A stretch of 64,000 bases of DNA, taken from contig NZ_JAODTL010000046.1 of the NCBI RefSeq assembly GCF_026191375.1, forward strand, positions 1 through 64,000. The letters are read 5' to 3'. The DNA comes from Marinomonas pontica. Lineage in GTDB: Bacteria; Pseudomonadota; Gammaproteobacteria; Pseudomonadales; Marinomonadaceae. Positions 1-64,000 of the stretch are shown here, piece after piece. The position numbers and the translations under genes were made by a program. Numbering within the stretch: the first letter of the stretch is position 1; every line of letters starts with the position of its first letter. Below the pieces are notes generated by a model. The model worked only from the letters and a program-made list of their open reading frames with translations. It did no database searches and had not been told where the DNA came from.

Positions 1-218
1 TAGAACGATTGATTGCAGGTTGCTTTTCAGCGCCCAAACAAACGCGGTTCATGGTTTTGATTACTTCTTCGGGATACGCACCCGCTGCCGTTTCAGCAGA
101 AAGCATGACCGCATCCGTGCCATCTAGAACAGCGTTGGCGACGTCAAATACTTCTGCGCGAGTTGGCATCGCGCTGGTGATCATCGTTTCCATCATTTGA
201 GTTGCCGTAATGACGGGG
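1..218 (-). CDS. Pyruvate kinase, internal fragment
   Basis: On the minus strand this reads in one open frame as the middle of pyruvate kinase, the glycolytic enzyme that makes pyruvate and ATP from phosphoenolpyruvate and ADP. Family motifs are clear: [29 protein letters not shown] and [14 protein letters not shown], closest from memory to the PykA type. The C-terminal side runs off the left edge of the window. The N-terminal half is absent: homology stops abruptly near 218, just before the conserved Val-Ile-Thr, and an unrelated accD sequence on the opposite strand begins. The fragment cannot encode a working enzyme as it stands. I see this as the edge of a real pyk gene joined to foreign sequence, not a natural fusion. 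Confidence 0.85.
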
Positions 219-963
219 CCTAGTGGAAAAATCATTGATACAGAAGAGTTAAAAAAGAACTTATATGTAAGTCCTGAAAGATGGGTATCATGTAAGAATT
301 GGTAGTAAAGAGTATTTCGAATTGTTTGATGACAATAAATTTAAAGAATTAAATGAAAGTTTAACTTCTAAAGATCCTCTTAAATTCGGGAACATAAAAA
401 ATACCCAGATAGACTAAAAGCAGCTCAAGAGAAAACAAAATTGAATGATGCCGTTAAGACTGCAATTGGAAAATCTTTAGGTAGGGACATGGTAATTGCT
501 GCTATGGATTTTGCTTTTATTGGTGGATCTATGGGTTCTGTAGTAGGAGAAAAAATTGCTAGAGTAATTAATTACTCTATTGAGCAAAAAATACCTTTTA
601 TGATGGTTTCAAAATCTGGAGGAGCTAGAATGATGGAAGCTTCGTTATCATTAATGCAGTTAGTTAAAACATCTGCAAAATTAGCACAATTGGCAGAAGC
701 TAAAATTCCTTGTGTCTCATTATGTACAGACCCAACAACGGGTGGTACAACGGCATCATATGCAATGTTAGGTGATATTAATATTGCAGAACCAAGCATT
801 AATTGCTTTTGCAGGACCTAGAGTTAGCAAAAGGCACAGCAGGTAAAGAATTACCAGAAGGGTTTCAAAAATCTGAATTTGTTTTAGAACACGGTTTTTT
901 AGATGCGATATACAAGCGTAAAAACTTAAAAAAACAAGTAAACCTGTTATGACTTCTTCTTGA
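219..963 (+). pseudogene. accD: accD fragment of Bacteroidetes type, frameshifted
   Basis: Encodes most of the carboxyltransferase beta subunit of acetyl-CoA carboxylase, which makes malonyl-CoA for fatty acid synthesis, but in pieces. The longest open piece (441-821) carries [17 protein letters not shown] and [17 protein letters not shown], the conserved carboxyltransferase core. Upstream, [16 protein letters not shown] and then [14 protein letters not shown] read on after a frame change near 274, with a second change near 390. Downstream, AFAGPRV and FVLEHGFLD read only after a change near 800. The first ~35 codons, including the zinc-finger start, are missing. Base composition is far more AT-rich than the neighbours, and the wording resembles Flavobacteriia. 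Both ends cut into genes of the host genome. Most likely a contaminant read used to bridge a gap; a real insertion is the alternative. Confidence 0.8.
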
Positions 964-1245
964 TCCATTAACCAAACAAACATCTTCACCAAGGGAAATC
1001 GCCTCTTCCAGCGTCGTCACCACATCAATCCCCTCTGCTTGATAGGCAGGGTCACGACTGATCACTATGTTGCGACGACCCGGTAGCGGCTTGCCAATCG
1101 ATTCAAACGTCTTACGCCCCATAACAATCGGCTTGCCCATAGTGGCTTGCTTGAAATATTTAAGGTCATTTGGCAAATGCCAAGGCAACGAGTTATTAAT
1201 ACCAATAGTGCGGTTGGTCGACATGGCAACAATAAGGGACAACAT
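964..1245 (-). pseudogene. folA: Dihydrofolate reductase, truncated at the 3' end
   Basis: N-terminal 94 residues of dihydrofolate reductase, which reduces dihydrofolate to tetrahydrofolate using NADPH and supports the neighbouring thymidylate synthase. Visible family signatures are [40 protein letters not shown] and [10 protein letters not shown] chose the ATG at 1245 over the one at 1263 because GAAGG lies a few bases before it and typical DHFRs begin M-x-LSLIVA. The family is about 160-170 residues; here the homology ends at VCLVNG, at the accD junction, so the last ~70 residues are missing. It lies divergent from thyA across about 165 bp. The loss is probably an artefact of the junction, since a folA of normal sequence leads into it. 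Confidence 0.85.
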
Positions 1246-1409
1246 AGGCTTACCTTCATTCATTTTTCACGCTCATCCACTCTTGGGCTTCTTGAGCGTA
1301 CGGGTTCTGATATAATCAATGGCATTTATTATACCCATGACAATCTAGATTGCATTTTCTAACCTGCATTTACCGTATTCGTCATGACCTAAACAGACAA
1401 GGCACACTT

Positions 1410-2261
1410 ATGAAACAGTACTTAGATCTTTGCAACCGCATCGTCAGTGAAGGCGAATGGGTCAACAACGAACGTACAGGAAAACGCTGTCTCACTGTTA
1501 TTAACGCTGACCTTACTTACGATGTAAGCAAAGGCGAGTTTCCGCTTGTCACGACACGAAAAAGCTACTGGAAATCTGCCATTGCCGAAATCATTGGGTA
1601 TTTAAGAGGTTACGATAACGCCGCGGATTTTCGCGCACTCGGCACCAAAACATGGGATGCCAACGCCAACCAAAACGACGTTTGGTTAAACAATCCTTAT
1701 CGTAAAGGCGAAGACGATATGGGGCTTTGCTATGGTGCCATTGGCCGCCATTTCCCAAAGCCTGACGGTGGACACATCGATCTATTAAAGCAAATTGTTG
1801 ATGATCTAAGCCGTGGTGTGGATAACCGTGGGGAAATCCTCACTTTTTATCACCCTGGCGCGTTCCACATGGCGTGCCTTCGCCCGTGCATGTACAGCCA
1901 TCACTTTTCATTGCTTGGTGATACGCTTTATCTAAACAGCACTCAGCGCAGCTGTGATGTGCCACTCGGTTTAAACTTCAACATGGTTCAGGTTTATGTT
2001 TTGCTGGCCATCGTTGCGCAAATCACTGGCAAAAAACCGGGCAAAGCCTTCCATAAGATAGTGAACGCTCACATCTACGAAGACCAGCTAGAGTTAATGC
2101 GTGATGTGCAACTCAAACGCGAGCCTTACCCTCTACCAACACTCAAAATCAACCCAGAAATCAAATCCCTAAAAGACATCGAGACTTGGGTCACCATGGA
2201 CGACTTCGAGCTCGAAGGCTATCAGTTCCACGAGCCTATCGCTTACCCTTTCTCAGTGTAA
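1410..2261 (+). CDS. thyA: Thymidylate synthase
   Basis: Makes dTMP from dUMP with methylenetetrahydrofolate as methyl donor and reductant, in the cytoplasm. The protein is 283 aa, like the longer Vibrio-type ThyA rather than the 264-aa E. coli form. Visible are [14 protein letters not shown] at the N-terminus, the catalytic cysteine at about residue 160 in [11 protein letters not shown], the nucleotide-binding [13 protein letters not shown] and the [10 protein letters not shown] segment. The ATG at 1410 has AAGG about 8 bases upstream; an in-frame ATG at 1350 would add 20 residues with no family match. The gene is divergent from the folA remnant, a sensible pairing because ThyA produces the dihydrofolate that FolA recycles. 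It is followed by a strong hairpin terminator shared with lgt. Confidence 0.97.
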
Positions 2262-2274
2262 GCGACCTAAAAGC

Positions 2275-2310
2275 AAAACGGCGAACCATGATGGATTCGC
2301 CGTTTTTTAT
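2275..2310. terminator. Bidirectional terminator between thyA and lgt
   Basis: Perfect inverted repeat: AAACGGCGAA pairs with TTCGCCGTTT across a 9-10 nt loop, with A and T runs on the two flanks. It lies between the convergent thyA and lgt stops and can serve both strands. Confidence 0.85.
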
Positions 2311-2333
2311 TGAACCAATATAAGCAAAAGACG

Positions 2334-3155
2334 CTAGCTTGTTGCGTTACCACTTTTCGGGAAAACCTGTCGCTTGAAACCCACCACGATTAAACCAACA
2401 CCAATTAGCACCATTGGCAACGACAATAACTGCCCTTGTGTCAGCCAACCGAAAGCAAGGTAACCAATTTGTATGTCTGGCTCGCGGACAAACTCCACTA
2501 AAATGCGAAAAATACCGTAGAAAAGTAGGAACATGCCAGAGACACAATAGCGTGGTTTTGGCCTTTGTGAGAAGAACCACAATATACAAAACAGCACTAC
2601 ACCTTCTAAGGCAAATTGATACAGTTGCGAAGGATGACGAGCAAGCTGCAGCGGATCGTTCGGAAAAATCATTGCCCAAGAAACGTCCGTCGGTTTGCCC
2701 CATAATTCGCCACCAATAAAGTTACCTAAACGTCCAGCGCCCAAACCGATTGGCACAAACGGCGCAAGAAAGTCCGTCACATCAACAAGGTGTTTATTGT
2801 AACGGCGGGCGAAGAAAAACATAGCAGCGATAACGCCCAGCAAGCCACCATGAAAAGACATACCGCCTTCCCAAATACGCACTAAAATCAGCGGATTATC
2901 AACAAAAGCAGGAAATTGATAGAACAATATATATCCAATTCGGCCGCCTAAAATAACGCCAAGCGCCCCATAAAAAATTGCATCACTTACCATGTCAGGC
3001 GTCCACACGCCATTCGAGCGTTTAGCGCGATACATGCCACACAAATAAGCGCCAGCAAAGCCAACCAGATACATAATACCGTACCAATGTACGGAAATCA
3101 GCCCTATCGAGAAGGCAATAGGATCAATGTTTGGGTATGAAATCATAATATTCAA
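2334..3155 (-). CDS. lgt: Prolipoprotein diacylglyceryl transferase
   Basis: Transfers diacylglycerol from phosphatidylglycerol to the lipobox cysteine of prolipoproteins, the first step of lipoprotein maturation, in the inner membrane. About 270 aa with seven hydrophobic segments. Key family motifs: HWYGIMYL near the start, SFHGG (His about residue 102), the Lgt signature GRLGNFIGGELWG (Arg about 142), and RHPSQLYQ. The start is uncertain: TTG at 3155 has AGAGA at good spacing, while the ATG at 3146 fits the family N-terminus but has no close RBS. It follows ptsP by about 20 bp, so rppH-ptsP-lgt is probably one transcript. Lipoproteins elsewhere in the window (FlgP, the choice-of-anchor protein) would be substrates. 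Confidence 0.96.
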   Translation of the reverse strand: MNIMISYPNIDPIAFSIGLISVHWYGIMYLVGFAGAYLCGMYRAKRSNGVWTPDMVSDAIFYGALGVILGGRIGYILFYQFPAFVDNPLILVRIWEGGMSFHGGLLGVIAAMFFFARRYNKHLVDVTDFLAPFVPIGLGAGRLGNFIGGELWGKPTDVSWAMIFPNDPLQLARHPSQLYQFALEGVVLFCILWFFSQRPKPRYCVSGMFLLFYGIFRILVEFVREPDIQIGYLAFGWLTQGQLLSLPMVLIGVGLIVVGFKRQVFPKSGNATS

Positions 3156-3176
3156 AAAATCTCTGGTAGGTAGTAA

Positions 3177-5465
3177 TTAGTCTACGTTGCTGGTTTTAGA
3201 GGGACGAATCAAACGCTCTATGTTCGCTTCGCGCATCAGCCGTGTCATGGTTTGTGTGACCGCTTCAGCATGAGAAAGTGTCATGACTTCATTCAACATG
3301 GCTTGCGCTTGTTGCATCGAGATATTGCGAATCACTGCTTTTACTTTAGGAAGGCTTGTAGAGCTCATGGATAACACATCGTATCCCATGGCCATTAACA
3401 AAATAGCGCCCATCGGATCACCCGCCATTTCACCACACACACTCAAACCTACACCTTCGTCTCGAACCTGATCAACTATGCTAAGCAAAGCACGCAATAC
3501 GGAAGGATGGAAGGAGTTGTATAAATCCGCCACACGCGGGTTATTTCGATCTACTGCCAATAAGTATTGCGTTAAATCGTTGCTGCCGACCGACAAGAAG
3601 TCCACCAATTCAGCCAACTCTTTTACCTGATAAACCGCCGCAGGGATTTCGATCATCACGCCGACTTGAGGCATTTTGACATCAAAGCCCTCTTCTTTCA
3701 CTTCCGCATAACCACGACGGATTAGGGCTAAAGCCTCTTCAACTTCCGCAACATTTGAGATCATCGGCAACATGATTTTTAAATTATACAGACCTGAACT
3801 GGCTTTTATCATGGCTCGAATTTGCGCCATGAAAATTTCCAAATGATCCAGAGTCACTCGAATACCACGCCAGCCTAAGAAAGGGTTGGCTTCGTTTATC
3901 GGGAAATATGGCAGTGCTTTGTCACCACCTATGTCCAACGTTCGAACCGTCACAGGAGACGGTGCAAAGCCTTCCAACTGCTGGCGATAAATCACCACTT
4001 GTTCTGCTTCGGTAGGAAAACGGTCTCGCACCATAAACGGCACTTCCGTTCGATACAAACCAATGCCTTCTGCCCCCCGGTCTAATGAACGAGCAATATC
4101 GGCAGACAAGCCGGTGTTAACAAATAAAGATAAACGTTGACCATCCAATGTTTCACATGGCAAATCTTTAAGTGTTTCATACTCTTCTTCTAACAGTCGC
4201 TCTTCATCAACAATTTGCTGATAATTTTCAATCAAAGCGTCAGAAGGATGGGTGTATATTTTGCCCAAATAGCCATCGACAATAAGGTCGACTTTGTCTA
4301 ATTGAGCATAGGGCAGATCCAGCGCCCCCATCACGGTTGGAATACCCATTGCGCGGGCCAATATCGCCACATGGGAGTTACCAGACCCCATGACAGAAAC
4401 CAAACCTTTGATCTTATCTATTGGAATTTCACCCAACATAGACGCGGTCAGTTCCTCACCAACAATAATCGAAGGCTCGCTAAATCGCTCGGTAAGGTTA
4501 GGGGCTTTTTCCTGCAAATGGGACAAAATCCGACGACCAAGGTCCCTAAGGTCCGACGCCCGTTCACGCAAATATGGATCATCCATGCGATTAAACTGCT
4601 GAATGTGCGCTTGAATAACCTGTCTTAACGCACCTTGCGCCCAATTGCCTTCTTTGATTTTGCGGACAATTTCTCCCGCAATGGAGTTGTCATCTAATAT
4701 TTTCAGATACACATCAAAGAGTGCTTTTTCATCCGCGGATAAATGCTGACTAATACGATTGCTTGCTCGACGAATATCATTACGTACCGCATCAAGCGCT
4801 TGGTAAAAGTCTTGAATCTCTTCATCAAAATCGGTTGTACGACGATCAGGAATAACGTCTAAATCGGCAGGAGGGAAAACAACCACACCACGACCAATCG
4901 CAACACCAGAACTACCAGGAACCCCTTTGTAGCGAAAGTCTGAACCGCTCGGCACGGCATTTGGGTGAAGGTTGGCAATTGCCCCTGTCGCTTCAGCGTG
5001 CGCAATTACTCCGGCTAATTGGGCTGATAAAGTAATAAGAAAGGCTTCTTCCCCTTCATCAAATCGACGCTTGTCTTCATGCTGCACCACCAGCACGCCC
5101 AAAACTTGGCGATGATGAATAATTGGCACACCCAAAAAAGAACGGTAACGCTCTTCGCCTGAACCTTTTAAATAATGAAATGATGGGTGAATATGCGCGT
5201 CTTCAAGGTTCACAGGCTCGGCTCTTCGGCCCACTAAACTGACCAGACCTTCGTCTGCTTTCAAGCTGACGTTACCTGCAACATCGGCGTTCAAACCGCG
5301 CGTCGCCATTAGGACATATTCTTTGCTATTTGAATCCACTAAGTAAATCGAACACACTTCTGCACGCATGGCTCTACGAACACGTCGAACAATAATATCG
5401 AGTGCCGCCGATAAGGACTGCGCCGCAGTCACCTCTTGGGTAATACGTCTTAACAAACTTAGCAT
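3177..5465 (-). CDS. ptsP: PTS enzyme I-Ntr, PtsP (GAF domain plus EI)
   Basis: Phosphoenolpyruvate-protein phosphotransferase of the nitrogen PTS; it passes phosphate from PEP to NPr and on to EIIA-Ntr, a regulatory rather than transport chain. The 762-aa length and layout fit PtsP: an N-terminal GAF sensor domain (about residues 1-160), the EI N-terminal domain with the phosphorylated histidine in GSGNSHVAILARAMG, and the C-terminal PEP-binding barrel with RTLDIGGDK, GWRGIR, GSNDLTQY and VCGEMAG. The ATG at 5465 follows GGGAGC. It sits 15 bp behind rppH, the arrangement seen in many gammaproteobacteria. No defect seen. Confidence 0.97.
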   Translation of the reverse strand: MLSLLRRITQEVTAAQSLSAALDIIVRRVRRAMRAEVCSIYLVDSNSKEYVLMATRGLNADVAGNVSLKADEGLVSLVGRRAEPVNLEDAHIHPSFHYLKGSGEERYRSFLGVPIIHHRQVLGVLVVQHEDKRRFDEGEEAFLITLSAQLAGVIAHAEATGAIANLHPNAVPSGSDFRYKGVPGSSGVAIGRGVVVFPPADLDVIPDRRTTDFDEEIQDFYQALDAVRNDIRRASNRISQHLSADEKALFDVYLKILDDNSIAGEIVRKIKEGNWAQGALRQVIQAHIQQFNRMDDPYLRERASDLRDLGRRILSHLQEKAPNLTERFSEPSIIVGEELTASMLGEIPIDKIKGLVSVMGSGNSHVAILARAMGIPTVMGALDLPYAQLDKVDLIVDGYLGKIYTHPSDALIENYQQIVDEERLLEEEYETLKDLPCETLDGQRLSLFVNTGLSADIARSLDRGAEGIGLYRTEVPFMVRDRFPTEAEQVVIYRQQLEGFAPSPVTVRTLDIGGDKALPYFPINEANPFLGWRGIRVTLDHLEIFMAQIRAMIKASSGLYNLKIMLPMISNVAEVEEALALIRRGYAEVKEEGFDVKMPQVGVMIEIPAAVYQVKELAELVDFLSVGSNDLTQYLLAVDRNNPRVADLYNSFHPSVLRALLSIVDQVRDEGVGLSVCGEMAGDPMGAILLMAMGYDVLSMSSTSLPKVKAVIRNISMQQAQAMLNEVMTLSHAEAVTQTMTRLMREANIERLIRPSKTSNVD

Positions 5466-5480
5466 AGTGCTCCCATCAAT

Positions 5481-5999
5481 CTACATAACCTCCATTATTT
5501 CGACACAGAGTTTATTTTTTTCTAACCGGCGATGCGCGCTCGGAATAAGCTCTTTAAGGGCTCGGCGATAAACATCCTTTTTAAAGGCCACGACTTGACC
5601 AAGTGGGTACCAGTAACTTACCCAACGCCAGCCATCAAATTCTGGGGTTTCTGTACCATCCACGCACACGGATGCATCTGGACAACGAATCGACAGAAGA
5701 AACCACTTCTGTTTTTGTCCAATACATAAAGGTTTACTGTTGTGTCTTAACATGCGTTTAGGTAGACGATAACGTAGCCAACCTCGAGTTTTGCCAATTA
5801 CTTCCACCTGATGTGGGTCTAAGCCCACCTCTTCCTTTAATTCGCGGAATAATGCTTCTTCAGGTGTCTCGTCGGATTTGATGCCACCTTGAGGAAACTG
5901 CCAAGCATTTTGCCCAACACGTCTCGCCCAAAGAAGCTGGCCACGCTCGTTCATCAATATGATGCCCACATTCGGTCTGTATCCGTCTGCATCAATCAC
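5481..5999 (-). CDS. rppH: RNA pyrophosphohydrolase RppH
   Basis: Removes pyrophosphate from the 5' triphosphate end of mRNAs, which opens them to RNase E decay. 172 aa with a single Nudix domain; the Nudix box is complete ([20 protein letters not shown], with the metal-binding RE and EE pairs). The opening [14 protein letters not shown] and FPQGG are typical of RppH and separate it from other Nudix proteins. Translation starts at GTG 5999, with GAAGGTGA upstream. First gene of the rppH-ptsP-lgt set and divergent from the HAD phosphatase gene at 6135. Confidence 0.95.
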
Positions 6000-6134
6000 G
6001 AGCCATCACCTTCTAATATAAGAATAAATTAGATTCATTGTTCCATAATTCCCCCATCCGCACAATTAAGACTGCTGTTATTTATTACCTGTGAGGCTAT
6101 AATTCACGCACTTTAGACGATTTGAGGACAGCTT

Positions 6135-6791
6135 GTGACACTTGCAATATTTGACCTAGACGGCACCTTATTAAGCGGTGACAGTGATTACACATGGGGA
6201 CAATTTTTAGTGGAGAAAGGCTTAGTCGACACAAAAGTCTACCAAGAAGCTAACGACAAATTTTTCACACAATACCAATCTGGCACGTTAGACATTCATG
6301 AATACCTTGCTTTTAGCTTAGCGCCACTCACCCGCTTTTCCAGAGAGGAGCTCACTCAGCTGCACAACACATTCATGCAGGAAAAAGTACAACCCATGAT
6401 GCAAGAGAAAGCGGCCGCATTATTGAAACACCATAAAGATCAAGGTCATTTTTTACTGATGATCACTGCAACCAACCAGTTTGTGACAGGCCCCATTGGC
6501 GATATTTTAGGCATGGATCACATCATTGCGCCGGTTCCAGAAATCATTGACGATCACTACACCGGAAAAATTGTAGGGGTACCAAGCTTTCAAGCAGGCA
6601 AAGTAACGCGCTTAAACGATTGGTTAGCTGAAACAGGTCACTCGATGGAAGGAAGCTACTTTTACAGCGACTCTCGCAATGACTTGCCGCTTTTAGAATT
6701 AGTCTCTCATCCTATCGCCGTGGATGCCGATGAAACGCTCACCAAGATCGCACAAGAACGAGGCTGGCAGCATATTTCCTTGAGAGATTAA
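6135..6791 (+). CDS. HAD-IB family phosphatase (SerB/CicA-like)
   Basis: 218-aa soluble hydrolase of the haloacid dehalogenase superfamily, subfamily IB, related to phosphoserine phosphatases. Motif I is FDLDGTLLSGDSD (catalytic Asp pair); a helical cap follows; motif II is the Thr in MITATN; motif IV is YSDSRNDLPLL. The same layout is found in histidinol-phosphatase-like and CicA proteins, so the substrate cannot be named. The start is GTG at 6135 with GAGGA about 7 bases upstream. It stands alone, divergent from rppH, and ends in a strong terminator shared with rlmI. In several Oceanospirillales and pseudomonads such a gene also lies next to rppH, from general knowledge. Confidence 0.85.
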   Translation: MTLAIFDLDGTLLSGDSDYTWGQFLVEKGLVDTKVYQEANDKFFTQYQSGTLDIHEYLAFSLAPLTRFSREELTQLHNTFMQEKVQPMMQEKAAALLKHHKDQGHFLLMITATNQFVTGPIGDILGMDHIIAPVPEIIDDHYTGKIVGVPSFQAGKVTRLNDWLAETGHSMEGSYFYSDSRNDLPLLELVSHPIAVDADETLTKIAQERGWQHISLRD

Positions 6792-6812
6792 CCTCCAACA
6801 ATTCATGCCACA

Positions 6813-6853
6813 TAAAAAAACGCTGCCAGACTCAGTCTGACAGCGTTTTTTTA
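6813..6853. terminator. Bidirectional terminator between HAD gene and rlmI
   Basis: Long hairpin: AAACGCTGCCAGACT pairs with AGTCTGACAGCGTTT with one mismatch, flanked by an A run on the left and a T run on the right. It lies between the convergent stops of the HAD phosphatase and rlmI. Confidence 0.85.
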
Positions 6854-6880
6854 TTATCAACACGGCCTTACACTATGAAC

Positions 6881-8086
6881 TCACAAGCCCATATTGTTGT
6901 GGATACGATAAAACAAGGCCTTTAGGTATTCTGTTTCTTCAATCGCCGGATGCACAGGATGATCCGGTGCTTGAGTACCGCGGTAAATAAGCTGAGAGAA
7001 GCGTTCTAGTTGGCGACTGTTACTGCGAATGATATCGTGCAATCGACCTGTTTCTAAATGCATAGAACAAGAACCAGACACCAAAATACCGCCTTTAGCA
7101 ACCAAACGCATTGCGAGTTGATTGGCACGGTGATAAGCACCTTCGCCTGCTTTAATGTCTTTACGACGAGCAATAAAAGCAGGTGGATCCATAACCACCA
7201 CATCAAAACGCTCTTTGTCTTCAATCAAAGATTGCATGGCTTCAAAGGCATCACCGTGCATCAAATTAGATCCACCTTCATACTGATTCAGCTTTAGGTT
7301 TTCACCCACATGACTTAGCGCACTTTCTGACGCATCAATAAAAGTCACGTCAGTTGCACCCGCTGAAGCCGCTTGAACCCCCCAGCCACCAATATAAGAA
7401 AAAACGTCTAATACTCGTTTACCATCACAAAAGCCTTGCATGGTTTTGCGGTTTTCACGGTGATCATAGAACCAACCCGTCTTTTGACCATCCCAAACTG
7501 GTGCTTGAAATAACACGTCGTTTTCCTGCAAGAAAACCAACTCCGGAACGGTACCGAAAGCCTCTTCCACATAGGTTTCAAGACCTTCAATCTGGCGCAT
7601 CTTACCGTCGTTTTTCATCAAAATTGCAGACGGCTTAACCACATCTTGCAAAGCTTCAATGATGTCGTTTTTTACGCGCTCCATTCCGGCAGTTGAAATC
7701 TGTACCACCAAAATATCAGCAAAGCGATCCACAACAAGACCAGATAAACCATCAGAATCCCCAAATACAAGGCGATAATATGGCGCAGGATAAGTCAGCT
7801 CACGCAAAGACAAGGCAATCTTTATACGGTGAACCAATGTCGATTTATTCAAAAACGTATCGGTACTGCGGCTCATTAAACGACCGCAAATCAAGGTGTT
7901 AGGGTTTATCGTAGCAATACCAAGCGGCTTACCTTGTGCGGTTTCGACAACTACCTGATCCCCTGGGGTAAATTGCTTTAATGGTGTCGCAGAGGTGTCT
8001 ACCTCGTTGCTGTAAATCCATTGATGTCCAGCTCTTAGACGGCGATCAGCTTGGCCTTTTAGTCGAATAACACTCAAAATTTTCAC
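6881..8086 (-). CDS. rlmI: 23S rRNA (cytosine1962-C5)-methyltransferase RlmI
   Basis: SAM-dependent methyltransferase that methylates C1962 of 23S rRNA. 401 aa: an N-terminal PUA domain (LKGQADRRLRAGHQWIYSNEV), a central EEHEE-like region, and a C-terminal Rossmann methyltransferase with VLDVFSYIGGWG (SAM loop), VVMDPPAF and the cysteine in SGSCSMHL. These match the RlmI/YccW family closely. The start is GTG at 8086; its RBS is weak. Divergent from the HDOD gene at 8185. No defect seen. Confidence 0.93.
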   Translation of the reverse strand: MKILSVIRLKGQADRRLRAGHQWIYSNEVDTSATPLKQFTPGDQVVVETAQGKPLGIATINPNTLICGRLMSRSTDTFLNKSTLVHRIKIALSLRELTYPAPYYRLVFGDSDGLSGLVVDRFADILVVQISTAGMERVKNDIIEALQDVVKPSAILMKNDGKMRQIEGLETYVEEAFGTVPELVFLQENDVLFQAPVWDGQKTGWFYDHRENRKTMQGFCDGKRVLDVFSYIGGWGVQAASAGATDVTFIDASESALSHVGENLKLNQYEGGSNLMHGDAFEAMQSLIEDKERFDVVVMDPPAFIARRKDIKAGEGAYHRANQLAMRLVAKGGILVSGSCSMHLETGRLHDIIRSNSRQLERFSQLIYRGTQAPDHPVHPAIEETEYLKALFYRIHNNMGL

Positions 8087-8184
8087 CCAGTATATTTAAA
8101 AAAACGCTATTATAGAGACTCTAGATTCAATTGCTACGAATTACCGTAGTTGTACTGTTTTCCGCCTCTTACAGAAGTGTACCA

Positions 8185-9051
8185 ATGTCATCAACATTAA
8201 ATGAAGATCAACTTAAACGCATCTTACAGGGCATCAGCATTCCACCTCAACCGCAAATCATGGTGGATTTACACATGGAACAAGCGATGCCAGACCCTGA
8301 CATGGATCGAATTTCGAACATCATTTCTCAAGATGTTAGCCTGTCTGCTGCCGTTCTCAAGCTCGTTAACTCAGCCGCCTTTAATTTACCCAAAAAAATC
8401 GCCTCGGTACAACAGGCCGTTATGCTCTTGGGAACAAACAGTGTGACTAATATTGTCAATGGTTTGGCAGTGAAAAGTGAGCTGTCGGATGACACCATTC
8501 AGTCTTTGCACAGCTTTTGGGATACCGCCACAGATGTCGCGGCGATTTGTTCCAGCTTAGCAGGCCAATTGGGATTTAAATACCAAGATGAATGCTACGC
8601 GTTAGGACTGTTCCATAATGTCGGCATTCCTTTGATGCTCAAGCGTTTCCCAGGCTACAAAGAAGTGTTGCAAAAAGGCTATCAAAACGTAGATTTTAAT
8701 TTAACTGACATAGAAAACCAAAACTTCAAAACCAATCATTCGGTGGTCGGTTACTATCTAGCAAAATCCTGGGGATTACCGAAAAGCTGCTGTGCCGTGA
8801 TTGCAAAGCATCATCGCATTGAATATTTATTTACTCATCGCGTGGCCGGAGATTCGATCAATCTGACGTTTGCTGCAATTTTAAAAATGGCTGAGCACAT
8901 TGCGGGCACCTACAAACACATTGGCGGCGCGCAAAAAGATTACGAATGGGAGAAAATAGGTCACTATGCGCTCGACCATTTAGACCTCACCGAGTACGAC
9001 TTTGATGGAATGGTGGAAGTCTGTCATGAGCAAGGGTATGGCTTGATATAA
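8185..9051 (+). CDS. HDOD domain signalling protein
   Basis: 288-aa soluble protein made almost entirely of an HDOD domain, a degenerate relative of HD phosphohydrolases used in bacterial signalling. It shows the family pattern of P-PQPQIMVDL, an Ile-Ser-Gln-Asp-Val segment, LKLVNSAAFNLP, the helix VMLLGTNSV, and HHRIEYLF near the C-terminus. I took the ATG at 8185 as start; an earlier in-frame ATG at 8131 adds 18 residues that look unlike the family. A second HDOD gene lies 4 kb away at 13314 on the other strand, beyond the iron transporter. Known family members act in motility, biofilm or c-di-GMP networks, but a specific role cannot be read here. Confidence 0.88.
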   Translation: MSSTLNEDQLKRILQGISIPPQPQIMVDLHMEQAMPDPDMDRISNIISQDVSLSAAVLKLVNSAAFNLPKKIASVQQAVMLLGTNSVTNIVNGLAVKSELSDDTIQSLHSFWDTATDVAAICSSLAGQLGFKYQDECYALGLFHNVGIPLMLKRFPGYKEVLQKGYQNVDFNLTDIENQNFKTNHSVVGYYLAKSWGLPKSCCAVIAKHHRIEYLFTHRVAGDSINLTFAAILKMAEHIAGTYKHIGGAQKDYEWEKIGHYALDHLDLTEYDFDGMVEVCHEQGYGLI

Positions 9052-9179
9052 GCGTGGTCATACACTCACATAATCTACGCCTTTGTTAATTAGCCAACGA
9101 CGATCATCAGCACTTAACGAAGGTTAGGCATTTATGTCCTTAAAATAGCCCCTCGATCTGAGGCGTTATCCTAAAATTG

Positions 9180-10247
9180 CTATCGTGAAAACAGAACCAA
9201 ATGATCTAGATGAACACTGAGGCCTATTTCCTGACCCACAGCGTGATTGTGATGGGACGAAGCAAAACAATATATCACCTTGCCAGAGGTCAATTTCACG
9301 CGGTACAAAAAGTGCGAGCCACGAAACCATTTACTCACGATCACACCCAAAAACTCGCTGTCATCATCGTGCAAGATATCATCAGGGCGAACCAATAAAT
9401 CGACCTGTGCATTGTCAGCAAAACCATGATCCAACTCGCCACGAATATTCCCCAGATCAGAATGTACACAGTTAGCGCCACACACAACCGCAGGCAAGAA
9501 ATCACCGTGACCAATAAAGCTCGCCACAAAACGCGTCTCTGGACGATGATATATCTGATAAGGTGAACCCGTCTGATGAATCACTCCAGCATCCATTACA
9601 GACACTTGATCAGCCATAGCAAAGGCTTCCATCTGGTCGTGAGTTACCAACAACGCGCTCATTTTTTCATGCTGCAAAATATGACGAATATCGGGCACCA
9701 ACTCTTCTCTTAATTTGGCATCAAGACCAGAAAACGGCTCATCCATTAACAATAATTTGGGTTTGGGGGCAATGGCACGAGCCAATGCCACGCGCTGCTG
9801 CTGACCACCCGACAGAGAGTGAGGATAACGGGATTCAAAGCCAGCCAAGCCAACCAAATCCAATAAATACGTCACACGTTCCTGAACCGCCACTTTTGGC
9901 CATTCGGACAAACCAAATGCTATATTCTGAGCGATTGTAAGGTGTGGAAACAAAGCAATGTCTTGGAATACCATGCCAATAAAGCGATGTTCTGGGTTCA
10001 CACTATGAGACGGGCTAGAAAGCACATCACCATCAATGCGTATTTCCCCTGACATTAAGGACTCAAACCCTGCAATGGCACGCAACAGGGTCGACTTTCC
10101 GCAACCACTGGGACCAAGCAAGCACCCTATTTGCCCTTCCAATAACTGAAAAGACGCATTTTTTACAACAGCGCTGCCGTCGTACCCCACAGAGACATCG
10201 CTCAGTGTTAATTCTTTCAACGAAGCATGAAGAGATAACGAAGTCAT
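9180..10247 (-). CDS. fbpC: Ferric iron ABC transporter ATP-binding protein
   Basis: ATPase that powers the FbpABC-type Fe3+ importer, bound to the cytoplasmic face of the permease. 355 aa. Visible: Walker A GPSGCGKST, Q-loop FQDIALFPH, signature LSGGQQQR, Walker B LLLMDEP, and H-loop LLVTHDQ, followed by a C-terminal TOBE-like regulatory domain of about 110 residues. ATG at 10247 is preceded by AGGA at 6-base spacing, better than TTG at 10253. The permease gene lies 30 bp upstream and the binding protein gene before that, so the order is fbpA-fbpB-fbpC as in Neisseria and Haemophilus. Confidence 0.92.
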   Translation of the reverse strand: MTSLSLHASLKELTLSDVSVGYDGSAVVKNASFQLLEGQIGCLLGPSGCGKSTLLRAIAGFESLMSGEIRIDGDVLSSPSHSVNPEHRFIGMVFQDIALFPHLTIAQNIAFGLSEWPKVAVQERVTYLLDLVGLAGFESRYPHSLSGGQQQRVALARAIAPKPKLLLMDEPFSGLDAKLREELVPDIRHILQHEKMSALLVTHDQMEAFAMADQVSVMDAGVIHQTGSPYQIYHRPETRFVASFIGHGDFLPAVVCGANCVHSDLGNIRGELDHGFADNAQVDLLVRPDDILHDDDSEFLGVIVSKWFRGSHFLYRVKLTSGKVIYCFASSHHNHAVGQEIGLSVHLDHLVLFSR

Positions 10248-10277
10248 ATACAATCCTAAATCGAGTGTTCGTTCACA

Positions 10278-11915
10278 CTAACCAAGACGAGAAGAAATCG
10301 AACGACTCAGTAAAATTACCGGCACCAATCCCACTAAAACAATCATCAATGACGCGGGTGCTGCGTCAACTAAACGCTCATCAGACGCCAGCTCAAATGC
10401 CCTAACCGCCAGCGTATTAAAATTAAATGGTCTCAGTATCAGTGTCGCTGGCAGTTCTTTTAACACGTCCACAAACACAATTAATAACGCCGTCAAAACC
10501 GAGCCTTTCAACAAAGGAATATGGATACGGGTCAATACTTTAGTAGGAGACATACCCAATGAACGCCCAGCCATGTCCATGCTGGGTTTGATTTTTCCAA
10601 GACCGTTTTGCACAGCGCCTAGCGACACCGCCATAAAACGCACGACATAAGCAAACAACAAAGCCACCAAAGTACCGGAAAATATCAATCCGACCTTTCC
10701 ATCAGCATACTGCCTGACCAAATCAATAATACGATGATCAAGCCAAGCCAATGGCACAATGGTACCAATGGCAATAATCGTCCCCGGCAAAGCATACCCT
10801 AACCCTGCTATACCGACGGATGCTCTGACCGCTCGGCCATTATTCAAGCGGATCGCATAACTCAACACCAAGGCAAGACTCACCACCAACAGTGACGCCA
10901 CCGCCGCAAGATAAAACGAATTCCACGCCAATTGAATAAAGTTTGCGCCCGGCATTTCAGCTTTAAACGCTGCCCAATAAGCCAAAACACCAACAGGAAT
11001 AAGAAAGCCCACACAGATAGGCAATAGACAGAAGATAAAAGCCAACCAAGCTTGGCTGCCTTTTAGCGTCATTCGACGGCTGCTGGCTTTTTTAAGACCA
11101 GAAGCGTGATAACGAATTCGGCGTCGAGAATAACGCTCAAGCAGAATCAACACCGCCACAAACATCAACAACACACCGGCTAATTGAGAGGCCGCCGCGA
11201 CATCACCAAAACCATAAAACGTTCTCAAAATGCCCGTCGTAAAGGTATTTACACTAAAATATTGAACGGTACCGTAATCTGCCAGCGTTTCCATTAACGC
11301 TAGCGTCAGCCCCGTGATAATAGCTGGTCGAGCAAGAGGAAGCGCCAATTTGAAAAATACAGCTCGACCTGAATACCCCAGAGTGCGACTGACTTCTAAG
11401 GTGTTTTGTGATTGCTCCAAAAAGGCCGCGCGACTCATTAAATACACGTATGGATACAGCACCAAGGTCAACATAGTGATAGCGCCGCCCAGTGAGCGAA
11501 TTTCAAAAAACCAATACTCACCGTAGCGCCAGCCCGTCAGCTCACGAATAAAGGTTTGCACAGGCCCTGCAAAATCCATTACCCCCGTATAGGTATAAGC
11601 AATGATGTAGGCTGGCACCGCCATAGGAAGCAGCAACGCCCAAGAAAGAGCACCACGTCCGGGGAAATCACACATACTTGTCAGCCAAGCACAAGGCACA
11701 CCGATCAACAGTACGCCAATGCCCACGCCCAACATCAGCAACAGCGAGTTCGAAATGTATTCCGCCAACACAGTATGGTAAAGATGTCTCCATACCTGAC
11801 TGTCTCCGATCAATACATTGACTAAAACGACCATTATCGGAATGGCCAGGATAACAGCAATCAACATCGCCGCTACCTTTAAACCATTCCACTTACGCTT
11901 ACTTACTGGGTTCAA
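10278..11915 (-). CDS. fbpB: Ferric iron ABC transporter permease
   Basis: Inner-membrane permease of the Fe3+ importer. 545 aa with about twelve hydrophobic segments arranged as two fused halves; each half carries an EAA-like cytoplasmic loop contacting the ATPase (LEVSRTLGYSGRAVFFKLALP and DMAGRSLGMSPTKVLTRIHIP). Fused double permeases of this kind are standard for FbpB/AfuB. The start is uncertain: a TTG at 11915 is the only candidate before the first membrane segment apart from an internal ATG, and no good RBS is visible. An 87-bp gap separates it from fbpA. Confidence 0.92.
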   Translation of the reverse strand: MNPVSKRKWNGLKVAAMLIAVILAIPIMVVLVNVLIGDSQVWRHLYHTVLAEYISNSLLLMLGVGIGVLLIGVPCAWLTSMCDFPGRGALSWALLLPMAVPAYIIAYTYTGVMDFAGPVQTFIRELTGWRYGEYWFFEIRSLGGAITMLTLVLYPYVYLMSRAAFLEQSQNTLEVSRTLGYSGRAVFFKLALPLARPAIITGLTLALMETLADYGTVQYFSVNTFTTGILRTFYGFGDVAAASQLAGVLLMFVAVLILLERYSRRRIRYHASGLKKASSRRMTLKGSQAWLAFIFCLLPICVGFLIPVGVLAYWAAFKAEMPGANFIQLAWNSFYLAAVASLLVVSLALVLSYAIRLNNGRAVRASVGIAGLGYALPGTIIAIGTIVPLAWLDHRIIDLVRQYADGKVGLIFSGTLVALLFAYVVRFMAVSLGAVQNGLGKIKPSMDMAGRSLGMSPTKVLTRIHIPLLKGSVLTALLIVFVDVLKELPATLILRPFNFNTLAVRAFELASDERLVDAAPASLMIVLVGLVPVILLSRSISSRLG

Positions 11916-12002
11916 ATTGCTTAAACTCGCTGTCCAATATCATGACTCTTGTAGTGCAGGTGCGTTTGCTTATACTCGCTAAACCACACAATCGCTCTAC
12001 CA

Positions 12003-13082
12003 CTATTTCCAACCCGCAATGTCCATGATTTCAACGGCTTCTCGGTTATTCTCACCAAGTTGGCTCAACGAAATAGTATCCGCTCGGAACGTGCCAAACG
12101 GCGCCAACATTTCTGGAGCACCAATACCCTCTACCACTGGATACTCGTTATTTACATGAGCATACCATTCCTGAGAAGCGCGATTGGTCAAGAATTCCAG
12201 CAGTAACGTTGCGTTTTCAATGTTGGTTGCCGCCGCGGTAATGCCCGCACCACTCACGTTCACATGCGCACCGCGCTCACCGTCAGCTTGGTTTGGCCAG
12301 AACAGTTTCACGGTATTGTAAACGTTTCTTTCTTCTGCATTGTCACTTTGACCAAGACGGCCATAATAATACGTGTTTGCCAACGTCAAATCACAGACAC
12401 CTGCAGCAACCGCTTTCAACAAATCCACATCGCCACCAAAAGGCGGACGCGCTAAATTGGATACCAGCCCTTTAATCCACGCCTGAGTCTTTTCACGACC
12501 TTCCACTTCTAGCATAGAAGCCACTAAAGATTGGTTATAAATATTGGCGGAAGAACGAACGCAAATACGCCCTTTCCATTTTGGGTTTACCAAATCTCCG
12601 TAGGTAGATAAATCCTTAGAAGAGACCGTTTTAGGGTTATAAAAAATCACCCGAGCACGCTGAGATAACCCAAACCAGTAACCGTCCGAATCTCGTAAAT
12701 GGCTCGGGATATTGGCACTCAGTACGTCATTTTGAATAGGTTGTAACACCCCAGCCGCTTTTGCTCGGTGCAACCGGCCAGCGTCTACGGTAATGAACAT
12801 GTCCGCTGGACTGGCATCACCTTCTGCTTTAAGGCGACTTAACAAGGCATCCGCTGAGCCAGTGATGAGGTTCACCACCACATCGTTTTCTTCAGAAAAG
12901 GTATCCAATACCGGCTTAATCAACGACTCTTTGCGCGCTGAGTAAATATTAATTTCGCCTTTGGCATGGGCCCCGACAGGCAGAAGAAGTGATGTGGCCA
13001 ATGCAATCAAACTAAGGCGGTTAAAAATAGACTTGCGCCCTTTCATTTCAAGCGTATTGCGTAACTTCATCGACATATTCAC
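12003..13082 (-). CDS. fbpA: Periplasmic Fe3+-binding protein
   Basis: Substrate-binding component of the iron importer. 359 aa with an N-terminal signal sequence (hydrophobic core about residues 22-38, likely cleavage after AHA). The mature part begins EINIYSARKE, the usual opening of FbpA/FutA proteins, and contains the iron-ligating tyrosine cluster ANTYYYGRL and the domain hinge FITVDAGRLHRA. The gene leads the fbpABC set and probably sets its expression level: a Fur-like site lies about 120 bp upstream. Iron as substrate is inferred from these residues and from gene order; no siderophore genes are nearby. Confidence 0.92.
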   Translation of the reverse strand: MNMSMKLRNTLEMKGRKSIFNRLSLIALATSLLLPVGAHAKGEINIYSARKESLIKPVLDTFSEENDVVVNLITGSADALLSRLKAEGDASPADMFITVDAGRLHRAKAAGVLQPIQNDVLSANIPSHLRDSDGYWFGLSQRARVIFYNPKTVSSKDLSTYGDLVNPKWKGRICVRSSANIYNQSLVASMLEVEGREKTQAWIKGLVSNLARPPFGGDVDLLKAVAAGVCDLTLANTYYYGRLGQSDNAEERNVYNTVKLFWPNQADGERGAHVNVSGAGITAAATNIENATLLLEFLTNRASQEWYAHVNNEYPVVEGIGAPEMLAPFGTFRADTISLSQLGENNREAVEIMDIAGWK

Positions 13083-13196
13083 CTTCCAACTGTTTCAAAC
13101 GACTCACCGATACGAAAGAGACTCACTCCCATACTCAGCAATAAAAGACCATAAAAAAATGACAACAGAAATTAGCACAACAGGATGCTAAACACT

Positions 13197-13215
13197 AGCG
13201 ATTATCATTTATTAG
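13197..13215 (-). promoter_or_regulatory. Possible Fur box upstream of fbpA
   Basis: The minus strand holds AATGATAATC, a ten-base exact match to the core of the 19-bp Fur consensus, but the flanks match poorly (about 12 of 19 overall). It lies about 115 bp before the fbpA start. Iron control of fbpABC by Fur is common; this particular site is a guess. Confidence 0.35.
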
Positions 13216-13313
13216 AGGGTATCGAAAACGCGTTTTAAGAGAGAAAATTAGCCCACAACACATGAGCTAATGGTTGCAAATCACAACACAAGAAAAGAGG
13301 GCCTAAACAGGCA

Positions 13314-14141
13314 TTAGTTTAGTAATTGGTTTAACCCATCACCAATAAGCAAGGCATCATCCAGTTCATAAACTATGCCCTCAGGTAAACCAGCGGCTTT
13401 CGCAACCGCCATCGGAAAACCTTCTCTGACTAAATCGTATTCTCGTTCGGTGCGAATACACGCATTAATGTAGCAAGCTAAGTTCAACACACAAGCAAGA
13501 GGGTTTGGCTCCTCATCGGCAAACGGGCGTTTATGATGCTGCACGGCATAACCAAGACCCACAGGAAACCGCCATAAATCCATTAACGCCCGACCTGCGT
13601 CCTGCGATGTAAACCCAAGCAAGTCCTGTTCAGCTTTGATTCGACCCGCTTTTCGATTCGCGACTAAGGCTTGGATTTCTTGCGCAATGTTGGGCTCAGT
13701 AAGGTGCAATAATAATCGACCGATATTGTGAACAATGCCCACCGTAAAGGCTTCGTCTTCTTGCACAAGTGGCGTTCGCTTTGCAAACCATTGCGCCAGT
13801 TCTGCCACCCGAAATGAATCTGCCCAGAACTCCGATAATTTTATACCTTCAACTTTGGTGACAGAGTTAGAAAAACCGGATGCAATCACCAGCGTTTTCA
13901 ATTTATCAATACCCAATAAAACAGTGGCCTCATCAATGGAGGAGATTTTTCTAGACAGACCAAAGTACGCCGAATTCACCACACGCAACACTTTCAAAGA
14001 AATAGTTTGATCATGAGAAACCCTCTCAGTTAAATCAGAATATTTAACATTAGGATCACTAAGAAGTTGAATCAATTCGCGGACAACATCTGGGACATTA
14101 GGAAGCTTATCGGTTTGTTTCAGTAGATCTTGGACTTGCAT
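13314..14141 (-). CDS. HDOD domain signalling protein
   Basis: 275-aa soluble HDOD-domain protein. Landmarks: LPNVPDVVRELIQLLSDP at the N-terminus, SHDQTISLKVLRVVNSAYFG, the following helix ATVLLGIDKL, GIVHNIGRLLLH, and an HHK motif near residue 195. The region around VHNIGRL keeps an HD-like His-Asn rather than His-Asp, as expected for a non-catalytic HDOD domain. It is on the same strand as fbpABC, 230 bp away across the presumed fbpA promoter, so it is probably transcribed separately. It shares family but not close sequence with the HDOD protein at 8185. No partner kinase or effector domain is fused to it. Confidence 0.87.
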   Translation of the reverse strand: MQVQDLLKQTDKLPNVPDVVRELIQLLSDPNVKYSDLTERVSHDQTISLKVLRVVNSAYFGLSRKISSIDEATVLLGIDKLKTLVIASGFSNSVTKVEGIKLSEFWADSFRVAELAQWFAKRTPLVQEDEAFTVGIVHNIGRLLLHLTEPNIAQEIQALVANRKAGRIKAEQDLLGFTSQDAGRALMDLWRFPVGLGYAVQHHKRPFADEEPNPLACVLNLACYINACIRTEREYDLVREGFPMAVAKAAGLPEGIVYELDDALLIGDGLNQLLN

Positions 14142-14243
14142 ACCACTCCGCCTTATTAAGCTGTTTTTTTATGTATCTATTGAGAATATGATAGCAAGCG
14201 CAATTTGCAATAGAAATATGGGAGACACCGTTAAAACATGAGG

Positions 14244-15458
14244 TCAAGACAACATGTTAAGACCAGCGGCACGGGCAATTAATTTTCTTTTTAAATTGTC
14301 ATTCCGATCAAATTGCTGCATTCCTATGTTTCGCAGCTGTACCAGCAAAGGCTGTTGCGTAGAAAACACCCGTTTGAATGCTTCCATCCCCGCCGCCATC
14401 GCAATGTTATCCAACATACGAGCACGCTGATAACGACGCAACACCCTACTTGCACCCAGCGCCTCGCCACGACGATGAGCTTTAATCAAGACAGCCACCA
14501 GCGCTTTGACATCACCAAATCCTAAGTTAGCGCCTTGGCCAGCCAAAGGATGGATAGTATGAGCAGCATCACCAATAAGCGCCAATCCAGCTTTTACGTA
14601 TTGTTTTGCGTGACGCTGTCTTAGAGGAATCGCCTGACGGGATTGTGTCAAACCCAAAACTTGAAAACGTCGATTAATGGCATAGTGCAAACGTTGGCAA
14701 AACGCATCTTCGTCCAACGCCATGAGAGACATAGCTTCGTCTGGCGGTACAGACCACACTATCGACACATAATGTCGTTGTTCAACCGCTGGCAGTGGTA
14801 AAAACGCCAAAATGCCCTCTTCCCCAAAACTTTGCCAAGCCGTATTGTCATGAGACTGATCAATTTCAATGGTGGTGACGATCGCGCTGTGTCCATAATC
14901 CCATTCAACGGTTTCAAACGCATTTTCTGTTCGCAGCGTTGACAGGGCACCATCGGCAGCAATAATGGCTTGAGCCTCAAGTAAATGGCCCGAAGATAAT
15001 TCCGCCTTCACGCCAGACTCACTTAATTCATGGGCGTTCACACTGTCACTTAAATAAAGATCTATGTTCTTGATGCGTTTCACTTGCTGCATTAACTGCT
15101 GATTTAATACCGCATTCTCAACCAAATGACCCAGTTCCGGCATCGATGTCGTTTTCGCATTAAAATCAATATAACCTTCACCCAGACCATCCCACACCAC
15201 CATATTGTCATAGCAAGCAAGACGATCGAAAGGTATGCCTTGCCAAACATCAGCCTCTTCCAGCAAGCTTTTCGACTGACTCGACAAGGCACTGACTCTG
15301 GCGTCATAAGCGGGCGGCGTCGACAACGGGTAATGGCCATCGTGCTTATCAACCAAGGCAATTCGCAAAGACGATTTGGCCAATAATATCGCAGACAACG
15401 CACCCACCATGCCGGCGCCCACTATTATCAAATCATACGATTTAGCCATATTATCCAC
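14244..15458 (-). CDS. FAD-dependent ubiquinone hydroxylase (UbiI/UbiF/VisC family)
   Basis: 404-aa flavoprotein monooxygenase that hydroxylates the ring of a ubiquinone precursor. Motifs: N-terminal FAD fold LIIVGAGMVGAL, DARVSALS, ADGALSTLR and the C-terminal GDAAHTIHPLAGQGANLGF typical of the Coq6/UbiH family. The DARVSALS and LGHLVENAVL stretches look more like UbiI/UbiF than UbiH, so position C5 or C6 is likelier than C4, but I cannot settle it. It sits 22 bp after pepP, in the ygfB-pepP-ubi order known from enterics and pseudomonads; those genomes usually have ubiH and ubiI in tandem, whereas only one hydroxylase is here. Confidence 0.88.
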   Translation of the reverse strand: MDNMAKSYDLIIVGAGMVGALSAILLAKSSLRIALVDKHDGHYPLSTPPAYDARVSALSSQSKSLLEEADVWQGIPFDRLACYDNMVVWDGLGEGYIDFNAKTTSMPELGHLVENAVLNQQLMQQVKRIKNIDLYLSDSVNAHELSESGVKAELSSGHLLEAQAIIAADGALSTLRTENAFETVEWDYGHSAIVTTIEIDQSHDNTAWQSFGEEGILAFLPLPAVEQRHYVSIVWSVPPDEAMSLMALDEDAFCQRLHYAINRRFQVLGLTQSRQAIPLRQRHAKQYVKAGLALIGDAAHTIHPLAGQGANLGFGDVKALVAVLIKAHRRGEALGASRVLRRYQRARMLDNIAMAAGMEAFKRVFSTQQPLLVQLRNIGMQQFDRNDNLKRKLIARAAGLNMLS

Positions 15459-15480
15459 TCCATATCGTCTTAAAAGGTGT

Positions 15481-16788
15481 TTATCGACTTTCCGCCATAA
15501 AGGCTTCGATGTCCGCTATTTCTTTTGGTAAACCGTGGGTCAAAACATAAGGACCATCGTCACAAATGAGCACATCGTCTTCAATTCTAATACCGATACC
15601 ACGCCATTTAGGATCAACTGATTCGTTATCAACACTGACATACAAGCCTGGTTCAATCGTCAGCACCATACCCGCTTCTAGCAACCGAGACTCGCCCGCC
15701 ACTTTGTACGCGCCACAGTCATGAACGTCCAAACCTAACCAATGCCCGGTATTGTGCATGTAAAAGTCTCGATAAGCCTTGCTCTCGATCAGAAAATCCA
15801 CTTCCCCCTTTAACAAGCCATGCTTAACCAAACCCGCTGTTAACGTTCGCACTGCCGCGTTGTGACATGCCTCGTAAGGTGTACCAACCGTCAGTTCTTT
15901 CATTCCGGCATGGTAGGCATCTAACACCACTTGATACAACGCCGCTTGAGGTTCACTAAAAGTGCCATTCGCTGGAAACGTGCGAGTAATGTCTGCTGCG
16001 TAGCAACCCAATTCTGCACCTGCATCAATCAAGATAAGATCACCATCGTCAATCACTTCGTCGTTCTTGATGTAGTGCAACACACAAGCATTACTGCCCG
16101 ATGCCACAATATTGTTGTACGCAGGCTGACGGGCGCCGGATTTCATAAAAACATAATTCAATTCGGCTTCCAACTGGTATTCATTCATCCCTGGGCGAAC
16201 AGAACGCATCGCTTGCTTATGCGCTTCCACACTGATTTGCGCCGCTTTTTCCATTATGGCGATCTCTTCAGAGTCTTTACGAAGGCGCATTTCAGAAACG
16301 ATAGGAGACAAATCCAAAAAGCATGTTGGAGCAATAGCGCCCATTCTAGCGCGCGCCGCAATGGCATCACGCCAACCTGCTATTTTTTCGCGGAGCACAT
16401 CATCATTAAACAAATACACCACATTCGCCGCGCCATCCAAAGCAGAAAACGCCACATGATCAAGATCATCCAACACCGCGGCATCATAAGCGCCGAACTG
16501 GCTCATCGCGCCTTCGCAGCCAAACCGAAAGCCATCCCATTGCTCTCGCTCTGGGTCTTTTGGCAAAGTCACCAGAGTCATATCACCACGACCATGAATC
16601 AGGGCATAAGCATTGGGCTCAGGAAAGCCAGTTAAATAGAAAAAACTGCTATGAGGACGAAACTCATACTCACAATCATTGTTGCGAGTGGCCAATTCTC
16701 CTGTACGGATGATCACCACGCTGCTTTCTGGTAATGATTGCATTAAACGTTGGCGGCGAACCTGATAAGTCTGAGTGTCTATTTGCAT
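15481..16788 (-). CDS. pepP: Xaa-Pro aminopeptidase
   Basis: Cytoplasmic metallopeptidase that removes an N-terminal residue preceding proline. From the ATG at 16788 (AGAGA upstream) it is 435 aa, against 441 in E. coli; the in-frame ATG at 16842 would add 18 unmatched residues. The N-terminal creatinase-like domain is followed by the pita-bread fold with its five dimetal ligands visible: Asp and Asp in LIDAGAE and AADITRTFP, His in HNTGHWLGLDVHD, Glu in TIEPGLY and Glu in GIRIEDDV. Lies between ygfB and the ubiquinone hydroxylase, in one probable operon. Confidence 0.96.
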   Translation of the reverse strand: MQIDTQTYQVRRQRLMQSLPESSVVIIRTGELATRNNDCEYEFRPHSSFFYLTGFPEPNAYALIHGRGDMTLVTLPKDPEREQWDGFRFGCEGAMSQFGAYDAAVLDDLDHVAFSALDGAANVVYLFNDDVLREKIAGWRDAIAARARMGAIAPTCFLDLSPIVSEMRLRKDSEEIAIMEKAAQISVEAHKQAMRSVRPGMNEYQLEAELNYVFMKSGARQPAYNNIVASGSNACVLHYIKNDEVIDDGDLILIDAGAELGCYAADITRTFPANGTFSEPQAALYQVVLDAYHAGMKELTVGTPYEACHNAAVRTLTAGLVKHGLLKGEVDFLIESKAYRDFYMHNTGHWLGLDVHDCGAYKVAGESRLLEAGMVLTIEPGLYVSVDNESVDPKWRGIGIRIEDDVLICDDGPYVLTHGLPKEIADIEAFMAESR

Positions 16789-16870
16789 AAAAGATCTCTC
16801 TATGTAATTTGCCATTCCACTAAGCACGAGCAGCAAGCTCAAACACGAAGGGTGTATTTGGGTCGTACAT

Positions 16871-17461
16871 TTAGTGCAGTGAGTTTTGTTTTGTGTGATC
16901 TACGTCGGGATTAATATCATGATGCTCTGTAAACATCATCATCGCAGACAGACGCACATATTCAACCAATTCAGTGAGATCAGCTTCGTTGTCATTGTTG
17001 TCTTCTAAAGCGCGCATTTCCGCTTGCATGCCTGAGATATTGGCAAAATCCCGTAAAATTTGTTTGGTTTCGTCTGATAGATTGTTCTTTTGACCCGATA
17101 AACCATAACCCGCTAAAAAGCCGTGCGCCCATTGCGATAAAGTAACACCACGTTCACACAATTCAGCGTCTTCGTCTGCAATGCTCGGCACCAGCGCAAA
17201 TTCACCATTTTGAAACAAGGTTAATGTTGCCGTATACAACTCAACCATAACCGCACGGCTGGCTTCTTCTTTCCAGCCTTCAATGTCGCAAAATTCCGCC
17301 ACCATCGTCAGCCAGTCTTCCAGTGGCAAAGTCACGCCGGAAGCAAGATAACCACATAATTGGCCGTGCAATTCAGAGGGCGAAGCCGTAATCGATTCAC
17401 TCACAAAAACATCGGCAATCAAATCGAAGTCCAATGCGTCTTTTAACATTTCTGTGGACAT
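16871..17461 (-). CDS. ygfB: UPF0149 family protein YgfB
   Basis: 196-aa acidic protein of the YgfB/UPF0149 family. The family pattern is clear: ASPSELHGQLCGYLASG near residue 25, LCERGVTLSQWAHGFLAGYGL in the middle, and EADLTELVEYVRLSAMMM near the C-terminus. Structures of the family are all-helical; in Pseudomonas a homologue modulates ampDh3 and beta-lactam resistance through AlpA, but whether that applies here is unknown. First gene of the ygfB-pepP-ubi set, 82 bp ahead of the pepP start, separated from folD by a terminator. Confidence 0.92.
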   Translation of the reverse strand: MSTEMLKDALDFDLIADVFVSESITASPSELHGQLCGYLASGVTLPLEDWLTMVAEFCDIEGWKEEASRAVMVELYTATLTLFQNGEFALVPSIADEDAELCERGVTLSQWAHGFLAGYGLSGQKNNLSDETKQILRDFANISGMQAEMRALEDNNDNEADLTELVEYVRLSAMMMFTEHHDINPDVDHTKQNSLH

Positions 17462-17497
17462 AAAGTGTCTACCTATTTCTGTTTAACGTCATTCTGT

Positions 17498-17532
17498 TTA
17501 AAAAAAGAAGCCGCACCTAATGGCGCGGCTTT
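17498..17532 (-). terminator. Terminator downstream of folD
   Basis: On the minus strand AAGCCGC pairs with GCGGCTT around a 10-base loop, followed by a run of seven T. It follows the folD stop and closes that transcript before the ygfB operon. Confidence 0.7.
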
Positions 17533-17584
17533 CTGTCCCACTGCCCATAATAATGGGGCAGCGATATCGACCTTTCAAGCCTTA

Positions 17585-18427
17585 TTAGGCGAGTTGTTTA
17601 AGGCCAGACTCTACCGTTTGTAGAATCAACGTATTGATTGTCATTGGACCAACACCACCGGGAACTGGCGTGTAAGCAGCGACACGGTTCACCAAAGGAG
17701 CAAGTTCAATGTCGCCCACACCACCAGGGTGATAACCTGCGTCAACCACCACGGCACCGTCTTTAATCCATTCTGCTTTAATGAATTCTGGCTTACCAAC
17801 CGCACCAACAATTACGTCAGCTTGTTTGATAAACTCAGGCAGATTTTGTGTACGAGAATGACAAATCGTCACCGTCGCGTTGGCATTCAGCATCATCATT
17901 GCCATTGGCTTACCAAGAATTGGGCTACGGCCAACCACAACAACGTGTTTTCCTTCCAATGCCACATCGTATGCTTCAAGCAGACGCATAATGCCAGCCG
18001 GTGTGGCGGCACCATAAGCCGGCTCTTGCATGGCCATGCGTCCAAAGCCAAGACAAGTGACACCGTCAACGTCTTTATGAGCCGAAATAGCATCAAAACA
18101 TAGACGCTCATCAATTTGCTCAGGCACTGGATGCTGCAACAAAATACCGTGCACATCTGGGTTGTCGTTCAATTCGTTGATTTTTGCCAACAACTGTTCT
18201 GTCGTAGTGGTTTCTGGCAACTCAATCGCCATAGAATCCATGCCTACACGGCGACAAGCATTGCCTTTCATCTTCACGTAAGTCGCAGACGCAGGGTCCG
18301 CACCGACTAAGATCGTAGCTAAAATTGGGGTGCATCCGGTACGCGCTTTAAGCTCGGTAACTTGAGCCTGTAGGCGGTTTTCAGTTTCTTTGGCGCAAAG
18401 TTTGCCGTCAAGAACCAGTGCAGTCAT
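17585..18427 (-). CDS. folD: Bifunctional methylenetetrahydrofolate dehydrogenase/cyclohydrolase
   Basis: Interconverts methylene-, methenyl- and 10-formyl-tetrahydrofolate, feeding purine and formyl-Met synthesis. 280 aa from the ATG at 18427 (CTGGAG upstream). The catalytic lysine lies in YVKMKGNAC, the NADP fold in [12 protein letters not shown], and the C-terminal loop is [11 protein letters not shown]. Wording differs from the common gammaproteobacterial FolD: QHPVP replaces the usual QLPLP and PILGKP replaces VIVGKP, pointing to another FolD subgroup. It stands alone behind recJ with its own terminator. Confidence 0.94.
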
Positions 18428-18570
18428 GAATGAGCTCCAGTAAAAATAGAGTGGTGTATGAGGGACGCGCATTATACCTCAAGTTTTATGACGATACGCA
18501 GTGCCAAGCTCGATTAATTGGGTAAATATCGCAAAATCGCACAATATTACTGCGTCTGCTTTATGCCCTT

Positions 18571-20295
18571 TTAGGCTGGCTCTAGGTAATCCACCAGCAG
18601 CTGTAAGTTTCGCTGCCCTCTGAATTCATTCACATCCAACTTGTAGACCAAGCGCGCTTGCGCGGCCTTGTCATTTGGCCACTGCTCCAAATCGACAAAA
18701 AAGCTAATCGCATCCAGCAAAAGCCCACTGCTCGGTTCTCTAACCATCAGCTTCAGATGTTTTTCACCGACAATTCGCTGCTGTAAAATATCAAACACAC
18801 CATCAAAGCATGGCTCTGGGAACATTTGCCCCCAAGGACCAGACAAGCGAACTTGCTCAGCAAAGCTCAAGCTGAAATCTTCGGGAGCAAGAGGGCCATC
18901 AGTCAGCAAAGTTGCCTCCAATTGCTCTGGCGTCACCCACTCGGTAATAATGGCGTCAAATGCTAACTGAAAGGCTTCATAATGAGACTCTTTAATGGAC
19001 ATCCCTGCGGCCATCGCATGACCACCAAATTTACTCAACAACTGAGGGTATCGTTTCGCCAATAAATCCAACGCATCCCGTATGTGTACCCCAGGAATCG
19101 AACGCGCTGAACCTTTTAACTCATCTTCCCCCACGCGGGCAAACGCGATCACTGGACGATGACATTTGTCTTTCATCCGCGAAGCCAAAATACCAATGAC
19201 ACCTTGATGCCAATCCGCATCGTAAAAACACATACCATTTGGCATGTCCTGCTCATCATCAAGCAAGGTAGATAACACCCACTCGGCCTGATCTTTCATA
19301 TCAGACTCTATGGCTTTGCGCTCACGATTGAATTGATCTAATTGCTGCGCGTACTCTCTCGCTTGATGCGGGTGCACAGCCAGCAAGCACTCAATCCCTA
19401 TCGACATATCATCAAGTCGACCAGCCGCGTTTAATCGAGGGCCAACGACAAAGCCCAGATCAGACGCTTTTAGCTGTGTATAATCCCGACGACCAACTTC
19501 CAATAACGCCAAAATCCCCGGACGCGCTAACCCAGCTTGAATACGCTTAATACCCTGCTGGACAAGGATCCGATTATTCGCGTCCAATGGAACAACATCC
19601 GCGACCGTCCCTAAGGCAACCAAATCCAAATAGTCTGCCATTTTAGGCTCTGGAATGTGCTGTCTATCGAACCAATTTCGTGCATTTAATTCCGCACGCA
19701 ATGCAGACATCACATAAAAAATCACCCCGACGCCAGCCAAATTCTTACTTGGGAAGCCGCATTTTGGATGATTCGGATTCACGATAGCATCGGCATTAGG
19801 CAAACTGTCACCGGGTAAATGGTGATCCGTAACCACGACTTTCATACCATGTTGTTTCGCTGCCAACACCCCATCAATACTGGCAATGCCATTATCCACC
19901 GTCATCAACACATCCGGTGATCGCTCTTGTGCAACCGCCACGATTTCGGGAGTCAGTCCATAGCCAAATTCAAATCGGTTTGGCACCAAATATTCCGGAG
20001 CAATCGCCCCCATCGCTTCTAGCGCGAGAATACCAAGACTTGTACTGGTCGCTCCATCGGCATCAAAGTCGCCAACGATGAGGATTTTTTGTCCCGCTTC
20101 AACAGCATCCGCCAATATGTGTGCGGCATTCGATAAATCGAATAAAGAATCAGGCCTTAACAAATGCGGTAATCGATAGTCCAGTTCTTGACTGGTGCAC
20201 ACACCTCGCGCCAAAAAAATACGGCGTAAGCTCAAAGACATAGTCTCAGGCAATCCTTTATCTTCAGCCTGAAAAGACCGACGCTCTATTCGCAT
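18571..20295 (-). CDS. recJ: Single-stranded-DNA-specific exonuclease RecJ
   Basis: 5' to 3' single-strand DNA exonuclease of recombination and mismatch repair. 574 aa. DHH-superfamily metal motifs are intact: VGDFDADGATST (motif I), TVDNGI (motif II), VTDHHLPGD (the DHH motif), NLAGVGV (motif IV), and the C-terminal DHHA1 part with KFGGHAMAAG. An OB-fold and wedge follow. In Pseudomonas recJ lies near hom-thrC, and here it is about 6 kb away, separated by the chemoreceptor and sugar transporter. No frameshift seen. Confidence 0.96.
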   Translation of the reverse strand: MRIERRSFQAEDKGLPETMSLSLRRIFLARGVCTSQELDYRLPHLLRPDSLFDLSNAAHILADAVEAGQKILIVGDFDADGATSTSLGILALEAMGAIAPEYLVPNRFEFGYGLTPEIVAVAQERSPDVLMTVDNGIASIDGVLAAKQHGMKVVVTDHHLPGDSLPNADAIVNPNHPKCGFPSKNLAGVGVIFYVMSALRAELNARNWFDRQHIPEPKMADYLDLVALGTVADVVPLDANNRILVQQGIKRIQAGLARPGILALLEVGRRDYTQLKASDLGFVVGPRLNAAGRLDDMSIGIECLLAVHPHQAREYAQQLDQFNRERKAIESDMKDQAEWVLSTLLDDEQDMPNGMCFYDADWHQGVIGILASRMKDKCHRPVIAFARVGEDELKGSARSIPGVHIRDALDLLAKRYPQLLSKFGGHAMAAGMSIKESHYEAFQLAFDAIITEWVTPEQLEATLLTDGPLAPEDFSLSFAEQVRLSGPWGQMFPEPCFDGVFDILQQRIVGEKHLKLMVREPSSGLLLDAISFFVDLEQWPNDKAAQARLVYKLDVNEFRGQRNLQLLVDYLEPA

Positions 20296-20475
20296 AACTT
20301 TACCTAAGCAACTTACAAATTAACGACAAAATAAAAGTGGAGCGTAACATAAATACAATAGGAACTTTTTTAGTATAACCATTAAATACCATTACAAAAC
20401 ATATGGCATTAACCTTGCTTTGTAGTTTGCTAGGTATATGTAATACAACTCTGCAACCTTTATTTAGGACGAAAA

Positions 20476-22860
20476 ATGATCGTTTCAATCAAAACACGTT
20501 TAATTTTAATGGGTACATTACTCGCCGTGGTTCCAACGGTCATCGTTGGTCTCATTCTGAGCCAAAACGCCCTAAATAAAGGCACGCAAGCGCTCCAAGA
20601 AAGCACACAAAAACAGCTCATTCTTTCTCGTGACCTTACCGCCCAATCCATAGAAACGTATTTTTCTTTTATTGAAAAGCAAGTCATTAGCTTGTCTCAG
20701 AACAACAGCACCATTGCCGCTGCTGAAGCCTTTTCCGATGCCTTTGCGAACTATCCTACGAACAACATCGCGGCCGACGAACCAAAACTGATCGATTATT
20801 ATCAAAACCAATTCGACAAGAACTACAAAGACCTAAACGCCGGAGCATCAAGCAATCCAAATGCCCTACTTTCGGCATTAAGCCCGCTCGCCAAAGCGGC
20901 TCAAATCACCTATATCAGCAAAAACAAAGCCCCCTTAGGCGAAAAAGACAGTTTAGACAGCGCGGGTGATGGCACAGCTTATGATGGCGTCCACTCAACA
21001 TTTCACCCCATGTTTCATCAGTTCCAAAAAGAATTTGGTTTTTACGATGTTTTTATTGCGGACGCTAAAACCGGTCACGTGGTTTACAGCGTTTTTAAAG
21101 AACTCGATTTTGGGACATCATTACTAACCGGCCCTTACCAAAATACAGGCTTGGGTGAAGCCTTTAAAAAAGCCGTCAATGACAAAGACACCACGAACAC
21201 TCATTTGACTGATTTCGCGCCTTATGGGCCATCTTACAAAGCATCAGCATCCTTCATCTCGTCACCTATTATGAAAAATGGTAAAACGATTGCTGTACTT
21301 ATTTTCCAAATGCCAATTGATCGAATTAACGATGTCATGGTTCATCATGAGAAATGGGAGAAGAGTGGCTTAGGTGAAACAGGTCAAACCTACCTTGTTG
21401 GGCATGATGGAATCATGCACAGCAATGAACGCATGCTAATTCAAGACAAAGCTGCTTTTTTAGAAGCGGCTAAAAAGGCTGGTTTTTCAGACAACACCCT
21501 AAACGCCATAGAAAACCGTAACACCACCATTGGTACGGTGAAAGTGAACAGCAAAGCGTTAGACAGCGCCATTTCAGGCAAAGAAGGATTCCTGATAGAC
21601 AATAACTACCTCAATACACCATCACTTAGCGCCTTCAAACCGCTGAAGATTCGGGATGTGAACTGGATTATTATCAGCGAAAAAAACCAGTCTGATGCCT
21701 TTTCCCCTATCGTAACGCTAAAGGACAGCGTCTATTCAACACTGGCGGTGGTTTCACTTATCGCGCTGATCGTTGGTGCGCTTCTGGGGTTATTACTGGC
21801 AAAGGTTATCGTTCGCCCCATCGATAACATGGTTAAACTTATGCATGACATTGCAGAAGGCGAAGGCGATTTAACTCAACGACTGCCAACAAACAGTAAA
21901 GATGAGCTTGCTGACTTAGCAAAAGGCATCAACTTATTTATCAATCACATCGATAAGACATTTTCCTCGGTACTCGCTTCCGTTATTCGACTTAAACCTA
22001 TTTCGGAAGACATTGCCGATGTGAACACTCAACTTTCCGTAGCAACGGATCAACAAAAATACCAAGCAGGAAAGGTCAACGAATGCCTTTCTGAAACCAA
22101 CGAATCCACCAAGAAAGTGGAAGTCGAACTGGAAGAAATTCGACAAGCCTCTAGCGAAGGCAACGTTATCGTGAACACCAGTGAGAAGGTCGTTAATCAA
22201 GTAGCACAAACGATGAAAGAACTGTCTGTAGACGTTGCGCAAGCGGTTGATGCTCTGTCAAAACTCAAAGGCGATACAGACCGAATCGCAGGCATCATTG
22301 ATGTTATTAATAGCATCGCAGAGCAAACCAATCTGCTGGCGTTAAACGCGGCCATTGAGGCCGCACGCGCTGGCGAAGCAGGACGCGGGTTTGCCGTTGT
22401 TGCAGATGAAGTCCGCTCTCTGGCTTCAAAAACCCGTCAGTCAACAGATGAAGTCGCCAGCATGGTAGAAGCCATTCAAAATGGCACTCAAGAAGTCGTA
22501 AAACGCATGGAAAACAGCAAGTCAAATGCCGATCAATCATCGATTCATGTGAACGATGCCATTCAGTCGCTTTCACAAGTAAAAGGCGCCATGGATACTA
22601 TCTCTGGCAGAGTGTCACAAATTGCCTCGGCGATCACCAGCCAGCAAAATAACTTCTTAGAGGTAACCGCTCATTACGATGAAATGCGAAACAGCTTTGT
22701 GAAGATAAACCAACAAACTGAACATTCCAGCATGGTTGGCAAAGATGTCATCAAGCTTTCTGATAACATCATGGTCCACATCAATCGCTTCCAAGTGACT
22801 GACAAGGACTGGTCACTCAATCGCAGAAATCTGATTCGCCAAGACTCAAAAGAACAGTAA
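20476..22860 (+). CDS. Methyl-accepting chemotaxis protein
   Basis: Transmembrane chemoreceptor, 794 aa. An N-terminal membrane segment (about residues 8-30) is followed by an unusually large periplasmic sensor of about 390 residues of the double-Cache-like kind, a second membrane segment (about 420-447), a HAMP domain starting at VRPIDNM, and a cytoplasmic signalling domain. The hairpin tip is the standard [20 protein letters not shown], followed by [13 protein letters not shown]. The protein ends soon after the return helix and lacks an obvious CheR-binding pentapeptide. The ligand cannot be inferred. Monocistronic, with its own terminator. Confidence 0.95.
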
Positions 22861-22863
22861 AAA

Positions 22864-22904
22864 ACACGCCCTCTGAATTAAGTGCAAACTAGAGGGCGTT
22901 TTTA
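22864..22904 (+). terminator. Terminator of the chemoreceptor gene
   Basis: ACGCCCTCT pairs with AGAGGGCGT, loop about 16 bases, followed by five T. It starts a few bases after the stop codon. Confidence 0.8.
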
Positions 22905-23179
22905 CAGAATGCAAATCACACTTCAAACCGCACAACGCTCTCTCGACTCTAATAATGAAAACCTCACTAAAAATAGGTTTTGTTACATTAACCTTGATAA
23001 ATAGAGACTTTATTACAATAAAGGCGCAAAAAAGGAATATTTTAGAACTATCCCCTCCTCCAAAGCCTCTCATCACTCAAAACAAATTTTCGATGCTATG
23101 ATGCCGCACTTTTTTGATTTGGATAGACATTCTAAAGATAAAAACTGAGCAGCACTCGTTTTAACTAATCGGAAAAAAT
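22905..23179. other. AT-rich intergenic region ahead of the sugar symporter
   Basis: About 275 bp with no supportable gene. AT-rich throughout. A short inverted repeat (AAAACCT and AGGTTTT, about 22958-22981) has no following T run. Presumably holds the promoter of the transporter; I could not pick a convincing -35/-10 pair. Confidence 0.5.
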
Positions 23180-24412
23180 ATGAACAATCACTCATCCGTG
23201 GCAGCTAAGCCACAATCGAACCAGCGATTCGCATTAGTGGCACTTACATCACTGTTTTTTATGTGGGGTTTTATCACTTCATTAAACGACATTTTGATTC
23301 CACACTTAAAGGGGGTATTTGATCTCAATTACACCCAAGCAATGATGATCCAAATGTGCTTTTTCGGCGCTTACTTTATCGTTTCTATTCCAGCGGGAAA
23401 CATCGTTAAAAAAGTAGGCTTTCAACGTGGTATTGGCATTGGACTGATGATCGCAGCCGCGGGCTGTTTGTTGTTTGTTGCCGCAGCAAAAGCTCAGCAA
23501 TACAGTCTATTTCTAAGCGCTCTGTTCGTTCTTGCTGCGGGTATTACCATTCTACAAGTCGCCGCCAATCCATTAGTGACGGTAATGGGACCAACAGAAA
23601 CAGCATCAAGCCGATTAACACTTTCGCAGGCTTTTAATGCATTAGGCACAACGGTTGCGCCTATTGTTGGTGGTGCCCTGTTATTTACTGTCGCAGGACA
23701 ATACGCCACCAAGGCACAAGAAGCGGAAAGCGTTATCGTTCCCTATATTGGGCTGGCCATTATGCTCGTTGTGCTTGCGGCCATTTTCACTCGTATTAGT
23801 CTTCCAACACCATCAAGCATTGAAGAAGAGTCCGCTGACGCACCCAGTGCCAGCATTTTAAAGCATCGACACCTCGTTTTAGGTGCTGTTGCTATTTTCA
23901 TGTATGTCGGTGCAGAAGTGGCCATCGGTAGTTTGTTAGTTAACTTTTTTGGCTTAGAAAATATTGCAGGACTGGCTGAATCCGATGCGGCGCATTATGT
24001 TGCCTACTACTGGGGTGGCGCGATGGTAGGACGCTTTATTGGCGCGGCTTTAATGCAACGAATTTCCGCTGGGACATTATTAGCAGTGAATGCACTTGCG
24101 GCAATCGTACTGATCGCAAGCGCCATCGTAAACAATGGTCATGTAGCTATGTGGTCTATCCTTATTGTTGGCTTATTTAACTCCATTATGTTCCCAACTA
24201 TTTTCAGTTTGGCTCTTAAAGACCTTGGCCCACAAACCAGCCGTGGTTCTGGTTTGTTATGTCTTGCCATTGTTGGTGGTGCCATTTTGCCCGTTCTTCA
24301 AGGCTATATTGCCGACTCCATTGGACTGCAAATCTCCTTTGTTATGCCAATCGCTTGCTACCTGTTCATAGCGTATTATGGCGCATCAGGTTCAAAACCT
24401 GTGGCACAGTAA
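23180..24412 (+). CDS. Sugar:H+ symporter, FHS family of MFS (FucP/GluP-like)
   Basis: 410-aa inner-membrane transporter with about twelve hydrophobic segments. FHS-family signatures are LFFMWGFITSLNDILIPHLK at the N-terminus (the Asn-Asp pair is where FucP has its substrate and proton residues), LQVAANPLVT, and LSQAFNALGTT. The family contains L-fucose permease FucP and glucose/galactose permease GluP; GSLLVNFFG and the overall wording suit the glucose/galactose or N-acetylglucosamine branch, but the sugar cannot be fixed. No sugar-catabolic gene is adjacent. Monocistronic, ending in a terminator. Confidence 0.88.
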   Translation: MNNHSSVAAKPQSNQRFALVALTSLFFMWGFITSLNDILIPHLKGVFDLNYTQAMMIQMCFFGAYFIVSIPAGNIVKKVGFQRGIGIGLMIAAAGCLLFVAAAKAQQYSLFLSALFVLAAGITILQVAANPLVTVMGPTETASSRLTLSQAFNALGTTVAPIVGGALLFTVAGQYATKAQEAESVIVPYIGLAIMLVVLAAIFTRISLPTPSSIEEESADAPSASILKHRHLVLGAVAIFMYVGAEVAIGSLLVNFFGLENIAGLAESDAAHYVAYYWGGAMVGRFIGAALMQRISAGTLLAVNALAAIVLIASAIVNNGHVAMWSILIVGLFNSIMFPTIFSLALKDLGPQTSRGSGLLCLAIVGGAILPVLQGYIADSIGLQISFVMPIACYLFIAYYGASGSKPVAQ

Positions 24413-24445
24413 GTCCACGGTAAAAGGTTATTTAAACAAGACAAA

Positions 24446-24482
24446 TAAAAACCTCGGAGCGCATGCTTTTCGAGGTTTTTTT
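24446..24482. terminator. Terminator between sugar symporter and diguanylate cyclase
   Basis: AAAAACCTCG pairs with CGAGGTTTTT around a 15-base loop, then a T run. A runs on the other flank would also let it work for the convergent diguanylate cyclase gene. Confidence 0.75.
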
Positions 24483-24501
24483 ATTCTAGAAAACAAATAG
24501 A

Positions 24502-25604
24502 TTACGCGCGACGCGTCTGATTTCGCCCGGATCGTTTGGCTTGGTACAAGCGACTGTCAGCTAATGTGATCGCTTCACGCAAAGAGGTCGTTTCATTCAT
24601 TGTCGCTATACCAAAGCTTAAGGTCACTTTAAAGCGATGATCAAGATAAAAAAATTCAGACGCCTCCACTTTTTCCCGCAACATCTCAGCAAACATAAAA
24701 GCTTCTGACTCCGTTTTATTGCACAAAGCAATGAGAAATTCTTCTCCCCCCATCTGGCCGCTAAATCATTCTCAGGTAATGACACTCGAAAAATTTGCGA
24801 TAACTCAGTTAAGGCATAGTCGCCGGCATCATGACCATATTCGTCATTAATCCGTTTAAAAAAATCGACGTCAGCCAACAGCAAATGAAAACTTTTCTGA
24901 GAACTGGCTTCCAAACGTTGCAACATCCCTCTACGGTTTAGTAGCTCCGTCAATACGTCTGTATTTGCAACCAGTTTAAGCTTGTTCGTGGTTTCTTTTA
25001 ATTCGAGATTAAAGCGAGACATAGAGTATTCATAAATACCTGATAGAAACACCACCACAACAAAGGAAAAAATAATTCTGGATTTCAGTGTTTCATGATA
25101 ACCAAACTCATCAAAGTGACTTCCAAAGAAATACATTGCAACAATTAATGCTAATGTAAAAAAACCTAACTCAATCAATCCCTTTTTCATCCCATGTAAA
25201 AACAACGCGACAGCAGGCACACAGTAAATCCACACATGACCCGTACCATTTACGCCGCCAGAATACACCAGATAAATCATCAAAACGTAAAGTGGATAAA
25301 TAACAAAATTACCCGACAACGAATGATTATGTGTCCGTCTTAAATACACATGATTGAGTGCGTATAATACCGCTATAACTAAGAGACAAAAGCCTAATAT
25401 CAGCTTACCTTGCAATAGAGACAAAACACCAAGGGGAAAGGTAAAAAGAACCCCGACAGAAGTGAAAAGGTTTATAATAAATACTCGACGAGTATCTTCT
25501 GAGAAAACATCGTCTTTTATGCCAACATAGAAAAAAGTCAGCCATGACGATTTAAGTGTGTTTTTAATTGTTGGCTTTGACTTTGGGTTATTCAATTTCG
25601 TCAT
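24502..25604 (-). pseudogene. Membrane diguanylate cyclase (GGDEF), one frameshift
   Basis: Makes cyclic di-GMP from two GTP. Six or seven hydrophobic segments (about residues 35-200) anchor a C-terminal GGDEF domain whose first part reads ANTDVLTELLNRRGM and DVDFFKRINDEYGHDAG. The frame then breaks at a run of six G (about 24752): the catalytic GGEEF and everything after it lie in another frame, 24502-24753. One more G would restore ARWGGEEF exactly, so this may well be a sequencing error and the gene intact. ATG at 25604 has GGAG upstream; the open frame to 25655 is non-family. No RxxD inhibitory site was noticed. Confidence 0.85.
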
Positions 25605-25742
25605 ACCTATTCTCCGACCCAGCGCTCCTAAGCCGCACATTACTATTACGAACAATCCTACACCAAAGAATCAAACAGCTCCTTAATTAATACTAAACCG
25701 TTACAAATCACAACATTTACTATTACAAGGATTGATAATAAT

Positions 25743-26462
25743 CTACGCCGGATATAAACGAGATAACAATACTGGCACAACAGTTTCCACTTTTAATATT
25801 CGATCCCCCAAATGCACCGATTCCATTCCCGCTTCATGCCATTTACTTACTTCAAAATCGTTCCAGCCACCCTCTGGACCAAGCGCAAGAACACAAGGCT
25901 GCTGAATATCGATAGGGCAAGGTTTAGCCAAATAAGGGTGAGCCAGAATACCTCGTTTATTTTTTAATAAATCAGGCAATTGATCTTCAACAAAAGGGCG
26001 AAAACGAGGAATCAAAGACCAATTCGGCATTATCGTATCTTTTGCCTGCTCTAACCCTTCTAGCAAGCATTGCTGAATCGACTCTGTTTGCAGTACAGGA
26101 CTTTGCCAATAGCTTTTTTCCACTTTGGCAGAATGAATAAGATATACGTCTTTTACCCCCATCGAGGTAATGTTGTGTAAGGTTCGCTTGAGCATATTTG
26201 GTCTTGGCAACGCCATAACCAACACCATAGGCAGAGGCTCTGGCGGCAGTGTAGGAAGATTTAACGAATGAATATAGCCGGCTCGATCTTCGCTTGGTGG
26301 TTCATAAATTCCCTCGCCTATTTTTCCATTCAAAACCCCCACCCGCAGAACATCTCCAGACTGCGCTTTAATCACTTTGGAAATATGGGTTTGTTGGCGA
26401 GAACTAAGAGCAAACAAACCATCAGCAAGCGTATTTTCAGGGTCAAGTAAAATAATATTCAT
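25743..26462 (-). CDS. rsmE: 16S rRNA (uracil1498-N3)-methyltransferase RsmE
   Basis: Methylates U1498 of 16S rRNA using SAM. 239 aa: an N-terminal PUA-like RNA-binding domain followed by a SPOUT trefoil-knot domain. The knot motifs are LALGPEGGWNDFE and LGDRILKVET, and the mid-segment KDVYLIHSAKVEKSYW is typical of RsmE. The family usually ends LRTETA where this has LKVETVV, a minor variation. Stands alone on the minus strand between the diguanylate cyclase and thrC. Confidence 0.92.
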   Translation of the reverse strand: MNIILLDPENTLADGLFALSSRQQTHISKVIKAQSGDVLRVGVLNGKIGEGIYEPPSEDRAGYIHSLNLPTLPPEPLPMVLVMALPRPNMLKRTLHNITSMGVKDVYLIHSAKVEKSYWQSPVLQTESIQQCLLEGLEQAKDTIMPNWSLIPRFRPFVEDQLPDLLKNKRGILAHPYLAKPCPIDIQQPCVLALGPEGGWNDFEVSKWHEAGMESVHLGDRILKVETVVPVLLSRLYPA

Positions 26463-26483
26463 AGGAAAGACACAAAAGAATGA

Positions 26484-26518
26484 AAGAAAAAGAAACGGCC
26501 AATCGTTGATTGGCCGTT
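26484..26518 (-). terminator. Terminator downstream of thrC
   Basis: Perfect 11-bp inverted repeat (AACGGCCAATC and GATTGGCCGTT, 3-base loop) followed on the minus strand by a T-rich tract broken by C. It lies just after the thrC stop. Confidence 0.7.
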
Positions 26519-26544
26519 ACAGAAGTCTACTACGTTAGTCGAGA

Positions 26545-27930
26545 CTAGATTTTATCCGCAACAAATGCCTGAACATCGCTCAAGCTGTTGTCTAACACTG
26601 TATAAGACTCTTCACGTTCGAATAGATCTTTCATGTGCTCAGGCAGTACTGGCGTTTCACAACCCGCCTTTTCAACCGCTTCCGGAAATTTTACCGGATG
26701 CGCTGTTGCCAAGGTAATCATAGGAACAGACGAATCTTTCCAGCAATGACGCGCTGCTTCTAGACCAATCGCCGTGTGTGGATCGAGCAAATATTGCGTT
26801 TTAGCAAACACATCAGCAATCACTTCACAGGTTTTATTATCATCGACCTTATAACTGTCAAAGTTTTCTTTTACATAAGACCACGCCTCATCGTTCAACG
26901 AGACATCACCTTTATTAAAGCGCGCCATCAAATCATCAATAGCTACACCATCTCGGCCATGAGCATCAAACAACAAACGCTCGAAATTGCTTGAAACCAT
27001 GATGTCCATACTTGGAGATAAGGTAACATTCAAAGACTGACGACTCATGTCGTTTTCTGCAATCACACGATGCAAAATATCGTTCTGGTTAGTCGCAACT
27101 ACCAACTGATCAATGGGCAAGCCCATCTTCTTCGCCAAGTAACCAGCAAAGATATCGCCAAAGTTACCCGTTGGAACCGAGAATGACACCTTACGATGTG
27201 GCGCACCAACAGACAAAGCAGAAGAAAAGTAGTAAACGATCTGAGCCATGATACGCGCCCAGTTAATCGAGTTAACCGCACCTAACTTGGCACCTTTCAA
27301 GAAAGACTGATCTGCAAAGCTGGATTTGACCATACCTTGGCAATCATCAAAGTTACCTTTTACCGCGATGTTAAACACGTTGTCATCAATCACCGTGGTC
27401 ATTTGACGACGTTGCACTTCAGATACGCGTTGGTATGGATGCAAAATGAAAATATTCAAATGCTCTGAATGACGGCAACCTTCTATCGCAGCAGAACCGG
27501 TATCACCAGATGTGGCACCAAGGATAACTAGCTTTTCTTTACGCTCAGACAGAACATAATCCATCAAACGACCAAGCAACTGTAAGGCAAAATCTTTAAA
27601 CGCCAAAGTTGGGCCGCGGAATAATTCCAATATCCATTCGTTGTTACCAAGCTGAACCATGGGCGCAATAGAGGTATGGTTAAAGCTCGCGTATGCGTCA
27701 TTAATCATCTCTTTAAAGGCATCTGCAGGAATATCGCCCTCAACAAAAGGCCACATTACTTTAAAAGCCAATTCTTGGTAACTAAGATTCGCCCATGAAG
27801 CGATCTCTTCCTTTGAATAGTGAGGCAAGGTTTCTGGCACATATAAACCGCCGTCATTAGCCAAACCCGCTAATAAAACATCACCAAAAGAAAGCGCAGG
27901 GGCTTTTCCACGAGTCGAAATGTATTTCAT
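26545..27930 (-). CDS. thrC: Threonine synthase
   Basis: PLP enzyme converting O-phosphohomoserine to threonine, last step of the pathway. 461 aa. The PLP lysine lies in TLAFKDFALQ (about residue 112), and the phosphate-binding GATSGDTGSAA follows. The N-terminus MKYISTRG and the length match the long threonine synthases of gammaproteobacteria. It begins 12 bp after hom, so the two are one transcript, closed by the terminator at 26484. Opposing genes for threonine breakdown (kbl, tdh) occur at 50471-52704. Confidence 0.96.
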   Translation of the reverse strand: MKYISTRGKAPALSFGDVLLAGLANDGGLYVPETLPHYSKEEIASWANLSYQELAFKVMWPFVEGDIPADAFKEMINDAYASFNHTSIAPMVQLGNNEWILELFRGPTLAFKDFALQLLGRLMDYVLSERKEKLVILGATSGDTGSAAIEGCRHSEHLNIFILHPYQRVSEVQRRQMTTVIDDNVFNIAVKGNFDDCQGMVKSSFADQSFLKGAKLGAVNSINWARIMAQIVYYFSSALSVGAPHRKVSFSVPTGNFGDIFAGYLAKKMGLPIDQLVVATNQNDILHRVIAENDMSRQSLNVTLSPSMDIMVSSNFERLLFDAHGRDGVAIDDLMARFNKGDVSLNDEAWSYVKENFDSYKVDDNKTCEVIADVFAKTQYLLDPHTAIGLEAARHCWKDSSVPMITLATAHPVKFPEAVEKAGCETPVLPEHMKDLFEREESYTVLDNSLSDVQAFVADKI

Positions 27931-27942
27931 CTTTATTCTCTC

Positions 27943-29244
27943 TTAAGCCAAGTTTTCAACACGGATACGTTGCACCGTTCCCGCAACATCCGGCAAGGCT
28001 TCAATTGCCGCAATTGCAGCATTCATATTGCGTTCTTTAACATCATGAGTCATCACCACTAATGGCACTAATTCACTGCCTTCGCGCTCACGCTGGATAA
28101 GAGACTCGATACTGATGTCATTCGTAGACAAGATTTGTGTAATATTTGCCAGTACACCAGCACGATCTTTGATGGTCATGTTCAAAAAGAATCCGCACTC
28201 TATTTCTTCTACTGGCAGAATTTGCATGCTAGACAATGAGTCGGACTGGAAAGCCAAGTGAGGTACTCGATTTGTTGGATCAGCGGTCAAAGTACGCGCC
28301 ACATCGATCACATCCGCAATAACAGATGACCCCGTTGGCAACGCTCCAGCACCAGCGCCATAAGTCAATGTAGGCCCAACCACATCGCCTTGCACCATGA
28401 TGGCGTTCATTACACCATTTACGTTAGCCAACAACTGCTTATGAGAGATCAAGGTTGGATGAACGCGTAACTCAATCCCCGCTTTAGAACGACGAGCAAT
28501 ACCTAAATGTTTGATCGCATAACCTAGGTCATCTGCAAACGCCACGTCTTCAGCAGTAATTCGGCTAATGCCTTCTGTGTAGGTTTTTTCAAACTGCAAA
28601 GGAATACCAAACGCAATAGACGCAAGAATGGTTAATTTGTGTGCGGCATCGATGCCTTCGATATCAAAGGTTGGATCCACTTCGGCGTACCCTAATTCTT
28701 GAGCTTCTGCTAACACATCCTCAAAACCACGACCCTTTTGGCTCATTTCAGTCAAAATGAAATTGCCCGTACCATTAATGATACCCGCCAACCATTCAAT
28801 GCGATTGGCAGACAAACCTTCGCGGATTTGTTTGATAATAGGAATGCCGCCAGCAACGGCCGCTTCAAAAGCAACAATAACGCCTTTTTCTTGGGCTTTA
28901 GCGAAAATTTCGTTGCCATGCTCTGCAATCAGCGCTTTGTTTGCGGTCACAACATGCTTGCCATTTTCTATGGCGGTAAGAACCAGTTCTTTGGCGATAG
29001 TCGTTCCACCAATCAACTCAAGAACGATATCAATCTCTGGATTATTAACGACATCAAAAATGTCACGGGTAACATTTATACCGGAGGTGTCACATGCATC
29101 GTTATCACGACGGGCACCTACTTGCTCAATAACAATACTGCGACCCACACGTCGTGTAATCTCTTCTGCATTATTACGAAGAATGTTAAAACTACCGGAC
29201 CCCACTGTCCCCAGCCCACAAATTCCGACTTTTACCGGTTTCAA
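27943..29244 (-). CDS. hom: Homoserine dehydrogenase
   Basis: Reduces aspartate semialdehyde to homoserine, the branch point to threonine and methionine. 433 aa: Rossmann NAD(P) domain opening VGICGLGTVGSG, the catalytic domain with NGTGNFILTEM and the family signature around GYAEVDPTFDIEGIDAAHK, and a C-terminal ACT domain (about residues 350-425, starting FFLNMTIKDRAGV) that usually gives threonine feedback. It is the monofunctional type, not fused to aspartokinase. Order dsbC-hom-thrC matches Pseudomonas. I saw no threonine leader peptide or attenuator in the 160 bp upstream. Confidence 0.96.
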   Translation of the reverse strand: MKPVKVGICGLGTVGSGSFNILRNNAEEITRRVGRSIVIEQVGARRDNDACDTSGINVTRDIFDVVNNPEIDIVLELIGGTTIAKELVLTAIENGKHVVTANKALIAEHGNEIFAKAQEKGVIVAFEAAVAGGIPIIKQIREGLSANRIEWLAGIINGTGNFILTEMSQKGRGFEDVLAEAQELGYAEVDPTFDIEGIDAAHKLTILASIAFGIPLQFEKTYTEGISRITAEDVAFADDLGYAIKHLGIARRSKAGIELRVHPTLISHKQLLANVNGVMNAIMVQGDVVGPTLTYGAGAGALPTGSSVIADVIDVARTLTADPTNRVPHLAFQSDSLSSMQILPVEEIECGFFLNMTIKDRAGVLANITQILSTNDISIESLIQREREGSELVPLVVMTHDVKERNMNAAIAAIEALPDVAGTVQRIRVENLA

Positions 29245-29406
29245 AACAATACCCCACAGAGATAATTTAATTTTTATAGGACACTTAACGCTTTATAACA
29301 CACAGGCTAAGTGACAATCTGACGTATTATAACGCCAGTATTATTCAAACCCAACGTAGAAAAGGCTGAAGAAGGCTCATGTTTAGTGGAATATTTCGCG
29401 ATAAGT

Positions 29407-30126
29407 CTATAACCCGAGGTGTTTTACCAACTCATTAGCAGGCAAATACCCAGGCAGAAACTCACCATTATCCAGAACGATGCTTGGCGTACCGCGAACA
29501 CCCACTTCATTGCCTAGTTTATACTGATCTGCAACGGGGTTAACACATTTGTTTTCAGGAATTTCTGAGCCCAATTTTGCCTGCGTCAGCCATTCTTTAG
29601 GGTCTGCAGAACACCAGATACTCACCATTTTCGTGTACGCTTCTGAGCCAATACCAGCACGTGGATAGGCCAAGTAACGAACCGTCACACCGGCCTCGTT
29701 CAGCTTAGGAACTTCTTTATGCAGCATCCGACAATAACCGCAATCGACATCAGTAAATACCGTAATATGAGCCCTTTCCTCTTTGGCTTTATACACAATC
29801 ATTTGTGATTCGGGGAGCGTTTCTATTTTAACAAGCTTTGCTTTTTCGGTTTCGTTTTCAAGCGAGGTATTGTCCATACGATACAAATCACCCGCCACGA
29901 AATAGCGGCCGTCTTGAGTCACATGAAGCGTAGGGCCATTTTTAAGCGCAACCACATACAAACCCGCGCCCTCATGCCGTTCTGCGCTTTCAACTTCATA
30001 TTGAGGCAACGCAGCTTGTACCGCCGATAACACAGCGGCTTTGTCCGCTAAAACCAGACCAGAAAAAGAAAACAGAAAAGCGCCGAGCAAAGCAGAGCGA
30101 GACATGGATAGAAAAATGCGTTTCAT
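29407..30126 (-). CDS. dsbC: Thiol:disulfide interchange protein DsbC
   Basis: Periplasmic disulfide isomerase that reshuffles wrong disulfides. 239 aa from the ATG at 30126, with a signal peptide (core ALLGAFLFSFSGLVLA, cleavage about residue 26). An N-terminal dimerisation domain leads to a thioredoxin domain whose active site is DVDCGYCR, and the cis-proline loop is VRGTPSI. The open frame continues far upstream through the rplS terminator, which rules out the longer forms. In Pseudomonas xerD lies next to dsbC; here it is absent and rplS is the neighbour. Confidence 0.95.
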   Translation of the reverse strand: MKRIFLSMSRSALLGAFLFSFSGLVLADKAAVLSAVQAALPQYEVESAERHEGAGLYVVALKNGPTLHVTQDGRYFVAGDLYRMDNTSLENETEKAKLVKIETLPESQMIVYKAKEERAHITVFTDVDCGYCRMLHKEVPKLNEAGVTVRYLAYPRAGIGSEAYTKMVSIWCSADPKEWLTQAKLGSEIPENKCVNPVADQYKLGNEVGVRGTPSIVLDNGEFLPGYLPANELVKHLGL

Positions 30127-30187
30127 GATAACCCCAAAGACATCGTAAATTGTCTCTATTAGGCCATATTGAGAGGGGTTAGTTCCA

Positions 30188-30218
30188 TAAAAAAAGGCGA
30201 CTCGCGTCGCCTTTTTTA
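30188..30218 (-). terminator. Terminator of the rpsP-rimM-trmD-rplS operon
   Basis: AAGGCGAC pairs with GTCGCCTT around a short TCGC loop, flanked by A and T runs. It lies about 12 bp after the rplS stop; the symmetrical flanks make it work in both directions. Confidence 0.85.
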
Positions 30219-30229
30219 ATAAGAAAAAA

Positions 30230-30592
30230 TTAACGTTTAGCCAATTTTTCTTTGATACGTGCAGATTTACCAGAACGCTCGCGTAGGTAGTAGATCTTAG
30301 CTTGACGCACGTCACCGCGGCGTTTAACTTCGATGCTTTCAACCAAAGGGCTGTACGTTTGGAAAGCACGCTCAACACCGATACCGCTAGAAATTTTACG
30401 AACGGTAAATGCTGAGTTAAGACCACGGTTACGCTTAGAGATTACAATACCTTCATAGGCCTGTAGACGCTCGCGTGAACCTTCTTTAACTTTAACTTGA
30501 ACAACAATAGTGTCACCAGGGCCGAAGGCTGGGACTTCTTTTGTCATCTGTTCAGCTTCTAACTGCTGAATCAGTTTAGTTTTATTACTCAT
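30230..30592 (-). CDS. rplS: 50S ribosomal protein L19
   Basis: Structural protein at the subunit interface of the large ribosomal subunit. 120 aa, matching the usual 115-120. Conserved stretches include [52 protein letters not shown] and [19 protein letters not shown]. Last gene of the classic rpsP-rimM-trmD-rplS operon, about 70 bp after trmD, with a strong terminator just beyond. Confidence 0.98.
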
Positions 30593-30661
30593 GGATGTGA
30601 CTCCTAATGATATGGTTTCTTATCAGCATGAAGGTTCTTCTTTCTGATAAGCTCGCAATTC

Positions 30662-31414
30662 CTACTCTGCCGAGGTTGAATCTTCAGTTTCGCGAATAAA
30701 CTCTTCTAACAGCAACTGCTGTTCCTTGTCCAACTCAAGGTTCTGCAGAAGGTCTGGCCGGCGCTGAAAAGTTCTTCCGAGCTTTTGCTTTAAACGCCAG
30801 CGTCTAATCTCCTCGTGGTTGCCACTAAGCAGCACCGATGGCACAGGTTCACCATTTAGTACTTCTGGGCGAGTATAATGCGGGCAGTCCAACAAACCAT
30901 CAGAGAATGAATCCTCATCCGCAGACGCTTGTTTTCCCAATACTCCTGGAACCATGCGAAACACAGCATCCATAAGTACCATTGCCGGCAACTCACCACC
31001 ACTTAGGACAAAATCGCCAATTGACCACTCTTCATCAATCTCAGATTGAATCAAACGCTCATCAACGCCTTCATAACGACCTGCTACCAGAATAAATTCT
31101 GCTTGTTTAGCAAGCTGTTGCACGCCTTCTTGCGTTAGCGTACGCCCTTGAGGGGATAGATAAATAACTTTTGCATTGGGCACCAATAACTTGGCACTCG
31201 CAATAGCATCTTTGAGAGGCTGCACTTTCATCAGCATCCCTGGACCACCACCATAAGGTCGATCATCTACCGTCTTATGCTTGTCATGTGTAAAGTCGCG
31301 GGGATTAAAAAAATCCACCTCAACCAACCCAGACTTAATGGCTCTGCCTGTTACTCCATATTGGGTAATGGCCTGAAACATCTCCGGAAAGAGCGATATA
31401 ACGCTAACCTTCAC
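30662..31414 (-). CDS. trmD: tRNA (guanine37-N1)-methyltransferase
   Basis: SAM-dependent SPOUT methyltransferase that makes m1G37 in tRNAs such as tRNA-Pro and tRNA-Leu, protecting the reading frame. 250 aa. Signatures: [18 protein letters not shown], the knot [32 protein letters not shown] and the C-terminal [13 protein letters not shown]. Two of the tRNAs in this window (tRNA-Pro TGG) are expected substrates. Follows rimM by 22 bp in the ribosomal operon. Confidence 0.98.
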
Positions 31415-31436
31415 GTTGTGACCTCAGCTTATCTGT

Positions 31437-31982
31437 TTAAAATTCTGGATCCCAATCCACTACCATTTCCTGCTGTTCTAAATCGATGTTTAAAACATAA
31501 GTTCCTGGAGCATAAGGAATCAATCGCTCTTCACGATCAAAGCTACCTTCACACGCGCGGACAACAATCACATCATTCGCACCGGTTTCCATAAGTTGAG
31601 AAACCTTCCCCAAGAGGACACCCTCTTTGGTAATAACCCTCAGTCCTTCCAGTTGGCTCCAGTAATAATCACCTTCTTCCAAATCTGGTAGTTCTGCTGC
31701 ATCAATATACACGTCCATACCGCAGATCTCTTTTACTTGATCTCTGTCGCTATAACCTTTAACCGATGCCACCAAACCACGTCCTTGCAGACGCCCTTGG
31801 CTTAATTCTACGGTTTTCCACCCGCTAGGAGTTTTCAACCACCAATGCTTGTAATCAAAGATCCCTTGCATTGGGTCGGTGTGCGAATATAACTTCACCC
31901 ACCCTTTAACACCATATACCGATGTAATGCGTCCAACCACAAGGGCTTGCTCAGGAGCGGCCGCTTGTTTTAATTCAGACAT
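31437..31982 (-). CDS. rimM: Ribosome maturation factor RimM
   Basis: Assists assembly of the 30S head by binding protein S19. 181 aa: N-terminal RimM domain with VVGRITSVYGVKGWVKLYSHT and a C-terminal PRC-barrel beginning YYWSQLEGLRV, ending IPYAPGTYVLNIDLEQQEMVVDWDPEF-like residues (the last 11, QEMVVDWDPEF, are a near-universal ending). Lies 15 bp after rpsP and 22 bp before trmD. Confidence 0.97.
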   Translation of the reverse strand: MSELKQAAAPEQALVVGRITSVYGVKGWVKLYSHTDPMQGIFDYKHWWLKTPSGWKTVELSQGRLQGRGLVASVKGYSDRDQVKEICGMDVYIDAAELPDLEEGDYYWSQLEGLRVITKEGVLLGKVSQLMETGANDVIVVRACEGSFDREERLIPYAPGTYVLNIDLEQQEMVVDWDPEF

Positions 31983-31997
31983 AGCATTACCTCAGTA

Positions 31998-32246
31998 TTA
32001 AGCGTTTTTGCTAGCATCTTTTACAAGCTGCGCAGCACGGTCAGAAAGTTGAGCGCCTTGGCTAACCCAATGGTTTACGCGGTCTAAATCGACACGTAGA
32101 CGTTCTTCTTGACCACGAGCAACAGGGTTAAAGAAACCCAAACGCTCGATATAACGACCATCACGTGCACAGCGGCTATCAGCCACGTTCAAATGATAGA
32201 ATGGGCGCTTTTTAGAGCCACCACGAGAAAGACGAATAGTTACCAT
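31998..32246 (-). CDS. rpsP: 30S ribosomal protein S16
   Basis: Small-subunit structural protein, 82 aa as usual. Begins [18 protein letters not shown] and contains [13 protein letters not shown], both diagnostic. First gene of the rpsP-rimM-trmD-rplS operon; the roughly 90 bp between the ffh terminator and its start should contain the operon promoter. Confidence 0.98.
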
Positions 32247-32340
32247 ATGATTGGTTCCTTATTGCTTAACGAAACACCCCTTGCCGAGTCGAATTTTTGA
32301 CTCATACTACAAGAAGGCGGCATATTCTAGTCGATAAACT

Positions 32341-32374
32341 AGAAAAACGAAAGGGCGATTTACTCGCCCTTTCA
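32341..32374 (-). terminator. Terminator of ffh
   Basis: GAAAGGGCGA pairs with TCGCCCTTTC around a 5-base loop; the minus strand continues GTTTTTC. It lies 50-90 bp after the ffh stop and ahead of the rpsP operon. Confidence 0.7.
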
Positions 32375-32427
32375 CTTAAATTGGAAGTTTTTTTAAGCCT
32401 CCCAATAAAAACAAGCAGATAGCTTCT

Positions 32428-33804
32428 CTATTTAGGGAAACCACCGCCACCAGGAAAGCCACCAGGCATCATTCCGCCCAGTCCACGCATCATTTTCTGC
32501 ATGCCTCCCTTAGTGCTAAATTTCTTCATCATTTTTTGCATTTGCTTGTGCTGTTTTAGCAAACGATTCAAATCCTGAATTTGCAACCCTGCGCCAGCCG
32601 AAATACGTTTCTTACGTGAACCATTAATAACATCTGGGTTACGGCGCTCAGCTTGTGTCATTGAATTAATCAAGGCTTCCATTTGAACAAACATTTTATC
32701 GTTCACTTTATCTTGGATATTACCTAACTGCCCCATACCCGGGAGCTTATCCAACATAGAAGTCATGCCGCCCATGTTTTTCATCTGCTGAAGCTGTTCT
32801 TTAAAGTCTTCTAAATCGAAGCCTTTGCCCTTTTTCAGCTTACCTGCAAGTTTTTCGGCTTTTTCTTTGTCGATCTTTTGTTCGGCTTCCTCAATAAGAG
32901 AAAGCATGTCTCCCATACCCAAAATACGAGACGCCAAACGATCTGGGTGGAAAGGCTCTAGTGCGTCTGTTTTTTCGCCCACACCTAAGAATTTAATCGG
33001 CTTACCGGTAATATGACGCACAGAAAGTGCCGCACCACCACGAGCATCACCATCGGTCTTGGTTAAGACAACACCCGTTAATGGCAACACATCACCGAAT
33101 GCTTTCGCTGTATTCGCCGCATCTTGACCTGTCATGGCATCCACCACAAACAAGGTTTCAATCGGATTAACAGCAGCATGCAGCGCTTTAATCTCTGCCA
33201 TCATGTCTTCGTCAATCGACAAGCGACCCGCCGTATCGACAATCAACACATCTTTATGGGCTTTTTTTGCATAATCGATGGCGTTATTAACAATATCAAT
33301 CGGCTTCTGTGACAAATCGCTAGCGATGAAATCGACACCCACCTCACCCGCTAGGGTTTCAAGCTGCTTAATCGCAGCAGGACGATAAATATCAGCACTG
33401 ACGACAGAGACCGACTTTTTCTCACGCTCTTTTAGGTATTTCGCCAACTTAGCGGCCGATGTTGTTTTACCTGCACCTTGCAAACCCGCCAATAAAATAA
33501 CAGCTGGTCGAGCGGCACGAAGATTCAAACCATCGTTTGCCTGCCCCATGACATTTTCAAGTTCCTGCTTAACAATTTTCAGGAAAACTTGACCTGGACT
33601 CAGGCTTTTGGAAACTTCCGTCCCTATTGCTCGCTCTTTTACCGCCGCAATAAAATCTTTAACAACTGGCAAAGCCACATCGGCTTCAAGAAGCGCCATA
33701 CGTACTTCGCGCAACACTTCCTGTATGTTGTCTTCAGTTAATTTAGCTCGACCTCGAATTCGATCAAGCGAGGAAGTTAAACGATTCGATAAATTGTCGA
33801 ACAT
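32428..33804 (-). CDS. ffh: Signal recognition particle protein Ffh
   Basis: GTPase that with 4.5S RNA delivers nascent inner-membrane proteins to FtsY. 458 aa: N domain (residues 1-85), G domain with LLAGLQGAGKTTSAAKLAKY, DTAGRL and TKTDGDARGG, and a methionine-rich M domain ending in MMRGLGGMMPGGFPGGGG. All GTP-binding elements are intact. Divergent from the CcsA-domain gene across about 130 bp, the ypjD-ffh pairing common in proteobacteria. Confidence 0.98.
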   Translation of the reverse strand: MFDNLSNRLTSSLDRIRGRAKLTEDNIQEVLREVRMALLEADVALPVVKDFIAAVKERAIGTEVSKSLSPGQVFLKIVKQELENVMGQANDGLNLRAARPAVILLAGLQGAGKTTSAAKLAKYLKEREKKSVSVVSADIYRPAAIKQLETLAGEVGVDFIASDLSQKPIDIVNNAIDYAKKAHKDVLIVDTAGRLSIDEDMMAEIKALHAAVNPIETLFVVDAMTGQDAANTAKAFGDVLPLTGVVLTKTDGDARGGAALSVRHITGKPIKFLGVGEKTDALEPFHPDRLASRILGMGDMLSLIEEAEQKIDKEKAEKLAGKLKKGKGFDLEDFKEQLQQMKNMGGMTSMLDKLPGMGQLGNIQDKVNDKMFVQMEALINSMTQAERRNPDVINGSRKKRISAGAGLQIQDLNRLLKQHKQMQKMMKKFSTKGGMQKMMRGLGGMMPGGFPGGGGFPK

Positions 33805-33933
33805 ATTGCCCTCAAATTTTGACTCTAAATGGAAAAAACCTACAGTTTCAGTTTATCCAAGGTGAAATTATCTCTATTATAACGGATAAATGATTTTCAC
33901 CCTATACCTTTACCCTGCGGAACCTTTAGTTTC

Positions 33934-34701
33934 ATGACTCAATTATCGCTTTGGCTTGCTTGTATCGTTTGCTTGATTGCAGGCACAGCGTATTATCTGC
34001 GTCCCAAAAGCCCCCTAACACAATACATTGGGGCGATGGCAATCGCAGTACACACCTTTTCCCTAACGCAATTATTACTGAATCGCGACGGATTCAACTT
34101 TCTTACCATTGGTTTGCTCATTGCTCTGATCGGCAACAGCTTGCTGTGGCTAAGTAACAGAGATAAAGACCTGTCCTTACTTCTAGGCACCGCTTTCCCC
34201 CTTGGCTCTATCATCATCGCGTTAAATGCCATAGAACCATGGAACCTCACGCAATTACACAGCAACTCTTGGGGAACCAGTGCACACATTTTAATCGCAT
34301 CCGTTGCGTACAGCCTATTTACTGCGGCGTGCGGTGTCGGCATATTGCTCGCCATTCAAGAGTATCAACTTAAAAATCACAAACTTAAGCAGTTACTAAG
34401 GGTGCCACCATTACAAGTATTGGAACAACTCATGTTCGAATTCATATGGGCGGCCTTTATTCTGCTAACCATCACGATCGCGACAGGCTTTTATTTCATT
34501 GAAGATATGTTCGCCCAACATTTGGTCCACAAAACCTTCTTCACCATTGCATCCTGGTTTGTTTTTGCCGGGTTGCTTTTGGGTAGATACATTGCCGGAT
34601 GGCGCGGACAGCTGGCCGTCAAACTGACCTTAAGCGGTTTCTTCTTACTCATGCTGGGCTACTTTGGCAGCCAAATAGCCTTACAAATTTTACATCATTA
34701 A
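33934..34701 (+). CDS. CcsA-domain inner-membrane protein (YpjD-like)
   Basis: 255-aa protein with eight hydrophobic segments, of the CcsA/HemX-like family called YpjD in E. coli. Two conserved histidine regions are visible: the first histidine in AIAVHTFSL and the later HILIASVAYSLFTAAC segment, plus HKTFFTIASW; these resemble haem-contacting positions of cytochrome c assembly proteins. Its location divergent from ffh and upstream of the CNNM/CBS gene is the same as for E. coli ypjD-yfjD. Its function is not established; a role in cytochrome c biogenesis is only suggested by the domain. Confidence 0.87.
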   Translation: MTQLSLWLACIVCLIAGTAYYLRPKSPLTQYIGAMAIAVHTFSLTQLLLNRDGFNFLTIGLLIALIGNSLLWLSNRDKDLSLLLGTAFPLGSIIIALNAIEPWNLTQLHSNSWGTSAHILIASVAYSLFTAACGVGILLAIQEYQLKNHKLKQLLRVPPLQVLEQLMFEFIWAAFILLTITIATGFYFIEDMFAQHLVHKTFFTIASWFVFAGLLLGRYIAGWRGQLAVKLTLSGFFLLMLGYFGSQIALQILHH

Positions 34702-34784
34702 CAGAACATGACGTAAAGTATGTTTGACAGTAAGATCTTAAGAACCAATAATCCAATTATCTACATTATTGAGGCGATCCCTTT

Positions 34785-36041
34785 TTGAACGAAGTACCCT
34801 TAGGTGTTCTTGGTGGAATACTTTTTTGTCTAATTTTACTTTCTGCTTTCTTTTCGAGTTCCGAAACAGGGATGTTGTCGATAAACAAATATCGTCTTAA
34901 ACACCTTGTGAAAAACAAAAACAGATCCGCAATCAAAGTAAACTCTCTGTTAGAACGCCCAGATAGATTGATCGGCGTAATCTTAATCGGTAACAACTTT
35001 GTAAATATCCTCGCTTCCGCGATCGCAACCATCATTGCCGTTCGTCTATGGGGCGACGCGGGTGTGGCCATTGCAACAGCGGCACTCACCATGATAGTGC
35101 TGATTTTTGCAGAGGTAACACCCAAAACATTGGCCGCCATTCACCCAGAAAAAATCGCCTTCCCAGCGTCTTGGGTTCTCGCCATTCTACTAAAAGTGCT
35201 TTACCCACTTGTTTGGGTGGTGAATGGGCTATCGAACGGGTTATTGCGCCTAATCGGTGTACACGCTTCGCAAAAGAACCACGACACACTTGACTCTGAA
35301 GAGCTAAGAACCGTGGTAAACGAAGCGAGTGGCTTGATCCCGCCAGCTCACCAAGAAATGCTTATTTCAATTTTAGATTTGGAAAAAGTCTCGGTTGAAG
35401 ACATTATGATTCCTCGCAACGAAGTGATCGGTATTGATATCGAAGACTCCATTGAAGAAATCATCGAACAAATTTGCCAAAGCAGACACACGCGTATGCC
35501 TGTATACAATGGTGAAATTAACAAAGTTATTGGCATTCTTCACGCACGCCATGCAGCCGTGTTTCTTCGCGACCCAACACCATCCAAAGCGGCACTGTTA
35601 AAAGCAACCGTTGAACCCTACTTCATTCCAGAAAGCACATCCCTAAACACCGTGCTGCTGAACTTCCAAAAAGACCACCAACAAATGGGCATCGTGGTGG
35701 ATGAATACGGTGATGTTCAAGGTATTGCGGCTCTAGAAGACGTACTTGAAGAAATCGTGGGTGAGTTCACTCCACCAACCCAAGACGAAGAAGAAGAAAT
35801 TCAAACTCTTGATGACGGTTCTTTTAGAATTGAAGGCTCAACACACATTCGAGAAATCAATAAAACGCTTGATTGGCATTTGCCGACAGACGGTCCGAAA
35901 ACACTCAATGGACTGATTATTGAAACACTGGAATTCATACCAGAACACCCCATCAGTTTATGGGTAGGACACTACTTAATCGAAATCCAAGAGATTGAAG
36001 ACAAAGTCGTTAAATACGCCAAACTTCAGCTAAAAAGGTAA
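34785..36041 (+). CDS. CNNM-domain/CBS-pair ion transporter (YfjD/CorC/HlyC family)
   Basis: 418-aa inner-membrane protein: an N-terminal CNNM (DUF21) domain with about four membrane segments and the signature SAFFSSSETGMLSINKYRL, two CBS domains (about residues 200-330, IMIPRNEVIGI and MGIVVDEYGDVQGI), and a C-terminal CorC/HlyC domain (FRIEGSTHIREIN). The family exports Mg2+ or related ions, probably coupled to Na+; older names call it hemolysin. The start is TTG at 34785 with GAGG 10 bases upstream; no ATG precedes the CNNM motif. Follows the CcsA-domain gene. Confidence 0.9.
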   Translation: MNEVPLGVLGGILFCLILLSAFFSSSETGMLSINKYRLKHLVKNKNRSAIKVNSLLERPDRLIGVILIGNNFVNILASAIATIIAVRLWGDAGVAIATAALTMIVLIFAEVTPKTLAAIHPEKIAFPASWVLAILLKVLYPLVWVVNGLSNGLLRLIGVHASQKNHDTLDSEELRTVVNEASGLIPPAHQEMLISILDLEKVSVEDIMIPRNEVIGIDIEDSIEEIIEQICQSRHTRMPVYNGEINKVIGILHARHAAVFLRDPTPSKAALLKATVEPYFIPESTSLNTVLLNFQKDHQQMGIVVDEYGDVQGIAALEDVLEEIVGEFTPPTQDEEEEIQTLDDGSFRIEGSTHIREINKTLDWHLPTDGPKTLNGLIIETLEFIPEHPISLWVGHYLIEIQEIEDKVVKYAKLQLKR

Positions 36042-36050
36042 GGAAAAAGC

Positions 36051-36596
36051 ATGAGATATTGCCCGCAATGCGGTCACGCCGTCAACATGACCATCCCTGC
36101 TGGGGACAATAGAGAACGTGCGGTCTGCCCAAGTTGCGAGTTTATCGATTACGACAATCCACGACTGATCACTGGCACAATTCCGCTTTATAAGGGAAAA
36201 GTCTTACTTTGCAGAAGAAACATCGAGCCACGCTTAGGTTTCTGGACGTTGCCCGCCGGTTTCATGGAAAATCAAGAAACCACCAGTGAAGGAGCGCTCA
36301 GGGAAACATTAGAAGAAAGCGGCTCTGTGGCCATCTGCAAACAAGCTTTCAGTATGATCAGCATCCCTAGGATCAATCAAATCCATCTGTTTTATATTGC
36401 AGAACTAGAAAAAGATGATTTCCATGCAACCGAAGAAAGCTCCGAAGTCGCACTCTTCGATCTAAACGACATTCCGTGGGAAGAGATTGCCTTTAGCAGC
36501 GTAAGCAAAACGCTCGAGTTATTTATAAAAGACCATCAAAACAATCACTACGGGTTTCACGAAGCGACCATCCACTTCAACTGCGGTTTAGAATAA
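36051..36596 (+). CDS. Nudix hydrolase with N-terminal zinc ribbon
   Basis: 181-aa protein. An N-terminal zinc ribbon (CPQCG then CPSC, residues 4-31) precedes a Nudix domain whose box is canonical: GFMENQETTSEGALRETLEE followed by SG. This two-part form occurs in ADP-ribose/NADH-type pyrophosphatases of the YmfB/NudC-related group, but the NudC hallmark SQPWPFP is missing here, so NADH decapping is unlikely. The substrate is unknown. It lies 9 bp after the CNNM/CBS gene, suggesting co-transcription. Confidence 0.88.
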   Translation: MRYCPQCGHAVNMTIPAGDNRERAVCPSCEFIDYDNPRLITGTIPLYKGKVLLCRRNIEPRLGFWTLPAGFMENQETTSEGALRETLEESGSVAICKQAFSMISIPRINQIHLFYIAELEKDDFHATEESSEVALFDLNDIPWEEIAFSSVSKTLELFIKDHQNNHYGFHEATIHFNCGLE

Positions 36597-36602
36597 CCGT
36601 AA

Positions 36603-37466
36603 TCACCAAAGACTGCCCTGTTCTTGGCTCACAGGCAATATAAGCTGAGATCGATAATGCGGGCACAAAGCTTGTACTTTTTGGTCAAGCTGACTGGCCA
36701 GTGTTGGGGCTGCGATATTGTCCGACGAATGCACAAAAACAAATGGCGTTCGCCCTTCTTCAAGCCATTGCACGAGCTTCTTTGCCCACTGATCTAGCCA
36801 TACGTCGTTACGCGGTAAATCCGGATGACCAATGAAACGCACGACGGGATAGCCTGCAGTCGCTACAGGATGACAAGGCACCCTCGGCTTTTTCTTCTGC
36901 GCATCAACCAGACTGTCACAATACGCTTCGGTAGAAAAAACAGGCCGAGAATCCATCACCACACGGTTCACATTACGATCGGACAAGCCAGCTAAAAAAC
37001 GCTGTTCTATTTGGTTTTTATCAAAATAAGCTAGATTACGCACCTCAACAGATAAGGGCGTAGCCAGTGTCCACATATCACACAAAGCAAAAATCATTTC
37101 CAAAGTACGCTCATCGCACATTGACGGGAACTGCAACATGGCAGGACCAAGCTTGCTTTGCAGTGGCTGCAAAGAGCGCATAAAAGCGGACCAATCACCT
37201 TGAATCTCATGCCAAGGACGCTCTAACAATCGATGAGTAACCGTTTGTGGTGCTTTAAAACAAAACCTGAAATCCTCAGCAACAGATTCATACCAACGTG
37301 ATAACTGAGCATCGTCTACCTTGGTATAAAAAGTACTACCAACCTCCACGGTAGAAAACACTTGCGAATAACGACCAATACGCTCTGCCGCAGGAAGAGA
37401 CGCTGGGTAAAGCCAATTTACCCAAGCCGGATGCTGCCATTGCGCCATACCATAATGAATCATCAT
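36603..37466 (-). CDS. DUF72 family protein (YecE-like)
   Basis: 287-aa predicted TIM-barrel protein. Family landmarks: [13 protein letters not shown] at the start, [32 protein letters not shown], and [13 protein letters not shown] near the end (DUF72 proteins have conserved His-Asn-Asp here). No enzymatic activity is established for the family. Its ATG overlaps the greB stop codon by 4 bases, so it is translated together with greB. Convergent with the Nudix gene, with only 6 bp between stops. Confidence 0.88.
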
Positions 37467-37973
37467 ACCGTGATTGTTCGGTACTCAATCGCGTCGACGA
37501 CATAGCTTTTTTCGCCAGCAGCAAGGCGAATCATCACCTCATCCCCTTCTTGTTTTTTCAACAACGCTCGCGCCACAGGAGAATCGATGCTGATATATCG
37601 AGCATCGTGATCTAGCTCGTCTGGCCCGACAATTCGATACTCTTTTAGCGTGCCATCCTCATCTTCTAACGTCACCCAAGCCCCGAAAAACACTTTCGTC
37701 TGATCCGCTGGATGACGATCCACCACAGTACAAACATCCAAACGCTTTTCAAGATAACGTACGCGACGGTCTATCTCTCGCAACTGTTTTTTGCCATATA
37801 TGTATTCTGCATTCTCCGAGCGGTCGCCTTGCGCGGCCGCCTCTCAGAACAGTCTCGGTGACAGCGGGACGCTTTTCTTTCCACAAAAATTTCAATTCAG
37901 CAAGCAGTGCTTGCGCACCTTCCTGTGTGATGTACGCAGATTTTGGTTCCGATGGAGCACGGTATCGACTCAT
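37463..37973 (-). pseudogene. greB: Transcription elongation factor GreB, one frameshift
   Basis: GreB rescues backtracked RNA polymerase by stimulating transcript cleavage. The first part (start ATG 37973) reads MSRYRAPSEPKSAYITQEGA and the coiled-coil beginning FLWKEKRPAVTETV; the second part, in another frame, has [44 protein letters not shown] and a normal C-terminus. Between them a net single-base change near 37845 spoils the frame: removing one base there gives [20 protein letters not shown], the tip of the coiled coil with its conserved acidic residues. Either a sequencing error or a recent mutation. Confidence 0.88.
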
Positions 37974-38011
37974 TAACAGCCGCCTTCTTAAACAATCAAT
38001 AAACCAGCCAG

Positions 38012-38049
38012 TAAAAACAAAAATGCCGCCAGCAATTACTGGCGGCATT
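38012..38049 (-). terminator. Terminator downstream of mscS
   Basis: AATGCCGCCAG pairs with CTGGCGGCATT around a 6-base loop; on the minus strand it is followed by TTTGTTTTTAC. Located 40 bp after the mscS stop and upstream of greB. Confidence 0.8.
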
Positions 38050-38087
38050 ACACTTATTGAGCAGTAAGACGCTAATTTTTAAAAAAA

Positions 38088-38918
38088 TTACGACTCTTGC
38101 TTATGCAAATGAACATCCATTTGTGGGTATGGGATACCAACACCACGCTCATCAAAGGTATATTTAATCTTCTCCAGTAAATCTGCTCTTACCGCCCAGT
38201 AATCGCCAGACGCCACCCAAGGGCGCAAGAAGAAGTTTACAGAACTGTCAGCCAACTCGGACACAGCGATCAAACACTTAGGGTCTTTTAAAATGCGCTC
38301 ATCGGCATTTACAATCTCTTCCATAATTTGCTTCGCCAATCGAATATCAGCGTCATAACTAATACCAATCACCAAATCCAAACGACGCGTTGCTTCACGA
38401 GAAAAGTTAACAATAGAACCATTCATTACCGATGAGTTCGGCACAATAATCACACGATTATCAGGCGTTTTAAGGTAAGTATGAAACAATTCAATACGGT
38501 TAACCGTTCCCATTTGACCGCCAGCGTCAATGAAGTCACCAGAACGGAATGGGCGCAACAGAATAATCAATACACCTGAGGCAAAATTAGACAAAGAGCC
38601 TTGTAATGCCAAACCGACAGCCAAACCTGCCGCACCCAAAATAGCAATAAACGACGTTGTTTCAACGCCAATTTGACCTAGCGCCATCAACGCAATGCCT
38701 GCGAACATCAAAGCATACAAGATACTTGACGCAAAGCCCGCGACCGCTTGGTCAACAGAAGCCTTCAGCAAACGCTTTTCACACCAATGAGCGACTTTGG
38801 AAGCAATAAATTTACCCACAAAGAAAACAACCAGGCCAACCGCTAAATTAATAGCACTGTCAGCCAACCAAGGCATCCATTCTGAGCCTTGATCAAATAA
38901 CGTTTCTAACTCGTTCAT
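38088..38918 (-). CDS. mscS: Small-conductance mechanosensitive channel MscS
   Basis: 276-aa inner-membrane channel that opens on hypo-osmotic stress. Three N-terminal membrane segments; the pore-lining third helix is GAAGLAVGLALQGSLSNFA, followed by GVLIILLRPFRSGDFI. The beta and alpha/beta cytoplasmic cage domains follow (IVPNSSVMNGSIVNFS, then residues to the C-terminus ending GIPYPQMDVHLH). Size and motifs match E. coli MscS (286 aa). Last gene before a terminator, 37 bp after the small gene at 38956. Confidence 0.95.
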   Translation of the reverse strand: MNELETLFDQGSEWMPWLADSAINLAVGLVVFFVGKFIASKVAHWCEKRLLKASVDQAVAGFASSILYALMFAGIALMALGQIGVETTSFIAILGAAGLAVGLALQGSLSNFASGVLIILLRPFRSGDFIDAGGQMGTVNRIELFHTYLKTPDNRVIIVPNSSVMNGSIVNFSREATRRLDLVIGISYDADIRLAKQIMEEIVNADERILKDPKCLIAVSELADSSVNFFLRPWVASGDYWAVRADLLEKIKYTFDERGVGIPYPQMDVHLHKQES

Positions 38919-38955
38919 AATTCTTACGTCCTATACCATTCCATTTTAAAATACA

Positions 38956-39327
38956 TCAGATCAAATAATGTGATTTATGCTGCCATTCATCGAGCAACTT
39001 TTCCAGCTGAAAAACACCCTTTTTATTAAAAAGCATGCAAGACCGACCATTCACCAAATGCGTCCCTTTCACACCGTATTCATCAATCAATAAACACTGC
39101 TCCCTCAATGCATCAAGAGCATCATCATCTCTGATCGTCATTCCTATAAAAGCGTGCCACTCAGGTTCAGGCAACACGCCTTGGACCGACTTCACCAACA
39201 AGGTCACACATTGCTCTTGCGTCAGCCGATAATAGGGTACTTTCGATTGATGACGAATAAAAAACAGCACAAGAAAAATCAGCAATAAAAACAAAAAAAC
39301 GGTGGATGCCAGCAACTGCGCCATCAT
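38956..39327 (-). CDS. Unknown membrane-anchored protein, 123 aa
   Basis: I do not recognise this protein. A single N-terminal hydrophobic segment (about residues 3-25, rich in Leu and Phe, followed by RHQSK) would anchor it in the membrane with a ~95-residue cytoplasmic or periplasmic part. That part is mixed alpha/beta with one block (GVKGTHLVNGRSCMLFNKKG) that looks like a compact fold. Its ATG shares a base with the stop of the preceding gene (TAATG), so the two are translationally coupled. Both also share the N-terminal layout of a membrane helix ending in IRHQ. Confidence 0.7.
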   Translation of the reverse strand: MMAQLLASTVFLFLLLIFLVLFFIRHQSKVPYYRLTQEQCVTLLVKSVQGVLPEPEWHAFIGMTIRDDDALDALREQCLLIDEYGVKGTHLVNGRSCMLFNKKGVFQLEKLLDEWQHKSHYLI

Positions 39328-39785
39328 TATGCAAAATCGTAAGCCATTAACGCCAACTTAGCACGCTGTAACTGCTCAGCGTATTCCGCTTCATAACCAT
39401 CCATTTCAAGCCGAAATTTCACCTTCGCTAACTTTGGCAAGTCGCCCCACTGCTCATGGGTTGGAATATGCTGAGTTTTCTCCGTAATTTCATAAAAAGC
39501 AGAAATATCATCATGATTGGATAAATCCTCACTGAGCTGATCCAATAAATGCTTTATCCTGATGCTTGCCTCAATCCAATTAAGCTCTTCCGTGCCAACC
39601 ACCTTCAACAACACATGAATACTATCGATTCGCTTCTGACGCTCTTCTTGAAAGCGATCTTCCCCCGCGCGGATTTTCTCTTCACGCACTTGATTCAGTT
39701 TAAGTTGATGACGAATAAACCAAAGCGAGACAACAATCACCCCAACAGACACTAACAATACAATCGTGAACGCAGTTAAAGACAT
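39327..39785 (-). CDS. DUF2489-like membrane-anchored protein
   Basis: 152 aa: one N-terminal membrane segment (residues 5-24), then a charged, helix-rich part. The pattern RIDSIHVLLKVVGTEELNWIEASIRIKHLLD followed by THEQWGDLPK resembles DUF2489 proteins of pseudomonads as I remember them; I cannot confirm this without a search (to keep to short motifs: key residues are the EASIRI helix and THEQW). No known function. Starts 27 bp after the IMPase gene and overlaps the next gene by one base, so it belongs to an operon running to mscS. Confidence 0.75.
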   Translation of the reverse strand: MSLTAFTIVLLVSVGVIVVSLWFIRHQLKLNQVREEKIRAGEDRFQEERQKRIDSIHVLLKVVGTEELNWIEASIRIKHLLDQLSEDLSNHDDISAFYEITEKTQHIPTHEQWGDLPKLAKVKFRLEMDGYEAEYAEQLQRAKLALMAYDFA

Positions 39786-39812
39786 AATAAACCCAATAAA
39801 TAAAAGTAAAAA

Positions 39813-40625
39813 TTACGCTGGCGCATTCATTAGCGCCATCACATCGTCAAACAAATCCGGTGTCGACACCAACAGCCCATCGCCGTTCACCACCTCTGGC
39901 CAGAGGGTTCCACGCGGCAAGTAATGCCCAACTCTTGCACCCGCTTCTTCCGCGATCAAAGTACCTGCAGCCATGTCCCACGGCTTAACGCTCTCAAAAT
40001 AAGCGTCCAAACGCCCCGCCGCAACCCAACACAAATCCAACGCAGCAGACCCATTACGGCGAATATCTTGGCAATGATGCAAAATACGTGAGACCCGCTC
40101 AATAATTGGCACTAACGCCGTTTTTTGATAGGGAAAGCCCGTTGCCACCACCGCATTTCTTAATGTGTTCTCCCCAGACACGGACAAAGGCTGGTCATTG
40201 CAATATGCCCCTGCACCACTCAGCGCCCAGAAACATTCATTTAAAAATGGCGCGTGCACCACGCCCAATACGCGACGCTGAGCAACGTACACCCCGATAG
40301 ACACAGCAACATGATGGTGCCCATGGGCAAAATTCACCGTCCCATCGATCGGGTCAATCACCCACACAGGAACATCATCAGCAATAGAACTGAGCGACAT
40401 AGTAGGGGACGATTCTTCCGACAAAATACGATGCGAAGGATAGTGTGCTTCGATGCGAGAACAAATAAACTGATCAACCGCAATATCCGTGGAGGTGACC
40501 AACTCATGATCCATCTTGTAATCCCGCACAAACGCTGACGCATCTCGCGCTTCCACCATCATTTCACCGGCTGATACGGCAAGCTGCTTTGCAAACGCCA
40601 GCCATTCTTCCTCAATATTCGCCAC
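39813..40625 (-). CDS. Inositol monophosphatase family protein
   Basis: 270-aa Mg2+-dependent phosphatase. The family metal site is complete: EE in ILSEESS, DPIDGTVNFAHG, and the C-terminal WDMAAGTLIAEEAG. Relatives include SuhB, CysQ and the histidinol-phosphatase HisN, so the natural substrate is not certain; CysQ is less likely because its typical motifs are absent. Lies between an esterase gene (40 bp upstream) and the DUF2489-like gene on the minus strand. Confidence 0.9.
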   Translation of the reverse strand: MANIEEEWLAFAKQLAVSAGEMMVEARDASAFVRDYKMDHELVTSTDIAVDQFICSRIEAHYPSHRILSEESSPTMSLSSIADDVPVWVIDPIDGTVNFAHGHHHVAVSIGVYVAQRRVLGVVHAPFLNECFWALSGAGAYCNDQPLSVSGENTLRNAVVATGFPYQKTALVPIIERVSRILHHCQDIRRNGSAALDLCWVAAGRLDAYFESVKPWDMAAGTLIAEEAGARVGHYLPRGTLWPEVVNGDGLLVSTPDLFDDVMALMNAPA

Positions 40626-40665
40626 TCGACATCCTTAACATTAGACAAGACTTTTTTAGTAACGA

Positions 40666-41334
40666 CTAAGCCAATCGGTCGTTTATCCAATTAGAAATAT
40701 CGCCCACCTGTTCAGGGCATACCGAATGCGGCATGTCATAGGTCTGATAAGCAACAGAGAACCCTTTGGCTTCCAGTGCGTCTTTTGCTTTTACCGCTAA
40801 AATAGGCGCCACAACTGGGTCCTGAGTACCATGATGAATAAGAATAGGCGTTCGTCCATTTGGACAATCAGTAGCATTAGGCATATCCTCAGCGCTGACC
40901 AAATAGGTAGACAACGCCATCACACCAGCAAGCACATGCGGTGTCCGAAGTGCCGTCTGATAAGCGACCACACCACCCTGAGAAAAGCCAGCAAGTAAAA
41001 TGCGCTCGGCGGAAATCCCCTGATCCATTTGATCCTGAATTAATTGTTCAATCTGCCCGCACGATTCATCGATATTCGCCATGTCCACTTTACGATCCAG
41101 CGTCATTTCGTAAATATCATACCAAGCTCGCATTTCCATACCGCCATTCACGGTTACTGGACGTCTTGGCGCATGAGGGAAGACAAAACGCACTCTCAAT
41201 GCAGGAGACAGTGAAAGAGCGGGAACGAGGGATTCGAAATCATGACCATCAGACCCAAGACCATGCAACCAGATAATCGCAGCATCTGGCTGCTCATGAG
41301 TTTCCACTAAAACCGACGGCAATAAATCAGTCAT
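40666..41334 (-). CDS. Alpha/beta hydrolase, carboxylesterase/phospholipase family
   Basis: 222-aa cytoplasmic esterase of the EstB/YpfH-like group. Start ATG at 41334 with GGAG 8 bases upstream; a longer frame to 41373 has no family match. Motifs: oxyanion HGLGSDGHDF, nucleophile serine in LAGFSQGGVVAY, aspartate in HGTQDPVV, histidine in DMPHSVCPEQ. Close in layout to bacterial homologues of acyl-protein thioesterases. Probably cotranscribed with the IMPase gene. Substrate unknown. Confidence 0.92.
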   Translation of the reverse strand: MTDLLPSVLVETHEQPDAAIIWLHGLGSDGHDFESLVPALSLSPALRVRFVFPHAPRRPVTVNGGMEMRAWYDIYEMTLDRKVDMANIDESCGQIEQLIQDQMDQGISAERILLAGFSQGGVVAYQTALRTPHVLAGVMALSTYLVSAEDMPNATDCPNGRTPILIHHGTQDPVVAPILAVKAKDALEAKGFSVAYQTYDMPHSVCPEQVGDISNWINDRLA

Positions 41335-41455
41335 TTTCACACTCCAAAAAAATAGGCTATTGCAATGCGCCATAGCCTATCATATTGACGTAACGCCCTC
41401 GACATCCTCTTTCAATCAAAAGCCCCCTCATTCTTCATTTAAAATAGGTAAATCA

Positions 41456-42436
41456 TCAATGCTCAACAGGGTATCTCACCCCAACAACGCCTTGTTCATT
41501 ATTCAGCGTAAAAAGCACATCCGCACGATTGGGCATCACACTCAACATGTGTCGAGTTAATCGTTCGTAATACTGCATAAACTCCAGTAACGCATCAGAC
41601 GACATTACTTTTAAATCAATAGTATCCAAAAGAATCCCATGAATATCGTGAAGGTGACGTTCAAGCATGCGCTCTTGTTTATTACGCCAATGATAGACCA
41701 CGTCATAATCCGGCGCTTGCATCCAAGTCATCAAATCAATTTTGGAAAACAAGGCTTTATACTCTTCGTTCAAAAATTGATTTACTCTATGACGCCACAC
41801 ACCCTGTGCGTCCATATTTTTTTCCAGCGCATTCATGGGCAGATCCAACCCTTCTGTCATAGGCGGCGCGCCCACACACCAACCTTCAAACAACACCACG
41901 TCTACCGGTCCGTGTACCTCCTTCCAAAGATGAACGGATTTTCTATCATCAATCGATTTATCAAAAAGAGGAAACTTCATTACCTCCCCTTCTTTTAAAT
42001 TTTTCATCCGATCAAACAGATTCAACGCCAGCTTCACATCGTGCGTACCAGGTACGCCACGAACGGAAAACATGGGCGTTGTTTGCCCCGCAAATTTCAT
42101 CCTATCGTGTCTTGTGCTGTACAAATCGTCGAGACTAATCACGACACAATTCAAATCAAAACCTTTATTGAGAATTCGACTGATCACACTGCAGAAGGTT
42201 GTTTTCCCGCACCCTTGAGCACCACCAACCCCCACAATCAAAGGCCCCTGCCCTACGTGAGCCTTTTGACTCAACCAATAAGAAAAAGGCAAATACAGTC
42301 GATCCATTTGATCAACCAATGACGCATCTGCGTACAAACAACTCAACGTCTGCTCCACCTCAAACCGCAATCGATGGGACAAGGTGTCTGGCATACTTAA
42401 TTTTGCATAGTCCACTTTACTCTGTTGCTTAAACAT
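41456..42436 (-). CDS. P-loop kinase related to D-glycerate 3-kinase
   Basis: 326-aa kinase of the GlyK/YggC group, related to phosphoribulokinase and uridine kinase. The P-loop is GVGGAQGCGKTTF; the following DDLYSTRHDRMKF, GVPGTHDVKL and FEGWCVGA are the family's signature blocks. Plant members phosphorylate D-glycerate at C3; activity of the bacterial branch is less well fixed. Start ATG 42436 has a good GGAGGTG 7-8 bases before it, against an in-frame ATG at 42505 that overlaps the dinB stop. Follows dinB by about 70 bp and may be part of its transcript. Confidence 0.87.
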   Translation of the reverse strand: MFKQQSKVDYAKLSMPDTLSHRLRFEVEQTLSCLYADASLVDQMDRLYLPFSYWLSQKAHVGQGPLIVGVGGAQGCGKTTFCSVISRILNKGFDLNCVVISLDDLYSTRHDRMKFAGQTTPMFSVRGVPGTHDVKLALNLFDRMKNLKEGEVMKFPLFDKSIDDRKSVHLWKEVHGPVDVVLFEGWCVGAPPMTEGLDLPMNALEKNMDAQGVWRHRVNQFLNEEYKALFSKIDLMTWMQAPDYDVVYHWRNKQERMLERHLHDIHGILLDTIDLKVMSSDALLEFMQYYERLTRHMLSVMPNRADVLFTLNNEQGVVGVRYPVEH

Positions 42437-42504
42437 AACGAGCACCTCCATAAGAGCCACTGATAAAGTATAGTTAAGCATTAGAAAATTGATTATTTTT
42501 TGCA

Positions 42505-43566
42505 CTAAGAAGACAATGGAAGGGTTAATTGCAAAGGCTGAGGCGGAGTAATTCGATAGCCAACCCCAATAAGCCGAACGGGGCGCAAAGAACGAGCATG
42601 GGCTTGTTGTAGCAGTTCATAAAAAATATCATCCGCTAGCTTTCCTTTTATAGGGCGCTCAATGGTCGTTTGCTTAAAATCATCAAACTTCAATTTCAAA
42701 TAAAATTTGCTCAGTTGCGCCTCATAGCCCCGCCCAGCCATCCGCTTTTTCAAGTCAGTCAACAACATAGGCAACACCCTTTGACACGCTTTAATATCCA
42801 TCAAATCTTTTGCAAAAGTATGTTCAACTGAAATGCTTTTTCTTTCTCTAGAAACCACCACAGGACGATCGTCTCTTCCCAGTGCAAATTGAGACAATCG
42901 GAACGCCATACTGCCAAAGTGTTTTTGCAACAAAGAAAAATCGAGGTCTTGCAGATCCGCACAATAAAACACGCCCAACTCAGCCAGTTTTTTTTGGGCA
43001 ACACGACCAATACCAGAAATGGATTTAACAGGAATACCACTTACAAACTCGAGTTGCTGCTCGGGCGTCACCACCGTCAAGCCATCCGGCTTGTTCCAGT
43101 CACTGGCGACTTTTGCAATAAATTTATTCGTGGCAACGCCGGCAGACACCGTTATCCCTACCTCACGAAAGATTTGCGCTTTTATTTCCTCTGCAATGCG
43201 TGTTGCACTGCCTTGAAAGTCCTTGGCATGGGTGACATCCAGGTAAGCCTCATCTAACGACAAGGGTTCAATAATATGGGTAAAAGCGTGAAAAATAGCG
43301 TGCATTTGCTCGGATGCCAGCCGGTATTTCGCCATGTTTCCGGGCAGAACCAGTAACTGAGGGCAAAGGCGCATGGCTACTGATGTTGGCATCGCCGAAC
43401 GAACACCAAATTCACGCGCCGCGTAATTTGCCGTGGATAACACGCTGCGCGTATTTGCGGGCCCACCAATGGCGATCGGACGATCACGCAAACTGGGATC
43501 ATCGCGCATTTCAACCGCCGCATAAAAACAGTCCGCATCAATGTGAATTATTTTTCGAGATCCCAC
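42505..43566 (-). CDS. dinB: DNA polymerase IV
   Basis: Y-family error-prone polymerase for lesion bypass, induced by the SOS response. About 353 aa. Catalytic acidic residues sit in HIDADCFYAAVEM and SLDEAYLDVT; NKFIAKVASDWNKPDG and SGIGRVAQKKL (helix-hairpin-helix) follow, and the C-terminal LPLSS ends with the beta-clamp-binding region (QLTLPL). No ATG fits the family start; GTG at 43566 gives MGSRKIIHID. The open frame continues to 43764 with a hydrophobic, family-unlike extension, which I reject because a LexA box lies at 43579-43598 inside it. Confidence 0.94.
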   Translation of the reverse strand: MGSRKIIHIDADCFYAAVEMRDDPSLRDRPIAIGGPANTRSVLSTANYAAREFGVRSAMPTSVAMRLCPQLLVLPGNMAKYRLASEQMHAIFHAFTHIIEPLSLDEAYLDVTHAKDFQGSATRIAEEIKAQIFREVGITVSAGVATNKFIAKVASDWNKPDGLTVVTPEQQLEFVSGIPVKSISGIGRVAQKKLAELGVFYCADLQDLDFSLLQKHFGSMAFRLSQFALGRDDRPVVVSRERKSISVEHTFAKDLMDIKACQRVLPMLLTDLKKRMAGRGYEAQLSKFYLKLKFDDFKQTTIERPIKGKLADDIFYELLQQAHARSLRPVRLIGVGYRITPPQPLQLTLPLSS

Positions 43567-43578
43567 CACACACCAAAA

Positions 43579-43598
43579 TACTGTATAAAAAAACAGTA
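43579..43598 (-). promoter_or_regulatory. LexA (SOS) box of dinB
   Basis: Exact CTGT-N8-ACAG with TA flanks on both sides, an excellent match to the gammaproteobacterial LexA consensus. It ends only 12 bp before the dinB start codon, so repressor binding would cover the promoter or initiation region, and the transcript must be almost leaderless. Confidence 0.88.
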
Positions 43599-43813
43599 TA
43601 ACACCAAGCATTTCTGTTACACATCCACCCTGCGCCAAAAAAAACAGGAACCATAAAAAAATAGACGCCGCACAAAATAATCCCGAAAACGCCATAAAAA
43701 AGACACAACGAAAATATTTACTATCAAAAACAAAGAAAAAGCGCATTTTTCGGCCTCCAAACATGGACGCTAGAGCGCAAAATGGTTTACATTTTGTCCA
43801 TTAGATTTGCCAT

Positions 43814-43838
43814 GTTGAAAACCAAAGACGTTTTCAAC
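43814..43838. repeat. 9-bp inverted repeat between dinB and flgP
   Basis: GTTGAAAAC and GTTTTCAAC, perfect arms with a 7-base spacer, in the ~390-bp region between divergent dinB and flgP. No T run follows on either strand, so it looks more like an operator or a structured leader than a terminator. The rest of this intergenic region holds the LexA box and a weak sigma-28-like pair (43853-43878); no gene is visible. Confidence 0.5.
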
Positions 43839-43956
43839 GCACTAAACATTCTTAAGACTTGTTGGAATTGACCGATTAAACTAGGTAGCGGCACCAATAT
43901 GTGCTTTTTATAACGCAAAAGATTAAGAATAAAGACTTCATACAAAGGGCACCACC

Positions 43957-44589
43957 ATGACAGCATCACTTCGAATTATTCTAATCGCCGTAGGCGCAGT
44001 AATACTTGCGGGGTGCCAAAACCTGAGCCAGCAGGGAACGGCTGGTACAACATGTACGACCGTTGCCCCATGTAACGGAAACACCGTTGGCAACAGCGCT
44101 TCGTCAACCGGCTATGTTCAAAATGGCGCTGTCAACGCCAACAACACCATCGCAGTCATCAAACAAGAACCGATTATTATTACCGCCACTGGCTACGCGG
44201 CCATGATGACAAACAAACGCCTTACCAAATCTCAGGCGCGCATCATGACACTTCGTAGCTCAATGCTTGACGCGTATCGCAACCTGTCTGAACGAGTTTA
44301 TGGTTTGAAAATTGACGGTTCGAGTTCTTTGAGCAACATGGTAATGCAAAATGACGAACTGAGAACGTATGTTGATGCTTACTTGGTTGGCGCAAAAGTC
44401 GTTTCTCAAAGAGAACACGAAGACGGCACCTTTGAAACCGTAGTAGAGATGGCATTACAAGAAAATTTCCGCCAGTGCCTAAGTTCTTCAAACATTCAAT
44501 CTGATCCAAACTGTAAAGTTCAACCAGGTTATCGCGCGATCAATGTAGAAAACGCCACACCAACTACTAATTTCTATAGCATTGAATAA
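43957..44589 (+). CDS. flgP: Flagellar outer-membrane lipoprotein FlgP
   Basis: 210-aa lipoprotein: signal peptide with lipobox ILAGC at residues 16-20, then an LPP20-like domain. Matches Vibrio FlgP in ITATGYAAM and SSMLDAYRNLSERVYGLKIDG (about residues 75-120), while an unusual Thr/Asn/Ser-rich linker of about 50 residues follows the lipobox. In Vibrio FlgP supports the outer-membrane ring that lets the sheathed polar flagellum rotate. It is 3 bp upstream of flgT. A weak sigma-28-like promoter lies 80-100 bp upstream. FlgO, the usual third partner, is not here. Confidence 0.9.
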   Translation: MTASLRIILIAVGAVILAGCQNLSQQGTAGTTCTTVAPCNGNTVGNSASSTGYVQNGAVNANNTIAVIKQEPIIITATGYAAMMTNKRLTKSQARIMTLRSSMLDAYRNLSERVYGLKIDGSSSLSNMVMQNDELRTYVDAYLVGAKVVSQREHEDGTFETVVEMALQENFRQCLSSSNIQSDPNCKVQPGYRAINVENATPTTNFYSIE

Positions 44590-44592
44590 CCA

Positions 44593-45786
44593 ATGTTGTT
44601 GTTTAAACGCACATTAATCTTTATTTTGGTCGCTTTATTGCCCGCTGTCAGCGCGGCAAAAAGCGTCGATGCGGTAGGTGAAGCGGTTATCTACAATAAT
44701 GACCTTGTTGATGCTCGCTATCGCGCCACTCAACAAGCCATAAAACAAGCCGTTTTAGAATCTGGTTCTAGAGTTAACATTAAAGATGAGCTATCCAATG
44801 GCGAACTTGACTCCAATCTAGAAATTCGCAGTTCAGGCTATGTCCAAAAAGCCAGAATATTATCAGAAGAGCAAAATGGCGATTTCCTCCGAATTGTTGC
44901 TCGCGTTGACGTCACACCCGACTCACAATGCAGCACCGGCCCTACAAGCTACTACAAAAAAACCGTCGGTGTGACAGGGTTCGAATTGCAAGTTCCGCAG
45001 CAAGCAAGACTTGGTGAACTGAGCAACATTTCACGAGAATTGCCCAAAGACCTAGCCGATGAAATCAACAAACAGGGCTATTTAAGAGCACTTACCGCCA
45101 CCAATATAGCCATTTATCCCGACCTAATAAACGCCCCATCATCCACAAATTATGATGGCTCGCTAACCAATGTAACGCGTATTAGCGAACAACTAGGGGT
45201 GCAATATATTGTCAGTGGCGTTATCCGAGACATTGGTGAAGTGTATCTGCGATTCCCCAATGACAAAAATGCTAAAGACATGCTGGATGAAGAAATAGAT
45301 AAAGAAAGAAACTTTGTGGTCGATATCTATATCTATGATGGCTTCAGCGGCGCACTGCTCTTTGAGCACCGTTACAACGAGATTGGAAACTGGGACATAT
45401 CAGACCATGCCAAAATTGGCTTTGGCAGCGCCAAATTCTGGTCCGTCCATTACGGCAAGGTTGTTCAGCAAGCGCTAAAAGAGAGCGCTCTCGACACCAG
45501 CGAGCAATTGCGCTGCCAACCTTTTATTGCCAACATTTTTCGCACGGAGGGCAATCGGATACATATTTCCGCTGGATCTTTGTCTGGAATCAAACCAGGT
45601 GATAAATTCAACGTGTATCGTCGTTATGAGGTATTCAATCAGCTGCAATCCGCTCAAACTCAGCTGAATAATGCAAACATCAGTGTTACAATCAAGCAAG
45701 TTCAGCCTAACTTTTCTGTTGGCGAACTCGTTGTTGACTCTCACATACTAAATGTTCAACAACAAGATGTCGTGATTGCTTGGTAA
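44593..45786 (+). CDS. flgT: Flagellar assembly protein FlgT
   Basis: 397-aa periplasmic protein with a signal peptide (cleavage about residue 22, after SAA). The N-terminal domain shows GEAVIYNNDLVDARYRAT, and the middle domain SGYVQKARILSE and FAIYPDLI-like blocks; the C-terminal FlgT domain begins near SGIKPGDKFNVYRRYE. In Vibrio FlgT builds the H ring around the basal body, needed for stator assembly. It has the paired Cys typical of the middle/C domain (CSTG, LRCQPF). Next gene begins 56 bp later, so transcription may continue. Confidence 0.9.
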   Translation: MLLFKRTLIFILVALLPAVSAAKSVDAVGEAVIYNNDLVDARYRATQQAIKQAVLESGSRVNIKDELSNGELDSNLEIRSSGYVQKARILSEEQNGDFLRIVARVDVTPDSQCSTGPTSYYKKTVGVTGFELQVPQQARLGELSNISRELPKDLADEINKQGYLRALTATNIAIYPDLINAPSSTNYDGSLTNVTRISEQLGVQYIVSGVIRDIGEVYLRFPNDKNAKDMLDEEIDKERNFVVDIYIYDGFSGALLFEHRYNEIGNWDISDHAKIGFGSAKFWSVHYGKVVQQALKESALDTSEQLRCQPFIANIFRTEGNRIHISAGSLSGIKPGDKFNVYRRYEVFNQLQSAQTQLNNANISVTIKQVQPNFSVGELVVDSHILNVQQQDVVIAW

Positions 45787-45842
45787 CGCTATACAACACA
45801 GCCTATACACCAAAGGCGTTTTTTATTTTTAGGACAGACACA

Positions 45843-46070
45843 ATGAATAACGAACTATTACACCACCTAGAACAACGCATCAACGAAGCAGTAGAAGAAA
45901 TAGGCTCTCTTCGCAAGCGCATTTCAGAGCTAGAAATGCAAAACTACGAGCTGAGTGAAGAAAAGAGCGAAATGCAAAGCGCACTAAACCAAACCAAAGA
46001 ACAACAATCAAACTGGGAATCGTCACTTTCTCAAATGTTGAATCGTTTAAATCAGATGGACGCAAAATAA
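45843..46070 (+). CDS. ZapB-like coiled-coil protein
   Basis: 75-aa, fully helical, acidic coiled coil (heptad pattern through residues 5-70). The final third KEQQSNWESSLSQMLNRL lines up with the end of E. coli ZapB (KEQQNGWQERLQALLGRM), the FtsZ-ring accessory protein that binds ZapA, so I read it as a ZapB relative. The start ATG follows AGGA; the stop overlaps the next gene by one base (TAATG). Between flgT and an outer-membrane protein gene this is an unusual position for a division gene, and a generic coiled coil cannot be excluded. Confidence 0.6.
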   Translation: MNNELLHHLEQRINEAVEEIGSLRKRISELEMQNYELSEEKSEMQSALNQTKEQQSNWESSLSQMLNRLNQMDAK

Positions 46071-46539
46071 TGAAATCATTTTTACTTGCCGCTTTAGTTC
46101 TAGTGAGTGTAAACGCATCAGCTGACCAAATTGCGAGTTTAGTAAATTTTGAATCTACCGCAGCTCGACCTGACACCGCTGACGGACAAGACAACATCAC
46201 CTCCATCCTTAATACCAACATGGAATTCACTCTCCCCGAAAACATTTCGTTTTACGGGGGTTTTCCTTTGTATTAGGAGAAACATTCGAGAGCTCTGTCA
46301 CACTCGGCTCTCGTTTTTATAGCGCAACACCTGCGTTCCAAATATTCCCAGGGATTCCTATGTGGTCATTCATCGGCGGCGGAGTCTCTTTCCTAGATGA
46401 CACAGTGTATTATCCTGAAGCAGGGTTTCGTATTGCGACATCCGATGCATCACGCCTAGATGTGTATATCAAAATACTGAACAGCAGCAACGAAACGTAT
46501 GATAAACACATTATGGTTGGTGCAGGACTTACTTTCTAA
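46070..46539 (+). pseudogene. Small outer-membrane beta-barrel protein, one frameshift
   Basis: A cleaved signal (MKSFLLAALVLVSVNASA, then DQ) leads a short beta-barrel-like protein of about 157 residues. The C-terminus HIMVGAGLTF has the alternating pattern and terminal Phe of outer-membrane proteins. The frame breaks near 46262 at GGGGGTTTT: one more T would join SFYGG to FSFVLGET and give a continuous protein, so it may be intact in the cell. It resembles the YfaZ family in general style only. Overlaps the preceding gene's stop codon by one base, and the next ORF starts 5 bp later. Confidence 0.7.
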
Positions 46540-46544
46540 GTCTG

Positions 46545-46712
46545 ATGAAACTACTACCTTTTTTTATCGCTAGCGCCTTAATCACAACGACTTACGTTTG
46601 GTGGCAAAGTGGAAAACACATCCCCATCACACTACCAAACGAGGATCAGCGAAAAGAAATGATTGGCACAAGCAATACACCCAGTATTCCGCTGACCCCA
46701 ATAAAATATTGA
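46545..46712 (+). CDS. Small single-pass membrane protein, 55 aa
   Basis: Too short for most gene finders. Starts MKLLPFFIASALITTTYVWW, a clear N-terminal membrane segment or uncleaved signal, followed by a charged tail of about 35 residues ending PLTPIKY. No family recognised. It fits neatly between the outer-membrane protein (5 bp gap) and the ProQ-domain gene (13 bp gap), all in one direction, which is the main support for it being real. No strong RBS: GTCTGATG only. Confidence 0.5.
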   Translation: MKLLPFFIASALITTTYVWWQSGKHIPITLPNEDQRKEMIGTSNTPSIPLTPIKY

Positions 46713-46725
46713 GCCTTGTGTTTTT

Positions 46726-47679
46726 ATGGAACAACTAATTGCAGAACTCGAAGCAAAAATTAACTGGCTAACACAGCAATTAAAAGCAGCGAACGAGGAA
46801 ATACAAAAGCGACAAGAAACAAACACACCGTCCATTGAATACAGTGCTTCAATGGATCTATTGCAACATATGGCAGATCGCTCAACAGAAGAACAATTGC
46901 AGCTTTATATTGAAGACTCTCTTGATCTTTTAAGTAACGAATCAGCCCCTGAGCAAGCAAAAAAGACAGACAGAGTGGAATACCAACTCAATTTTGACTT
47001 ATTGCACGAGCATGCTGATAACAGCAATACCCCAACCACGACAACAGAACAGATTGATTACATGACCACACAACAAACAGAGCTTAACGGCTTGCAAGAA
47101 GACGACAAACTAGTCGATAACGACACTAGCGTACAACAAGCAAGTGACAGCACTACAGAAGCAGCGACGCTGACGCCCGAACAAAAAAAGCGTCAGAAAA
47201 ATCAAAAAAACAATCGCCGCCTAATCAAAATGCTGGAAGACCGTTATCCAAAAGCGTTTGACTGGAATCAACCTAAACCACTTAAAGTCGGCATAGACAA
47301 AGACATGGTGCTGGATGAAGACTTTAACGCCAGCAAGCAAAAACGCGCTCTAGCGGCTTACACGCGCTCAGACCGATACAAAAAATGCTTACTGTCCGGA
47401 CAGCCGCGCATAGACCTTGAAGGTGTTGCTGTAAACAATGAACCTGCACTGCCTGAGTCCATGATCCCGACGAAAGCGAAAACAGCAACAACCAGCAGAC
47501 CAGCAAAAGAGAGACCTTCTCAACCCGCTCGTCAAAAACCAAAGGCGCAAGCAAAACATAAAACCCAGCCTAAATCCAAACCCGCTCAGAACGCGCCAAA
47601 GCAAGACGACATTTACGACAACCTGTCTCCTGAAGAGCGAATGAAAGCGAAACTTGAAAAACTACTAAATAAATCCTAA
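46726..47679 (+). CDS. ProQ/FinO-domain RNA-binding protein
   Basis: 317-aa protein with three parts: an N-terminal coiled coil (residues 1-30), an acidic Gln/Thr/Asn-rich stretch (about 30-145), and a ProQ/FinO domain (about 150-235) with LIKMLEDRYPKAFDWNQPKPLKVG-type residues (key: RYPKAF, PLKVGID, AAYTRSDRY, RIDLEG), then a basic Lys/Pro/Gln tail (240-317). ProQ proteins chaperone small RNAs and mRNA 3' ends. The long acidic N-terminal extension is unlike E. coli ProQ (232 aa, domain first). Co-oriented with the preceding small genes, 13 bp apart. Confidence 0.85.
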   Translation: MEQLIAELEAKINWLTQQLKAANEEIQKRQETNTPSIEYSASMDLLQHMADRSTEEQLQLYIEDSLDLLSNESAPEQAKKTDRVEYQLNFDLLHEHADNSNTPTTTTEQIDYMTTQQTELNGLQEDDKLVDNDTSVQQASDSTTEAATLTPEQKKRQKNQKNNRRLIKMLEDRYPKAFDWNQPKPLKVGIDKDMVLDEDFNASKQKRALAAYTRSDRYKKCLLSGQPRIDLEGVAVNNEPALPESMIPTKAKTATTSRPAKERPSQPARQKPKAQAKHKTQPKSKPAQNAPKQDDIYDNLSPEERMKAKLEKLLNKS

Positions 47680-47686
47680 AAAACTA

Positions 47687-47715
47687 TTTACATAGTGAAA
47701 CGCGATGTATATTAT
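47687..47715 (+). promoter_or_regulatory. Promoter of tRNA-Tyr
   Basis: TTTACA and TATTAT separated by 17 bp, each one or two bases from the sigma-70 consensus, followed by a GC-rich discriminator (ACGTCGCGC) and the tRNA 16 bases after the -10 element. A GC-rich discriminator is typical of stringently controlled stable RNA genes. Confidence 0.7.
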
Positions 47716-47730
47716 ACGTCGCGCTGCTGT

Positions 47731-47814
<84 letters not shown>

Positions 47815-48061
47815 TTAGCAGCACTACCTTTCTAAAAAGACCATCTTCGCACTATCTGCTCAAAAACACTCACGAAAATCAAACACATTTATACACAGCT
47901 CAATCTTTTCTTTCTGAACAAAAAACCTCATTAATCACACTTATTCACACCTCAGCACTCCCCATCTAATCACTCACTAATCACACCCAAAGAACATTCA
48001 ACCAAGCCAATAGCGCAACCACCCCTAAGCTCTCACATACACACCACCACACCTAACACAA
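47815..48061 (+). other. G-poor, C/A-rich spacer (possible Rho-dependent terminator)
   Basis: About 245 bp without a gene. By eye count the + strand has only about 13 G, with C second to A. Transcripts running out of tRNA-Tyr would be C-rich and unstructured, the profile of a Rho loading (rut) region. No hairpin terminator is present after the tRNA. Confidence 0.45.
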
Positions 48062-48297
48062 ACGATAGACGATAGACGATAGACGATAGACGATAGACGA
48101 TAGACGATAGACGATAGACGATAGACGATAGACGATAGACGATAGACGATAGACGATAGACGATAGACGATAGACGATAGACGATAGACGATAGACGATA
48201 GACGATAGACGATAGACGATAGACGATAGACGATAGACGATAGACGATAGACGATAGACGATAGACGATAGACGATAGACGATAGACGATAGACGAT
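48062..48297. repeat. Tandem heptanucleotide repeat, 33.7 copies of ACGATAG
   Basis: 236 bp of uninterrupted, identical 7-bp units, with no base change in any copy. The unit is not a multiple of three, so all frames of the minus strand stay open as a repeating SIVYRLS heptapeptide; I do not consider those open frames genes. It lies between the G-poor spacer and the end of the minus-strand tRNA cluster. Confidence 0.97.
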
Positions 48298-48368
48298 TTT
48301 GAATCCATCCAAAGAAAGATCAATAACAAAACGGAAGATTTTTTAGATAAGGATAATTATGAGAAGAA

Positions 48369-48444
48369 TGGTGGGTCGTACTGGATTCGAACCAGTGACC
48401 AATTGATTAAAAGTCAACTGCTCTACCAACTGAGCTAACGACCC
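48369..48444 (-). tRNA. tRNA-Lys (TTT), copy 1
   Basis: Acceptor GGGTCGT with ACGACCC, anticodon loop CTTTTAA, T-loop TTCGAAT, CCA encoded. Sequence identical to the copy at 48663. Confidence 0.96.
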
Positions 48445-48474
48445 GCTCATAATTTTTTAAACTTGAATAACTAA

Positions 48475-48551
48475 TGGTCGGAGTAGAGAGATTCGAACTC
48501 CCGACATCCTGCTCCCAAAGCAGGCGCGCTACCAGACTGCGCTATACTCCG
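48475..48551 (-). tRNA. tRNA-Pro (TGG), copy 1
   Basis: Acceptor CGGAGTA with TACTCCG, anticodon loop TTTGGGA, CCA encoded. Differs from copy 2 by one compensated base pair in the T-stem (A-T here, G-C there, positions 48489 and 48499). Confidence 0.96.
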
Positions 48552-48553
48552 AT

Positions 48554-48629
48554 TGGCTCCTCGAACTGGACTCGAACCAGTGACCCAATGATTAACAGTC
48601 ATTTGCTCTACCAACTGAGCTATCGAGGA
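48554..48629 (-). tRNA. tRNA-Asn (GTT), copy 1
   Basis: Acceptor TCCTCGA with TCGAGGA, anticodon loop CTGTTAA, discriminator G, CCA encoded. Identical to the copy at 48934. Confidence 0.96.
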
Positions 48630-48662
48630 ATTAATCAGATTTGAATTCTGTATAGGGATAGT

Positions 48663-48738
48663 TGGTGGGTCGTACTGGATTCGAACCAGTGACCAATTGA
48701 TTAAAAGTCAACTGCTCTACCAACTGAGCTAACGACCC
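48663..48738 (-). tRNA. tRNA-Lys (TTT), copy 2
   Basis: Same sequence as the copy at 48369, with CCA encoded. Confidence 0.96.
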
Positions 48739-48751
48739 AACTATCAAGTAA

Positions 48752-48828
48752 TGGGGTGGACGATGGGGCTTGAACCCACGACCGCCGGAATCACAATCCG
48801 GAGCTCTACCAACTGAGCTACGCCCACC
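48752..48828 (-). tRNA. tRNA-His (GTG)
   Basis: Acceptor GTGGGCG with CGTCCAC, anticodon loop TTGTGAT, discriminator C and an encoded extra G at position -1, the identity element of tRNA-His. CCA encoded. Confidence 0.95.
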
Positions 48829-48854
48829 ATTACTAATGGTGATGATAAAATAAA

Positions 48855-48931
48855 TGGTCGGAGTAGAGGGATTCGAACCCCCGACATCCTGCTCCCAAAG
48901 CAGGCGCGCTACCAGACTGCGCTATACTCCG
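48855..48931 (-). tRNA. tRNA-Pro (TGG), copy 2
   Basis: As copy 1 but with a G-C pair in the T-stem at 48869 and 48879. CCA encoded. Confidence 0.96.
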
Positions 48932-48933
48932 AA

Positions 48934-49009
48934 TGGCTCCTCGAACTGGACTCGAACCAGTGACCCAATGATTAACAGTCATTTGCTCTACCAACTGAGC
49001 TATCGAGGA
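48934..49009 (-). tRNA. tRNA-Asn (GTT), copy 2
   Basis: Same sequence as the copy at 48554, with CCA encoded. Confidence 0.96.
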
Positions 49010-49049
49010 ACTAATATTTTATCTTGTCACAACAACCATCTTTAGAAGA

Positions 49050-49140
49050 TGGCGGAGGAGGAGAGATTCGAACTCTCGGTAGGCTATTAACCTACGCCAG
49101 TTTTCAAGACTGGTGCATTAAACCGCTCTGCCACCCCTCC
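49050..49140 (-). tRNA. tRNA-Ser (TGA)
   Basis: Class II tRNA with a long variable arm; acceptor GGAGGGG with CTCCTCC (one G-U), anticodon loop CTTGAAA, discriminator G, CCA encoded. First tRNA of the minus-strand cluster, 41 bp before tRNA-Asn copy 2. Confidence 0.95.
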
Positions 49141-49156
49141 GTTGCGAGCGAGGTGT

Positions 49157-49184
49157 ATAATACTGATTTGAAATTTCAGTGCAA
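49157..49184 (-). promoter_or_regulatory. Promoter of the minus-strand tRNA cluster
   Basis: On the minus strand TTGCAC and TATTAT with a 16-bp spacer, then 16 bases (ACACCTCGCTCGCAAC) to the start of tRNA-Ser. May drive tRNA-Ser alone or the whole eight-tRNA run; no terminator separates them. Confidence 0.6.
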
Positions 49185-49202
49185 CCTCTTTTTTAAAAAA
49201 GT

Positions 49203-50266
49203 TTAACTTTTTTCACTCACATAGCCCTGATCAGCCGAAGAACGGATCCAAACATTAGAATACCAGTAATAATGTTTGCCCGAATTGTCCGGCATAGTGC
49301 AGTTAATACGCCCTCGCCCCACACCAAACGGCTTATTCGCTGTAGCGACCACTTCTGTCTTAGATACCCAATTCAGCGATGCCTTGCCTTGCCCTGCTAC
49401 ATAACAGGCCATGTCCTTAAGGCGATACTTACCTTCTTTAAACGTTAATCGAATCGACACAGGCTGATCGGTCGCGAAGTCCCCCCAGTTTCTTCTGAAA
49501 ACAAAGGCATCGGCTTAGCATTAAGCTTGGTCTTTAGTGTCGATAATGTTGCATAGGCTCCTGATGCTGGAAAACGTGGCAAGTTTTCAAAATCAGATTC
49601 GGCGCTCACCACACCAGACTGCTGGCCAAATGCCATGATGCCTCGATCTTTCATCATATCTCGAATCTGGCGGTTAGATTCACCATAAGGATACGCCAAC
49701 ATTTTAGGAGAGTGTCCTAAATGCTTATTCAGTAACTGCTCAACCGTATCTACCTCATGGGTCATCCGAGCTAGCCAGTCTTGATCGGTTTCGCCTTTTT
49801 CTTTGCGCAACATATAAGGGTGTCGAATTGTGTGATTCGCAAACACGCCTCCAGACGCTTCCATTTCCTTCATCTGCTCCCATGTTAAAAAACTACGGCT
49901 CTGACGTTCCACTGGTTCGGTATTAATGAACACAGTAAAAGGAAAATTTCTTTCCTTCATGATCGGGAAGCCGGCTTGATAAATGCTGCGGTAAGCGTCA
50001 TCAAACGAAATAGCAACCGCTTTTTCTGGCAGCGGCTTATGGGCTTTCAAATCATCCAACGCAGATCGCAAGTCTACCACTTGGAAACCTGCGTTTTTTA
50101 GGTAGTCCATATGTTCCGTAAACTGCTCTGGCGTTACCGATGTAGACTTAGGAGAGCTGGCGCTAACGTGATGGTATTGAAGAACAGGCAAATAATCCTG
50201 AGCCTGAACCGCCATACTTACGCCAAGTGCACCGAGTACGATGCCGCAATACCGCTTTGACAACAT
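49203..50266 (-). pseudogene. Secreted polysaccharide deacetylase, one frameshift
   Basis: NodB-type carbohydrate de-N-acetylase. Start ATG 50266 (AAAGGAAA upstream) with a signal peptide ending AVQA. Metal and catalytic motifs: ISFDDAYRS (NodB motif 1), FANHTIRHPYM (motif 2, His pair), and LAYPYGESN (motif 3). The frame breaks near 49484 at GGGGGG; the last ~90 residues (WGDFATDQP, then KYRLKDMACYV onward) are in another frame and form a C-terminal domain with two cysteines. One extra base restores a protein of about 355 residues. The only gene between the tRNAs and kbl; the target glycan is unknown. Confidence 0.86.
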
Positions 50267-50470
50267 GTCTTTTCCTTTTTGCTTAATATTTGCGCTCATT
50301 CTACGGACGAACTGAGCCCATGACCAGCGCAGCACGAAAGTGGCCCATAACTGTTATGGCCATTTTGCTATGTCACTGCATCTACTCATATTGACAACGC
50401 CCTCCTACACTCAAGGCATACAAGACAGACCGCACCATTGGCATGTCACACTCCACAAGAGGAAACAAAC

Positions 50471-51682
50471 ATGAGTAAATCCGCTTTTTACCAAAACTTG
50501 GATAACCAACTCCAGACACTAAAAGAAGAAGGCCTCTATAAAGAAGAGCGCCCGCTTATCACACCACAGGCCAGCCAAATAACCACCGCCGACAAAACCC
50601 CGCTCATCAATCTGTGCGCAAACAACTACCTAGGCCTTGCCAATGACAAAAATGTCACCCTAGCAGCTCACCAAGCGTTAGATGACTACGGTTATGGCAT
50701 GGCGTCTGTGCGCTTTATTTGTGGCACTCAAAGCATCCATACCCAATTAGAGAAAAGCCTCAGTGACTTCCTGAAAATGGAAGACACCATTTTGTACTCC
50801 TCCTGCTTTGATGCAAATGGAGGCTTGTTTGAAACCTTATTAAACAGCGACGACGCCATCATCAGTGACGCACTCAACCACGCCAGCATTATCGACGGTA
50901 TTCGTTTATGTAAAGCGAAGCGTTATCGTTACGCGAATAATGACATGACGGAATTAGAGGCAAACCTCCAACAAGCCGATAAAGACGGTGCCAAAACCAA
51001 GCTAATAGTCACTGACGGCGTTTTCTCTATGGATGGCATCATTGCCGACCTACAATCCATCTGTGATCTTGCAGACAAATACGATGCCTTAGTCATGGTT
51101 GACGATTCTCACGCAGTGGGCTTTCTAGGAGAAAATGGCCGTGGCAGCCATGAATACTGCGATGTCCTAGGTCGTATCGATATCATCACAGGCACATTAG
51201 GCAAAGCCCTGGGCGGTGCGTCTGGCGGCTACACAAGCGCGTCAAAAAACATCGTCGACTGGTTACGCCAACGCTCACGCCCTTATTTGTTTTCCAACTC
51301 ATTGGCACCGGTCATTACTGCCACCAGCCTAAGCATTCTAGAATCGATAAAAACAGGCGCTGAGGCTCGCCAAAAACTCAAAGCCAACAGCCAATATTTT
51401 CGCACTCAAATGAACGAATTGGGCTTTCACCTTGTTCCTGGCGACCACCCCATCATTCCCGTTATTTTAGGGGATGCAAAACTCGCACAAGAGATGGCAA
51501 ATGCGCTATATAAAGAAGGCATCTTTGTCACAGGATTTGCTTACCCCGTTGTACCAATGGGCAAAGCCAGAATTCGCACACAAATGTCTGCCGCACTCAC
51601 AATGGAACAACTCGACCAGGCCATCGTTGCTTTTGCGAAAATAGGTCGAGAAATGGGAATTATTGAAGGAAACCAACCATGA
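50471..51682 (+). CDS. kbl: 2-amino-3-ketobutyrate CoA ligase
   Basis: PLP enzyme that splits 2-amino-3-ketobutyrate with CoA to glycine and acetyl-CoA, the second step of threonine breakdown. 403 aa from the ATG at 50471 (AGAGGA upstream; the ATG at 50438 adds unmatched residues). Motifs: [33 protein letters not shown] and the PLP lysine in [13 protein letters not shown]. Its stop overlaps the tdh start by 4 bases (ATGA), so the two are translationally coupled. Confidence 0.97.
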
Positions 51683-52704
51683 AAACACTGGCAAAGCTTC
51701 ACGCCGAAAAAGGCATTTGGATGACCGACGTTCCACCACCAGAATGTGGACACAACGACGTTGTCATTAAGATCCGCAAAACCGCCATTTGCGGTACCGA
51801 CATGCACATCTACCAATGGGACGATTGGGCACAGAACACCATTCCCGTGCCCATGACAATTGGCCATGAGTTCGTAGGTGAAATCACCGAAATCGGCCCA
51901 GAAGTCTCTGGTTTCAAGATTGGCGATCGAGTGTCCGGAGAAGGGCACATTACCTGTGGCCACTGTCGAAACTGTCGTGCTGGCCGCCGCCACCTATGTC
52001 GCAAGACACTGGGCGTCGGCGTCAACCGCACGGGCGCTTTTGCAGAATATCTGGTCATTCCCGCCAGCAACGCGTTTAAAATCCCAAACAACATCAGCGA
52101 TGACATGGCTGCCATCTTCGACCCATTTGGCAACGCCACTCATACCGCGCTGTCTTTCGACTTAATCGGTGAAGATGTTCTCATCACTGGCGCTGGCCCT
52201 ATTGGTGCCATGGCCGCCGCCATTGCGAAACACGTCGGTGCTCGCAATGTGGTGATTACCGATGTTAATGAATTCCGCCTAGATCTGGCAAAGAAAATGG
52301 GCGCAACTCGTACCGTCAACGTGGCAAAAGAATCATTAAAAGACGTGATGAAAGAACTCGGTATGACCGAAGGCTTTGACGTGGGATTAGAAATGTCAGG
52401 CAATGACATGGCGTTTCGCTCCATGCTGGATTGCATGAACCACGGTGGCAAAATTGCCATGCTCGGCATTCCTGGCAAAGACACCCTAATTGACTGGAAC
52501 CAAGTCATTTTCAAAGGCCTAATAATCAAAGGCATTTATGGGCGAGAGATGTACGAAACCTGGTACAAGATGGTCGCTATGCTGCAATCGGGCTTAGACA
52601 TCAGCCCCATCATTACCCATCGTTTCAACATAGACGATTTCCAACAAGGCTTCGACACCATGGGCTCTGGCCAATCGGGCAAAGTCATACTCGACTGGAA
52701 CTAA
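51679..52704 (+). CDS. tdh: L-threonine 3-dehydrogenase
   Basis: Zinc-dependent dehydrogenase oxidising threonine to 2-amino-3-ketobutyrate with NAD+. 341 aa, the same as E. coli. Catalytic zinc ligands are in [13 protein letters not shown] and GHEFVGE; the four structural-zinc cysteines are in [15 protein letters not shown]; the NAD fold is [12 protein letters not shown]. Cotranscribed with kbl, giving a complete threonine-to-glycine route alongside the synthetic hom-thrC genes in this window. Confidence 0.97.
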
Positions 52705-52781
52705 ATAAATCGACCTAAGTTATTGCGTCTAGAAGATGATCGCGTTAGCGTAATTCTTTTAGACGCAAACCGAGTAACGAC

Positions 52782-53587
52782 ATGTTAGACATTGGCACTC
52801 AAACACACCCCCTACCCCATCAGGATGCGCTCTATATTCTGCTCCACCGCAATCAAGTCTTAATAGAGTCAGACAACCAGTTTCTCATTCCCTTTACCCA
52901 TTTTCAGCCTAACGCCAAAATGAGCGCGATTTATTGTGGTCAATGGCATGGGCAAGATATTTTCGTCTGTCGCTTTGAATCTATTCCAAAGGGCTTTACA
53001 GAAATTGGCCTAAGAGATCTATTGTTCCTACAAGATGAAAGCCACTACCTGCTTTTAAGCCGTGCTCATCAGTTATCAACCTGGGACAGAGACCATCAAT
53101 TCTGCGGGCGCTGCGGCACCGCTATGCCAGACAAACACGCCAAAGAACACGCCAAAATGTGCGTCTCGTGTAACCTAAGACATTACCCTCGCATTTCCCC
53201 CTGCATCATAGTGTCAATTCGAAAAGGCAACCAAATCCTGCTTGCCCGTGGGCCTCAAGCACCAAAAGACCGCTTTAGTAACATCGCAGGGTTTGTTGAA
53301 GCAGGCGAAACATTAGAACAAGCTGTGGCTCGTGAAGTGAAAGAAGAAGTTGGCCTAGACGTCACCAATATTCGCTATGTCGACAGCCAGCCTTGGTCTT
53401 TTCCTCATCAACTCATGGTCGGATTTTATGCGGACTACCAAAGCGGAGAGATTACACCTGCGCCTGGGAAATTGAAGAAGCCCATTGGTATCACATAGAC
53501 GACCTACCCAATATACCGAATAACGCAACCATTTCGGGGCAACTGATCTTGCGCCATATCGCGCACATTAAAAGCCTCGCCGTTTAA
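52782..53587 (+). pseudogene. nudC: NADH pyrophosphatase NudC, one frameshift
   Basis: Hydrolyses NAD(H) to NMN and AMP and removes NAD caps from RNA. An N-terminal domain, a four-cysteine zinc ribbon (FCGRCGT and CVSC), then a Nudix domain with GFVEAGETLEQAVAREVKEE and the NudC hallmark SQPWSFPHQLM. The frame breaks near 53463: a missing T after GCGCC turns APWEIEEAHW into non-family residues and an early stop, while the proper C-terminus (WYHIDDLPNIP to KSLAV) sits in another frame to 53587. Likely intact in the cell. Confidence 0.9.
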
Positions 53588-53594
53588 TCTTGGT

Positions 53595-53640
53595 GGCAAA
53601 TACAAGTAAGTAACCCCTTATTGGTATTTGCCATTTTCTT
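53595..53640 (+). terminator. Possible terminator of nudC
   Basis: GGCAAATAC pairs with GTATTTGCC but with a 20-base loop, followed by ATTTTCTT. Weaker than the other hairpins in the window. Confidence 0.4.
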
Positions 53641-53696
53641 GTCATATTCCAACGTTACTGTAAACGCTCATATTTTATTCCTTTGGAGACACCTTC

Positions 53697-55373
53697 ATGC
53701 GTTTACCTGTTGCCTTACCCTTGTGCGCCACCCTTGCCTTATTGGGCGGTTGTACAACGACCAATACCGACTCAACTTCCGCCACGTCTGCGATCGAATT
53801 ACGTTTCTTAGGTCGTTATGAATCGGGTGTTTTTGATGGAAGCGCAGCGGAGATTGTGGCGTACGACGCAACGACGCATGAGACATTTGTGGTAAACGCA
53901 AACTCAGGGAAAGTCGACGTGCTTTCAATGAAAAACCCAATGTCACCAACCAAAATCAAAACACTCGACGTCAGCCAAGACGTTGCCAAGCTGATGGGCA
54001 TCACATTGGGTGCAGCCAACAGTGTCAGTGTTCACAACGGCATGATGGCGGTCGCCATTGAAGCCAAGCCAAAGCAAGATATGGGTTACGTTGCGTTTTA
54101 TAAAATAGAAGACCATACGTTCATCACCGCCGTCAAAGTGGGCGCACTGCCAGACATGGTTACGTTTTCTCACGACGGAAAACACGTTGTGGTTGCCAAC
54201 GAAGGCGAACCAAACGATGCCTACACCATTGACCCAGAAGGCAGTGTGAGCATCATTTCCATCTCAAGCGACCTTTCAACATTGAGCCAAAAGGACGTCA
54301 CCGAGGTGTCTTTCCGTGATTTCAATAACGGCGGTTCTCGCGCTGCAGAACGTCCAGCGGGGTTGCGCATTTTTGGCCCTAACGCCACCGTTGCTCAAGA
54401 CTTAGAGCCAGAATACATCACAGTATCTAAAGACAATCGTTACGCTTTTGTCTCGCTACAAGAAAACAACGGCATTGCCAAAATCGACCTTGCGAAAAAG
54501 TCCATCGAAACAATTTGGGCATTAGGCGCAAAAGATTACAACCAGCCAGGCAACGAACTTGATATCAGCGACAAGGATAAAACCATCCAATTGCAAAATT
54601 GGCCAGTTCTGGGTTTGTACATGCCTGACAGTATTGCGTCTTACATGGTCTCAGGCAAAACCTACATCGTCACGGCCAACGAAGGCGACTCCAGAGATTA
54701 CAAAGGGTTTAGCGAAGAACTCCGTGTGAAAGATCTTGCCGAATCGAACAGTCACCTTACGCTGACGAGTCCACTCAACCACAGCATTGAAGGTCAGTTA
54801 GAAGACGACAACAACCTAGGCCGCATGAAAATCACCAGCACGTTAGGTGCCGACCATTGCGAGCTGGTCAAAGGCACACCGACCAACTGCACCTTTACAA
54901 CCTTGTACGGTTACGGAGCGCGTTCATTCTCCATTTGGAGCGGCGAAAATGGCAAACAAGTTTTCGACAGCGGCAGTGATTTTGAACGCATTACCGCCGA
55001 GCAATTAGGCGAAAATGGGTTTAATGCATCCAACGACTCTAACAAAGCCGATGGACGCAGCGATGACAAAGGGCCTGAGCCAGAAGCATTAACACTGGGT
55101 CAAATTGATGGCCGCACTTATGCTTTCATTGGTTTAGAGCGCGTGGGTGGCATCATGGTGTACGACATTACCACGCCAGAAAAAGCGCAATTCATTCAGT
55201 ATCTAACCAGCCGTGATTTTGCGGCTGATGTTAAAACATCGGCAGCAGGCGATTTGGGGCCAGAAGGCATGAGTTTTGTTTCAAAAGAAGACAGCCCAAC
55301 TGGCCAAGCACTATTGATTGTGGGTAACGAAGTAAGCGGAACCACCTCTGTTTATGGCATTTCACCACGCTAA
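53697..55373 (+). CDS. Choice-of-anchor I family lipoprotein (beta-propeller)
   Basis: 558-aa lipoprotein: signal peptide with lipobox LLGGC (residues 15-19), then a repeat-built extracellular domain of the choice-of-anchor I family, often described as similar to alkaline phosphatase or mesenchyme-specific glycoprotein. Visible repeats: FVVNANSGKVDVL, HVVVANEGEPNDAY, YIVTANEGDSRDY and AFIGLERVGGIMVYD, each a strand-turn of a propeller with acidic loops that may bind calcium. Cys are few. No enzyme motif can be named. Terminated by a strong hairpin. Confidence 0.82.
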   Translation: MRLPVALPLCATLALLGGCTTTNTDSTSATSAIELRFLGRYESGVFDGSAAEIVAYDATTHETFVVNANSGKVDVLSMKNPMSPTKIKTLDVSQDVAKLMGITLGAANSVSVHNGMMAVAIEAKPKQDMGYVAFYKIEDHTFITAVKVGALPDMVTFSHDGKHVVVANEGEPNDAYTIDPEGSVSIISISSDLSTLSQKDVTEVSFRDFNNGGSRAAERPAGLRIFGPNATVAQDLEPEYITVSKDNRYAFVSLQENNGIAKIDLAKKSIETIWALGAKDYNQPGNELDISDKDKTIQLQNWPVLGLYMPDSIASYMVSGKTYIVTANEGDSRDYKGFSEELRVKDLAESNSHLTLTSPLNHSIEGQLEDDNNLGRMKITSTLGADHCELVKGTPTNCTFTTLYGYGARSFSIWSGENGKQVFDSGSDFERITAEQLGENGFNASNDSNKADGRSDDKGPEPEALTLGQIDGRTYAFIGLERVGGIMVYDITTPEKAQFIQYLTSRDFAADVKTSAAGDLGPEGMSFVSKEDSPTGQALLIVGNEVSGTTSVYGISPR

Positions 55374-55397
55374 TAAATTAGCCACCTAAGCGACCAT

Positions 55398-55425
55398 CAG
55401 CCCCCTCTTTTTGGGGGCTTTTTTG
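55398..55425 (+). terminator. Terminator of the choice-of-anchor lipoprotein
   Basis: AGCCCCC pairs with GGGGGCT around TCTTTTT, followed by six T. Confidence 0.85.
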
Positions 55426-55462
55426 TGCCTGATCATGGGCAAGATTACTCTGGGGTTTCCCA

Positions 55463-56425
55463 ATGACTTTCTCTATACTAGCCGCCCCTTTAACACTGTT
55501 TAATGAGAGTGATGTGGACGATTTACTGCATTCAATAGAACAAAAAGTAAAACCATTAATCGGTTTAGGCAAAGTCGCAGATTACATACCCGCGTTGGCC
55601 AATGTCGACCCCAATCAATTTGGCATTGCCATTTACAGCAATGATGGCCAGCTCTATCACGCAGGCCAAGCGCATACTGACTTCTCTATCCAGAGTATTT
55701 CCAAGGTATTCAGTCTCACTTTAGCCATCAAACATTATGGCGAGGACATGTGGAAACGCGTTGGACGCGAACCTTCTGGCAACCCATTCAATTCACTCGT
55801 GCAGCTTGAATACGAATCAGGTGTGCCTCGCAACCCCTTCATCAATGCGGGCGCTCTGGTGATCAGTGATATGAATCAATCACGTTTTGCCTCGCCCCAT
55901 TACGCCATGCGCGAGTTTATCCGTCGTTTAGCCGATAACCCTCTTTTGAACTCAGACAAAATCGTTGCCCACTCAGAATACGAGTTCCGCGCTCGCAATG
56001 CCTCCATGGCGTATCTGATGAAAGCCTTTGGTAATTTTGAAAACGACGTAGAACAAGTGCTACACAGTTACTTCGACAACTGTGCCATGCGCATGAATTG
56101 CGTGGACCTCGCCAAAGCGTTCAGCTTCTTGGCCAACAAGGGGTATTCGCAGCTCAGCGGTGAACAAGTGCTTAGCCCACGCGAAACGACGCAAGTGAAT
56201 GGATTACTTGCCACCAGCGGCCTTTACGACGAAGCTGGCAACTTTGCTTACCGTGTCGGCTTACCGGGAAAAAGCGGCGTTGGCGGCGGCATTATTGCCA
56301 TCGTCCCCAATCGCTTTTCCGTTTGCGTCTGGTCACCAGAACTCAACAAATCTGGCAACTCATTAGCGGGCATGGCAGCCCTTGAGGCACTGTCCGAAAG
56401 CATCGGCTGGTCCGTGTTTGGCTAG
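55463..56425 (+). CDS. glsA: Glutaminase
   Basis: Converts glutamine to glutamate and ammonia. 320 aa of the beta-lactamase-like glutaminase family. Catalytic Ser-Lys in [11 protein letters not shown] (about residues 72-82), tyrosine region and [12 protein letters not shown], then NPFINAGAL and GKSGVGGGI, all typical. The start at 55463 follows a T-rich stretch; the RBS is GGGGTTT, weak. Monocistronic, ended by the terminator at 56467. Confidence 0.95.
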
Positions 56426-56466
56426 GCTTTCTTAAACCAGAAGCAAAAAGACAACAACCAAAAACA

Positions 56467-56496
56467 GAAAAGGGCTTCACGAGAAGCCCTTTTTTA
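56467..56496 (+). terminator. Terminator of glsA
   Basis: AAAGGGCTTC pairs with GAAGCCCTTT around ACGA, followed by more T. It may also serve the convergent ppnN gene. Confidence 0.85.
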
Positions 56497-56577
56497 GTAT
56501 CACTGTATTAACAAAGCATTGGTGAGCGTAGTCACCACCTAGCTAGAGATGGCGTCACGAGCGCAGTAGCCATCCAG

Positions 56578-57951
56578 TTAATCTGTGATCACCTTATAAC
56601 AGGGCACATAAGCACTGCCCGGCAACTTCATCCGTTGCTGACGAACAAACGCCTGCAACAACGCATCTAGTTTCGCCAATAAGGCTTTGTCCCCATGAAT
56701 TTCAAACGGTCCGAATTCCTGAATATACGCCACACCTTGGGCTTTTACATTACCAGCCACGATAGACGAGAAGGCACGACGCAAATCCGCCGCCAACAAA
56801 TGGGTCTCTTGATTAAAGTGCAAATTTAACTCGCGCACTTTCTCATGGGTTGGTTCGAATGGGTGCTGAAATTCTTCTGGAATGTGCAACTTCCAATTGT
56901 AGTAAAACGCATCTTGATGGGCTTTACGATACGCACGAACGTCTTCCATGCCTTGCTTCATCACACGCGCTACTTCCACTTCATCTTCGATGATGATTTG
57001 GTATTTGCGTTGTGCTTCTTCACCCAATACATCGCCGATAAAGGCGTTAATTTGCTCGAAATATTCCGCGCTTTCTTTTGGCCCTGTAAACACCAAAGGA
57101 AACGGCACATCGGCATTTTTAGGGTGTAGCAATATGCCCAAGATATACAAAATTTCTTCTGCGGTGCCGGCACCACCCGGGAAGACAACAATGCCGTGCC
57201 CAGCACGAACAAAGGCTTCAAGACGTTTTTCTATATCCGGCATGATAACCAACTGGTTCACAATCGGGTTTGGCGATTCGGCCGCAATAATGCCCGGCTC
57301 CGTTAAGCCAAGATACACACCGTTTTTAATGCGCTGTTTAGCGTGGGCGATGGCGGCGCCTTTCATTGGCCCTTTCATCGCCCCCGGCCCACAGCCAGTG
57401 CAAATGTTCAATTCACGCAAGCCCAACTCATGGCCTACCCGTTTGGTGTAATCGTACTCATGACGCGCAATCGAATGCCCGCCCCAGCAAACCACCATGT
57501 CTGGCGTTTGGATTCGGCGGAACACATTGGCGTTACGCAATAACTCAAACACCACATTGGTTAACTTGTCAGAGCTGGCATTTTCTAAACCACGCCCTAG
57601 GTTGTATTCATGCTGAGTAAAAATAATATCTCGCAATACACTGAACAGCATTTCACGCACACTGCTGATCATCTTGCCGTCCACAAAGGCACTGCCCGGC
57701 GCATTTTTAAGCTGTAGTTTCACGCCACGTTCTTGCTGAACGATGTTAATTTCAAAATCTTTAAATTCTTCCATGACAGCCTGAGGGTCATCGGAATCAC
57801 TGCCACAATTTAGGATAGCCAAAGCACAGCGGTGAAATAGGTCATGAAGTGGACCAGACTCTTCAGACAAACGAGAAATCTCATCCTGAGATAGCATTTC
57901 TAATGAACCTTTCGGTGCGACTAACGCATCAACGCGATCTTCATACTGCAT
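56578..57951 (-). CDS. ppnN: Pyrimidine/purine nucleotide 5'-monophosphate nucleosidase PpnN
   Basis: Splits nucleoside monophosphates to base and ribose 5-phosphate and is a (p)ppGpp target in E. coli (YgdH). 457 aa, against 454 in E. coli. It has the N-terminal helical part, the lysine-decarboxylase-like (LOG) core with GCGPGAMKGPMKGA and the PGGAGTAEE signature, and a C-terminal domain. Start ATG 57951 follows GAAGGAGGG; the ORF to 57972 adds MRRRRAI with no support. Stands alone. Confidence 0.93.
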   Translation of the reverse strand: MQYEDRVDALVAPKGSLEMLSQDEISRLSEESGPLHDLFHRCALAILNCGSDSDDPQAVMEEFKDFEINIVQQERGVKLQLKNAPGSAFVDGKMISSVREMLFSVLRDIIFTQHEYNLGRGLENASSDKLTNVVFELLRNANVFRRIQTPDMVVCWGGHSIARHEYDYTKRVGHELGLRELNICTGCGPGAMKGPMKGAAIAHAKQRIKNGVYLGLTEPGIIAAESPNPIVNQLVIMPDIEKRLEAFVRAGHGIVVFPGGAGTAEEILYILGILLHPKNADVPFPLVFTGPKESAEYFEQINAFIGDVLGEEAQRKYQIIIEDEVEVARVMKQGMEDVRAYRKAHQDAFYYNWKLHIPEEFQHPFEPTHEKVRELNLHFNQETHLLAADLRRAFSSIVAGNVKAQGVAYIQEFGPFEIHGDKALLAKLDALLQAFVRQQRMKLPGSAYVPCYKVITD

Positions 57952-58083
57952 GATCGCCCTCCTTCTTCTCATTTTATTAGTGTCTATAAATTCAGTTATC
58001 TTTAAATATACTGGTCTTGGATTGTGGTTTTATCAAGCATTAAGCTCAAACTTGCTAAAAATAGTCATTTTTAAATCAACTAT

Positions 58084-58989
58084 TTAGAGTGAGTGATCGA
58101 CCGCATACTGGTGAATAGCCATCTTGATCAAATCCAACACGGGCTGTGAAGTGAACTTGCGCGGCATGGTAATGGCGTAGAAGTTTTCAAACGCTTGTGG
58201 AATGCTTTCGTAATCCTGCAACACAGCCGATTGAATCTCATCTTTTACCACCACTGGCGGCAGCACAGACAAATAGCCACTGTCTCTGGCCAACAATCGC
58301 AACATTGCCATGTCATCCACTTCCGCTTTGATGTCTGGCTGATATTGATGTGTGGCGCAAAAAGATTCAAAGGACGAACGAATATCGGTGTTGCGCCCCG
58401 GCACCACCCATTTTTTGTTTTCATAACCTTGGGGAAACGGCGTATCCGGCTTCTCCCCATAAGGCCCAACAATCGCCACCGCTTGCCTTGCCACCAATTG
58501 ATTACGCCAGGTGGTGTCGTGGCCTTCGCTTAAAATGGCCCGATTGGTCAACGCCAAATCCAATTCATGATTCACAAGGCCATTGAGCAAATCGGTCATG
58601 CCTCTAGAAGACAACGAAAAATCCACGTGTTCGCTTCTTAGCAATGGCGCAATAAAGCTCTCGATAAAGTTTCGCGACAAATTACTCTGCACACCAATGG
58701 TGATGTGCTGCACCTGCGTTACGCTGTCTTTCTGGATAAATTTCTCTAACTCTTCACCGGTATTAAAAATGTCTTGCGCGTACGCCAACACGCGACGGCC
58801 CACATCCGTCAGGACTAGCTTACGTCCTTGGCGGATAAATAATGCCACGTCCAAACTTTGCTCTAGCTGTTTTATCTGCGCAGACAGCGCCGACTGTGAG
58901 ATGAACAAAGCTTCCGCCGCCTCCGTCAAACTTGGGCTCTTGGCCACTCGCCAAAAATAATACAAATGGTGGTAATTCAATCGCGCCAT
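58084..58989 (-). CDS. LysR-family transcriptional regulator
   Basis: 301-aa activator or repressor with an N-terminal winged helix (NYHHLYYFWRVAKSPSLTEA; recognition helix about SQSALSAQIKQLEQSL) and a C-terminal periplasmic-binding-like effector domain. The LNYHHLYYFWRVA start and LTEAAEALFISQSALS wording are like the NhaR group of LysR proteins, several of which are ion-responsive. Start ATG 58989. It is divergent from dabB-dabA across 122 bp, the layout of a dedicated regulator; the effector may relate to bicarbonate, CO2 or sodium, but this is inference. Confidence 0.9.
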   Translation of the reverse strand: MARLNYHHLYYFWRVAKSPSLTEAAEALFISQSALSAQIKQLEQSLDVALFIRQGRKLVLTDVGRRVLAYAQDIFNTGEELEKFIQKDSVTQVQHITIGVQSNLSRNFIESFIAPLLRSEHVDFSLSSRGMTDLLNGLVNHELDLALTNRAILSEGHDTTWRNQLVARQAVAIVGPYGEKPDTPFPQGYENKKWVVPGRNTDIRSSFESFCATHQYQPDIKAEVDDMAMLRLLARDSGYLSVLPPVVVKDEIQSAVLQDYESIPQAFENFYAITMPRKFTSQPVLDLIKMAIHQYAVDHSL

Positions 58990-59029
58990 GAACAACAGCC
59001 TTTGATACATAATATAAAGTGAACGTTTT

Positions 59030-59057
59030 TTAACAATATATGTATTTTTATTAACAA
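59030..59057. promoter_or_regulatory. Paired TTAACAA direct repeats between LysR gene and dabB
   Basis: Two identical heptamers at 59030-59036 and 59051-59057, exactly 21 bp apart (two helical turns), in the AT-rich divergent promoter region. Spacing suits binding of a dimer pair on one DNA face; operator function for the LysR protein is a hypothesis. Confidence 0.35.
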
Positions 59058-59111
59058 AATAAAGTCTTCATAATCGCCGCCACTTGTTCAACCCAAAAGA
59101 TGTAGGTAGTT

Positions 59112-60734
59112 ATGTCGCTTATCGCGTTAAGTTTTTTGCCGATTTTCATTCCCTTCATGCTGTTTCTTGGCGGCTACTCTCTCGGCCGAGAAAACAGCCA
59201 ATCCATTGCGCTAAAAGCCTCTCGATTAAGCCTTGTATTACTGATTATTTTTCTCACTACTTTTCCGGTGAGCTACTTTTTCACTGACGCTTGGCAATCG
59301 TCTGCACTCATCCGTCATACGGCTCTCAACCAAATCATGCTTGGGCTGGTGACGGTCATGGGTTGGGTCTTGATTAGCTTTTCGCGCCACTACATGGCAG
59401 GGCAAGCCAACCTTAATCGCTACTATCGCTGGCTCATGTTTACTTTAGCGTCTGTCGCCATCACGGTGACGACCAACCATTTGGTGGTTTTTTGGCTCGG
59501 TTGGTTAGGCATCAGTTTATCGCTCAACAACTTATTAACGTTTTATGCGGATCGCCCACGCGCCATTCTTGCGGCTCATAAAAAGTTCATGCTGGCGCGC
59601 GTTGCTGAGCTGTCTTTGCTTGCGGCCTTTGCTTTGCTTTATCAGCAATACGACAGTTTATACATCAACACCATTATCGATACCGCAGCGGCTCAATTCG
59701 ATGCAGGGGTTCCCTTGCACTGGCAAGCACAGGTAGCGGCCTGTCTGATCGCATTGGCCGCGTTAATCAAATGCGCTCAACTGCCATTCCATGGCTGGTT
59801 AATTCAAGTGGTCGAGTCGCCTACCCCCGTCAGTTCATTGTTGCATGCCGGAGTGATTAATCTGGGGGGGTATTTGCTGCTGTTGTTCACTCCTGTGGTG
59901 GCGCAAAGTTCCATCGCAATCTGGCTTTTGTTATTGGTGGCGGGCTTGTCGACTCTCGCCAGCGCCCTGATTATGACCACCCGTATCAGCGTCAAGGTGC
60001 GCCTTGCGTGGTCGACGTGCGCGCAAATGGGCTTGATGTTGTTGGAATTCGCTTTGGGGTTATACGAGCTGGTCTTGCTGCACTTGCTCGCCCATTCGTT
60101 TTACAAAGCTTATTCATTCCTCAACTCTGGCAACGCGGTGAATGACGCCATCCGGTTGCGACTTTCCAGCGCCGCGAAAACCAGTTTTCAACAAGCTCAG
60201 ACCAGCAACACGGTCGTACCCAATGCCCAAACATGGCTGATGGCATTTTCTATCAGCCTCGCTGTGGTGATCGCCATTCGAAGCCTATTTGGATTCGACG
60301 GTGCATTTAGCGCTTGGTGGTTATTTGCGCTCGCACTCACGGTTCTGATTGTGCAATGGCGTACGTGCGAGCATTCTCCGTCGATCATTTACACCATCAT
60401 CATGGGGGGATTTTTGTGTGTCATTTACGCCGCACTCAAACAGGCCATGCATTATGTCTTGCCAAGCTATTCCACCCTAACAGTACAGGCTTTCTCCCTT
60501 GCGGACATCTGGGCGATGATTTTATTCAGCCTGCTCTTTGTGCTGAGTGCGTTGTTGCATTATCAAGTTCGCTGGCGCGCAGTGCGTCGCTTATCCATTG
60601 CGTTGTTTGCAGGGCTTTATCTGGACGAATGGCTGACACGTTTGGTGCTGAAATTTTGGCCTGTCACCTTACCCGCCAGAACCAAGCAACAACACCACGC
60701 CAAATCCACTCATCAACCGTCGCTAAAACCTTAG
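59112..60734 (+). CDS. dabB: Inorganic carbon transporter subunit DabB
   Basis: 540-aa membrane protein with about 13-14 hydrophobic segments, homologous to antiporter-like NuoL/MrpA subunits. The conserved lysine lies in ALIKCAQLPFHGWLIQ (Lys about residue 220), followed by SPTPVSSLLHAGVINLGGYL, the NuoL signature. With DabA it forms the DAC/DAB pump, which uses the proton or sodium gradient to drive CO2 hydration and so trap bicarbonate. It starts at ATG 59112 and runs 9 bp short of dabA. The other NuoL-related genes of complex I are absent. Confidence 0.92.
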   Translation: MSLIALSFLPIFIPFMLFLGGYSLGRENSQSIALKASRLSLVLLIIFLTTFPVSYFFTDAWQSSALIRHTALNQIMLGLVTVMGWVLISFSRHYMAGQANLNRYYRWLMFTLASVAITVTTNHLVVFWLGWLGISLSLNNLLTFYADRPRAILAAHKKFMLARVAELSLLAAFALLYQQYDSLYINTIIDTAAAQFDAGVPLHWQAQVAACLIALAALIKCAQLPFHGWLIQVVESPTPVSSLLHAGVINLGGYLLLLFTPVVAQSSIAIWLLLLVAGLSTLASALIMTTRISVKVRLAWSTCAQMGLMLLEFALGLYELVLLHLLAHSFYKAYSFLNSGNAVNDAIRLRLSSAAKTSFQQAQTSNTVVPNAQTWLMAFSISLAVVIAIRSLFGFDGAFSAWWLFALALTVLIVQWRTCEHSPSIIYTIIMGGFLCVIYAALKQAMHYVLPSYSTLTVQAFSLADIWAMILFSLLFVLSALLHYQVRWRAVRRLSIALFAGLYLDEWLTRLVLKFWPVTLPARTKQQHHAKSTHQPSLKP

Positions 60735-60743
60735 GAGCATTGC

Positions 60744-63197
60744 ATGGACATCAAGACAACACCGACATTAAACATGCAACAAAAAGACCTATTGCTTGAT
60801 GCGGCCAACACAATCGCGCCCCATTGGCCATTGGATAAACTGATCGCGGTGAACCCGCTGTGGTCATGGGTGCATAGATCCTTTGATGAAGCCGCCAACA
60901 AGCTGTCTGCCTTGGCGGGCATCAAAACGTACTTGCCGATTGATACCTATCGCAATTGGTTCGATGAAGGTCGAATTTCGCAGGATTGCCTTGTGAAAGC
61001 CGCCCAGCATTATGATCTCAACGTCGCGCCAGACGCCTTGTTAGAAGCCCTATCGCAAACCAATAGCCAACCCACACCGTGGCGCAACCTTGCCGATCTT
61101 GCCGACCAACAACGCCCTGCCAATAAAATGTCTTGGCATGATGAAATAACCCATCAGGTTAGCCAGTTTTGCGCGGCACATTATCAACAACAAAGCCCAA
61201 CTCTGCGACAACAGAACCTCGACAGCGAACTCGATCTTTACAGTCATTGGCTAGAAGTCACCAATGAAGATAAAGGTTTGAGCATCATCATGGGCGAATC
61301 CAAGCTAACCGATTTCTTCCATCTCTTACCCAGTGACAAAGACGCTTTATTTGCTCTCGTTATCGAAGAATTGGCCTTGGACGATCAAACGCTGCATTTT
61401 TACGCACAAGCATTGTTGCAAGACATCAATGGTTGGAGCAGCTACTTGGCTTACTTAAATTGGTCGAAAGGCGATAACAACGAAAGCCTTGCTCATGAAA
61501 ATCATGTGGCGTCTTTGCTCGCCATCAAAATGGCGTGGGAATGGGTTGTTTGGCGTTACCTAAAACACACATCGCCTGAATTACACACCACCATAGAGTC
61601 AAATTGGTCAGCGCAAAAAGTCGCCATTCCAGAATTGATTCAGACCCACCACAAGGCGTTGTTACCCTCCAAAATTTGGGCGTTGGCATTGGAATACAGC
61701 GAACAATCCGCATTGCATCGAACGCTGAAAGCGAAGAAGCCTTCGTTAGAAAACTCATCCAGACCGGAGCTACAGGCCATCTTTTGTATCGACGTTCGCT
61801 CCGAAGTCTTTCGTCGTGCATTGGAAAAACAATCCGATCACATTCAGACGTTGGGCTTTGCTGGATTCTTTGGCTTGCCCATCGAATACCAGGCGAAGGA
61901 CAGTCATTACGCCCGCCCGCAACTTCCCGGTTTGCTGTCTGCTTCCATCACCGTCACGGAATGCACCAGCGACCAAGACCACGTTCACCACCAACAAAAA
62001 GAAGCCCGTTGGCACCGCTGGGGACACGCCGCGCCCGCCTCCTTTTCCATGGTGGAATCCATGGGCTGGTGGTACGCCTTTAAAATGTTCAAACAAACCC
62101 TCTTCTCCAAGCGACAAGAACACCCCGCCAACCGCCTCGCGCCAAACACAGGCTGGCAATTGACTCAGCAAGGTGCCGCTTTAACCGACCAAGACAAAGC
62201 CAATTTGGCAAAAGGCATTTTAGACACCCTAAAACTGACACACTACGCGCCCATCGTTATGTTAGTCGGTCACGGCAGTCACACCAGTAACAATCTCCAT
62301 GCGGCAGGATTAGAGTGCGGCGCCTGCGGTGGTCAAAGTGGCGAAGTCAACGTTAGGGTATTGGCGTCATTATTGAACGACAGTAAGGTACGCGCCTTAC
62401 TCAACGACATGGACATCCATATTCCGAGTGACACCCGTTTTGTTCCCGCGCTGCACAACACCACCACAGATCAAATAACCTGCTTTGACCAAATAAAAGG
62501 CTCGAAAGGCAGCGACAGCAAAATAGCAATCGGGTTGAAAGAAACAGGCTGGTTTGACAAAGCCAAAAGCGCAGCGCAACAAGAACGAGCGGCAAAGTTA
62601 GACACGTCCTTGCTGAACGCTTCCGACAAACAACGTTCGAAAGCGTTTACCAAACGCGCGAACGACTGGTCGCAAGTGAACCCTGAATGGGGGCTCGCCA
62701 ATAACCAAGCGTTTATTATCGCGCCGCGCCAACAGACTCGTCATCTTGACTTACAAGGCCGCAGCTTTCTGCACGATTATGACCAACACAATGACCCTGA
62801 CTTCAGCATTTTAGAACGCATTCTTACCGCGCCCATGCTGGTCACTCACTGGATCAACATGCAATACAATTTATCCGTGACGGATAACTTCAAATTCGGC
62901 TGCGGCAATAAAGTATTGCATAACGCCGTTGGCGGCAACATTGGGGTGTTTGAAGGCAACGGCGGGGATTTGCGCATCGGGTTGTCCATGCAATCGTTAC
63001 ACAATGGTCAACAATGGATGCACACGCCGGTTAGGTTAGCGGTTTATGTGGCAGCGCCTAAAACCGCCATCGAACAGATCGCCGCCAAACATGACATTGT
63101 TAGACAACTGATCGATAACGGCTGGCTGTATTTGTTTCATTGGGAAGGCGACAATATCCAGCGCTTTTACCAACAGCAATGGCAAGCACCTGAATAA
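60744..63197 (+). CDS. dabA: Inorganic carbon transporter subunit DabA (UPF0753/DUF2309)
   Basis: 817-aa soluble or membrane-associated protein with a beta-carbonic-anhydrase-like zinc site. The four residues known from Halothiobacillus DabA are all present with the same internal spacing: Cys348 and Asp350 in FCIDVRSE, His510 in LVGHGSH, Cys525 in LECGACGG (published numbers C351, D353, H524, C539). It catalyses CO2 hydration only when coupled to DabB. Start ATG 60744 has TAGGAG upstream. It ends 7 bp from the convergent transporter gene with no hairpin seen. Confidence 0.94.
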   Translation: MDIKTTPTLNMQQKDLLLDAANTIAPHWPLDKLIAVNPLWSWVHRSFDEAANKLSALAGIKTYLPIDTYRNWFDEGRISQDCLVKAAQHYDLNVAPDALLEALSQTNSQPTPWRNLADLADQQRPANKMSWHDEITHQVSQFCAAHYQQQSPTLRQQNLDSELDLYSHWLEVTNEDKGLSIIMGESKLTDFFHLLPSDKDALFALVIEELALDDQTLHFYAQALLQDINGWSSYLAYLNWSKGDNNESLAHENHVASLLAIKMAWEWVVWRYLKHTSPELHTTIESNWSAQKVAIPELIQTHHKALLPSKIWALALEYSEQSALHRTLKAKKPSLENSSRPELQAIFCIDVRSEVFRRALEKQSDHIQTLGFAGFFGLPIEYQAKDSHYARPQLPGLLSASITVTECTSDQDHVHHQQKEARWHRWGHAAPASFSMVESMGWWYAFKMFKQTLFSKRQEHPANRLAPNTGWQLTQQGAALTDQDKANLAKGILDTLKLTHYAPIVMLVGHGSHTSNNLHAAGLECGACGGQSGEVNVRVLASLLNDSKVRALLNDMDIHIPSDTRFVPALHNTTTDQITCFDQIKGSKGSDSKIAIGLKETGWFDKAKSAAQQERAAKLDTSLLNASDKQRSKAFTKRANDWSQVNPEWGLANNQAFIIAPRQQTRHLDLQGRSFLHDYDQHNDPDFSILERILTAPMLVTHWINMQYNLSVTDNFKFGCGNKVLHNAVGGNIGVFEGNGGDLRIGLSMQSLHNGQQWMHTPVRLAVYVAAPKTAIEQIAAKHDIVRQLIDNGWLYLFHWEGDNIQRFYQQQWQAPE

Positions 63198-63204
63198 AAA
63201 AACC

Positions 63205-64000
63205 TCAAGCCACAGCGGCACGCAAGCGTGCCACTGGACGCTCATCAATCACAATATGGATCAGGGCGGTAATCAGCGCGATCACACACGCCGCCCACCA
63301 AACCACGTCGTAGGAACCGGTTTTATCGTACAAATAACCGCCTAGCCATACACCGCAGAAAGAGCCTAATTGATGGCCTAAAAACACAATCCCATACAAC
63401 AATCCCATGTAACGCAGACCAAACATTTGCGCAACCAATCCCGATGTCGGTGGCACGGTCGCCAGCCACAACAACCCCGTCACAATGGAAAAGATGTACA
63501 CGGACACGCTCGTCATCGGCAAGGTCATAAACAAGGCAATCGACACGGCTCTTAACGCATAAATAATGGTCAGCAGTTTTTTCTTCGAATACTTCCCAGC
63601 CCAGCTACCTGACAACAAGCAACCAAAAATATTGAACAACCCGATGAGCGCCAAGCTCGCAACGGCGATATCTGACGAAAACCCCTGATCCGATAAAAAA
63701 GCAGGCATGTGAACCGTAATAAACGCCAACTGAAAACCGCACACGAAAAAGCCAACCACCAGCAACCAATAATGAGAATACGCGCTGGCTTCATTCAGCG
63801 CCTCTCTCATGGTTTGTGCGGCTTCTGGCATGGCATTGCTGTTGGCCGAGTTTTTTTCTTGGCGAAATGGGCTAGACAACAGCACCATCATCAAAGCACA
63901 AACGGCCATCAGCACCAGCGCATTGCTCCAGCCATACGCAGCAATAAACTCTTGTGCGACTGGGATCACCAACAATTGCCCAGCAGAACCCGCTGCACTG
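63205..64000 (-). CDS. MFS transporter, C-terminal part (runs off the window)
   Basis: About 265 residues of a major facilitator with seven or eight membrane segments visible, entering from the right edge through SAAGSAGQLLVIPVAQ. Blocks such as FLSDQGFSSDIAVASLALIGLFNI, GLLWLATVPPTSGLVAQMFG and LGGYLYDKTGSYD point to the monocarboxylate/oxalate-formate-like (OFA) branch, with the substrate unknown (only short stretches of these are conserved: TVPPTSGLVAQ, GGYLYDKTG). The C-terminus is an ERPVARLR-rich tail. The start lies beyond the window. Convergent with dabA. Confidence 0.88.
   Translation of the reverse strand, partial: SAAGSAGQLLVIPVAQEFIAAYGWSNALVLMAVCALMMVLLSSPFRQEKNSANSNAMPEAAQTMREALNEASAYSHYWLLVVGFFVCGFQLAFITVHMPAFLSDQGFSSDIAVASLALIGLFNIFGCLLSGSWAGKYSKKKLLTIIYALRAVSIALFMTLPMTSVSVYIFSIVTGLLWLATVPPTSGLVAQMFGLRYMGLLYGIVFLGHQLGSFCGVWLGGYLYDKTGSYDVVWWAACVIALITALIHIVIDERPVARLRAAVA

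Follow-up and report, generated by a model that had tools for sequence, protein, structure and literature searches.

Cross-species contamination persists in deposited genomes. As in the contamination treated by Merchant, Wood and Salzberg (2014, PMC4243333), foreign sequence has here stayed in a genome after its assembly and deposition, where it misleads annotation. The locus described below would differ in that the foreign piece is one of three parts of a chimera that ends a contig, next to a fragment of the host's own pyruvate kinase gene (pyk) that is out of place. Judged by titles and the starts of abstracts, the literature on contaminated contig ends and cross-species contamination consisted of general papers, and papers on a joint Marinomonas–Polaribacter project, judged in the same way, offered nothing to the point. 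The nearest counterpart of the foreign piece itself is accD in genome G073, from the genus of Polaribacter marinus, where the gene reads open through 286 codons. Our copy has 96% nucleotide identity to it over the whole piece. It differs in carrying four frame-shifting indels and a 3-base deletion, and in missing both gene ends.

The window, meaning the whole stretch of 64,000 bases that we analyzed, corresponds to bases 1–64000 of an 84,321-base contig (C46), so that window base 1 is also the first base of the contig. The draft genome comprises 3.55 Mb in 62 contigs, with a given completeness of 99.36% and contamination of 0.41%. We put the probability at about 97% that bases 1–948 are an assembly or library artefact, namely a chimeric, low-quality terminal sequence that ends C46. 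The segment is present in the deposited sequence, yet it is most likely not a feature of the genome. The preliminary description of this DNA had proposed a gap filled with an error-rich contaminant read. The contaminant half of that proposal held up well, given a nearest source that is 96% identical and belongs to the Polaribacter marinus genus, the absence of the segment from 15 same-genus genomes, and the natural sequence on a second contig (C22). The gap-filling half did not, because a segment that starts at base 1 of C46 is a contig end and not a filled gap.

Three adjoining pieces and their joins

Profile matches agreed with the earlier picture of a minus-strand pyk piece, an AT-rich accD and a truncated folA adjoining one another. 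The first piece (1..219, minus strand) is a misplaced internal copy of the host pyk. It is identical to C36:4975-5193 at 218 of 219 bases and matches the Pfam PK model (E = 6.7e-25) over about positions 275–344 of 477. It had been taken for the N-terminal half of a cut gene. It is internal instead, and one of its sides is a join while the other is the contig end. The suggestion that the organism would lack this pyk also falls, as the gene on C36 is intact and reads through 486 codons without interruption. Its neighbour there, another long open frame, is presumably glyceraldehyde-3-phosphate dehydrogenase, going by its sequence.

Comparison of the pyk-to-folA spacing in related genomes, which had been proposed as a check, placed the two genes apart. 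With bases 1–3100 as the query, all 15 same-genus genomes matched the pyk piece (matches ending at 217 or 219) and folA (matches from 949) separately. In the three single-contig genomes among them (G014, G015 and G017), the distance between the two genes is at least 1.5 Mb, assuming circular chromosomes.

Homology to Polaribacter covers bases 219–947, and homology to the host begins at 949. At the left join, the single base C219 fits both sources. At the right join, base 948 agrees with neither source; should it be a superfluous T, the two bases after it (AT) would be common to both. The edges of the segment had been placed at 219 and 963. The joins actually lie at 219/220 and 947–949, so that the right edge was 15 bases off. 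The frame break near 963 is a separate one-base insertion at 964 within the folA part. The short overlaps of GGCCT and TCC once assigned to the joins are absent; what is shared is the one base on the left and, on the right, what the reading of base 948 allows. Window bases 1–1700 contain no inverted repeats with a length of at least 12 bases. Two short direct-repeat families occur in the same interval, away from the joins. No known RNA family reached its gathering threshold in bases 1–3200.

Source and condition of the accD piece

The second piece (219..947, plus strand) is a foreign, Polaribacter-like piece of accD, the gene for the beta subunit of acetyl-CoA carboxylase. Its GC content is 30–38% in 200-base windows, versus mostly 41–52% nearby. 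The TIGR00515 model matches it in separate stretches that score 186, 40 and 27 bits where the cut-off is 317. Stop codons lie within these stretches and between them, and the piece holds no full-length open frame scoring above that cut-off. The host's own accD is intact at C22:19176-20027.

The source search supported the earlier description of a foreign accD of Bacteroidetes type and narrowed it to a genus. When the translated central part of the piece (126 residues) was compared with genome contigs, at least 571 of 592 candidate stretches encoded a relative. Among the best 80 of these (at least 571) relatives, the first nine are all titled Polaribacter, with protein identity of up to 91%. 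At the DNA level, 161 of 166 genomes from the genus of Polaribacter marinus (G003) matched the piece. The best match was G073, at 96% identity over bases 1–728 of 729, and the next best reached 87%.

In the alignment with G073, 709 of 735 columns are identical and 8 are gap columns. The four frame-shifting indels (+1, -1, -2 and +1) bear out the count of at least three frame changes given previously. Over long stretches, roughly the final 100 bases among them, the two sequences agree completely. The 19 substitutions in the MAFFT alignment are mostly clustered, and 11 of them are A to G. For comparison we assembled a set of homologues from 86 loci, one of which was left out (match shorter than 600 bases, or missing), giving G073 and 84 others. 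At seven of the 19 positions the base in the window is shared with none of the 84 other homologues, and at the remaining 12 it is shared with at least one. This pattern of substitutions suggests bad base calls more than divergence. Part of the difference from G073 could be true strain divergence, because 12 of the 19 variant bases do occur in other homologues and the piece is identical to no genome searched.

We also searched 24 genomes with the accD segment (the draft itself, 15 of the same genus and 8 of the same order) and obtained three matches, including the draft's own. The other two came from same-genus genomes and were weak, at 71% and 69% identity over about 120 bases; they are possibly those genomes' own accD. 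Since they are too short and weak to be counted as a foreign copy, the foreign accD was found in none of the 15 genomes of the same genus and none of the 8 of the same order. A relative with the same accD is thereby ruled out within the searched set. A megablast search for a plasmid record with near-identical sequence gave no match.

The folA–thyA region and the overlap with C22

The third piece (949..1263, minus strand) is the 5′ part of the genuine host folA, with a DHFR_1 match at E = 1.9e-37. The gene is truncated in the window, as previously described, and its continuation lies on C22. Next to it is the genuine, intact host thyA (1350..2261, plus strand; NF002498, E = 1.8e-173). The open frame listed for thyA includes an upstream extension, and the family match begins at 1413. 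Window bases 949..1653, spanning parts of both genes, correspond to C22:324016-324718, the final 703 bases of C22. The two copies are identical at 691 of 708 alignment columns, and the overlap runs to the very end of C22; it is the likely true join of the two contigs.

The copy of folA on C22 is full length, although in two frames, and further genes lie to its left. This disposes of the idea that the organism would lack folA. In the single-contig relative G014, the gene order is a GGDEF-type gene, a YjbQ-like gene, folA, thyA and lgt, where the GGDEF, YjbQ and lgt names are what we take these genes to be from their sequences. We compared the last 3 kb of C22 with the folA regions of 5 of the 15 same-genus genomes; it aligned as one end-to-end piece in three, as two pieces in one and as four pieces in one. 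Because C22 carries a full-length folA together with the gene order of the relatives, it should join C46 through folA–thyA.

On no single contig does folA form an unbroken frame, as the gene is truncated in the window and split over two frames on C22. What breaks the frame in the window is a surplus base, 964, which is missing from C22 and from all 8 aligned relatives (8 of the 15 same-genus genomes, each covering the region in one match). Across the overlap, positions 964 and 981 are where the window disagrees with C22 and with all 8 relatives, while the differing columns in which C22 stands apart from all 8 lie at 1053 or beyond. Each copy is thus worst towards its own contig end. Judged against the 8 relatives, the frame breaks in folA are probably errors. 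Since the window and C22 copies each depart from those relatives near their own contig ends, we infer that folA is unbroken and intact in the organism.

Origin of the segment and other contig ends

The pieces of the segment have unrelated origins, with originals elsewhere: pyk is intact on C36, and the nearest accD belongs to the genus of Polaribacter marinus. The host sequence from 949 has its natural continuation on another contig, as seen in the C22 overlap over 949–1653, the full-length folA in two frames and the gene order shared with relatives. We propose that two pieces, one from inside the host pyk and one a Polaribacter-like accD contaminant, were joined onto true host sequence starting at 949. 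The joining event would have taken place in the library or in the assembler, and single low-quality reads may lie beneath both contig ends, that of C46 and that of C22. The true chromosome would then run from C22 into C46 by way of the folA–thyA region, and the false overhang of 948 bases probably blocked the merging of the two contigs.

Taken at face value, the deposited sequence reads as a real and recent insertion, in which a fragment of Polaribacter accD, together with a duplicated stretch of pyk, entered a second copy of folA–thyA and were left as pseudogenes. Polaribacter-like relatives of the accD are plentiful, which also agrees with such an event. However, thyA has one full-length match in the genome, plus the cut end on C22, so a complete second folA–thyA copy is not supported, and we rejected a second complete locus on that count. 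A real insertion also fits poorly with an overlap that ends exactly at the C22 terminus and with base differences in that overlap that depart from the relatives in the manner of read errors. As to the signs expected of horizontal transfer or insertion, the arrangement occurs in none of the 15 same-genus and 8 same-order genomes, and bases 1–1700 lack inverted repeats of at least 12 bases. We therefore regard a real insertion as extremely improbable. The same very low probability applies to the corresponding view of the strain, that it carries a second, rearranged folA region which recently received part of pyk and a now decaying accD from Polaribacter, an arrangement absent from the 23 relatives searched.

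Within the artefact reading, the route by which Polaribacter DNA arrived may vary, and a mixed culture could have supplied it in place of cross-talk from another sequencing project. Judged by title, the named Polaribacter genomes related to the piece come from marine isolates or marine metagenome bins, which would point to a shared habitat. The contamination figure given for the assembly argues against a mixed culture. So does the AT-rich start of contig C12: a comparison of its bases 1–1900 with G073, run without a positive control, gave no match. A second Polaribacter piece is not known in this assembly, C12 being the one low-GC contig start compared in this way, and this tells to a small degree against the artefact reading as a whole. 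On balance we consider a mixed culture unlikely, though far more plausible than a real insertion.

For the artefact reading, the relevance of the segment is limited to database hygiene. Because of the false end, the genome seems to contain an accD pseudogene of Bacteroidetes origin, an additional piece of pyk and a folA that is broken, and an ordinary contig join between C22 and C46 is masked. A real segment would amount to a modest example of gene transfer between phyla.

We compared 123 contig-end stretches of the draft pairwise (62 starts and 61 ends, the shortest contig being represented by its start only), with within-contig pairs excluded. Five of the 123 consisted entirely of N and were hence not judged. 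This yielded 18 overlaps of at least 150 bases, 17 of which reach within 9 bases of both contig ends. The overlap between C46 and C22 is the sole one with an overhang of more than 9 bases. One of the 17, C36/C39, looks like a shared repeat and not a join, because it runs in the same direction at both contig starts. Others, for example C56/C53, C1/C2, C14/C40 and C49/C25, overlap by 150–920 bases at about 98–100% identity and look mergeable. With many such mergeable-looking overlaps, the underlying data might have allowed a less fragmented draft.

The contig ends were also screened for low GC content. C12:1-2500 (L110) is an AT-rich contig start, with 31–35% GC in its first kilobase. At C42:69374-71873 (L207), positions 1–285 of an AT-rich contig end have 29% GC. 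This stretch opens with a long run of NSL or IAL repeats in two frames, built on a 9-base unit, which is followed by two open frames of 310 and 282 codons.
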